From: Gammaproteobacteria bacterium
GTDB lineage: Bacteria; Pseudomonadota; Gammaproteobacteria; Pseudomonadales; Halieaceae
DNA length: 35,290 nucleotides
Assembly: GCA_030428835.1 (NCBI GenBank)
Contig: JAUIEP010000037.1
Location: 1-35,290 of the forward strand
Direction: 5' to 3'
In this document: piece by piece, positions 1 through 35,290 of the stretch
Layout: each line of letters opens with the position of its first letter
Numbering within the stretch: position 1 is the stretch's first letter
Made by a program: the position numbers and the translations under genes
Notes under the pieces: generated by a model
Databases searched by the model: none
Told to the model about the DNA's origin: nothing
The model's input: only the letters and a program-made list of their open reading frames with translations

Positions 1-459
1 GCAGGCCTCGCGCAGAAAATCCGCGACGCGGGCGGCCCGCAGCCGGCGGGGCAGGCGCTGTTCTGCCCCATGCTGGACGACCGCACGGCGACGCGCCGCG
101 AGCTGGATGCCCTCAAGCACAAGCTGTGGAACAACCAGAGCAACCATGCCGGCTGGTCGCACTATCTCGGCCACCCCGCGGGTGAGCCCGAGGACCGCGA
201 CTACGCCGTGCCGGCGCGCATGGCCGACCTGTCGGGCCTGCCCCCGGCGTGGATCGGCATCGGTGGCGCCGATCTCTTCCTGCAGGAGTGCGAGGAATAC
301 CGGGCGCGGCTGGAGGCGGCGGGCACACCCTGCGAGTTCCACCTGGCGCCGGGAGGCTTCCACGGGTTCGAGGGCCTTGCCGTCAACGCCCGCGTGACGC
401 AGGAGTTGTACGACGCCAATTTCGCGTTCCTGCGCCGGGTACTGTCACTGCCGAACTGA
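1..459 (+). CDS. Alpha/beta hydrolase (HSL-type esterase), 3' part only
   Basis: The reading frame is open from the first base of the window, so this is the C-terminal 152 residues or so of a longer protein. The visible part matches the end of hormone-sensitive-lipase-type alpha/beta hydrolases (esterase family IV). It has LSGLPPAWIGIGGADLF, where the Asp of GADLF is the expected catalytic acid, then an ECEEYRARLEAAG helix, and PGGFHGFE, where His is the catalytic base. The nucleophile serine and HGGG oxyanion motif would lie upstream of the window. An ATG at 70 is in frame but falls inside the fold and is not a start. The gene ends 22 bp from the convergent UbiA gene. The substrate cannot be told from this fragment; a carboxylic ester is likely. 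Confidence 0.85.
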   Translation, partial: AGLAQKIRDAGGPQPAGQALFCPMLDDRTATRRELDALKHKLWNNQSNHAGWSHYLGHPAGEPEDRDYAVPARMADLSGLPPAWIGIGGADLFLQECEEYRARLEAAGTPCEFHLAPGGFHGFEGLAVNARVTQELYDANFAFLRRVLSLPN

Positions 460-481
460 GCGGGCGCGGCCGCCCGGCGGT
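460..481. terminator. GC-rich inverted repeat between convergent genes
   Basis: The 22-bp gap between the esterase and UbiA stop codons holds GGGCG-CGGC-CGCCC, a 5-bp stem that can form on both strands. No T-run follows on either strand, so a bidirectional terminator role is only suggested by position. Confidence 0.3.
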
Positions 482-1396
482 TCAGCCCAGCAGGTAGCCC
501 AGGCCGCTGCCGAGCGCCATCAGCAGGAAGCCGACCAGGCATGCCGCCTGCGCGGGGACCACCCGCCGCGTGACACCCCCCGAGCGCAGCAACAGGTGGA
601 TCGAGAGCGCTCCCGCCGGCGCGCCCAGCAAGCCTCCCAGTATGCCGCGCGCATCCGGGTAGTACAGGGCGGTAAACACCAGCCAGCTGTACGCCGCGAC
701 GAGCAGGGCCACGTAGCCGGCAGTGGCGTTGTCCTTGCCCAGCCTGACGACGAGGTTGCGCTTGCCCGTGGCGCGGTCCGCCGCGTAGTCGGGGAATTCG
801 TTGATCCAGAGAAAGGCCGCCACCAGCAGCCCCAGCACTAGCGAGACGTGGATCAGCGGCGCGCCCGGTGTGCCCGCCTGCACGAAGTAGGTGCCGCAGG
901 TCACCAGCGGGCCGTAGGCGAGTGCGACGGCCAGTTCGCCGAGGCCGCGGTAGGCGAGCCGCACGCGACCGCCGTGGTAGTACCAGGCCAGCGCCATGCC
1001 GGGAATGCCGAACCACAGCACGCGACCGTCCCGCCACAATACGATGACCAACCCGATGATGATCGCGGTCGCAAAGAACGACAGTGCGATGCCGCGGCAC
1101 TGCGCCCGCGTCAGCAGTGCATCGACCAGCACGCGCTTGCCGCCGGAGAACGGGCTGCGGTCCTCCTCGGCGACCGCCTGGTCGGTGCCGCTGTCAAAAT
1201 CCACGAGTTCCCCCGCGGCGTTCTTGGCGACCTCCACGCAGAAAATGCCGAGGACTGTCAGCGCCAGCCAGCCGGCGTGCAGGGCGTTGTCCGCCGCGGC
1301 AAAGCAGGCGCCCATGAACAGTCCCGCGAACGACGCGAGTGAAATTTTCGGGTCGGCCAGACGCCAGAATCCCTGCCAGTAACGCGAATCACGCAT
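482..1396 (-). CDS. UbiA-family prenyltransferase (MenA-like)
   Basis: This is a 304-residue integral membrane protein of the UbiA superfamily, which transfers prenyl groups onto aromatic or other acceptors using Mg-bound prenyl diphosphate. The two Asp-rich sites are visible. The first is ELVDFDSGTDQ at about residues 63-73. The second is NEFPDYAADRATGKRN at about 199-214, followed by LVVRLG, typical of MenA/UbiA-like members. Hydrophobic helices fill the rest. An ATG at 1402 lies only 2 nt after GAGGGC, while the ATG at 1396 has GAGG at 8 nt spacing, so I chose 1396. The gene starts shortly after the CHAD gene stop on the same strand, so the two are probably co-transcribed. No menaquinone or ubiquinone genes are adjacent, so the acceptor is unknown. 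Confidence 0.85.
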   Translation of the reverse strand: MRDSRYWQGFWRLADPKISLASFAGLFMGACFAAADNALHAGWLALTVLGIFCVEVAKNAAGELVDFDSGTDQAVAEEDRSPFSGGKRVLVDALLTRAQCRGIALSFFATAIIIGLVIVLWRDGRVLWFGIPGMALAWYYHGGRVRLAYRGLGELAVALAYGPLVTCGTYFVQAGTPGAPLIHVSLVLGLLVAAFLWINEFPDYAADRATGKRNLVVRLGKDNATAGYVALLVAAYSWLVFTALYYPDARGILGGLLGAPAGALSIHLLLRSGGVTRRVVPAQAACLVGFLLMALGSGLGYLLG

Positions 1397-1410
1397 TCCC
1401 ATGCCCTCGC

Positions 1411-2238
1411 TTAATGTGCTTCCCGTGGGTTCACGCCGAGCGGTTTGTCGTCACCCCGGGTCTCGAACTCGGCGCGCGCCGCGGCCAGGTGCTGCCTGCC
1501 TTGCTTCTCCACGCCGTCAGCCCAGCGCCGCAGCAGCGCGAGTGTGCGCTGTTCCCTGTCGGGCGCGCAGTCCAGCGCCAGTTCGTGAAGCAGCTGTCGA
1601 TGGACCACCACGTCGTGCCAGTCACCCAGGTGGTCCTGGAGTCGCCGGCACTGGCGCAACGTTGCCGTCGCTTTCCTGCCGCGCGATTTCTTCCCCACCT
1701 CGTCGAAGTGATAGCGCAGTTGCTTGATCGCGATGCGCAACCTGTGCCAGTTACGCACACTGTCCACGGCGCGCGCCCTTGCCCAGGCGCAGGCTACCGC
1801 CTCCTCGCGGCGTTTGCGCTCGGCGCGCCGCTTCTTCCTGCCCCGGGTCCGCGGCGGGTGGCGCCCGGCATAGCGTTGCCAGTCCTGCAGCACCGTGTCC
1901 CAGCGCTCGCTGCGCAGCATGTTGGTTACCGGAACATGGGCGGCCTCCCGCCGCGCCAGCAGCCTGGGCTCCAGTAGCCTGTACTGGCGCGGCCCCAGCT
2001 CGCGGCGCGCGCGACAGACCAGGGTGTCCCAGTCGCGGGCGGCGTTGGTGGCGTCCGCCAGTTCACCCAGCCCGTGGCGCAGCAGGCGCGCCTCCCTGCC
2101 GGGGCGCCCTTTCAGCGCGCTGCGCATGCGACGCAGGTTCACCCGGAGCTGGTGCAGGTCCTCGTCGTCGTAGCGCTCCAGCAGTGCGGCGCGCAGCGTC
2201 TCGAGTTTGCCGGCGGCAGTGTCCAGTTTTGAGCTCAC
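1411..2238 (-). CDS. CHAD domain protein
   Basis: CHAD (conserved histidine alpha-helical) domains are all-helical and several bind inorganic polyphosphate. Typical paired motifs are present: LHQLRVNLRRMRSAL at about 28-42, NAARDWDTL near 65-73, HRLRIAIKQLRYHFDEV near 165-181, and LQDHLGDWHDVVVH near 200-213. A basic stretch rich in Lys and Arg lies at about 129-145. Many CHAD proteins carry a CYTH domain, but none is visible here. The start is uncertain. GTG at 2238 gives 275 residues, and the frame extends upstream to TTG at 2319; neither has a strong ribosome-binding site. The gene ends 14 bp before the UbiA start and probably heads that transcript. A structural or polyphosphate-granule role is inferred from the family, not shown. 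Confidence 0.85.
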   Translation of the reverse strand: MSSKLDTAAGKLETLRAALLERYDDEDLHQLRVNLRRMRSALKGRPGREARLLRHGLGELADATNAARDWDTLVCRARRELGPRQYRLLEPRLLARREAAHVPVTNMLRSERWDTVLQDWQRYAGRHPPRTRGRKKRRAERKRREEAVACAWARARAVDSVRNWHRLRIAIKQLRYHFDEVGKKSRGRKATATLRQCRRLQDHLGDWHDVVVHRQLLHELALDCAPDREQRTLALLRRWADGVEKQGRQHLAAARAEFETRGDDKPLGVNPREAH

Positions 2239-2378
2239 GCTTGCATCCGCTTCAGTTCCTCCGGCTGACCTGCTCGAGTACAGCAAGCCGCCGGACAGCC
2301 CACGGCTCTCACCGTTCAAAGCATTCGGTTCCGGATTCTTCAGGAGCTACAGTATCACGCCTCGGCGCGGTACCCGGC

Positions 2379-2421
2379 CAGTGCGCGCGCCATACCTCGC
2401 TTGGCGCGATGGCGCGCACTG
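2379..2421. repeat. Nested inverted repeats in a divergent intergenic region
   Basis: CAGTGCGCGC at 2379-2388 pairs perfectly with GCGCGCACTG at 2412-2421. Inside it, CGCGCCA at 2386-2392 pairs with TGGCGCG at 2402-2408. The two stems overlap and would compete, giving alternative structures. The element lies between the divergent CHAD and coiled-coil genes, so an operator or a transcript hairpin is possible. It has no T-run. Confidence 0.5.
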
Positions 2422-2451
2422 ACCTGGATCAACGCGTCCTCGCCGCGGGGT

Positions 2452-2457
2452 TATATA
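2452..2457 (+). promoter_or_regulatory. Possible -10 box for the coiled-coil gene
   Basis: TATATA stands out in very GC-rich sequence about 38 bp before the ATG at 2495. The -35 position (TCAACG, 2429-2434) is a poor match, so this is a weak call based mainly on local AT content. Confidence 0.25.
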
Positions 2458-2494
2458 GTCGTCGCGACAACTGTGCCGGAAGAGGAGGGAGTTT

Positions 2495-2755
2495 ATGTCG
2501 CTTGAGGACGGTTTTGACGATGTACTGGAGGCGCTGGAACAGGAGCGCGACGAGCTGCGCGTGCGCGTTCACCTGGCTGGCATGGAAGTGCGCGACAAGT
2601 GGGACGAACTTGAGGCGCAGTGGGAGCAACTCGTCGCCCGCAACGACCAGCTCAAGCGCGAGCTGGCGCCCACGGTGGAAGATACCAAGGCTGCTCTCGT
2701 GCTGTTGCGCGACGAGCTCGCGGAGGGTTACCGCAAGATTCGCGACCGCTTGTAG
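2495..2755 (+). CDS. Small coiled-coil protein
   Basis: This is an 86-residue, strongly charged helical protein with no signal peptide or membrane segment. A heptad-like pattern runs nearly end to end, for example ALEQERDELRVRVHLAGME, then WDELEAQWEQLVARNDQL, then a conserved-looking APTVEDTKAALVLLRDELAEGYRKIRDRL tail. GAGGAGGGA lies 5-10 nt before the ATG, so the start is well supported. It stands alone, divergent from CHAD and convergent with the P450 gene (28 bp gap). I do not recognise a family. The helical hairpin look is compatible with a small scaffold or a stress-associated protein, but nothing here fixes a function. Confidence 0.8.
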   Translation: MSLEDGFDDVLEALEQERDELRVRVHLAGMEVRDKWDELEAQWEQLVARNDQLKRELAPTVEDTKAALVLLRDELAEGYRKIRDRL

Positions 2756-2783
2756 CGCAGGATACTCCCCCGGCCGCGCGCCC

Positions 2784-4016
2784 CTAGCGGAACGTGTAGC
2801 GCACCGGCAGCGACTTCAGCCCGCCCACGAATACCGCCTCGACCCATTTCGGCTCGCCGGCCAGTTCGATGGACGCCAGTCGCGACATCAACTCCTTGTA
2901 GAAAATAGCGACCTCCAGCACGGCCAGGTGCTGGCCCAGGCACATGTGGCCGCCGTACCCGAACGCGAGCTGGTTGCGGTTGTCGCGCTCGATGTCGAAG
3001 ACGTTCGGGTTGTCGATGGCGCGTTCGTCGCGGTTGGCCGAGGGATACCACATGACCAGGCTTTCGCCGGCCTTGATCGTCTTGCCGTGGAACTCGGCGT
3101 CTTCCGTCGCCGTGCGCATCATGTGGCGCACGGGTGATACCCAGCGGATCATCTCGCGGGCCGCGCTGGTGGCGAGGTCGGGATTGCCGGTGAGCTTGCG
3201 CATCTGGTCGGGAAAGTCCAGCAACGCCTTCATGCCGCCGCCCGTGGTGGCGGACGTCGTGTCGTGGCCGGCGGTCGCCGTGATGATGAAGTAGCTCATC
3301 AGGTCGAGCTCTTCCAGGTACTCGCCGTCCACTTTCGCGTTGGCCAGCACGGTGGCGAGGTCGTCGGTCGGGTTCCTGCGCCGGTCCTCGACCACTTCCC
3401 TGAAGTAGGCGAAGAAATCGAGGATGACACCCATCCCGGCCTCACCGGTATCGCCGCGCGACTGGTCCGGGTCCTGGCTGCCGAACAGCTCCTGCGTCAG
3501 CTTGAGCATCATGGGTTCTTCCTCGGGCACCACGCCGAGGATCTTCATGATCACGCGCAGGGGGTACAGGAGCGCGATGTCCTTGACGAAGTCGCACTCG
3601 CCGCCCATGGCTTCCATCTTGTCGACGAACTCCCGGGCGATCTCCTCCACCATCGGCGTCAGCTTGTTGATCGGGCCGGGCTTGAACCACTCGCGCGTGA
3701 CCTCGCGCATCTTGCGGTGCTTGGGGTTGTCCATGTGGATGAGCGTTTCGAGGCCGTTGCGCGTGCCGAACTGCTCGAACAGCATGTCCTCGAACGCGAT
3801 CGGCACGATGACCGTGCGCGGGTTGTTGATGAACAGGTCGTTCTTCTGGCTGACGTACTTGATGTCCTCGTGCCGCGTGAGCACCCAGAACGGCCGGTAG
3901 TCGGGGTGCTCGAGATAGCTGACAGGTTCGTTGTCGCGCAGCTCGGTGAGCAGCGCATGCATGGTGGTTTCGTCGCCCATGATGGTGGGGTCGACCAGGT
4001 CCTGGATACGGCTCAT
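2784..4016 (-). CDS. Cytochrome P450
   Basis: This is a soluble 410-residue bacterial class I P450. The I-helix oxygen-activating motif AGHDTTS is at 249-255, ExxR (EMIR) at 288-291, and the heme-binding loop FGYGGHMCLG at 352-361 with Cys359 as thiolate ligand. The overall look (HPDYRPFWVLTRHEDIKYVS near the N-terminus, MDNPKHRKMR at about 95-104) resembles the CYP124/125-type group acting on sterols or branched lipids, but the substrate is not determined. The frame extends to an ATG at 4076. The ATG at 4016 has GGGAGAGGAG just upstream and gives the usual P450 length, so I use 4016. No ferredoxin or ferredoxin reductase gene is in the window, so electron donors must come from elsewhere. It is divergent from an AraC regulator that probably controls it. 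Confidence 0.95.
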   Translation of the reverse strand: MSRIQDLVDPTIMGDETTMHALLTELRDNEPVSYLEHPDYRPFWVLTRHEDIKYVSQKNDLFINNPRTVIVPIAFEDMLFEQFGTRNGLETLIHMDNPKHRKMREVTREWFKPGPINKLTPMVEEIAREFVDKMEAMGGECDFVKDIALLYPLRVIMKILGVVPEEEPMMLKLTQELFGSQDPDQSRGDTGEAGMGVILDFFAYFREVVEDRRRNPTDDLATVLANAKVDGEYLEELDLMSYFIITATAGHDTTSATTGGGMKALLDFPDQMRKLTGNPDLATSAAREMIRWVSPVRHMMRTATEDAEFHGKTIKAGESLVMWYPSANRDERAIDNPNVFDIERDNRNQLAFGYGGHMCLGQHLAVLEVAIFYKELMSRLASIELAGEPKWVEAVFVGGLKSLPVRYTFR

Positions 4017-4059
4017 AGGCTCCTCTCCCTGAATTACCGAACGTGCGCCCAGTCTACCC

Positions 4060-4093
4060 TTGTGAATTCGCGCCATATTGTGAATTCACGCCA
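4060..4093. promoter_or_regulatory. Paired direct repeats, likely AraC-family operator
   Basis: TTGTGAATTCGCGCCA at 4060-4075 is repeated as TTGTGAATTCACGCCA at 4078-4093, with one mismatch and 18-bp periodicity. The second copy contains the perfect palindrome GTGAATTCAC (4080-4089). The pair fills the middle of the 97-bp gap between the divergent P450 and AraC start codons. AraC-family regulators commonly bind tandem direct repeats about two helical turns apart, which fits. It would be expected to control the P450 and probably the regulator itself. Confidence 0.65.
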
Positions 4094-4113
4094 AGCTGTG
4101 CTGTAATCCGCCA

Positions 4114-5121
4114 ATGTCTGCGCCCTCCGTCTCGCGGCATTTCACCCAGGCCGTCTTCGATTACCTGGCCCTGGCCGGTCACCCGGCGGCAGTCGTGCTG
4201 GAGAGTGCCGGCCTCGACGCCGGGCGGCTGCTGCCCGCCGGGCGCGTGCCCCTGTCGACCTATGAGCGCCTGTTCGAGGCCGGTGAAAGGCTGACCGGGG
4301 ACCACTGTTTCGGCCTCAACATGGGCGCCGCGCCCTGTCCGCGCACCTGGGGCCTGGTGTCCCACCTCGCGGTATCCGCGCCCGACGCCATGACAGCAGT
4401 CTCGGCGTTGATGGACTACTCCGAACTGCAGCTCAATTTCGCGCGCTTCCGCGTGGTCGAGTTGTCGGATGCCCGCCTGTGCATGGAGTTACAACACGAC
4501 GGCGTGCAGCGGTTGAACCGCCATGTCGTCGAACACCTGTTGACCAACATCGCGGTACTCGCGAGCACGGAGATCGGTTACCGGGTGCCCGAGTTGCATA
4601 TCGAACTCGCGCACGATAACGCGCACAGCGCGCAGCGCCTCGCCACGCTCCTCAACGCGCGGGTGACCCTTGGCGCGGCTCGCTACCGGGTGGCGGCAGC
4701 GCCGCAGTTCCTTGAGCAGCGCGCACTGTACGGCGAGGAAGATCTCTACCGCGTAACGGAGGGGCTGGCGCGCGAGCGCCTGCTGGAACTGCGCGGCGAG
4801 GACCGTTTCCTCAACCGGTTGCGCGAGACGGTGCTGCAGCAGTTACCCGGCGGGCTGCCGAAGATCGACGACGTTGCCGACAGCCTGCAGATGTCCGCAC
4901 GCACGCTGCAGCGTCGCCTGCAGGAGCGCAACCTGCGTTACCAGCAGGTGCTGGACGAGGTGCGCGGCGCACTGGCGCTGCAACTGATCAACGACCCCGG
5001 CCTCAGCCTCAACGACATGGCGCACTACCTCGGCTTCAACGACCAGAGCGCCTTGCAACATGCCTTCCGTCGCTGGCACGGAATATCGCCGGGGCGGTAT
5101 CGCAGGCGCAAGTTGCGGTAG
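4114..5121 (+). CDS. AraC-family transcriptional regulator
   Basis: This is a 335-residue cytoplasmic regulator with the layout of the OruR/ArgR-like branch. An N-terminal arabinose-binding-like ligand domain (PF12625 type) covers about residues 15-210. A C-terminal AraC DNA-binding domain covers about 235-335. The two helix-turn-helix units are visible: IDDVADSLQMSARTLQRRLQ at 251-270, and LSLNDMAHYLGFNDQSALQH at about 297-316, followed by AFRRWHGISPGRYR. The ATG at 4114 follows directly on the repeat-bearing intergenic region. It is divergent from the P450, so a substrate-induced activator of that gene is the simplest reading. The ligand is unknown but could be a hydrophobic P450 substrate. 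Confidence 0.93.
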   Translation: MSAPSVSRHFTQAVFDYLALAGHPAAVVLESAGLDAGRLLPAGRVPLSTYERLFEAGERLTGDHCFGLNMGAAPCPRTWGLVSHLAVSAPDAMTAVSALMDYSELQLNFARFRVVELSDARLCMELQHDGVQRLNRHVVEHLLTNIAVLASTEIGYRVPELHIELAHDNAHSAQRLATLLNARVTLGAARYRVAAAPQFLEQRALYGEEDLYRVTEGLARERLLELRGEDRFLNRLRETVLQQLPGGLPKIDDVADSLQMSARTLQRRLQERNLRYQQVLDEVRGALALQLINDPGLSLNDMAHYLGFNDQSALQHAFRRWHGISPGRYRRRKLR

Positions 5122-5216
5122 TGGTTCACGATATTGCGGTTGCATAACAAAGCCATTCAATTATGCAGCTTTTCCTCGGCTAGAATACTGACTGGCAACA
5201 GGCTTTGGGGTCCACT

Positions 5217-6206
5217 ATGAAAACAACAATGCGCGTTGCGGTGGCGCTGTTCGCGGTATTGTCCATCGGCGGCTGCAAGCTCGCCGTCATGGTGTCGTCT
5301 CACGGCAGTGTACTCTCCGCTTCCGGTACACGAGATTGCACGGGCCCTGATTACTGTGAGTTCCAGATCTCCGACGCGGGCTTCAGCGAGTCATTCACCG
5401 CTGTACCCCAGCCTGGATTCAGTTTTGTCGAGTGGCAGGATGGCAACGGTTTCATTTGCGCTGACAGCACCGATCCGGTCTGCGTGGTCGAGGTGCCCGA
5501 TACCGCCCTTGGTGCGCTGGTCGTCGCCCTGTTCAAGACGGGCTCGATCCGGCCGGTATTCAGTGACCCCGGCGGTGTCGACACGGACGGCGACGGCATG
5601 ATCAACGATATCGACCCCGATGATGATAACGACGGCGTGCTGGACAATTCGGACGATTGCCCGCTGGAGGGCCCCGACCTCGATGGCTCCGGTTGCCCGG
5701 CGCTCACTCCCGACGATATGGTCCGGCTGAATGACAAATTCTGGGCCCAGCCCGAACTCTTCGTGAACGTGGCTTGGTATGACGTCCATGATGTCTGCGA
5801 CGGTCCGGGCAGTCTGTGCACCGGTAAGATCGCTGGTATTGATGTGACCGGATGGACATGGGCAAGTGGTGACGAAGTCACGGACCTGTTCAACGCTTTC
5901 TTCGGATCTACGCTGGGTGCAATCCCCGACTATGAGAGTCTCTCATCAATGACGTTGTCGCCCAATATCTTTGACTATTTCCGTTCCTACGCGGATTGCT
6001 GTGGTTCGACTTCGCTGGCCGGCTGGATTCGCGAAGAGGCCAACATTGTCGAGGGCTACATCTATGGCGCTTACTGCAATGAACTCTCGAGTGACTATTG
6101 CGAGAACCCGTCGGTCGGTGGCGGATACGAAGGACCGTTCGGTCTTCCGCCCAAGTTCATGTATGAAGAGAGCGTAGGTGTCTGGCTCCACCGGCCCGCG
6201 CCCTGA
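5217..6206 (+). CDS. Lipoprotein with thrombospondin type 3-like calcium repeats
   Basis: The protein has 329 residues and an N-terminal lipoprotein signal ending in LSIGGC (lipidated Cys20). Residues about 25-115 form a Cys-containing, InlB-B-repeat-like region with FTAVPQPGFSFVEW and STDPVC. Residues about 123-163 hold Asp-rich DTDGDGMINDIDPDDDNDG repeats like thrombospondin type 3 calcium-binding motifs. The rest contains WAQPELF, then GIDVTGWTWAS and LFNAFFG. The lipobox region, the first domain and the WAQP/TGW domain recur in the lipoprotein at 27641, which lacks the Asp-rich insert. The frame also opens at TTG 5205, but ATG 5217 gives a clean signal peptide with GGGG 6 nt upstream. It ends 2 bp from the convergent DUF885 stop. 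Its function is unknown; a periplasmic or outer-membrane location is likely. Confidence 0.85.
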   Translation: MKTTMRVAVALFAVLSIGGCKLAVMVSSHGSVLSASGTRDCTGPDYCEFQISDAGFSESFTAVPQPGFSFVEWQDGNGFICADSTDPVCVVEVPDTALGALVVALFKTGSIRPVFSDPGGVDTDGDGMINDIDPDDDNDGVLDNSDDCPLEGPDLDGSGCPALTPDDMVRLNDKFWAQPELFVNVAWYDVHDVCDGPGSLCTGKIAGIDVTGWTWASGDEVTDLFNAFFGSTLGAIPDYESLSSMTLSPNIFDYFRSYADCCGSTSLAGWIREEANIVEGYIYGAYCNELSSDYCENPSVGGGYEGPFGLPPKFMYEESVGVWLHRPAP

Positions 6207-6208
6207 CA

Positions 6209-7981
6209 CTAGTGCTGATCGCCGCGCGGCTGCGCGGCGATCCACCTGACAATTTTTTCCTCGAGTACGGTCAGCGGCAAGGGTCCGCCCTCCAGCACCG
6301 CGATGTGAAACCGACGCAGATCGAAGTCCTGCCCCAGCGCCTGCTCCGCCCGCGCCCGCAACTCGCGGATCTTCAGCTCCCCGTACTTGTACGCCACGGC
6401 CTGTCCCGGCAGCGTGATGTAGCGGTCGACTTCCGCGACGATGTTCTGGCGGTTCAGGCCGGTGTTGGCGAGCATGTAGTCCACCGCCTGTTGCCGGTCC
6501 CAGCCCTTGGCGTGTATGCCGGTGTCCACGACGAGACGCGCCGCGCGCCAGATCTCGAGGACCATGCGCCCAAAGCGTTCGTAGGGCGTGTTGTAGACAC
6601 CCATCTCCCGTCCCAGCCACTCCGCGTACAGTCCCCAGCCCTCGCCGTAGGCCTGGAAGTAATAGAAGCGCGCCCACTCGGGCGTGTTCTCGTTCTCCGA
6701 CTGGAAGGAGAACTGCAGGTGATGGCCGGGCACTCCCTCGTGTAGCAGCAGCGCGACGACCTCGTAGAGCGGGCGGCTGGCGAGGTCGTAGGTGTTGACG
6801 TAGACCTGGCCCGCGCGGGTGCCGTCCGCGGCGCCGGGCAGGTAGTACGCCGAGGAGCTGCGCTGCGCGGTCGCCTCGGGGATCGGCAGGATGCCGTAGG
6901 GGTTTGACGGCAGCCGGGCGAAGAACCGCGGCAGCCTGCCGTCGATGGACTTCGCCACCCACGCCACCCTGTCCAGGTAGGCCTGTTCGTCCGTTGTGTA
7001 GAACTGGCTGTCGGTGCGCAGGAACTCGAGGAACGCGGCGAAGTCGCCGTCGAACCCGACGTCCTCGATGATCGCCTGCATGTCGGCGCGGATGCGCGCC
7101 ACCTCGCGCAGGCCCAGTTCGTGTACCTCAGCGGCCTCGACATCGAGTGTGGTGTAGTAGCGCAGCAGCGCCCGGTAAGCCGCCGCGCCGCCGGGCAGGG
7201 AGGACAGGCCCGCGTGTTCGCGGCAGGCCGGCAGGTACTCCTCGCGGAAGAACGTGTCGAAGCGGCGGTAGGCGGGGTTGACCGTGGTGTCGATCACCCG
7301 CAGCGCCTGGGCGCGAAGCTCCTCCCGCAGCGGCGCCGGCATGGCGTCGGGGAACGCGTTGAAGGGTTCGGCGAAGGCGCTGTCCTGCGGCTGCTCGCTC
7401 GTGTAGCTGCGGATGGTGTCCTCGTAGCCGGCCAGTGTCGCGCAGGGCTGCGTGTAGCCGGTCGCGATCCCCGTGCGCAGCAGCGCGATGTTCTGGTCCG
7501 CGTAGGTGCCGATACCCGACAAGAGCGCGAGGAGGTCGCGGTACTCCCGTTCAGACTCGTATGGCAGGGACAGGATGATCTCGGGCACGTCGGTATGCCA
7601 GCCGCCCATGGTGGTGAAGGTGAGGAACTGGCTGTCGTGCGCGAGCAGCGCGGCCTCGTTGCGCAGCATCCACTCGAACGACTGGAGGTGTTCCAGGTTC
7701 TCTTTCGAAAGGGCGGCTTCCTCGATCGCGCCGAGGGCCTCGTGGTGCCGGTGAAGGAGTGCCTTCCAGTCGGCGAGCGCCTTCTCGCCCAGATCATCCA
7801 GGCGATCCCGGGGCGCATCGGCGCCGAACGCGGTGGCCGAGAAGGGGAAGGCGTCGCGGTAGGCTGCCCAGAACCCGGCCAGCTGCGCTTCCAGGGCGGC
7901 GTTGTGGTCCGCCGCCGACAGGGAAAGTATGGGCCAGGCAGCCAGCGCGATCAGGCACTGGGTCAGGAGGCGGATGCGCAT
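6209..7981 (-). CDS. DUF885 family secreted metallopeptidase-like protein
   Basis: This is a 590-residue exported protein; an N-terminal signal peptide spans about residues 1-23 (ALAAWPILSLSAADH). DUF885 proteins resemble zinc metallopeptidases, and the signature is complete: HEGVPGHH at 414-421 supplies HE and a following His, and YGEGWGLYAEWL near 445-456 supplies the downstream Glu. Both length and motif order are normal for the family. AGGA sits 8 nt before the ATG. The start codon lies 39 bp beyond the stop of the beta-helix gene on the same strand, so the two are probably co-transcribed. A role in periplasmic peptide breakdown is inferred from the family; no substrate has been established. 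Its last codons also encode a hairpin that may terminate the opposite gene. Confidence 0.9.
   Translation of the reverse strand: MRIRLLTQCLIALAAWPILSLSAADHNAALEAQLAGFWAAYRDAFPFSATAFGADAPRDRLDDLGEKALADWKALLHRHHEALGAIEEAALSKENLEHLQSFEWMLRNEAALLAHDSQFLTFTTMGGWHTDVPEIILSLPYESEREYRDLLALLSGIGTYADQNIALLRTGIATGYTQPCATLAGYEDTIRSYTSEQPQDSAFAEPFNAFPDAMPAPLREELRAQALRVIDTTVNPAYRRFDTFFREEYLPACREHAGLSSLPGGAAAYRALLRYYTTLDVEAAEVHELGLREVARIRADMQAIIEDVGFDGDFAAFLEFLRTDSQFYTTDEQAYLDRVAWVAKSIDGRLPRFFARLPSNPYGILPIPEATAQRSSSAYYLPGAADGTRAGQVYVNTYDLASRPLYEVVALLLHEGVPGHHLQFSFQSENENTPEWARFYYFQAYGEGWGLYAEWLGREMGVYNTPYERFGRMVLEIWRAARLVVDTGIHAKGWDRQQAVDYMLANTGLNRQNIVAEVDRYITLPGQAVAYKYGELKIRELRARAEQALGQDFDLRRFHIAVLEGGPLPLTVLEEKIVRWIAAQPRGDQH
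6217..6258 (+). terminator. Rho-independent-like terminator of the 5217 lipoprotein gene
   Basis: GATCGCCGCGC at 6217-6227 and GCGCGGCGATC at 6232-6242 form a perfect 11-bp stem with a 4-nt loop. Six T residues follow at 6253-6258. It starts 10 bp after the plus-strand stop and lies inside the 3' coding end of the convergent DUF885 gene. The 10-nt gap between stem and T-run is not canonical. Confidence 0.5.
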
Positions 7982-8020
7982 GTAGATGGTCCTGGTTCTT
8001 TGTGGCCCCGACGCGCCGGG

Positions 8021-9577
8021 TCAGGGTGGCTGGTGCATACCGATCGCCGGGTTGGCCGGTATCTCACTGCCGAAATAGTCCGCGGGCGGCACGTCCGGCA
8101 GGCCGAGGCCAGCCGCGATGGCGGGGGAGCCTGCGCGCAGCTTGAAGGCCTCGCCCGCATCGAGCCGTCCCGTGCCGCGCCAGGTAACGTCTTCAAACAA
8201 CGGTTCCTGTGCCACGAAGTTCGTGCCCGAGGGCGGCAGGTTGTAGAACAGGTTGTTGCTGCAGTTGTCGCCGCAGGCGAGCGGTTTGTCCTGCGGTATG
8301 GTCGCGTACACGATGTTGTTGGCGAACAGCATGTCGCCGGCATTGCCGATGGTGTCGAGGGGAATCGTCTCGAGTGCCGTCAATGGCCTCGCCGTGACAA
8401 ACGTGTTGTTGTAGATCTCGATGTCGTTGTGGGTGCCCAGGGTGGGAAACTTGCAGGGCGAGACGTTCAGCACCTTGCCGTCGTCAACGCTGAGGTTGTA
8501 GCGCACTATCCCGGTGTGGGGCTCGTCGTCGCTGCACAGTAGTATGAAGCCGCCCTCGTTGTTGTGGCTGTAGTTGTACTGGATGATGGTGCCTTCCTGC
8601 TCGTTGTCGATATCGAACCCGGTGCCGTCGCAGCCGTCGGTGGGGCTCTGCCCGAAGCGATAGTCGGAGACCTCGTTGTACTGGATGACGGCATTGATGG
8701 AATTCCACGTCCAGATGCCCGCGGCGCAGTTGCGCTCCGCACTCTGCCAGTCCCTGCCCGCGAGGTTGCCCGCGCGCACCACGTTGTGCTCCACGAGGGC
8801 GCCCGAGGTCCCGTGCACCACGATGCCGTCGCCCTGCAGCCGGCGCAGCGTGTTGCCGCGGATGACGATGTTCTGCCCGGCCGCGGGCCACGGCTCGTGC
8901 GCCCGGGGCCGTTCGCTGGTGCTCGCGGAGGTGGCGTCGAAGTAGATGCCGCTGCGGCCCACGTCCTCGATCAGGTTGTTTTCTATGAGCACGCCGTCGA
9001 ACTGGGTATCGGTGGTATCGAAGCGTGAATCCGAGGTGATGCCGCCGCCGCGCTTGGCGGTGCCGTTGAACGTGACCAGGCCGGTGACATCGTGGATATA
9101 CATGTCGCGTATGACAATGTTCTCGACCCTGGACTGCACCGCCAGCAGGTAGATGCCGCTGTGTGGTTCGGAGAGATTGCCCGGATTGGTGAGCTCGAGA
9201 TTCTCGACCACGAGGTGCGCCAGGTCCTCCAGCAGTACGGCGGCGCGGTGCATTCCCTGCGCGGCGATATGCGGCAGCGGCCCGTCGCCGTAGGCGCCGA
9301 TGAGCGCGGGGTGTTCCGCCGACCCGGCGCCGAGGGGTTGCAGCATGCCGTTACAGGTAGTCCCGCGCTTGAACAGCAGCCGGTCGCCCGGTGCGAGGAC
9401 GACGGCATTGGCATCCGACAGGTCGGACCACGGCGACTTCTTGGTACCGCTACCTGCGACCGCGGCGCTGCAGTCGACGTAGTACCGGGTACCGACGCCG
9501 TTGTCCGACGAACCATCGCTGCACGCGGCAACCGTCAGCGCTGCCAGCAGGCAGGCCAGGAGTGTTCTGAATGGCAT
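8021..9577 (-). CDS. Right-handed beta-helix (pectate-lyase fold) lipoprotein
   Basis: This is a 518-residue lipoprotein with signal LAALTVAAC (lipidated Cys19). After a YYVDCSAAVAGSGTKKSPW start comes a long series of parallel beta-helix rungs, with repeats such as IVIRGNTLRRL, ALVEHNVVRAG, AVIQYNEVSDY, TIIQYNYSHNNEGG and DIEIYNNTFV. This is the pattern of right-handed beta-helix polysaccharide-active proteins (PL6 or pectin-lyase-like folds). The end, ADYFGSEIPANPAIGMHQ, is typical of such secreted proteins. GAGGAG lies about 9 nt before the ATG. It heads a probable operon with DUF885. Polysaccharide binding or cleavage is likely, but I cannot assign catalytic residues or a sugar. Confidence 0.85.
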   Translation of the reverse strand: MPFRTLLACLLAALTVAACSDGSSDNGVGTRYYVDCSAAVAGSGTKKSPWSDLSDANAVVLAPGDRLLFKRGTTCNGMLQPLGAGSAEHPALIGAYGDGPLPHIAAQGMHRAAVLLEDLAHLVVENLELTNPGNLSEPHSGIYLLAVQSRVENIVIRDMYIHDVTGLVTFNGTAKRGGGITSDSRFDTTDTQFDGVLIENNLIEDVGRSGIYFDATSASTSERPRAHEPWPAAGQNIVIRGNTLRRLQGDGIVVHGTSGALVEHNVVRAGNLAGRDWQSAERNCAAGIWTWNSINAVIQYNEVSDYRFGQSPTDGCDGTGFDIDNEQEGTIIQYNYSHNNEGGFILLCSDDEPHTGIVRYNLSVDDGKVLNVSPCKFPTLGTHNDIEIYNNTFVTARPLTALETIPLDTIGNAGDMLFANNIVYATIPQDKPLACGDNCSNNLFYNLPPSGTNFVAQEPLFEDVTWRGTGRLDAGEAFKLRAGSPAIAAGLGLPDVPPADYFGSEIPANPAIGMHQPP

Positions 9578-9629
9578 GGGTTTACGGCTCCTCGGTGTTG
9601 TTTTATTTATGGCAGGCTGTGCGGAGACG

Positions 9630-10394
9630 TCACGGAATGAACTGTTCGTTGAGAATGCGCTCTTCGAGGTTGTGGTCGGAGTCGAACAGCAGGGTCACCT
9701 CGCGCTCCCGGTCGATACACACCTCGACTTCCGCGACGTTGCGCACCTCGTGCGCGTCCGCCACGGCGCTCACCGGCCGCTTGTAGTTGTCGAGGATGGT
9801 CAGCGTGATCTGCGTGTCCTCGGGCAGGATGGCGCCTTTCCAGCGGCGCGGGCGGAAGGCGCTGATCGGCGTCAGCGCGAGCACCCCGGAGCCGATCGGC
9901 AGAATGGGGCCGTGCGCCGACAGGTTGTAGGCGGTGCTGCCGGCCGGGGTGGCCACCAGGCAGCCGTCGCACATGAGTTTATCGATGCGCACCTTGCCGT
10001 CCACCGACACGCGGATGTTGGCCGCCTGGCGGGTCTGCCGCAGCAGCGAGACCTCGTTGTAGCCGTAGGAGTCCTGTTGCACGCCCGAATCCGTCGTCAC
10101 CCGCATGCGCAGGGGGCGCAGTTTCTCCTCGTGGGCGTTTTCCAGTCGCGCCTGCAGGTCGTCCATCTCGAAGGAATTGAGCAGGAAGCCCACGGTGCCG
10201 CGGTTCATCCCGTAGATGGGGCGGCCGTAGGTGACATTGCGGTGGATCGCCTCCAGCATGTAGCCGTCGCCGCCCAGCGCGACGATGACATCGGCCTCTT
10301 CCGGGCTCACGGATTCGTACTTTTCCGACAGCACCTGCAGGGCGTCCTGGGCGTCCGGGCCGCGGCTCGCGACGAAAGCAATCTTCTTGGTCAC
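9630..10394 (-). CDS. nadK: NAD kinase, short (alphaproteobacterial-like) form
   Basis: NAD kinase phosphorylates NAD to NADP. At 254 residues this is short for a gammaproteobacterial enzyme (about 290). The motifs are VALGGDGYML (GGDG at 41-44), the NE pair at 113-114, and CDGCLVATPAGSTAY at 142-156, the diagnostic NAD-binding signature. The opening VTKKIAFVASRGPDAQDAL and the SPEEADVIV phrase resemble the short enzymes of Alphaproteobacteria. The frame stays open far upstream (to 11102), but GTG 10394 has GAGGG at 7 nt spacing and gives the complete family N-terminus. The gene follows the lipase gene on the same strand with a 115-bp gap and probably has its own promoter. Confidence 0.93.
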   Translation of the reverse strand: MTKKIAFVASRGPDAQDALQVLSEKYESVSPEEADVIVALGGDGYMLEAIHRNVTYGRPIYGMNRGTVGFLLNSFEMDDLQARLENAHEEKLRPLRMRVTTDSGVQQDSYGYNEVSLLRQTRQAANIRVSVDGKVRIDKLMCDGCLVATPAGSTAYNLSAHGPILPIGSGVLALTPISAFRPRRWKGAILPEDTQITLTILDNYKRPVSAVADAHEVRNVAEVEVCIDREREVTLLFDSDHNLEERILNEQFIP

Positions 10395-10439
10395 TGTGTT
10401 TCCCTCAAGCCGGTGCGTCCGCACCTCGTCCGTGATCGG

Positions 10440-10449
10440 GTGTATACAC
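10440..10449. promoter_or_regulatory. Palindrome upstream of nadK
   Basis: GTGTATACAC is a perfect 10-bp palindrome 45 bp before the nadK start, in the only AT-rich patch of this gap. TTGACA also occurs upstream on the minus strand, but no well-spaced -10 is evident. It is a candidate operator or promoter element. Confidence 0.3.
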
Positions 10450-10509
10450 TGACTTAAGGTCCCGGATGTGTCAAAGCCCGCAGTCGGGTGTTTATCCGGG
10501 AGATGGCGC

Positions 10510-11790
10510 TCAGCGTCCGAGCCACGACTGCAGCTGGTCGAGCACCCTGCGGTCACCCAGCATGGCCAGGTGGCCGACGTTGTAGATGATGCGCGTGTGT
10601 TCGCGCGGGAAGTCCAGTGCGAAGTCCGGGTTGGCGTGCCTGCCGGTTGCACTGGCGGGGTGTACCAGGCCATCGCCCAGGAGCCTCCCCAGCCCGCTCC
10701 CGGGGCCCGCGGACAGCGTCCCGGCAAGCGCGTAGTGTTGTATGCCCGCCGCCAGCGGGATCGGCCTGCGCCTGTCGCTGTGATCCTCGTGCGCGTCGTG
10801 GTGTTGCCAGTCATCGTCGCAGACGTTGCCGTGCCGCAGGTCAGTGATGCCGGCGCTGCGCATCCTGCCCGGTGCCGCCAGCGGGGCGGTGTAGGGACTC
10901 CGGGTGAGGCCCTTCTGCAGCCAGAAGCCACCGCGTTCCAGGGCGGCCCCGTGATGTGGCGTGCCGATGTACACGGCCTTGTCCACCTTGTCGCGCCAGG
11001 CGTGGCCCTCCGTGTCGGCGGTGTGCAGCGCGCTGCGCACGACCAGGCCGCCCATGCTGAACCCGATGAGGGTGATGGATGCCACGGGCGTCGGCCAGGC
11101 ATCCAGCAGGCCGCTTACCTGCGCGCAGAGTTCGCGCCCGTTCGTCGATATGTGCCGGCCCGAGTTGTACAGGGCGTAAACCGGCGAGTAACCGAACTTT
11201 GCAGAGAGCGCCTCGGCGTGGTTGTGCTGGTCCGCTGTCCACTCGCGATCGTTCATGCACAGGCCGTGTACGAGGAGGAGGATGTGTCGGCCGGCTGCGA
11301 AACCGCTCTCGACCAGCGCTTGCGGGCGCGGGTGGATCTCCACCGGGCGCCTGGCCGTCTCGAACAGGCCGGAGAAGGGTGTCTTGCCGCTCCCGGTTGT
11401 CCGCCCGTCGTCATCCGGGCGCGGCAGGAACACGCGGAGCTGCATCGGGATCGCGAGCGGGTTGCCGCTGTTTTCGAAGTGATCGCCGCAGACGCCGTTC
11501 AGGGCGGCGACCACGGCCTCCCTGTGCGGGCCCGGTGGCGCCCCGCGATCCAGCAGCGGGGCCGCGCCGGCCAGGAGCGTTCGGGTGAAGCCGCGCGCGA
11601 GATGGTTCGCGCCCCGGATGGCGCTGTAGACGGAACCGGCGATGCCCTGCGCGGCGCCCCCGGGCGCGGCGCCGAGGGGCCACGGGGTGGCCGCGATGTT
11701 GCGGTGCATGTCCTCGACGATCCGTGTCGTGCCGCCGATCATGTCGAATACGAGGTCGGCGCCGCCTCGCACGGTCTTGCCGGTGTCCAT
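10510..11790 (-). CDS. Alpha/beta hydrolase, lipase-like
   Basis: This is a 426-residue hydrolase with the triacylglycerol-lipase-like pattern: LLLVHGLCMN at about 171-180 (HG oxyanion loop) and LIGFSMGGLV with nucleophile Ser245 in GFSMGG. Then come KAVYIGTPHHGA and a C-terminal IIYNVGHLAML, whose His is the likely catalytic base. The first 85 residues are unusual: a Gly/Ala-rich amphipathic segment (ADLVFDMIGGTTRIVEDMH and then GGAAQGIAGSVYSAIRGANH) and no clear signal peptide, so it may act in the cytoplasm or on a membrane or granule surface. The ATG overlaps the upstream TGA by 1 nt (TGATG), which sets the start and indicates coupling to the RHH/zinc-ribbon protein. The frame continues upstream to 11985, but that part is antiparallel noise inside the upstream gene. 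The lipid substrate is unknown. Confidence 0.88.
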   Translation of the reverse strand: MDTGKTVRGGADLVFDMIGGTTRIVEDMHRNIAATPWPLGAAPGGAAQGIAGSVYSAIRGANHLARGFTRTLLAGAAPLLDRGAPPGPHREAVVAALNGVCGDHFENSGNPLAIPMQLRVFLPRPDDDGRTTGSGKTPFSGLFETARRPVEIHPRPQALVESGFAAGRHILLLVHGLCMNDREWTADQHNHAEALSAKFGYSPVYALYNSGRHISTNGRELCAQVSGLLDAWPTPVASITLIGFSMGGLVVRSALHTADTEGHAWRDKVDKAVYIGTPHHGAALERGGFWLQKGLTRSPYTAPLAAPGRMRSAGITDLRHGNVCDDDWQHHDAHEDHSDRRRPIPLAAGIQHYALAGTLSAGPGSGLGRLLGDGLVHPASATGRHANPDFALDFPREHTRIIYNVGHLAMLGDRRVLDQLQSWLGR

Positions 11791-12254
11791 CAGTTTTCCC
11801 CCTCGTTCGGGTGTGCTTGCTCGACCGACGCTCCCGCGGCAGGCGACAGGTCCCCGAGGCAATCGAGGCAGAGCAGCGTCGGCCGGGGGCCGGGCGGCAG
11901 CCCAACCGCCGCGCGTTGTCCCTTCGGCAGGATCGTGTTGCACTGGTCGCAGACACCGTTCACGTTCAGGATGGCCTCCTGCCACCCGATGATCGCGGCG
12001 CCCGGCTCCGGTTCGTCCTGCACGGCGCGCCTGCCCGTGAAGACCCGTGCGATCTCGGAGCTGTCCGTGACGACGCCCTCGACCAGGTCAAACGTGTTCA
12101 GCAGGACGTTGCGCACGATGGTCGAGACCGACATGCCCAGTTGCTCCGCGCGGTCGCGAAGTTCCTCGTCGAGTTGCTCGGGTATGCGCGCCTGCAGCAC
12201 GCGATCCTTGGTCTGGCGGCGGGTGCCGCCCTGGCGTTTGCGGCTCTTTGGCAT
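11790..12254 (-). CDS. Ribbon-helix-helix protein with C-terminal zinc ribbon
   Basis: This is a 154-residue protein in two parts. Residues about 17-55 match a ribbon-helix-helix DNA-binding fold: DRVLQARIPEQLDEELRDRA forms the strand and first helix, then LGMSVSTIVRNVLLNTF. Residues 102-132 hold two CxxC pairs (Cys102, Cys105, Cys129, Cys132), giving a four-Cys zinc site. The N-terminus is very basic. GGAGG precedes the ATG. Directly upstream is an AT-rich gap with a palindrome and spaced repeats suited to RHH binding, so autoregulation is likely. It is coupled by TGATG to the lipase, whose expression it probably controls. I do not know a named family with this exact combination. Confidence 0.85.
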   Translation of the reverse strand: MPKSRKRQGGTRRQTKDRVLQARIPEQLDEELRDRAEQLGMSVSTIVRNVLLNTFDLVEGVVTDSSEIARVFTGRRAVQDEPEPGAAIIGWQEAILNVNGVCDQCNTILPKGQRAAVGLPPGPRPTLLCLDCLGDLSPAAGASVEQAHPNEGEN

Positions 12255-12308
12255 CGTGTGAACCTCCTGTTTGGGCAGGTCAGGCTGTGGGGCATACGCC
12301 CAGCTTAG

Positions 12309-12342
12309 TTACAATGTAATACAAATGTCAATTTATGTAATA
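12309..12342. promoter_or_regulatory. AT-rich operator/promoter region between the RHH gene and the kinase gene
   Basis: TTACAATGTAA at 12309-12319 is a palindrome around its central base. ATGTAATA occurs at 12314-12321 and again at 12335-12342, exactly 21 bp (two helical turns) apart. On the minus strand TTGACA sits at 12331-12326, a perfect -35 box pointing to the RHH gene, although the matching -10 is poor. This is the most AT-rich stretch for several kilobases. Repeated short sites in phase are what RHH dimers bind cooperatively. Confidence 0.55.
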
Positions 12343-12452
12343 TATCGCGTCGCGGCGAGCTTGCGCTGCCGCAAGGAAAACCGCCCCGAAACATGTTGCG
12401 ATACAGTGCAGTATCTCTCTCCCGCAACCCGGTGCCTCTGCCCGTGACGACA

Positions 12453-13505
12453 ATGAACACACCGCTTGGGCGAAACGCGCAGCACCTGGAGTGGCTGTGC
12501 GAACGGTTTGACCTGGGCAGGCCCCGGGGGGAACCCATCGCTGTCGCGGGCGGCTTCCACCACAGGATGTGGCGGCTGGACACCGGCGCGGGTGCCTTCG
12601 CGATCAAGCAGTTGGCCGACGACGTGGACGTCTGCGATGTCGCGACCCGCACGCGCCTGAATGCGACAGAGTCCGTGGCCGCGGCTTTCGCCGCGCTGGG
12701 CATACCGGCGCTGGCCTCCCTGTGTCGCGACGGCGAGCACCTGCAGGTGCTCGACGGCGGCGGCTACCTCGTATTCCCGTGGACGGACTGGCGGGCACGT
12801 GACAGGAACGCGATCGAGCCCTGTCACGCCCGGTGCGTCGCGCGCATACTCGCGCGGATGCACGGTGCGGACCTCCAGGTTGCCGGACTGGCCGGGCCCG
12901 CCACCTGGCCGCTCACGGCCGCGCGGCTGACCGACCTGCTCGAGCTCGCGCAGCGCAGGAACGTGCGCGAGGCGGACCACCTGCGCGGGCGCGTCGACGA
13001 CATCCTCGCCGTCGTCGAGCGCCAGGCGTCGGCGCAGTCGGTGCTGTCCGCGAGGAGCGTCGTGAGCCACGGCGACCTGGACCACAAGAACGTCCTGTGG
13101 GGGCCGGACGGGGAGCCGCTGCTGATCGACTGGGAGTCGGCCAGGCCGATCAACCCTACCTACGAGTTGCTGCTCGAGGCACTGGACTGGAGCGGTATCG
13201 CGGCGAACTTCGAGGTCGCGCCGTTTGACAACTTCCTCTCCGCCTACGTGCGGGAGGGCGGCGAGATTGACGCGGCGGCTGTCCCGGCGGCGTTCGACGC
13301 CATCCTGGGCGCCTGGGTCAACTGGATGCTGTATAACGTGGGCCGCGCGGCCGGCGTGGAAGACCTGCGCCAGCGCGCCATCGGCACGGAACAGATCGAC
13401 CTCGCCGTGAGCGCGCTGTTGCACCTGGAACGCAATATTCCCCGCCTCAAGGACATCGCCGGGCGACACGCCCGGCAACGCCCCCGGGAGCTGCGCCGTG
13501 TTTGA
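12453..13505 (+). CDS. APH/homoserine-kinase-like phosphotransferase
   Basis: This 350-residue protein has the APH fold. It shows GGFHHRMWRL (33-42), AIKQL with ATP-binding Lys52, VVSHGDLDHKNVLW with the catalytic loop HGD at 206-208 and Asn213, and LLIDWE with metal-binding Asp226. The GGFHHRMW start and lack of a signal peptide fit the homoserine kinase/SrkA-like branch of APH proteins, not drug-resistance enzymes. An in-frame ATG exists at 12393, but neither start has a good ribosome site; 12453 begins where family similarity begins. Its last 8 nt overlap the phosphatase gene, so the two are co-translated. The substrate (a small molecule, a sugar or protein serine) is unknown. Upstream is the AT-rich region shared with the RHH gene. 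Confidence 0.85.
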   Translation: MNTPLGRNAQHLEWLCERFDLGRPRGEPIAVAGGFHHRMWRLDTGAGAFAIKQLADDVDVCDVATRTRLNATESVAAAFAALGIPALASLCRDGEHLQVLDGGGYLVFPWTDWRARDRNAIEPCHARCVARILARMHGADLQVAGLAGPATWPLTAARLTDLLELAQRRNVREADHLRGRVDDILAVVERQASAQSVLSARSVVSHGDLDHKNVLWGPDGEPLLIDWESARPINPTYELLLEALDWSGIAANFEVAPFDNFLSAYVREGGEIDAAAVPAAFDAILGAWVNWMLYNVGRAAGVEDLRQRAIGTEQIDLAVSALLHLERNIPRLKDIAGRHARQRPRELRRV

Positions 13506-14520
13506 CCTGTCGGCCTGCCACGTGGAGCGCACGCCGCACAAGGACTACCTCGTGACGTGGCACTCGCTGCACCCGGGGCAGCGCGTGTCGGTCTTCATGA
13601 CGGATGATCCCGGGCTGTACTACTCGGGTGCGGACCGCGGGCTGCCGGTGGTCGAGACCACGAATGAGCAGGTGGTGATAGCCAATCCCGACCCGCTGGT
13701 CAGGCATTACTTCTACCTCCTGTCCGAACACGGCGAGGGCGTGGTGCTGGCGGAGCGCCGCCTGCCGCTGGAGGGCACGCCGAATTTTCGCGACCTGGGC
13801 GGCTACGTGACCGGGGAGGGCGGGCGCCTGAAATGGGGCAAGCTCTACCGCTCCAGCAAGCTGTCGGGTCTCACCGAGGACGACCTGCACCGCGTGCGCC
13901 GGCTCGGCCTGACGCTGGTCTGCGACTTCCGCCAGGCCGTGGAACAGGAGCTGGATCCCACGCACCTCGGCGAGGATCACACTCACCTGTTGGCCAACCT
14001 GCCCGTGAGTCCGGGCAGTGCGCAGAATTTCATGGAGAACCTGCACAACGGCATCATCGTGGTCGACAACGTGTCCGACTTCATGCTCGACATGAATCGC
14101 GACTTCGTCCACAGCCAGTTGCCGCGGTACGCGGAGATGTTCCAGTTATTGCTGACGGGCGACCAGCAGGTGTTGATCCACTGCGCCTCCGGCAAGGACC
14201 GCACGGGTTTCGGCTCAGCGCTGATTCTCGATGTGCTCGGCGTGCCCGAGGACGACATCGTCGACGACTACATGCTGACCAATCGCTACCTGCCGATCGA
14301 CGAGGAGGTCGAGCGGCTGGCGGGCCAGTTCGCGGATCACACCGGCGCGCCGGTGACGGAAGAGGTGCTGCGGCCCCTGATGGAGGTCAGGCCGGAGTAC
14401 ATCCGCGCCTGTTTCGAAGAGATCCGCAAGCACTACGCGTCGAAGGAACACTTCTACGAGGCGGCGCTGGATCTCGACGCCGCGAGAATAACCGCGCTGC
14501 GGGACCGCTACCTGCACTAG
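13498..14520 (+). CDS. Tyrosine/lipid phosphatase (Y_phosphatase3, MptpB-like)
   Basis: This is a 340-residue cysteine-dependent phosphatase. The P-loop is HCASGKDRTG with Cys229 and Arg235. Upstream is the family signature GTPNFRDLGGY (93-103), then LYRSSKLSGLT and LVCDFRQAVEQE. These match the dual-specificity/lipid phosphatase group that includes mycobacterial MptpB. Residues 1-90 form an additional N-terminal beta-rich domain (VTWHSLHPGQRVSVFMTDDP and following) seen in some family members. The GTG start at 13498 has GGGAG 7 nt upstream and overlaps the kinase stop by 8 nt. The protein has no signal peptide. Coupling to a phosphotransferase suggests that the pair adds and removes phosphate on the same or related substrates, which is inference. 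Confidence 0.92.
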   Translation: MFDLSACHVERTPHKDYLVTWHSLHPGQRVSVFMTDDPGLYYSGADRGLPVVETTNEQVVIANPDPLVRHYFYLLSEHGEGVVLAERRLPLEGTPNFRDLGGYVTGEGGRLKWGKLYRSSKLSGLTEDDLHRVRRLGLTLVCDFRQAVEQELDPTHLGEDHTHLLANLPVSPGSAQNFMENLHNGIIVVDNVSDFMLDMNRDFVHSQLPRYAEMFQLLLTGDQQVLIHCASGKDRTGFGSALILDVLGVPEDDIVDDYMLTNRYLPIDEEVERLAGQFADHTGAPVTEEVLRPLMEVRPEYIRACFEEIRKHYASKEHFYEAALDLDAARITALRDRYLH

Positions 14521-14531
14521 GCGCGGTGCGC

Positions 14532-15047
14532 TCAGTAGCAAAAGCCCATGAACGTGATCCCCGGCGCGAGCGCCAGGCGCCAGGCCAGCTCGACATCGGG
14601 GCTGAACTCGGGGTCGTGCATGGCCACCGCTTTTACCAGGCTTTCGAGCCACAGGTCGTAAAACTCCGGCGGTATGTCCTGCCCTCGGCGGCTGTGGACT
14701 TCCGCCAGTCGTCGCAGGTGGGTGCCGGGTGAGCGCGTCCGGTTGAACTCCAGCAACATGAGCAGCGAATCGTGCAGCATGGTGCGTTGCGCGCTCATGT
14801 CGGTGTGCGCGAAGCGCTCCCGGACGAACGGCGATGCGGCGAGAAAGTCCGCGTAGAAGTCGCTGATGAAGCCCGGGTTGTAGGCGCCCATGCCCAGTAT
14901 CCGCTCGAAACTCGCGTCGAATACGTCGTCGTAGTTCGCCGCTGCCTGTTCCAGCGCGGTACCGGCCTTCATCCCGGCGGTCCCGCTGTACTTGTGCGCG
15001 CCTGCTTCGTGGTCACGGACTGTTCTCCAGGAAAGGATGTCACCCAC
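14532..15047 (-). CDS. Single-domain globin
   Basis: This 171-residue protein has the globin helical pattern: FISDFYADFLAASPFVRERF (B to C/D helices), SAQRTMLHDSLLMLLEF (E helix region), LRRLAEVHSRRG (F helix with His118 as probable proximal heme ligand), IPPEFYDLWLESLVKAV (G helix) and PDVELAWRLALAPGITFM (H helix). It has no reductase or sensor domain, so it is a stand-alone globin for oxygen, NO or redox sensing. The GTG at 15047 overlaps the stop of the upstream small gene by 8 nt. An ATG at 14972 is the alternative, and neither has a strong Shine-Dalgarno sequence. It is convergent with the phosphatase gene (11-bp gap). Confidence 0.8.
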   Translation of the reverse strand: MGDILSWRTVRDHEAGAHKYSGTAGMKAGTALEQAAANYDDVFDASFERILGMGAYNPGFISDFYADFLAASPFVRERFAHTDMSAQRTMLHDSLLMLLEFNRTRSPGTHLRRLAEVHSRRGQDIPPEFYDLWLESLVKAVAMHDPEFSPDVELAWRLALAPGITFMGFCY

Positions 15048-15315
15048 CGACGAAGCGCATGAGCGACAGCAGCATCTGTGTGCGCCGCCTGGTCTCGGCT
15101 TCCTTGAACAGGCGCAGCTGCTCGTTGTAGCCGTTCGCCAGCAGGTTCAGGTAGTCGACGATCTCGTTGTGCCTCTGCACGTCCTGTAAGTCGGACAGTG
15201 CGGCCTCCTGGTCCCGGATGAAGCCCTGCAGCGTTTCGCCGTAGGCCTGCATGTCCTCGAAGGATGCGGTTTCTCCCCTCGGCAGTTGAATCAAGGTTGG
15301 GTTTGACGACGCCAT
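15040..15315 (-). CDS. Small coiled-coil protein upstream of the globin
   Basis: This 91-residue protein opens with MASSNPTLIQLPRGE and then has an almost continuous helix (SFEDMQAYGETLQGFIRDQE, then ALSDLQDVQRHNEIVDYLN, then EQLRLFKEAETRRRTQ), ending MRFVGG. AGGA precedes the ATG at 15315. The frame extends upstream to 15558, but that part is low-complexity basic sequence with no family look. Its stop overlaps the globin GTG by 8 nt, so it is probably translated together with the globin and may be its partner or scaffold. I do not recognise a family. Confidence 0.75.
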   Translation of the reverse strand: MASSNPTLIQLPRGETASFEDMQAYGETLQGFIRDQEAALSDLQDVQRHNEIVDYLNLLANGYNEQLRLFKEAETRRRTQMLLSLMRFVGG

Positions 15316-15714
15316 AGGTCCTGCCCCCTGTCGGTGCGTAGTGTGATGCGGGCAGGGCTGTCGCTCCCGCCCACACGGAGGTAGCAATAAGGATGCCAAC
15401 ACGTCTCGGGGATATTCAGGTATGCCGGTTGTCGGCCGCACGGCGCTGCAGTGCCGCGGCCTCCTTGCCGCCGGCCAGGCGCGGCGCTCGTTTGCGCCGT
15501 GGCGGCATGTCTTCGGCCGCCCGGCCCCGCGCCACTTTTTGACGCACGCGATCACCAATGTGAGGCAGAATGCGCCTGTTCGTACCGCGACGGCCCGCCC
15601 GTGGATGGCAGCGGCCCGCTCCGGCAGCGGCTGCCCGACCTGCCGCGGGCCCGGGCAAGGCGGTATGCTACGCTTTTACCAGAGCAGTCCCAGCTCGGCA
15701 GAGGAGGCCCGGCC
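15316..15714. other. 399-bp non-coding divergent gap
   Basis: This gap lies between the small coiled-coil gene and the aldehyde dehydrogenase. It is GC-rich throughout. Weak promoter-like words are TTGACG at 15539-15544 and TATGCT at 15662-15667, the latter about 50 bp before the dehydrogenase ATG, but neither has a well-spaced partner. I see no RNA gene, no repeat of note and no credible small ORF. The open frames crossing it have no ribosome site and no recognisable protein pattern. Confidence 0.5.
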
Positions 15715-17154
15715 ATGGCGCAGACAGCCCAGATCACCGTATTTCCCACGGAACCCCAGAACGAGGCGCAGCGCATCCTGCAGGTACAGCGCAACGCCTA
15801 CCTCGAGAATCCCTACCCCTCGCGTGAGGAGCGCCTCGAGAACCTGCGCAAGCTCGAGGACATCCTCGTGGACAACCAGGACGCCATCGCCGAGGCCATT
15901 CGCAAGGACTTCGGCAACCGCGCGATCGAGGAGAGCAAGCTGCTCGAGTTGTTCTTGTCCATCGACGGTTTCCGCTACTGCCGCAAGCACCTGAAGAAAT
16001 GGATGAAGCCGCAGCGCCGCGGTGTATCGATCTGGTTCGCCGGCGCGCGCAACCGGGTGCTGGCCCAGCCCAAGGGCGTCGTGGGCGTGGTGGTGCCCTG
16101 GAACTATCCGCTGTTCCTCGCCATGGGGCCGCTGGCCAGCGCCCTCGCGGCCGGCAATCGCTGCATGGTCAAGATGGCGGCGAACTCCAGCAACCTGTGT
16201 GAACTCCTGCACGGGCTGATCTCCGAGCAGTTCGACGAGAGTACCCTGGCGCTCCTGCCCGGCGTGCGCGGCTCGGACTTCACCACGCTGCCCTTCGACC
16301 ACATCATCTTCACCGGCTCCGCGGAGACGGGTCGCACCGTGATGCGCGCGGCCGCGGAAAACCTGACCCCGGTGACCCTGGAACTCGGCGGCAAGTCACC
16401 CACGATTCTCGCCGAGGACTTCGACGTGGAGCTGGCGGCGAGCCGCATCCTGTTCACGAAATTCATGAATGCCGGGCAGACCTGCGTGGCGCCCGACTAC
16501 CTGTACCTGCCGGAAGCGAAGCGCGACGAGTTCGTGGCGGCGGCGAAAAAGATCATCGCCAAGCGCTACCCCGACCTCGCCAACGGCCAGTTCACCACGG
16601 TGATCGACGACAGTTCCTTCGCGCGCCTGGCGGCGACCATGGCCGACGCGGACCAGAAGGGGGCCAGCCTGGTGAACCTCACGCCGGGCCACGAACCCGA
16701 CGCCGGCACCCGCCTCATGCCGCCGCACCTGGTGCTCGACCCGGACGACAGCACGACCATCATGCAGGACGAGATCTTCGGCCCGCTGCTGCCGATACGC
16801 ACCTACCGCGACATCGACGACGTCATCGAGTACATCAACCGGCGCGACCGGCCGCTCGGCCTGTACCTGTTCAGCAACGACAGGGCGCTGCAGGACAAGG
16901 TCATCAGGAACACGATCTCCGGCGGGGTGAGCATCAACGACTGCTCCTTCCACGTGGCGCAGCACGACATGCCCTTCGGCGGCATCGGCGCCTCGGGCAT
17001 GGGGCACTACCACGGCCACGAGGGTTTCGTGGAGTTCAGCAAGATGCGGCCGATCTTCTCGCAGTTCCGCTTCTCGGCGCTGCCGATGATGTACCCGCCC
17101 TACGGCAAGGTGTTCAACCTGCTGTACACGCTGATGGTGAAGCTGAAGCTCTAG
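15715..17154 (+). CDS. Coniferyl-aldehyde-dehydrogenase-like ALDH
   Basis: This is an NAD(P)-dependent aldehyde dehydrogenase of 479 residues. The key elements are VVPWNYP with Asn130, TGSAETG (200-206, cofactor loop), LELGGKSP with Glu223 as general base, and NAGQTCVAPDY with catalytic Cys257. The ending FSKMRPIFSQFRFSALPMMYPPYGK and the short form without an N-terminal extension fit the coniferyl aldehyde dehydrogenase (CalB) group, which also takes aliphatic aldehydes. The coenzyme site reads MVKMAANSS where many ALDHs have KPSE. GAGGAGG 7-9 nt upstream fixes the ATG at 15715. The gene stands alone. Oxidation of an aromatic or long-chain aldehyde to the acid is likely; the substrate is inferred. 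Confidence 0.93.
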   Translation: MAQTAQITVFPTEPQNEAQRILQVQRNAYLENPYPSREERLENLRKLEDILVDNQDAIAEAIRKDFGNRAIEESKLLELFLSIDGFRYCRKHLKKWMKPQRRGVSIWFAGARNRVLAQPKGVVGVVVPWNYPLFLAMGPLASALAAGNRCMVKMAANSSNLCELLHGLISEQFDESTLALLPGVRGSDFTTLPFDHIIFTGSAETGRTVMRAAAENLTPVTLELGGKSPTILAEDFDVELAASRILFTKFMNAGQTCVAPDYLYLPEAKRDEFVAAAKKIIAKRYPDLANGQFTTVIDDSSFARLAATMADADQKGASLVNLTPGHEPDAGTRLMPPHLVLDPDDSTTIMQDEIFGPLLPIRTYRDIDDVIEYINRRDRPLGLYLFSNDRALQDKVIRNTISGGVSINDCSFHVAQHDMPFGGIGASGMGHYHGHEGFVEFSKMRPIFSQFRFSALPMMYPPYGKVFNLLYTLMVKLKL

Positions 17155-17163
17155 GTGTGAATG

Positions 17164-17184
17164 CGCGGGCCGCGGCCCGCGTTT
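17164..17184 (+). terminator. Hairpin after the aldehyde dehydrogenase gene
   Basis: CGCGGGC (17164-17170), loop CGCG, GCCCGCG (17175-17181) and then TTT. It is a strong 7-bp GC stem in the 33-bp gap between convergent stop codons. The short T-run points to the plus strand. The core GGGCCGCGGCCC recurs at 22779. Confidence 0.5.
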
Positions 17185-17187
17185 GGT

Positions 17188-17760
17188 TCAGGCCTTGCTG
17201 AAAGCGAGGTTGCGCCACAGGTCCCGGTAATCGTAGTCGGTCTGCAGCGCGAGGTTGAGGCGGTTGTACGAGGCGAAGTCGCTGACGATGTGCGTGAGCT
17301 GCACGATGCCCTTGTCGGTGAGCCCGTGGTCGCGCAGCGCCTGTACCTCCGCGTCTTCCACACCCGCGGGATCGCGGTTGACCTTGAGGGCGTAGGTGAG
17401 GATGGCGAGCAGGCGCGGCGAGTCCACCGCGTCAATGCCCTCGCTTGCCAGCCCCGCCACGTAGTCCTCGGCCTTGCCCAGGCCGTAGTTCAGGATCGTG
17501 CAGAACGCCGCGGTGCAGTAGGGGCAGCCGTTGTCCTTCGACACGAGGATGCCCACGTGCTGGATCTCCTCCATGTCCAGCTCGCCGGCTTCCCACAACA
17601 CCTTGGTTGCGCCCAGCTTCGCGGGAAAGAACTCGGGAAAGTTCATCTCCACGAAGAAATGGTTGGGCACGGAACCCTCCATCTGCGTCACCCACTCGAA
17701 GATACCGGCGACCGCGGGGTCCTCCACGTGCTCCGGTTTTACGATCCTGACTCTGGTCAT
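17188..17760 (-). CDS. AhpD/carboxymuconolactone-decarboxylase-like protein
   Basis: This 190-residue protein has the all-helical AhpD/CMD fold. The family signature is partly kept: DMEEIQHVGILVSKDNGCPYCTAAFCTIL has the CxxC pair (Cys79, Cys82), used in alkylhydroperoxidases for thiol chemistry. However, the His expected four residues after the second Cys is Phe86, followed by Cys87. It may therefore be a variant or have a different activity. GGAG lies 8 nt before the ATG. It starts 16 bp after the TonB-receptor stop on the same strand and is almost certainly co-transcribed with it, so its role may be tied to whatever that receptor imports. No signal peptide is seen. Confidence 0.85.
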   Translation of the reverse strand: MTRVRIVKPEHVEDPAVAGIFEWVTQMEGSVPNHFFVEMNFPEFFPAKLGATKVLWEAGELDMEEIQHVGILVSKDNGCPYCTAAFCTILNYGLGKAEDYVAGLASEGIDAVDSPRLLAILTYALKVNRDPAGVEDAEVQALRDHGLTDKGIVQLTHIVSDFASYNRLNLALQTDYDYRDLWRNLAFSKA

Positions 17761-17776
17761 GCGCTGGTCTCCGCTG

Positions 17777-20197
17777 CTAGAACTTGTAGGTGGCCTGCAG
17801 CAGCCACTGGCGGCCGCGGTCGAAGCTGCCCTCGAAGGCCTGGAACGCGGTGCCGTACACGCCCGTCACGAGGTATTCCTCGTCCGACAGGTTGCGGCCG
17901 GAGAGCAGCACGCTCCAGTCGCCCTCGACGCTGGTCCAGCGGATGCTGGCGTTCCACAGGTCGTAGGAGTCCTGCTTCAGCAGCTCGGTGTTGTAGGCGT
18001 CGTTGTAGGTCTCGTCGCGGTAGCTCCAGTCCACGCGCAGCACCACCGCACCGAGGTCGTTCAGCGACACTTCCTTCGACGCGCCGAGCGACGCGGTGTA
18101 TTCCGGCACGCGCTCGAACTCGAACTGCTCGCCGATCAGGGTCAGCTCGGTGTCGATGTCGTCGTACTCGGCATCCAGCTTGGAGAAGCTGGCCTCGAAC
18201 AGCCAGCCGTCGCCGGGGGCGGCCTGCGCCTCCAGCTCGACGCCCGTGATCGTGGCGGAGCCGATGTTCTCGGTGACCGGCGCGACGCTGTTGAACACCT
18301 GCACCTGCAGGTCTTCATACTCGGTGTAGAACGTGGCGCCGTTGATGCGCAGGCGGCCGTCCGCGAACGTCGACTTGAAGCCCACCTCGTAGGCGTCGAC
18401 GAACTCCGGCTCGTAGGTCGGGATCAGGTCGATGTCCGGGGTGCCCGGCGGGGCGGTGAACGGTGGTACCACCGGCGGGAACACGCGCTGGGTGAAGCCG
18501 CCGGACTTGAAGCCCTCGGAATAGCTTAGGTACACCATCATGTCCTCGGTCACGTCGAAGGACAGGTTGGCCGTGGGCGTGAACTCGTCGATCTCGATCT
18601 CCTTCTCCACGGCCGGCAGGATCGCCTGGCCCGCCTGCAGGAAGGGCGCGTCGAGCTGGGCCAGCGGGTTGCCCGGCGGCACCTGCTGGCTGATGCCGGC
18701 GTAGTAGTTGGTGAAGATCACCTGGTCGGGCAGGAACTTCTTGGTCTCGTCGGTATAGCGGCCGCCGAGTGTGAAATGCAAGCGCTCGGTGATGTCGTAG
18801 GTCGCCTGCGCGAAGACCGCCCACGCCTCGTTGTCGAACTCGCCGCCGGAGCGGAAATTGGACACGGTGAAGTCGAGGATGTTCTCGTTGTCGCCGTCCT
18901 CCTGGAAGTAGTACGCGCCGACTATCCAGTTGAGCCGGTCCGTGCTGCCGATCAGCTGCAGTTCCTGCGTGAACTGCTCCTGCTCGAGATCGTCGAAAAA
19001 CTGCGAGATGCGATGTGGGGAGTGGTCGCCGTCGCGCGCGAACTCGGACTCCAGGTCGCGCCAGGCCGTGATCGACTTGAGCGATATGCCGTCGGTGATT
19101 TCGTACTCGACGGTGGCGGACAGGCCCCATATGTCCGTCTTGGAGAACGCGGGCGCGGTGCCCTCGTTCTTGCCGCCCTTGCCCACGTAGCGATTGTCGT
19201 AGCAGTTGGGCGAGGCCGGGTTGAAGGTCACGCCCATGCCCGCGGCGTTGGTGGCCGCACAGGGCATGCCCGGGCCGAGCGCCGCAGTGGTGACGTTGTG
19301 GATAAACGCCATCGGCGGCGGCACGGCCGCCACCAGCCCGTCGAGCTGGCTGAGGTCGGTGAAGTCGATACCCAGCAGTTGCATGGGCGGCCCGTTCTCG
19401 CGGTCCCGCGTGGCGTCCGCCGCCACGTCCACCCGCAGGCGCTCGCCCGGCGTCCACGCGAACGCCATGCGCCCCGTGACGGTGTCGTCGTCGCCGAGGT
19501 CGGTGCCGTCCGTGCGTTCCACGTACCCGTCCTGCTCGAAGGAGGCGATGGACGCGCGCGCCGCGAAGGTATCGGACAGCGGCAGGTGCACGGAGCCCTC
19601 GAGGTTCAGGCGGTCATCCGTGCCGACCGCCGCTTCCAGTTCGCCGCCGAACTCGCCGCCCGGCTGCGGCTTTTTCGTCGTGATGTTGATCGCGCCGCCG
19701 ATGGTGTTGCGGCCGTACAGGGTGCCCTGGGGACCGCGCAGCACCTCGAGGCGCTCGATGTCGACGAGGTCCAGGATGCCGCCCACGCTGCGCGCGATGT
19801 ACACGCCGTCGACATAAAGGCCCACACCCGGCTCGGTGGTCGGCAGGAACTCCTTCTGGCCCACGCCGCGCAGGAAGATCGCCGCGGAGTTGGAGGAGCC
19901 GCCGAAGGACGGGTTGTTTTCCAGCGTCAGGCTGGGCACGAAGCTCACGATCTCGTCGAGCCGCGTGATGCCGCGGTAGGCGAGGGTGTCGCCGCTGAAG
20001 GCGGAGACGGCGATGGGCGCGTCCTGCAGGCCCTCCTCCCGGCGGCGTGCCGTGACGAGCATTTCCTCGAGGATCTTGTCAGCGCCGGTCGCGCCGGCGG
20101 GTGCCTCGTTGTCCTGCGCGCGGGTGGGCGCTGCGTGAAGGGTACCCAGCGCGAGGGCGATGGGCAGTAGTCGGGTGCAAAGGTTTTGCGGGTTCAT
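17777..20197 (-). CDS. TonB-dependent outer-membrane receptor
   Basis: This 806-residue outer-membrane transporter has a signal peptide (about 1-27, LHAAPTRAQD), a TonB-box-like segment LEEMLVTARRR, and a plug domain (DAPIAVSAFSGDTLAYRGI, IFLRGVGQKEF, LRGPQGTLYGRNTIGGAINITTK). A 22-strand barrel follows, ending in RQWLLQATYKF with the C-terminal Phe needed for outer-membrane insertion. The VTARRREEGLQDAPIAVSAF opening is typical of the large receptor families of marine and sphingomonad-like bacteria that take up varied organics, not just siderophores. AGGAG 5 nt before the ATG sets the start. It lies between trpB2-like (58-bp gap) and AhpD-like (16-bp gap) genes. The substrate is unknown. Confidence 0.95.
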   Translation of the reverse strand: MNPQNLCTRLLPIALALGTLHAAPTRAQDNEAPAGATGADKILEEMLVTARRREEGLQDAPIAVSAFSGDTLAYRGITRLDEIVSFVPSLTLENNPSFGGSSNSAAIFLRGVGQKEFLPTTEPGVGLYVDGVYIARSVGGILDLVDIERLEVLRGPQGTLYGRNTIGGAINITTKKPQPGGEFGGELEAAVGTDDRLNLEGSVHLPLSDTFAARASIASFEQDGYVERTDGTDLGDDDTVTGRMAFAWTPGERLRVDVAADATRDRENGPPMQLLGIDFTDLSQLDGLVAAVPPPMAFIHNVTTAALGPGMPCAATNAAGMGVTFNPASPNCYDNRYVGKGGKNEGTAPAFSKTDIWGLSATVEYEITDGISLKSITAWRDLESEFARDGDHSPHRISQFFDDLEQEQFTQELQLIGSTDRLNWIVGAYYFQEDGDNENILDFTVSNFRSGGEFDNEAWAVFAQATYDITERLHFTLGGRYTDETKKFLPDQVIFTNYYAGISQQVPPGNPLAQLDAPFLQAGQAILPAVEKEIEIDEFTPTANLSFDVTEDMMVYLSYSEGFKSGGFTQRVFPPVVPPFTAPPGTPDIDLIPTYEPEFVDAYEVGFKSTFADGRLRINGATFYTEYEDLQVQVFNSVAPVTENIGSATITGVELEAQAAPGDGWLFEASFSKLDAEYDDIDTELTLIGEQFEFERVPEYTASLGASKEVSLNDLGAVVLRVDWSYRDETYNDAYNTELLKQDSYDLWNASIRWTSVEGDWSVLLSGRNLSDEEYLVTGVYGTAFQAFEGSFDRGRQWLLQATYKF

Positions 20198-20255
20198 AGG
20201 GGCTCCTGCGGGTGTTTATGTTTTGTCGTTGTCTGTGCGGTTTTTTATGCGGTCT

Positions 20256-21617
20256 TCATGCGAGAACGGGTACGTCTTTCATCGCCTCGGCGATGGCCTC
20301 GTCCGACAGTTCGAGGTCCTGCATGTCGCCGTGCAGGTACTGGTCGTAGGAGGCGAGGTCGAGGTGACCGTGGCCGCACAGCGCGGTGAGGATGACCTTT
20401 TCCTCGCCGCTCTCCCTGCAGGCCAGGGCCTCGCGCACCGCCGCGGCGATCGCGTGGGTCGGCTCCGGCGCGGGCACGATGCCCTCGCTGCGCGCGAACT
20501 GCAGCGCGCCGGCGAAACATTCCCGCTGCGGTATGGCGATCGCCTCCACGAGGCCGAGGTCGTACACATGCGACACCAGCGGCGCCATGCCGTGGTAACG
20601 CAGGCCGCCGGCGTGAATGGGTTCGGGAATGAACGAGTGGCCCAGCGTGTGCATCTTCATCAGCGGGGTGAGTCCGGCGGTGTCGCCGAAGTCGTAGCGG
20701 AACTCGCCCTTGGTGAGGGTGGGGCAGGCGGTCGGTTCCACGCAGCGGATGGTCGGGTTCATCCTGCCCGCGAGCTTTTCGCGCAGGAAAGGGAAGGCGA
20801 GGCCGCCGAAGTTGGAACCGCCGCCGGTGCAGCCCACGAGCACGTCCGGCGTCTCACCGACCTTGGCCAGTTGCAGCAGCGCCTCCTCGCCGATGATCGT
20901 CTGGTGCAGCAGCACGTGGTTGAGCACGCTGCCCAGGGCGTAGCGGGTGTCCTCGCTGGCGACGGCCTGGCTGACCGCCTCGGAAATCGCGATGCCGAGC
21001 GAGCCCGGGTGGTCGGGGTCCTGCTTCAGCAGCTCGCGCCCGAACTCGGTCAGCTCCGAGGGGCTGGGGTGCACCCTGCCGCCCCACACCTCCATCATGG
21101 TGCGGCGGTAGGGCTTGGCGCGGTACGACGCCGCCACCTGCCACACCTCGCACTCCAGGCCGAACTGCGCGCAGGCGAAGGCGAGGGAGCTGCCCCACTG
21201 GCCCGCGCCCGTTTCGGTCGTCAGCTTCTTTATGCCCTCCCGCGCGTTGTAGTACACCTGCGGCACGGCGGTGTTGGGCTTGTGTGAGCCGGCGGGGCTC
21301 ACGCCCTCGTACTTGTAGTAGATGCGCGCCGGGGTATCGAGGATTTTCTCCAGGCGGTGCGCGCGAAACAGCGGGCTGGGGCGCCACAGCCGGTATACGT
21401 CCAACACCTCGCCGGGGATATCGATGTAGCGTTCGGTGCTCATCTCCTGCTCGATGAGCGCCTGCGGGAAGAGCGGCCCGAAGTCCTCCGGCTGCGCCGG
21501 CTGCAGGGTGCCGGGGTGGAGCTGGGGCGGCGGGGGTACGGGGAGGTCCGGCACCACGTTGTACCAGCGGGTGGGCATCTCGCTCTCGTCCAGCAGGATC
21601 TTGGTTGGCGTGTTCAT
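20256..21617 (-). CDS. TrpB2-type tryptophan synthase beta-like enzyme
   Basis: This 453-residue PLP enzyme belongs to the TrpB2 branch, which is longer than TrpB1 at its N-terminus. [17 protein letters not shown] contains the PLP-binding Lys113, [11 protein letters not shown] follows, and [15 protein letters not shown] is the phosphate-binding glycine loop. The opening ([21 protein letters not shown]) is characteristic of TrpB2. TrpB2 can make tryptophan from indole and serine, or act as a serine deaminase, without TrpA. No trpA or other trp gene is present, so it is an orphan. It precedes the TonB receptor by 58 bp on the same strand. The ribosome site before the ATG is weak. Confidence 0.93.
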
Positions 21618-21761
21618 GGTCTACCCGTATCTCCGTAAAATCGCAGCGGGTAATACTAGCCGACCGTTCCCCGCTTGCCCATGGCGACATCGGGTCAGTC
21701 CGTAGCGGTCGCACTGGGAGCCCTGCGCCGGTTTCCCGCCCGCGCGGGGGGAGCCTTGCGC

Positions 21762-22730
21762 TCAGCCGCCCAGCAGGCGCTCGACGGCGACTTCCACCAT
21801 CGCGGCGGCCACCCAGGCGAGCGGCGGGATCAGGCCGTAGAAGAACAGGCGCGACCAGATGGAGATGTCCAGCGGCCAGGTGTGCAGCGCGTTTATCCGG
21901 TCGCGGCGCTGCAGCAATCGCTCGAGTGCGGTCATTGCCTCGACGTCCGCGGCTTCCGGGAGCGCGCGCAGCTGCGAGCGCACCTCGGCCTGCAGGGCCT
22001 TCTTGCGTTCGCGCAGGCGCGTGTGGACCGTCCACATGGGCCGCATCACCAGCGCTATGCACGCCGGCACCGCCACGACAAAGGCGGTGAGGTAATTCTG
22101 GATCCGGAAGTGCGCATCGATCGACTGTACCGTGGATATGGCGATGCCCCCGAGGATGATCACGAGGTCCAGCAGGCCGACCCGCGCGAAGGGTTCCAGT
22201 CGCGACTGCTCGAAGATGTTGATCGGCACCCGTTCACCGAAGCGGTAGAACTGGTTGCCGACGTACAGGCGGACGGCGAGCATCCAGCCGACGAAAACCC
22301 AGACCAGTATCTGGCCCGCGAATATCGCGAGCATCGGCCCGTTGCCCGCGAGTACGAGTTCGATCTGTGTGATCGGCACATTGAATGCCAGCGCGTAGAG
22401 CAGGCCGCCCAGCACGCCCGACCAGAAATACGCCGCGGGGATGTCCGTCACGCTCTGCGCGAGTCCGGCGTCGAGCATCTGCGCGGTCTTGAAGCTGTTG
22501 CGCTGCGTGATGAACATGCAGCCGATGAGCCAGGTGGGCAGCAGGCTCATCAGCAGGATCATGCCGAGCAGGTGTTCCCCCGAGTCGAAACCCATCGCGA
22601 TAGCGTCCGCCTTGTGCAGGCCGGATACGCCGAACAGCAGCAGGCTGAACAGCAGGTACGCCAGGCAGCAGAGCACGACCGAGTACGGTGAATCGTAAAC
22701 CAGGCTGTGCAGGCGGGACGTGCTGCTCAT
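21762..22730 (-). CDS. Multi-pass membrane protein of unknown function
   Basis: This 322-residue protein has about six to seven hydrophobic segments: residues about 17-38, 52-75, 100-122, 130-155, 187-202, 212-230 and a last one near 294-313. A charged helical region (RERKKALQAEVRSQLRALPE, then ALERLLQRRDR) lies between the last two and probably faces the cytoplasm. I recognise no family motif. The N-terminus MSSTSRLHSLVYDSPYSVV has no cleavable signal. It is followed after a 144-bp gap by trpB2 and preceded by the copper monooxygenase gene (105-bp gap), all on the minus strand. It may share a transcript with either. Confidence 0.75.
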   Translation of the reverse strand: MSSTSRLHSLVYDSPYSVVLCCLAYLLFSLLLFGVSGLHKADAIAMGFDSGEHLLGMILLMSLLPTWLIGCMFITQRNSFKTAQMLDAGLAQSVTDIPAAYFWSGVLGGLLYALAFNVPITQIELVLAGNGPMLAIFAGQILVWVFVGWMLAVRLYVGNQFYRFGERVPINIFEQSRLEPFARVGLLDLVIILGGIAISTVQSIDAHFRIQNYLTAFVVAVPACIALVMRPMWTVHTRLRERKKALQAEVRSQLRALPEAADVEAMTALERLLQRRDRINALHTWPLDISIWSRLFFYGLIPPLAWVAAAMVEVAVERLLGG

Positions 22731-22776
22731 CTCATCGTGGTAGCGCTATCGCGGTGCCCGGTGGGCGGCGCGGTGA

Positions 22777-22792
22777 CCGGGCCGCGGCCCGG
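22777..22792. repeat. 16-bp perfect GC palindrome after the copper monooxygenase gene
   Basis: CCGGGCCGCGGCCCGG is its own reverse complement and lies 44 bp past the minus-strand stop at 22836. It can form a hairpin but has no T-run. Its core GGGCCGCGGCCC is identical to that of the hairpin at 17167-17178. Confidence 0.4.
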
Positions 22793-22835
22793 GTCGGCCG
22801 GGCGCCGCACGAGCCGCAACCGCCGGCGGGTGTCC

Positions 22836-24815
22836 TCAGCGCCGGCTCGCCACCAGCGCGGTGAAGTACTCGTTCCAGCTCAGGGCGTCGTCGCCGTCGC
22901 GGTCCATGCGGTCGAAGAATTCCGCGATGCGACGGCCGGTGCGGCCCTTGAGCTCGCCGCGCTCCAGCACGCCGTCGATGTTGTCATCCAGCGCGCCGAA
23001 GCCGCGGCCGGCGTCCAGCAGTTCCTCGTATTGCGGCTTCTGGTTGTCGCGGGTCTCGTCCTTCCAGCGATAGCTGATGGCGGTGAACAACATCTCCTCG
23101 AACGACTGGTCGCCCCAGGTGATCTCCAGGTCGGGGTCCGGGTTGGCCGGGTTCTGCGCCGTGTTGTCATACGTGTAGCGCGCTATCAGCTTCGAGCCGG
23201 CGGGCACGTCGACGGGTTCGGTGAACTCGTAGGAGCGCTGCCAGTTGAAGTTGTACCTGGGCAGCGACAGCAGGAGTTTCTCGGAGCCGTCCGGGTAGCG
23301 GATCGTCAGCGTCGAGGACTGCCCGCGGTAGTGCGCGTGGGGAAACGCGTAGAACAGCTCGGCGTCCTTCGGGAACTGCAGGTAGGCGACCTCCTCGTGC
23401 CTGCCGGTGTTCGCCGGGATCCGGATCGACGAGTCCGCGATCACCGAACTCCTGGTCATCATCTGCGGCGGTTCGTCGTAGAAGTACAGGCCGATCTGCG
23501 TCGCGTCCGTGACCGCCTTGCCGAACGGTGTGTAGTGCATCTGCAGGCCGATCGCGCCGCCGGTCGGCAGGTAGGTGCCCACGTTGTCGCGCGCGATGAA
23601 TGATTCGGCGCCCACGGCGTAACCGCCGAGGGAGGCACCCCAGCGGGACTCGTTGCTGCGCCCGCTCGCGGGCATCTCCTTCAGCATGCCGGTGAGCACG
23701 TGGTGCACCGCCTCGCGCGAACCCACCTTGACCGTGCTGGCGCGCAGCCATTTGGGTTCGGTGAGGGGATTGGGGACGACCGGGCGCTGGTAGTCGACCA
23801 CGCCGCTTGCCGGCACGTCGAACGGCGGTATATCGATGATCAGGTCGGGCTCGCCCAGCGGCCAGTCGACGGGCGGCTCGCGCTTGACGGCGAGCGGGTC
23901 CGGGCCGTCGCCACGGGGCGCGCCGGCCTCTATCCAGTGCACCAGCGTCTTGATCTCGTCGCCGGTCATGCTGTAGTCGCGCAGGAAGCTGCCCACGTGC
24001 GGATCGGCGTTCCAGGGCGGCATGCGGTCGGTGCGGATCACCTCGCGGATCATGGCGGCAAAGCCCTTGACCATGTCGTAGTTGCTCATCGCCCAGGGCC
24101 CGATGCCGCCCTCGGTATGGCAGCTCACGCAGCGCTTCTCCAGCAGCGGGGCGATGGTGTCGTGGTAGGAGATCTTCGCGTGCTCCGCGCGACGCTCGCG
24201 CTCGGGGAACTGCACGATGCAGCCGGGTGCGTCCACCGCGGCGACGGCGACGTCCTCGCCCGCCAGCAGGTTGTCGAGCGCGGCGGCGAGGTAGTGTTCT
24301 TTCGCCCGGGGCTTCTGCACCTCGTAGGTGAGGCGATCGTCGATGGGCCCGTGGTAGACAACCCGCATGGTGGCGGGATCGATGACGTAGACTTCCGCGG
24401 TGCGTGTCACGTTGAGCGATTCGCCCACGAGCTGGTAGTCGTCCACCAGCACCGGTATGTCGAAGCCGAACTCCTGCGCCTCCGCGCGGATGCTTTGCGG
24501 GTCGTCCTGCAGGTTGGAGTTCAGCAGGAAGAACTGCACGCCCTTGCCGGCATAGGCGTCGCGCACCTCGCGGTAGGCGGGCATGGCATTGCGCACGATG
24601 GGGCAGCCGTTGCCCTGCGTCATCAACACGATGGCGGGTGCGTTCCTGTAGTAGTAAAGCTGGTGCGCGAAGCCGGTGTCGTCGACGAGCTGGAAGTCGT
24701 CGACGTGCATGCCGACAATGCCGTCGCTGGTGAGTGCCTGGGCGGCGCTGCCCAGTGTCGTGAGGAGCAGGGCGAGAACGATTGCGTGAATGCTCGGTAG
24801 CCGGGTGATTGTCAT
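22836..24815 (-). CDS. Exported redoxin / cytochrome c / type II copper monooxygenase / EF-hand fusion
   Basis: This 659-residue exported protein has a signal peptide at about 1-27. Residues about 30-185 form a thioredoxin-like redoxin domain with a single Cys in NGCPIVRN (Cys71). A heme c site follows, CVSCH at 229-233, with Met265 in RMPPW as likely sixth ligand. Residues about 320-590 look like the PHM/DBM copper monooxygenase pair of domains: HH at 371-372 and MHYTP (His427) for one copper, and HAHYRG (His493, His495) and EEM (Met575) for the other, so all six expected ligands are present. Two EF-hands end the protein (610-621 and 638-649). GAGGAGG before ATG 24815 fixes the start. The c-heme probably feeds electrons to copper. 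It is divergent from the secreted trio at 25039. Substrate unknown. Confidence 0.9.
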   Translation of the reverse strand: MTITRLPSIHAIVLALLLTTLGSAAQALTSDGIVGMHVDDFQLVDDTGFAHQLYYYRNAPAIVLMTQGNGCPIVRNAMPAYREVRDAYAGKGVQFFLLNSNLQDDPQSIRAEAQEFGFDIPVLVDDYQLVGESLNVTRTAEVYVIDPATMRVVYHGPIDDRLTYEVQKPRAKEHYLAAALDNLLAGEDVAVAAVDAPGCIVQFPERERRAEHAKISYHDTIAPLLEKRCVSCHTEGGIGPWAMSNYDMVKGFAAMIREVIRTDRMPPWNADPHVGSFLRDYSMTGDEIKTLVHWIEAGAPRGDGPDPLAVKREPPVDWPLGEPDLIIDIPPFDVPASGVVDYQRPVVPNPLTEPKWLRASTVKVGSREAVHHVLTGMLKEMPASGRSNESRWGASLGGYAVGAESFIARDNVGTYLPTGGAIGLQMHYTPFGKAVTDATQIGLYFYDEPPQMMTRSSVIADSSIRIPANTGRHEEVAYLQFPKDAELFYAFPHAHYRGQSSTLTIRYPDGSEKLLLSLPRYNFNWQRSYEFTEPVDVPAGSKLIARYTYDNTAQNPANPDPDLEITWGDQSFEEMLFTAISYRWKDETRDNQKPQYEELLDAGRGFGALDDNIDGVLERGELKGRTGRRIAEFFDRMDRDGDDALSWNEYFTALVASRR

Positions 24816-24835
24816 AGCGCCTCCTCGCAGCACTT

Positions 24836-24874
24836 GATTATCGACTCTACTTATTGGAAAGTGCGTTGATAATC
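24836..24874. promoter_or_regulatory. Spaced inverted repeat in the divergent copper-locus promoter
   Basis: GATTATC at 24836-24842 and GATAATC at 24868-24874 are exact inverted copies 32 bp apart, each preceded by TT. They flank an AT-rich patch (continuing to TATAAAAAA at about 24876-24884) just upstream of the minus-strand start at 24815. It is a candidate binding site plus promoter region. Confidence 0.4.
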
Positions 24875-25038
24875 GTATAAAAAACGAGCAAATGCCAGTT
24901 TCGGGCCCCGGGGTGCCGTGCCCCGCCCGCCCAGGCTGATCCACATCATCGTCCGTCGGCTGCCGTTGCGTGCCAGCCGTGTGCTTGTCGTCGGGGACCC
25001 TCCCGGCCAGTGCGGGCGTCGAAGGAGTCGAGTTGCCT

Positions 25039-25911
25039 ATGCGAACGTTTGTCCTTGCGGTGCTGTTCTGCCTGGCGTCCTGCGCTTCCGCTCCCGGTGG
25101 CGGCGGGCAATATGTCGCACCGCGCGGCCCGGGCGGTGTGCACCCGGATCTCAACGGCATCTGGCAGGCCCTCGGCGAGGCGCATTACGACCTCGAGCGG
25201 CACATGGCGCGCGCTTCCATGGCACTGCGCGAGGGCCCGCGTGGTCCCGTCCCCTCCGCCGGCACCGTCGCGCTGGGCACCGTGGTCGCGGTACCGCCGG
25301 GCCTCGGGGTGGTGGTGGACGAGGGCGAGGGCGACACCATTCCCTATACCGCCGAGGCGCTCGCGCTGCGCGATGCGAACCGCGCGGACTGGCTCGCGCG
25401 CGACCCGGAGATCAAGTGCTACCTGCCCGGCGTGCCCCGCGCGACGTACATGCCCTATCCGTTCCAGATCATCCAGGGCGACAACGACATCTTCTTTGCC
25501 TACCAGTACGCGGGCGCCGTGCGCAATATCTACAGCACAGACCCCGGGCCCGCGCCGCTGGACTCGTGGATGGGCCAGTCGGTGGCGAGCTGGGACGGCG
25601 ACACCCTGGTGCTGGAGGTGACCGGGCTGCTGGCGGACACCTGGCTGGACCGGGCCGGCAACCACCACTCCGAGCAGTTGCGCGTGGTGGAGCGCTTCAC
25701 GCCCATGGGACCGAACCACCTGTGGTATGAAGCCACCCTGGAAGACCCGAAGGTCTACACCCGGCCCTGGAAGATCGCACTGCCGCTGTACCGGCGCATG
25801 GAACCGGATTTCCAGCTGCTGGATTTCAAGTGCGTGGAATTCGTCGAGGAACTGTTTTACGGCAAGTGGCGCCGGCACCCGCTGGAAGGCGCCACGGGGG
25901 TAGAGAGATGA
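25039..25911 (+). CDS. Lipoprotein of a DLNG/DLSG secreted family
   Basis: This 290-residue lipoprotein has signal VLFCLASC (Cys15). The mature part starts with a Gly-rich linker and then HPDLNGIWQALGEAHYDLE, and shows YLPGVPRATYMPYPFQIIQ, SVASWDGDTLVLEVTGL, LRVVERFTPMGPNHLWYEATLEDPKVYTRPW. The same elements (PDLxGxW, GDTLVxE/D, VVERFT, DPxVxTxPW) recur in the next gene, so the two are related. Such proteins are widespread in proteobacteria and acidobacteria with no known function. ATG 25039 has AGGAG 11 nt upstream; an in-frame TTG at 25033 has closer spacing and is possible. Its stop overlaps the next start as ATGA. Confidence 0.8.
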   Translation: MRTFVLAVLFCLASCASAPGGGGQYVAPRGPGGVHPDLNGIWQALGEAHYDLERHMARASMALREGPRGPVPSAGTVALGTVVAVPPGLGVVVDEGEGDTIPYTAEALALRDANRADWLARDPEIKCYLPGVPRATYMPYPFQIIQGDNDIFFAYQYAGAVRNIYSTDPGPAPLDSWMGQSVASWDGDTLVLEVTGLLADTWLDRAGNHHSEQLRVVERFTPMGPNHLWYEATLEDPKVYTRPWKIALPLYRRMEPDFQLLDFKCVEFVEELFYGKWRRHPLEGATGVER

Positions 25912-26966
25912 GCCTGGAGAAGATCACGCTGTTGCTGTGCGCCTGCCTTGCCTGCAATACCTGGGCGGACATCCCGCGCACCGCGGACGGCAGGCCCGAC
26001 CTCAGCGGCAACTATGACCTGGCCACACTCACGCCGCTCGAGCGGCCGCAGGAGTTCGGCAACAACCTGTACCTCACGCCTGAGGAGGCGGAGCGGGCGA
26101 TGGCGCAGATGAAGGAGACCCTGGCGCAACTCGAGGCGACGAAGAACGACGACCCGGACCGCGAGGCACCGCCCGCGGGCGGCGACGGCGTCCTGGCCTT
26201 CGGCGCCGGCGGCGTGGGCGGCTACAACACGTTCTGGGTAGACCGCGGCGACGACGGCTTCGAGATCGACGGCAAATTCCGCACCTCCATCATCTACGAC
26301 CCGGAGAACGGCCGCCGGCCGCCGATGACGCCGCAGGGCATGCAGTTGATGCGGGAGCGCTTCGCGTCCTACACGAAGCCCAATACGGGCACCGCCTGGT
26401 GGCTGGAGGAGGGCGACGGCAGCGGCCCCTACGACAACCCCGAGGATCGCACCACGTCGGACCGCTGCCTGTCGGGGTTCGGCTCGACCGGTGGCCCGCC
26501 GATGCTGCCGATTCTCTACAACAACGTGAAGCGCATCGTGCAGACACCCGACACCGTGATGATCCTGGTGGAGATGGTGCACGACGCGCGCATCATCCGC
26601 CTGGACAGCGAGCATGTCGCGCCCGACATCCGCAAGTGGATGGGCGACTCCATCGGCTGGTGGGAGGGCGACACGCTGGTGGTCGACACCACCAACTTCA
26701 ACGACACGCCCGGCATGACCCGCGCCACGCGCGACCTGCACGTGGTGGAACGCTTCACGCGCATCGACGAGAACACGCTGCTGTACAACTTCACGGTGAC
26801 AGATCCCAACGTCTGGACCGAGCCGTGGAGCGGGGAATACCCCTGGCCGGCGACCGACCAGCCGGTCTACGAATACGCGTGCCACGAGGCCAACTACGCG
26901 ATGGGCGGCATCCTGCGCGGCGCGCGCCTGCTGGAGGCCGAAGCGCTCGAGGCGCAGGGCAGGTAG
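25908..26966 (+). CDS. Secreted DLSG-family protein of unknown function
   Basis: This is a 352-residue exported protein with a signal peptide at about 1-20 (LLCACLACNTWA). The mature N-terminus carries the family phrase ADGRPDLSGNYDLATLTPLERP, followed by LTPEEAERAMAQMKE. It continues with a Gly-rich loop, DRCLSGFGSTGGPPMLP, then IIRLDSEH, GWWEGDTLVVDTTNFND, LHVVERFTRIDENTLLYNFTV and TDPNVWTEPWSGEYPW. It is homologous over the C-terminal half to the preceding lipoprotein. ATGA overlap with that gene and GAGAG upstream set the start. Members often cluster with DUF6152 genes, as here. The function is unknown; the repeated beta-strand pattern and export suggest binding or catalysis in the periplasm. 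Confidence 0.8.
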   Translation: MSLEKITLLLCACLACNTWADIPRTADGRPDLSGNYDLATLTPLERPQEFGNNLYLTPEEAERAMAQMKETLAQLEATKNDDPDREAPPAGGDGVLAFGAGGVGGYNTFWVDRGDDGFEIDGKFRTSIIYDPENGRRPPMTPQGMQLMRERFASYTKPNTGTAWWLEEGDGSGPYDNPEDRTTSDRCLSGFGSTGGPPMLPILYNNVKRIVQTPDTVMILVEMVHDARIIRLDSEHVAPDIRKWMGDSIGWWEGDTLVVDTTNFNDTPGMTRATRDLHVVERFTRIDENTLLYNFTVTDPNVWTEPWSGEYPWPATDQPVYEYACHEANYAMGGILRGARLLEAEALEAQGR

Positions 26967-26999
26967 CGGGTGACATCGACTCGACAGGAGCAAGCGAGC

Positions 27000-27425
27000 A
27001 TGAACAGGATCCAGGTATTCACGGCGGCCGCGCTGCTGGCGGCAGCTTCGGCCTACCAGGCCGTCGCGCACCACGCGTTCTCGGCGGAGTTCGACCCCAA
27101 CCGGCCGCTGGTCCTGAAAGGGCCTGTTACGCGGGTGGAGTGGGTGAACCCGCACGCGTGGATTCACCTGGAGGTGACGAAGGAAGACGGCAGCACGGAG
27201 CAGTGGGCCGTGGAGGGCGGCACGCCAAACACGCTGCTGCGGCGGGGGATCAACCGCAACTCCATCAAGCCCGGCATCTACATCATCGTCGACGGCTACC
27301 AGAGCAAGGACCGCACGAACCGCGCCAACGGCCGCAACATCACCCTCGCCGACGGCCGCAAGCTGTTCATGGGCTCGTCGGGCACCGGGGCGCCGAAGGA
27401 CGGCGCCGACCCCACCGAGCGCTGA
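27000..27425 (+). CDS. DUF6152 family periplasmic protein
   Basis: This 141-residue exported protein has a signal peptide of about 23 residues ending AYQAVA. Predicted cleavage leaves a mature protein starting His24-His25 (HHAFSAEFDPNRP). The family signature continues with GPVTRVEWVNPHAWIHLEV (His52 and His56), GGTPNTLLRRG, and IIVDGYQSKDRTNRANGRNITL. DUF6152 has no established function. The N-terminal His plus the NPHAW His resemble copper histidine-brace arrangements, and the neighbouring divergent gene encodes a copper monooxygenase, so copper binding is a reasonable inference. AGGAG at 26986-26990 sits 9 nt before ATG. It lies 33 bp after the preceding gene, forming a three-gene operon. 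Confidence 0.88.
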   Translation: MNRIQVFTAAALLAAASAYQAVAHHAFSAEFDPNRPLVLKGPVTRVEWVNPHAWIHLEVTKEDGSTEQWAVEGGTPNTLLRRGINRNSIKPGIYIIVDGYQSKDRTNRANGRNITLADGRKLFMGSSGTGAPKDGADPTER

Positions 27426-27640
27426 CCGGCAGCCCCGCGCCACGACACTGTTGCTGGCACCCGCCCGGCAGCGCGTCGCCCGCAGCCACCCGTCTATGCA
27501 ATCCTGGGTACGTCACGCGCGCGCCGACACCGCATACTGACCCCGGGCGCCGGGATTCTCCCTGCGCCGACCAATGCGCCCGTGCGCTCCCGGCCATGGG
27601 GTGCCCGGCGCGCGCCGATTTCTGTTGCAAGGTGGTAGCT

Positions 27641-28489
27641 ATGTGGAAAACCCTGTCCCTGTTCGTTCTCGCCCTGGTCCTGTCGGGCTGCAGGCTCGCG
27701 GTCATCGCCGTGCAGGGTGGCGAAGTCCAGTCCATCCGCTCGGGCACGTGCCTGGCGGGTAACGTGTGTGTCAACGAGATCACCGACACGTCTTACAGCG
27801 AAGCGTTTACCGCGGTGCCCGACACCGGTTGGAACTTTGTCAAGTGGAACGCGGGCGATAACTTCGTCTGCGAGAATTCCACCAACCCGGTCTGCTCGGT
27901 GAGTAACACGCTCATCGCGGGTAACCCGGCCGCCGAGGCCATCGTGGCCTCCGACGAGACTTACTACATCATGCCGGTCTTCGTCGAAGTCGGTGTGCCG
28001 ATACTCGATACGGTGACCGTGGACGGCACGGTCTGGGCGCAACCCGACCTGTTCCGCGCCAGTACCTGGAGCGCCATGAACAGGGTCTGCCCGGGCGGTC
28101 CCTGCAACGGCGTGCTCAATGGTTATGACATGACGGGCTGGCATTGGGCCAACGTCGAGCAGGTCAACGCGATGTTCAATCTGTTCGGTGTCGAGCCGGC
28201 ACTGAAGGGTCCCGACCGGGTGGACCAGCCCGACAGCACGTGGGCGCCCGCGTTACTGCGGGAGGGATTCAGGGCGACCGAGGTGCTTGAACTCGGCTCC
28301 GGCAAACGAACCGGGGTCTACGGTTTCGTCTCGGAGCTGGCGCAGCCGGGTCTCGCCAGGTCGGGATTCTTCTGGGACGCGGAAGACCCGCTCGCGAATG
28401 ACGCGATCTCGACGGCGACGCTGTTCACCTCCGGGGGTGTGCCCAACCCCGAGAGCCGGCTCGGCGGCTGGTTCTTCAGTACGCGCTGA
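27641..28489 (+). CDS. Lipoprotein paralogous to the one at 5217
   Basis: This 282-residue lipoprotein has signal LALVLSGC (Cys17). It shares with the 5217 protein the GCxLAV start, SEAFTAVPDTGWNFVKW, FVCENSTNPVCSV, VWAQPDLF, a VCPGGPC/GVLNGYDMTGWHWANVEQVNAMFNLFG block, and a Gly-rich C-terminal part. It lacks the Asp-rich calcium repeats. The first region has the look of InlB-B-type repeats (phrases like AVPxxGxxFVxW). AAGGTGG 5 nt before ATG 27641 supports this start; the frame runs open far upstream through unrelated sequence. Its last 14 nt overlap the 3' end of the convergent hydrolase. The function is unknown. Confidence 0.85.
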   Translation: MWKTLSLFVLALVLSGCRLAVIAVQGGEVQSIRSGTCLAGNVCVNEITDTSYSEAFTAVPDTGWNFVKWNAGDNFVCENSTNPVCSVSNTLIAGNPAAEAIVASDETYYIMPVFVEVGVPILDTVTVDGTVWAQPDLFRASTWSAMNRVCPGGPCNGVLNGYDMTGWHWANVEQVNAMFNLFGVEPALKGPDRVDQPDSTWAPALLREGFRATEVLELGSGKRTGVYGFVSELAQPGLARSGFFWDAEDPLANDAISTATLFTSGGVPNPESRLGGWFFSTR

Positions 28490-29438
28490 ACACGCGCACA
28501 TCGAGGTTCTGTGCGGGGAGCGTGTCGCGCAGGAACTCGCGCGCGGCGGCCCTGTTCTGCCCCCTGTCGTCGAAGACCGACGTGAGAAAGGCGAAGACCG
28601 AGAGGCGCACGAGCGCCTGCTGCCGGCGCTGTTCCATGCTGGCGCCGAAATTCACCTCGTTGGAACTGGTGAAGCCCACGTGCCCGCCGCCCTCGAGGGT
28701 GACCAGGTATTTCGGCGGGTTGGCGCCCTCGTAGATGTTCAGGCCCAGGTTGTAATCGATCAGGATATCCTCGGTGCCGAAAATGGCCAGCAGGCTCAGG
28801 TCTGGGTTGATCGGAGCCGGTGTTACGTTACCGCCGGCCATGATGATCACCGCCTTGAAGCGAGGTTCGATGTAGCGGGGGTCATAGGCGAGGAAGTAGC
28901 CCGCCGCGGCGCCGAAGGAAAAACCGCCCAGGGCTACCCTGTCTGCATCGATGCGCCCGCGCAACGGATTGCCCGGGTCCGCGTCGTCCAGCACCCGGTC
29001 CAGCAGGAAGCTGACGTCACCCGGGTGATTGACCAGGTCCTGGGCATTGCGCACGGTGCTGCCCGTGCTGGGTGCCACCACGATATAGCCGTGGCTGGCC
29101 AGGTGCGGCGCCAGGTAGGGCCAGGTGGCCGGCGCGCTGTCCTCGATGCCGTGGATCAGGACGACCAGCGGATAGCGCCGCTCGCCGCCGATCAGCGGCG
29201 CGCCCTCGCTCGCCTGTTCCGGGCCTGTGTTGTCGCCGTCGGTGGGGTACCAGTACGTCGCGGTGATGTCGCGCTCGCGGCCGGTGTCGCGGGTGACGAC
29301 ATCCGTGCGCACGCCCACGGCGAGTGCGCCCGGCGCATCCGCGAAGGACACCGTGGCCAGCGAGTCATCGCCGTCGCTGCAGCCGGCGCCGAGCAGGCAG
29401 CACAACAACCCGCACAGCCACCAGCCCGGCCGTTTCAT
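28476..29438 (-). CDS. Alpha/beta hydrolase lipoprotein (dienelactone-hydrolase-like)
   Basis: This 320-residue lipoprotein has signal CCLLGAGC (Cys20). Catalytic elements are clear: LVVLIHGIEDS (oxyanion), GGFSFGAAAG with nucleophile Ser174, IFGTEDILIDY with Asp224, and GGGHVGF with His253. The pattern resembles platelet-activating-factor-acetylhydrolase/dienelactone-hydrolase-like secreted esterases. ATG 29438 overlaps the DUF3604 stop as ATGA, so the two are coupled. Its 3' end overlaps the convergent lipoprotein gene by 14 nt. The frame extends upstream to 30122, but only as shadow of the DUF3604 gene. An ester or lactone substrate in the periplasm is likely. Confidence 0.88.
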   Translation of the reverse strand: MKRPGWWLCGLLCCLLGAGCSDGDDSLATVSFADAPGALAVGVRTDVVTRDTGRERDITATYWYPTDGDNTGPEQASEGAPLIGGERRYPLVVLIHGIEDSAPATWPYLAPHLASHGYIVVAPSTGSTVRNAQDLVNHPGDVSFLLDRVLDDADPGNPLRGRIDADRVALGGFSFGAAAGYFLAYDPRYIEPRFKAVIIMAGGNVTPAPINPDLSLLAIFGTEDILIDYNLGLNIYEGANPPKYLVTLEGGGHVGFTSSNEVNFGASMEQRRQQALVRLSVFAFLTSVFDDRGQNRAAAREFLRDTLPAQNLDVRVFSAY

Positions 29439-31288
29439 CGCGGCCGCACCCAGATCGGCGAGGAGTACGCGCGCTCCTGGATGACGTCGGGGTGATGGGC
29501 CGCCTTGTCCTGCCCCAGCGCCAGCGCGTCGAGGAAGGAGTGCCGCGCCGTGGGAATCTGCAGCACCCGCACGTAGTAAAACGCGCTCTGGCCGGCGCTG
29601 TAGTCCGGGTCCCGCCAGTGCGCGCTGAGCTGCTCCGCGCCGATCGTGTTGGCCACCTTGCCGGTGCTGCGGTCCACGGTATCGCCCACCGCGGGCAGCC
29701 TGCCGTCCGGCCCCGGGCTGCGCTCGCCCGACCAGGCGACGTCGTAGACCCGCTCGTGCTGCTCTCCCGCCTCGTCCAGCCACCCCTTCACGATCTGGAT
29801 GCGGTCGAGGTTGGCGTCCAGCGGGTCCTTGCTCGCCAGCGCGATGAAGACGGGTGACTCCGTGCCCGCGGGCAGTTCGCCGCCCATCGGCACGCCGGCC
29901 GCCGTGGCCTTGTCGTACAGTTCGGCGTCCGCGAGATCCACCGCGTCGAGGCCGCTGCCCGCGAAGAAGCGCAGGCCGATGCGCGGGCCGCTGGTGGCGT
30001 AGGTCTCCTTGCGCCGCATGGCGGCGAGGATCGACTCGCGGGTGTTCTCCTGCGCCCACACGGCCGCGAGGCCGGACGCGGAGAAGGCCCAGCCGTTGGG
30101 CGCGGGCTCGTCGGCGTCCCATTTCGTGTTCTTGTTCTCGGGGATGGAGTCGGTCGCCATCTTGCCCCAGAAATTGTCTTCCTCGGCGGTGGACAAACCG
30201 GTGTGGGCATCCGTGGAGCCGATCACGCCGAACTGGAAGGGGTTCTGGCCGAACGCCTGTCCCAGCGCCAGGCCGCGCTTCAGTGCCGAGCGCATGAAGT
30301 CGCCCGCTTGCGGCTCGTACGTGGAGTAAGTGCTCTGCAGGTAGAAGGGGAATTCCTCGAAGTCGGCGAACTCGTCATCCGGCGAGAGGGCCTGGTGGGT
30401 CTCGGAGTCGCCCTTGATCTGCGTGACCTCCGCGATCGGCTCCCACTTCATGCGCAGCGCGATGTAGTCGGCGTCGAACGGCGTGCCGCGCAGGCGCGTG
30501 TCGTCGAACATGTAACCCTTGGACAGGTTGGAGTTGTGCGGGATGGCGATGAAGTTCGCGCCCACCTTCGGCGCGGTTGCCTCCAGCCAGCCCCACAGGT
30601 CCTCGGGGTACTGGCTCATGAGCAGGCTCATCGGCTGGAACTGCCGCGCCTGCTGCGCGTCGGCGTCGGTCATCACCACCCGGTGCAGGTTGGCGCCGCC
30701 GGGAATGGAACTCCACTCCCAGCCGATGAAGGTCGTGAATTCACCGGGCGCGTTGTGCTCGTCGGCGATGCCGGTGGTGGCGCGCCAGGTGTCGACCTGT
30801 GTGTCCATCATGTCGGGAAAGAGATTGGAGTCGCCGCCGAGCTGGACTGACTCGGCCGCGTCGCGCACCGCCAGGGGCGGCGGCAGGATGTCGCGGAACA
30901 GCTCCAGCGCCGTGCCCTCGTCGAGGTGCCTGTTCAGGTACCACGCGGCGAGCCTCGCCTTGATGCCGTCCCACCAGCCCATCTCGCTGACGTCCACGCC
31001 GCCGCCCGAGTGGATCTCGCGGATAACGCCGAGGAACTCGGCGTGGTCCGACACCACGAGGAAGTCGAGCGGCGTCCCGATCTGCACCCGCGTGCGGTTG
31101 AACGGGTGAATGACGGGCAGGCCCTTCGCGTAGTTGTACGCGGTGTGCGGGTCGGCGGTGAAGTTGTTGTTGGTGTAGGCGTCGAAGGAGTAGCTGGTGT
31201 GCAGGTGGGTGTCGCCCCACAGCAGTTGCTTGTCCGCGAAGGCGGCGGAGGAGGCGACTGCCAGCAGGCAGAGAATCAGTGGGCGCAT
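29435..31288 (-). CDS. DUF3604 (PHP-like) secreted protein
   Basis: This 617-residue protein has a signal peptide (about 1-18) followed immediately by QLLWGDTHLHTSYSFDA, the DUF3604 opening with the PHP-type HxH metal motif (His28, His30). VVSDHAEFLG (Asp81, His82) is the second metal motif. HNSNLSKGYMF and FGVIGSTDAHTG lie further along, and HEEFPFYLQSTYST-like and RKETYATSGPRIGLRFF phrases (with YATSGPRI) complete the family pattern. PHP-fold proteins are metal-dependent phosphoesterases, but DUF3604 activity is not established. AAGGA lies 8 nt before the ATG. It is translated together with the downstream hydrolase (ATGA overlap), and lies 74 bp after the CHAT gene. Confidence 0.92.
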   Translation of the reverse strand: MRPLILCLLAVASSAAFADKQLLWGDTHLHTSYSFDAYTNNNFTADPHTAYNYAKGLPVIHPFNRTRVQIGTPLDFLVVSDHAEFLGVIREIHSGGGVDVSEMGWWDGIKARLAAWYLNRHLDEGTALELFRDILPPPLAVRDAAESVQLGGDSNLFPDMMDTQVDTWRATTGIADEHNAPGEFTTFIGWEWSSIPGGANLHRVVMTDADAQQARQFQPMSLLMSQYPEDLWGWLEATAPKVGANFIAIPHNSNLSKGYMFDDTRLRGTPFDADYIALRMKWEPIAEVTQIKGDSETHQALSPDDEFADFEEFPFYLQSTYSTYEPQAGDFMRSALKRGLALGQAFGQNPFQFGVIGSTDAHTGLSTAEEDNFWGKMATDSIPENKNTKWDADEPAPNGWAFSASGLAAVWAQENTRESILAAMRRKETYATSGPRIGLRFFAGSGLDAVDLADAELYDKATAAGVPMGGELPAGTESPVFIALASKDPLDANLDRIQIVKGWLDEAGEQHERVYDVAWSGERSPGPDGRLPAVGDTVDRSTGKVANTIGAEQLSAHWRDPDYSAGQSAFYYVRVLQIPTARHSFLDALALGQDKAAHHPDVIQERAYSSPIWVRPR

Positions 31289-31362
31289 GTCGGGTCCTTG
31301 CAGTTATCGTTGTGGGGGCATGATACGCATGTTTTGGCGCCAGCGGCAGGCGCGGCGGCGCC

Positions 31363-33249
31363 TCACCAGGCGGACCTGCCCAGCAGCGCGAACCCGGCCC
31401 AGTTCTTTGCTGCCGGGTACTTCGCGCGCGTGGCCAACATCGCGCTGCGCAGCGCCGCCGCCGGCTGCTCGCCCGCGTCGAGCCGCGTGTAGAACGCGTC
31501 CATCAGGTAGACGGTCTGCTGGTCCGGCAGTGACCACAGCGATATCACCACGCTGGGCACACCCGCCGCCATGAAGGCGCGGGCGATGCCGACCACGCCC
31601 TCCGCGGCTACCCGCCCGCGCGCCGTGTCGCAGGCACTCAGGACGGCGAGGCCCGCGTTCAGTTGCAGCCCGGCAACGCGGCGGGCGCTCAGGAAGCCGT
31701 TGATGTCCCCCGGCGGCGCCAGCGCGAGCAGGCCCGGGTAATCGATGCGCGCGACCCGTTCGTTCGCCGCGGCCACGTTCGCGCGCACGCCGCCGATGGA
31801 GACGCCCTTGCCCATGACGATGGCGCCGCTGTTGATGACCACGTTGTTCTTGCGGGCGATGGATTCCTGCGTGCGCGGCACGAACCCGAACTCGTTCACC
31901 CCGGCGTCGTAGTCGAACAGCCCGTGCGTGGCGAAATGCAGCAGCGTGCGTTGCTCGATGCCGTCCAGCACGGCGCCGAGCGTCGCCGCGTCCTTCAGCA
32001 GCGGCGTGGCGCCCAGCCGGTTCGCGATGAGCGCGGCTTCGAGCTCGGCGCCCTGCAGGCCCGCGAGCGGAACGGCGCGACCCTCTGCGTTGCGCAGGCT
32101 GGGCATGGGCGTCGGGTTGCCGATGATGAGCGGGTTGGCGCGCCAGTTGTCGCCCTGCGCGGCGCGCGCCACCAGTTGCGCGTGGGCGCTCAGCGAGGGG
32201 GCGAAAGTGAGCACGTAGCGGTCGATCAGCATCGTGCCCTGCGCGTCGCTGAACACGGCGAAGGGCATGAGGTGCAGCGCGCTGTCGGCCACCACGAGCA
32301 GGGGCTGCGCCGCGCCCCGCGGCAGCGCGTCCAGCACCGGCTCGATCAGGAGCCGGTGCAGCAGGGGGAAGGTCTGGTTCGCCCGTTCCGTGTTCCTGCC
32401 CAGCGCGATCAGGCGGCGCGTTTTACTCGCCAACTCGTTGAGCGGGTAGCGACCGTACTCTGCGTGCAGCGGCCGCAGGTCAACGACCTCGTGCGTGATG
32501 TCCCCCTTCGGGGTGATGACCCAGATATAGAGCCACGACTGCCCCTCCTGCTCCACGCTGTCCACGCGCAGTTCGCGCCCGGTGACCGAGTAGTAGAGAA
32601 TCGTGGTACCGACGCGGCGGGCGAGCGCCCTGATCCGCTCCGCGTCGAGGAACCCGTCCCGCTCCGCGCCCAGGAAGCGCTCGACCAGCGAGCGCGCCCG
32701 GGTCTGTTCGGCGATCTCCAGCGCGCGCAGCGGCTCGCCGCGCTGCATGGCGATCTGCTGCGCGAGGCGGTACGCGTGCCCCTGTTGCTCGAGCAGTGTC
32801 AGCCGGTCGATCTCGTCCCGCGACGGCTTCGCGCGCAGCGCGTCCCAGTGCCTGATCGCCCGCTCGATGGACGCCTGTGCCGCCTCGAGTTGGCCGGTGC
32901 TGAAATAGGCGAAGGCGAGGCTCGCGGTCAGGCCGGCGTCGATGGGCTCGGCGGCGTCCGCCTGCTCCAGCGCCTCGATGGCCTGCTCGAAGCGCTCTTC
33001 CTTCAGGTGCACCTTGCCGATACCGGTGTAGGCCTCGGCAACCCGGGCCGGCGCGGCCCGCGTGGCGAGCGACTCCCGGTACAGCGCGAGCGCGCGCGGG
33101 TAGTCCCCCGCGCGATAGGCATCGCGGGCCTGCGCCAGCGTGTCCGCCCGGGCAGGTAGCGTTGCTGTGCCACACACCAGTACCAGCAGTGCGACGACAA
33201 CAGCCTTCACCAGAGGGAAGTCCGCGTGCAGGGAACCGGTCGCGCGCAT
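31363..33249 (-). CDS. TPR-CHAT caspase-like protease, exported
   Basis: This 628-residue protein begins with a likely signal or anchor segment (KAVVVALLVLVCGTATLPARA, residues 15-35). TPR-like helices cover about 36-190 (ARDAYRAGDYPRALALYRES and AEAYTGIGKVHLKEERFEQA). A CHAT domain from about 215 to the end has the caspase-type dyad: HFATHG with His442 and LSACDT with Cys540. About 97 residues separate the two, longer than usual, because of a Val/Asn/Ala-rich insert around 450-510. The ending SLWSLPDQQTVYLMDAFYTRL and NWAGFALLG is typical. The ATG overlaps the asparagine synthetase TGA by 1 nt (TGATG), so the pair is coupled. CHAT proteins are proteases in regulated cleavage systems; no target is evident here, and no CRISPR is nearby. 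Confidence 0.9.
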   Translation of the reverse strand: MRATGSLHADFPLVKAVVVALLVLVCGTATLPARADTLAQARDAYRAGDYPRALALYRESLATRAAPARVAEAYTGIGKVHLKEERFEQAIEALEQADAAEPIDAGLTASLAFAYFSTGQLEAAQASIERAIRHWDALRAKPSRDEIDRLTLLEQQGHAYRLAQQIAMQRGEPLRALEIAEQTRARSLVERFLGAERDGFLDAERIRALARRVGTTILYYSVTGRELRVDSVEQEGQSWLYIWVITPKGDITHEVVDLRPLHAEYGRYPLNELASKTRRLIALGRNTERANQTFPLLHRLLIEPVLDALPRGAAQPLLVVADSALHLMPFAVFSDAQGTMLIDRYVLTFAPSLSAHAQLVARAAQGDNWRANPLIIGNPTPMPSLRNAEGRAVPLAGLQGAELEAALIANRLGATPLLKDAATLGAVLDGIEQRTLLHFATHGLFDYDAGVNEFGFVPRTQESIARKNNVVINSGAIVMGKGVSIGGVRANVAAANERVARIDYPGLLALAPPGDINGFLSARRVAGLQLNAGLAVLSACDTARGRVAAEGVVGIARAFMAAGVPSVVISLWSLPDQQTVYLMDAFYTRLDAGEQPAAALRSAMLATRAKYPAAKNWAGFALLGRSAW

Positions 33250-35165
33250 CAACTCATCCCGAACTTCTCGTGCATCACGACGACGCTCGCTATGCGCTGC
33301 AGTCCGCCCTCGACAGCGATGCGCTGGTCCTCGGGGCAGTCCAGCAACCGGTCGACGGCGGCGTTCACCTTGTCCATGTCGTACATGGGCTGTTCGCGCG
33401 CGGCCCGCGAGGCGAAGGTGTCGCGGTAGAAGGTGAGCATGGGGTCGTGCGCCGCGCGGGTGGGGGGTGTCGTGAAAGGGTGTTTCTGGCGGTCGTAGAC
33501 CTCGGGGATCAGCACATCCCGCGCGGCCTCGCGCAGTACGTGTTTCTCGCGGATGCCCTGCACCTTCATGTCCACGGGCACGCGCGCGCACACTTCGGCC
33601 ACGCGGTGGTCGAGGAACGGGACGCGGCCCTCTATCGAGTGCGCCATCTCCATGCGGTCACCGAGGTAGACCAGTATGAAGTTCGGCAGCGCCGTCTTCG
33701 AATGGATGTACAGCGCCTGGTTGAGGGGGTCGCGGCCGGCGACGCGCTGCGCGAGCGGCATGCGATCCAGGGCCGCGATGACGCCGCTGTAGCCGTTCAC
33801 GTGGGCCGCGTAGTCCGCGGTGAAGAACGCCGAGAGGCCGTCGGCCATCGACGCCATCGTGTTGATCGTGGTGGGCACCCAGCCCAGCCTCTGCTGCGCC
33901 GCACCCAGGACGGGGCCGGTCACCTGCTGCGGCAGCATGATGGCGCGGCTGGCCTCGTTGGCGCCGACGATCTCGTCCAGCAGCGCCGCCTTCTCGGCCT
34001 CGCCCAGGGCCGGGTTGTGCTTGACGGCGTCCACGCGGAAGAACGGGTAGCCGCCCAGCATTTCGTCGGCGCCCTCTCCAGTGAACACCACCTTGATGCC
34101 GGCATCGCGCACAGCCCTGCTCAACAGGTACTTGGCCACGCCGTGGCCGTTGAACATCTGGGTCTCCGCGTGCCACAGCGCATCCGCGTAGGCGTCGGCC
34201 ACCTCCCGTCCGGTGATGGGGATAGGGTGGTACGAGGCCCCGACGAACTCTGCCTGCTTGCGTGCTATCGCGGCCTCGTCGAACAGCGGGTTGTCGAACG
34301 TGAGTGTGAACGCCCGTATCGGCCGTTCGATACCCTGTTGCGCCAGGCCCAGCACGGCGCAGGAGTCGATGCCGCCGCTCAGGTAGGAGGCCACCTCGAC
34401 ATCGGCCACCAGCCGCTGTTGTACGGCGTCCACCAGTGCATCGCGAAAGTCGGCGACCACCTCGGCCGGCGTGCGCGTGTCGCGCCGCAGTTCGTCCGCG
34501 GTGGGCATCTCCCAGTCCCAGTACGGGTAGATGCGTACCGCGCCGTCCCGGGCAATGGCGTAACAACCCTGCGGCACCGTGCCGATGCCCTCGAAATCCG
34601 TCTGTTCGTGGGGGCGCGACATGCCGGCGATGGCGCCCCGCAGGTCCCACCGGGCCGGCACGCCCAGGGCCAGCAGCGCCTTGATCTCGGAGGCGAAGAA
34701 CACGTCGCCGTTGTGCACCGAGTAGTACAGCGGTTTTATGCCGAAGCGGTCGCGGATGGCGATCATGGCGCCGTCCCGCTCGTCGGCGATGATCGCGGCG
34801 AATTCGCCGCGCAGTTCGGTCGCGGCCTGCATGCCGCGCTGCCGGTACAGGTGCAGCGCGATTTCGCTGTCGCTGTCGGTCGCGAAGCGACAGCCTTCCG
34901 AACGAAGCCGTTCGCGGATGTCCCGGTAGCCGTAGAACTCGCCGTTGACGACCATGTGCAGGGTGTTGTCCGCGCTCGACATCGGCTGGCGGCCGTTGTC
35001 CAGGCCGATGATGGACAGCCGGGTGTGGCCCAGGACCCAGCGCCCGTCGGCGGACGTCCAGGTGCCGTGACCGTCGGGGCCGCGGTGCTGCAGTACGTCG
35101 AGCGCCCGATCGATGCGCTGCGCCGAAATGCCGTTACGGGTCATCGCCGCGAAGATGCCACACAT
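33249..35165 (-). CDS. asnB: Asparagine synthase (glutamine-hydrolysing) family protein
   Basis: This 638-residue enzyme has an N-terminal class II glutamine amidotransferase domain starting MCGIF (Cys2 nucleophile), with HTRLSI and NGEFYGY for glutamine handling. The synthase domain has the ATP pyrophosphatase P-loop LSGGIDS at 262-268, and later FTGEGADEMLGGYPFF and GRVPFLDHRVAE. All hallmark residues are intact, so it could convert aspartate to asparagine. Equally, the family includes amidotransferases acting on peptides or cell-surface polymers. Its tight coupling (TGATG) to an exported CHAT protease is unexpected for housekeeping AsnB. The 125 bp beyond the start codon hold a short stem (GCGGCA/TGCCGC near 35243-35257) and no evident gene. 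Confidence 0.92.
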   Translation of the reverse strand: MCGIFAAMTRNGISAQRIDRALDVLQHRGPDGHGTWTSADGRWVLGHTRLSIIGLDNGRQPMSSADNTLHMVVNGEFYGYRDIRERLRSEGCRFATDSDSEIALHLYRQRGMQAATELRGEFAAIIADERDGAMIAIRDRFGIKPLYYSVHNGDVFFASEIKALLALGVPARWDLRGAIAGMSRPHEQTDFEGIGTVPQGCYAIARDGAVRIYPYWDWEMPTADELRRDTRTPAEVVADFRDALVDAVQQRLVADVEVASYLSGGIDSCAVLGLAQQGIERPIRAFTLTFDNPLFDEAAIARKQAEFVGASYHPIPITGREVADAYADALWHAETQMFNGHGVAKYLLSRAVRDAGIKVVFTGEGADEMLGGYPFFRVDAVKHNPALGEAEKAALLDEIVGANEASRAIMLPQQVTGPVLGAAQQRLGWVPTTINTMASMADGLSAFFTADYAAHVNGYSGVIAALDRMPLAQRVAGRDPLNQALYIHSKTALPNFILVYLGDRMEMAHSIEGRVPFLDHRVAEVCARVPVDMKVQGIREKHVLREAARDVLIPEVYDRQKHPFTTPPTRAAHDPMLTFYRDTFASRAAREQPMYDMDKVNAAVDRLLDCPEDQRIAVEGGLQRIASVVVMHEKFGMS

Positions 35166-35290
35166 GCTCGCGTCCCATACTTGTTATCGTTGCAGCAAGC
35201 CTAGCACGCTTCCCCGGGTTGGCTACTCGCACCGTTGCGCGCGCGGCAGGTTGCCGCCGCACCGCCTTTCGTGCCTCCTGCGCAACTCCT

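Follow-up and report, generated by a model that had tools for sequence, protein, structure and literature searches.

A Predicted Heme–Copper Fusion Protein and Its Co-occurring Secreted Trio in a Halieaceae Genome

Results

The window (the whole stretch of DNA analyzed, 35,290 nucleotides) encodes on its minus strand an exported fusion protein of 659 residues (22836–24815), in which a signal peptide is followed by a redoxin domain, a c-type cytochrome domain, a PHM/DBM-type dicopper domain, and a pair of EF-hands; the coordinates and length agree with those of the original prediction. Inspection of the sequence places GAGGAGG upstream of the ATG, and the N-terminus, judged by eye, resembles a signal peptide ending in AQA at residue 27. 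A 223-bp intergenic region (24816–25038), in which no sigma-70-like site was found, separates the fusion gene from a tight, divergent operon of three genes, confirmed on the plus strand as predicted. The first two encode the related secreted proteins DLSG1 (290 residues with a lipobox-like LASC; 25039–25911) and DLSG2 (352 residues; 25908–26966), whose genes overlap by 4 bp and whose relatedness was detected with phmmer (E = 8.7e-12); neither matched a Pfam or NCBIfam family at E-values up to 1. The third (27000–27425) encodes a 141-residue DUF6152 protein (PF19649, E = 2.4e-34; 117.8 bits against a cut-off of 27).

Predicted cleavage of the DUF6152 protein (AVA/HHAF) would leave a His-His N-terminus, in addition to an NPHAWIH motif. 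With cleavage judged by eye, Ala or Gly directly precedes HH in all 15 distinct relatives from fetched loci, and the predicted N-terminal His-His favors metal binding, the candidate parallel being CopC/LPMO-like copper proteins, in which a mature N-terminal His binds copper. For DLSG2, AlphaFold2 run on five sequences gave a pLDDT of 47.8, and the best Foldseek matches were fatty-acid-binding barrels (E = 0.018, none below 0.001); at these values, the barrel was not usable as evidence. The viral contigs searched held no relatives of DLSG2 or DUF6152, and two weak plasmid records matched DLSG2.

The AlphaFold2 model of the fusion (pLDDT 88.5, pTM 0.86) returned PHM and dopamine β-hydroxylase (DBH) as its top Foldseek matches, with E-values reaching 1.6e-15 (PDB 3mll; 3.8e-15 for 4zel) and TM-scores on the target of up to 0.69. 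The corresponding domain spans residues 303–592 (23040–23909, minus strand) and also matches a DBH profile (E = 1.5e-4), with His427, His493, and His495 in register with DBH histidines. His371, His372, and Met575 lie outside the profile alignment and were assigned by motif and fold; we take them to be copper ligands on the PHM/DBM motif. By analogy, His371, His372, and His427 would form a CuH-like site, while His493, His495, and Met575 would form a CuM-like site. All six residues, each named in the original prediction, are invariant among 82 distinct full-length fusion proteins, a set that includes the window's own protein and from which duplicates and 13 partial sequences had been removed.

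The predicted kinship with PHM and DBM therefore stands on the predicted fold, the ligand order HH...H...HxH...M, and the three histidines in register with DBH. It is a distant one, as structural alignments give only 15–18% identity, and the present protein differs in being bacterial, exported, and fused to heme c, redoxin, and EF-hand regions. Because Cu2_monoox_C scored 19.3 bits against the window fusion (21.1 against the copper domain alone), under the Pfam gathering cut-off of 23, we describe the domain as a divergent variant of the copper type II ascorbate-dependent monooxygenases and not as a plain member. Of 23 fusion members scanned, 22 matched the same family at an E-value no higher than 0.01, with no gathering cut-off applied; the Pfam scan of the fusion found no match to the N-terminal Cu monooxygenase domain. 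A similar heme–copper pairing occurs in an 858-residue paralog (C298) encoded by the same genome, in which Cytochrome_CBB3 and Cu2_monoox_C both score above their Pfam cut-offs. The paralog lacks a redoxin or EF-hand match, and its matched stretches are 29–34% identical to the fusion. One paper describes PHM itself as widespread among eukaryotes (PMC8812541).

Preceding the copper domain, the cytochrome domain (residues 212–300; 23916–24182, minus strand) contains the expected CVSCH heme site at residues 229–233 (24117–24131) and a candidate axial ligand, Met265. Cytochrome_CBB3 matched it at E = 4.5e-5 and 24.1 bits, below the cut-off of 27 bits. We retained both the cytochrome and copper assignments despite their sub-cut-off Pfam scores because of the predicted fold and the invariant ligands. 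Cys229, Cys232, His233, and Met265 are conserved in 82/82 proteins; as read from sequence, the fusion carries a c-type heme motif, CxxCH plus a distal Met, in every full-length relative. That this motif never parts from the copper ligands among these 82 proteins lends indirect support to the proposal that the fused heme is a built-in electron donor.

The N-terminal redoxin domain (residues 34–205; 24201–24716, minus strand) scores above the Pfam cut-off for AhpC-TSA (E = 1.8e-9) and matches PDB 3u5r at E = 4.2e-14; its predicted fold matches 3u5r and 2cvb, and it is of the PRX_like1 type. Structural alignments with the stand-alone redoxins 3u5r, 2cvb/2ywo, and 2ywi give 27–28% identity. Both cysteines align with those of the stand-alone proteins, with Cys199, at the C-terminal end of the domain, falling on the GC(N/T/S)IKW cysteine of these three relatives of known structure. 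The domain had been proposed to contain a single cysteine. We reject that assignment, given this alignment and the shared fate of the two residues: Cys71 and Cys199 are both present in 39 of the 82 fusion proteins and both absent from 43, unlike the stand-alone redoxins, and no protein holds just one. At least eight changes of state were counted on a quick tree for which only the columns of the cytochrome and copper domains were used. The cysteines form a co-inherited yet dispensable pair.

Two canonical-looking EF-loops, DDNIDGVLERGE and DRDGDDALSWNE, the second with Asp in place of the usual Gly, were read in the sequence between residues 602 and 654 (22854–23012, minus strand), where EF-hand_7 scores 14.2 bits, far under its cut-off of 30. 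The loops are present as predicted, but the calcium control attributed to them is weakened by the family comparison: a regular expression found at least one EF-loop in 60 of the 82 proteins and none in 22, at least two of which are truncated by a contig end. The EF-hand pair is, on this comparison, apparently dispensable. Lanmodulin-like lanthanide EF-hands, for which Pro at loop position 2 is the criterion, were set aside (E = 0.019, 15 versus 135 bits, no Pro at that position). Viewed against the variable cysteine pair and EF-loops, the invariant copper ligands and heme motif indicate a core of heme and copper, with the thiol pair and EF-hands as optional additions.

We surveyed 293 genomes of the order and found the fusion in 22 (E = 1e-60), DLSG2 in 21 (E = 1e-30), and both in 17, leaving five genomes with the fusion and no DLSG2 match and four with the reverse. 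At the genus level, which removes relatedness only in part, 11 of 118 genera hold the fusion, nine hold DLSG2, and seven hold both (Fisher p = 2e-7). The fusion and the trio co-occur beyond chance, as the original prediction had anticipated. In a phylum-wide sample, the fusion was found in 2 of 299 genomes, one of them the source genome; four plasmid records matched its redoxin region only. Phenylobacterium is among the carriers of a fusion relative.

Direct adjacency is uncommon, however. In the genome-contig search, which included some short contigs, the full trio adjoins the fusion at one of 43 loci and DLSG2 does so at a second; within the order, the trio is adjacent in at least 4 of the 22 fusion-bearing genomes, among the matches listed. 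Across 61 fusion loci of at least 8 kb, the trio is adjacent in five, three of which had been fetched because DLSG2 was already seen there, and a DLSG2-like gene is adjacent in six. The adjacent cases (the window, L037, and G138/G189/G290, the last three from one genus) fall in three fusion clades of the tree and show two arrangements. For the closest relatives of the window fusion (G034, L059, L065, and two in G285), the fetched stretches contain no trio. A fixed gene neighborhood was rejected, as neighbors vary among the 61 loci; what recurs is the trio, an MMPL-type frame (seven loci), and clade-specific blocks. When 17 loci were compared for the TonB receptor, PALP, and membrane-protein neighbors of the window, only distant TonB-like frames (24–30% identity) recurred.

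Around the trio, a larger module was evident, comprising DLSG1, DLSG2, DUF6152, and two DUF6644 membrane proteins, often with a cytochrome lipoprotein and HupE. In the source genome and two congeners (L140, L144, L145), this module lies behind a PQQ dehydrogenase instead of the fusion, and L143 pairs it with a stand-alone redoxin plus a cytochrome lipoprotein. The source genome's own cassette (C143) has the trio in the same order as the window, with the PQQ dehydrogenase replacing the copper enzyme; its two DUF6644 genes, HupE, and cytochrome-lipoprotein-like genes have no counterparts beside the window's trio. Contiguous trios occur in 13 of the loci fetched; five of these carry the fusion, three (one genus) carry the PQQ dehydrogenase, and five carry neither. 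Since a PQQ dehydrogenase can also precede the module, its association is not confined to copper enzymes. The larger module, its PQQ dehydrogenase context, and the second redoxin cysteine had all been missed originally. Literature searches, whose scope omits most subscription journals, found no paper naming DUF6152, no mention of DUF6644 among the best matches listed, and nothing on the fusion among the ranked papers listed.

Discussion

We consider it somewhat probable, from the sequence comparisons and the predicted structure, that the fusion acts in the periplasm as a self-wired copper C–H hydroxylase reduced via its fused heme and served by a redox/metal module able to serve another oxidoreductase. 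Under this proposal, O2 and substrate would be activated at the Met-containing copper site. PHM and DBM take electrons from ascorbate, a separate source, whereas here electrons would reach the coppers through the fused heme from a periplasmic cytochrome or the quinol pool. The redoxin pair may tune the enzyme's redox state or its copper loading without turning over with substrate, and Ca2+ may stiffen its C-terminus. The module could connect a periplasmic oxidoreductase with the membrane and supply metal or a hydrophobic substrate.

The scarcity of adjacency raises the question of whether the trio has any working link to the fusion, or whether numerous DLSG and DUF6152 genes adjoin it by chance or shared ancestry. 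Both families are many-copy in some genomes (up to 57 DUF6152 and 62 DLSG1 first-look candidates, mostly unscored), and the five trio loci with neither enzyme fit such an account. Adjacency in several clades and arrangements, together with co-occurrence across 17 genomes and seven genera, argues against it, and we regard it as rather unlikely. Unlikely, too, is an oxidase or dehydrogenase in which substrate electrons exit via the fused heme, the same direction as in the PQQ dehydrogenase found with this module elsewhere. That enzyme belongs to an electron-giving class, and the heme motif is invariant, but the enzymes known to combine this fold with the six ligands, PHM and DBM, hydroxylate with O2 and require a reductant, and we know of no precedent for a dehydrogenase of the PHM/DBM fold. 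A copper/redox sensor or copper store whose redoxin and EF-hands report conditions would accommodate their variability and a metal-binding DUF6152, but is improbable given that the six catalytic-type ligands, methionine included, are invariant, a pattern that catalysis at both sites would predict, and that no sensor output domain was found by Pfam scan.

Extending the self-wired hydroxylase proposal, the module may be a general periplasmic oxidation platform in which conserved parts, including DUF6152 with a putative N-terminal-His copper site and a DUF6644 membrane pair with a conserved His, are combined with interchangeable, unrelated catalysts, either a PQQ dehydrogenase or the self-wired copper hydroxylase. 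Animal-type PHM/DBM chemistry would then be powered in bacteria by respiratory electrons, with no need for ascorbate; we offer this broader idea tentatively, as a possibility we do not favor at present. The module provides a first functional context for DUF6152 and DUF6644, both listed in Pfam as of unknown function, and for the DLSG proteins. A bacterial family that keeps six copper ligands and a fused heme motif in every one of 82 members offers a way to study electron delivery to two distant coppers.

Results and Discussion

Reading frames and Pfam searches bore out the coordinates and anatomy of the locus in the original prediction, an exported redoxin–cytochrome c–copper monooxygenase–EF-hand fusion divergent from a three-gene operon. 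The fusion gene occupies 22836–24815 on the minus strand and encodes 659 residues; the start at 24815 is preceded by a GAGGAGG site and followed by a stretch resembling a signal peptide, and a longer 774-residue frame is possible from an upstream ATG. The redoxin/AhpC-TSA match lies above the Pfam cut-off, and those to cytochrome CBB3, Cu2_monoox_C, and EF-hand all lie below it. On the plus strand follow DLSG1 (25039–25911), DLSG2 (25908–26966, overlapping DLSG1 by 4 bp), and DUF6152 (27000–27425, 33 bp after DLSG2), hereafter the trio. DLSG1 and DLSG2 matched no family in Pfam or NCBIfam at E values up to 1. By eye, the divergent region contains TTGATTATCG (24834) and TTGATAATCG (24866), 32 bp start to start, and GATTATC/GATAATC form a 7-bp inverted repeat; these repeats (24834–24875) are a possible operator.

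Elsewhere in the window, the product of 8021–9577 (minus strand) is a right-handed beta-helix protein that matches NosD (6.3e-6), and at 31363–35165 (minus strand) a TPR-CHAT frame adjoins an asparagine synthase-like gene. Because these two frames overlap at 33249–33591, the CHAT start is probably later.

AlphaFold2, supplied with 37 sequences (the window fusion and 36 relatives), modeled the fusion with a pLDDT of 88.5 and a pTM of 0.86. PHM (3mll, 1.6e-15) and human DBH (4zel, 3.8e-15) took the top ranks in a Foldseek search of this model against the PDB, and stand-alone redoxins were also retrieved (3u5r, 6.6e-13; 2cvb, 2.6e-12). A profile of the copper domain only, built from 23 sequences, matches DBH (E 1.5e-4) and aligns His427, His493, and His495 with DBH histidines; of 23 members scanned, 22 matched Cu2_monoox_C with an E value of 0.01 or lower. 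The predicted fold of the copper domain belongs to the PHM/DBM class.

Conservation was assessed in 82 distinct full-length proteins including that of the window, with 13 partial sequences and all duplicates removed. The putative copper ligands (His371, His372, His427, His493, His495, and Met575) and the heme-site residues Cys229, Cys232, and His233 with the axial candidate Met265 are each invariant (82/82), from which we conclude that the heme and copper centers are kept together; an earlier set of 56 proteins gave the same invariance, with a single gap at Met575. Cys71 and Cys199 are inherited as a pair: both are Cys in 39 proteins, neither in 43, and no protein is mixed. A rapidly built tree of the 82, which uses just the cytochrome and copper columns and carries a warning of some long branches, shows at least eight changes in the state of this pair; together with the split, this argues for a unit repeatedly abandoned or regained while the redoxin fold is kept. 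At least one EF-loop is recognizable in 60 of the 82; at least two of the 22 proteins lacking one (L043, L057) are truncated at a contig end, and the EF-loop state changes at least three times on the same tree.

The genome of the window carries a full paralog on contig C283 and partial copies at contig ends (C308:7–987 and C317:3–875), perhaps one gene split by assembly. Contig C298 (L006) encodes an 858-residue cytochrome–copper protein. It represents a second monooxygenase-like type, without redoxin and above the Pfam cut-offs, and similar frames occur in several congeners. Among relatives, 25 of 57 genomes, this one included, gave a match at E 1e-3, a count that also takes in redoxin-only and cytochrome–copper proteins. 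At E 1e-60 the fusion is found in 22 of 293 genomes of the order, and it occurs in 2 of 299 of a phylum sample, one being its own genome. A contig scan returned 43 loci, 33 titled Alphaproteobacteria (Hyphomonadaceae, Caulobacteraceae, or unplaced) and ten Pseudomonadales or OM182 (3), unplaced (5), or Gemmataceae (2).

The fusion and trio co-occur across genomes. DLSG1 and DLSG2 (E 1e-30) are each present in 21 of the 293 genomes and DUF6152 (E 1e-10) in 27, each sharing 17 with the 22 that hold the fusion. Among 118 sampled genera, 11 have the fusion, nine DLSG2, and seven both (Fisher p 2e-7, with deeper relatedness remaining). Five fusion genomes (G012, G028, G120, G166, and G190) have no DLSG2 match, and they are among the six of 20 chosen genomes without DUF6644, a membrane protein family present in the other 14. 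Side by side, the trio and fusion are divergent in the window, G189, G290, and G138 (there at a contig end) and run in the same direction in L037; these fusions fall in three clades, G138, G189, and G290 being one genus. Weighing against a link, the trio adjoins the fusion in 4 of the 22 fusion genomes of the order, among the matches listed, and in 5 of 61 fusion loci of at least 8 kb, three of these five having been picked because DLSG2 was seen there. Within the contig scan, the full trio adjoins the fusion in one of 43 loci and DLSG2 does so in a second (L048). The stretches examined around the nearest fusion relatives (G034, L059, L065, and both G285 copies) contained no trio. These counts lower the weight of adjacency and not that of co-occurrence.

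The trio also belongs to a larger module with two DUF6644 proteins. The window has the trio alone, and both DUF6644 genes found in its genome sit on contig C143, in a second cassette (L140, 1–11346) where the module is more complete and the catalyst is different: a PQQ dehydrogenase (PF01011, 1.1e-226) comes with DLSG1, DLSG2, DUF6152, and the DUF6644 pair. Among NCBIfam models this dehydrogenase comes nearest to the one for the membrane-bound glucose/quinate family, scoring 684 bits where the cut-off is 833. The opposite strand of the cassette carries HupE_UreJ_2 and frames resembling an anchor protein and a cytochrome lipoprotein, and a TonB receptor is also present. Two congeners repeat the PQQ arrangement (L144 and L145), with no HupE or cytochrome-lipoprotein frame found in L145. 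In genome G022 (L143, 6925–12998), genes convergent with the five-gene module encode a stand-alone redoxin that shares 58% identity with fusion residues 12–207 and retains both cysteines, a lipoprotein with a CKACH motif (cytochrome c′-like, E 2.7e-4, below cut-off), a HupE named by likeness to that of L140, and a small anchor-like protein; no copper domain lies in the stretch examined. L146, L147, L151, and L156 have parts of this set, and L148 and L149 have the DUF6644 pair alone. The 13 contiguous-trio loci among those compared (window, L037, L121–L123, L135, L137, L138, L140, L143–L145, and L152) comprise five with the fusion, three with a PQQ dehydrogenase, and five with neither, L137 having a weaker PQQ-like frame 4.5 kb away. 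Since redoxin and cytochrome stand separately beside the module in L143 and are fused to the copper enzyme elsewhere, their functions may be those of electron or thiol partners.

In all 15 distinct DUF6152 relatives from the loci compared, the signal-peptide-like stretch ends in Ala (12) or Gly (3) directly before a His-His pair, which precedes an NPH(A/S)WIH motif; one pair was taken from the alignment, its N-terminus being too short for the regular expression. Six genomes (G274, G294, G312, G059, G098, and G305) hold many DUF6152-like copies, with 27 to 57 first-look candidates and at least 13 scored matches each. One His, within a hydrophobic stretch by eye, is invariant in DUF6644a (12/12) and likewise in DUF6644b (11/11). 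DUF6644b has weak similarity to UPF0093 (E 0.0068, below cut-off), which suggests, as no more than a lead, that it is related to membrane proteins that bind heme.

A literature search, with most subscription journals outside it, found nothing on this fusion among the papers listed and no paper with the term DUF6152. PHM and DBM hydroxylate at a Met-bound copper with electrons from ascorbate. In the fusion, the heme could take ascorbate's place as the electron source, with the redoxin cysteine pair regulatory or protective and the EF-hands structural. Because the module is shared with a PQQ dehydrogenase, we keep as a rival that electrons may run through the fusion in the opposite direction. 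Seven loci (L074 at 10833–13148, L073, L075, and four more; L074 scanned with Pfam as representative) have an MMPL-type (MMPL/Patched) frame next to the fusion gene, no more than a hint of a lipid-like substrate. The module would couple the catalyst to the membrane and supply metal or a hydrophobic substrate. The predicted catalytic core is of the PHM/DBM type, whereas its wiring and gene company are not.
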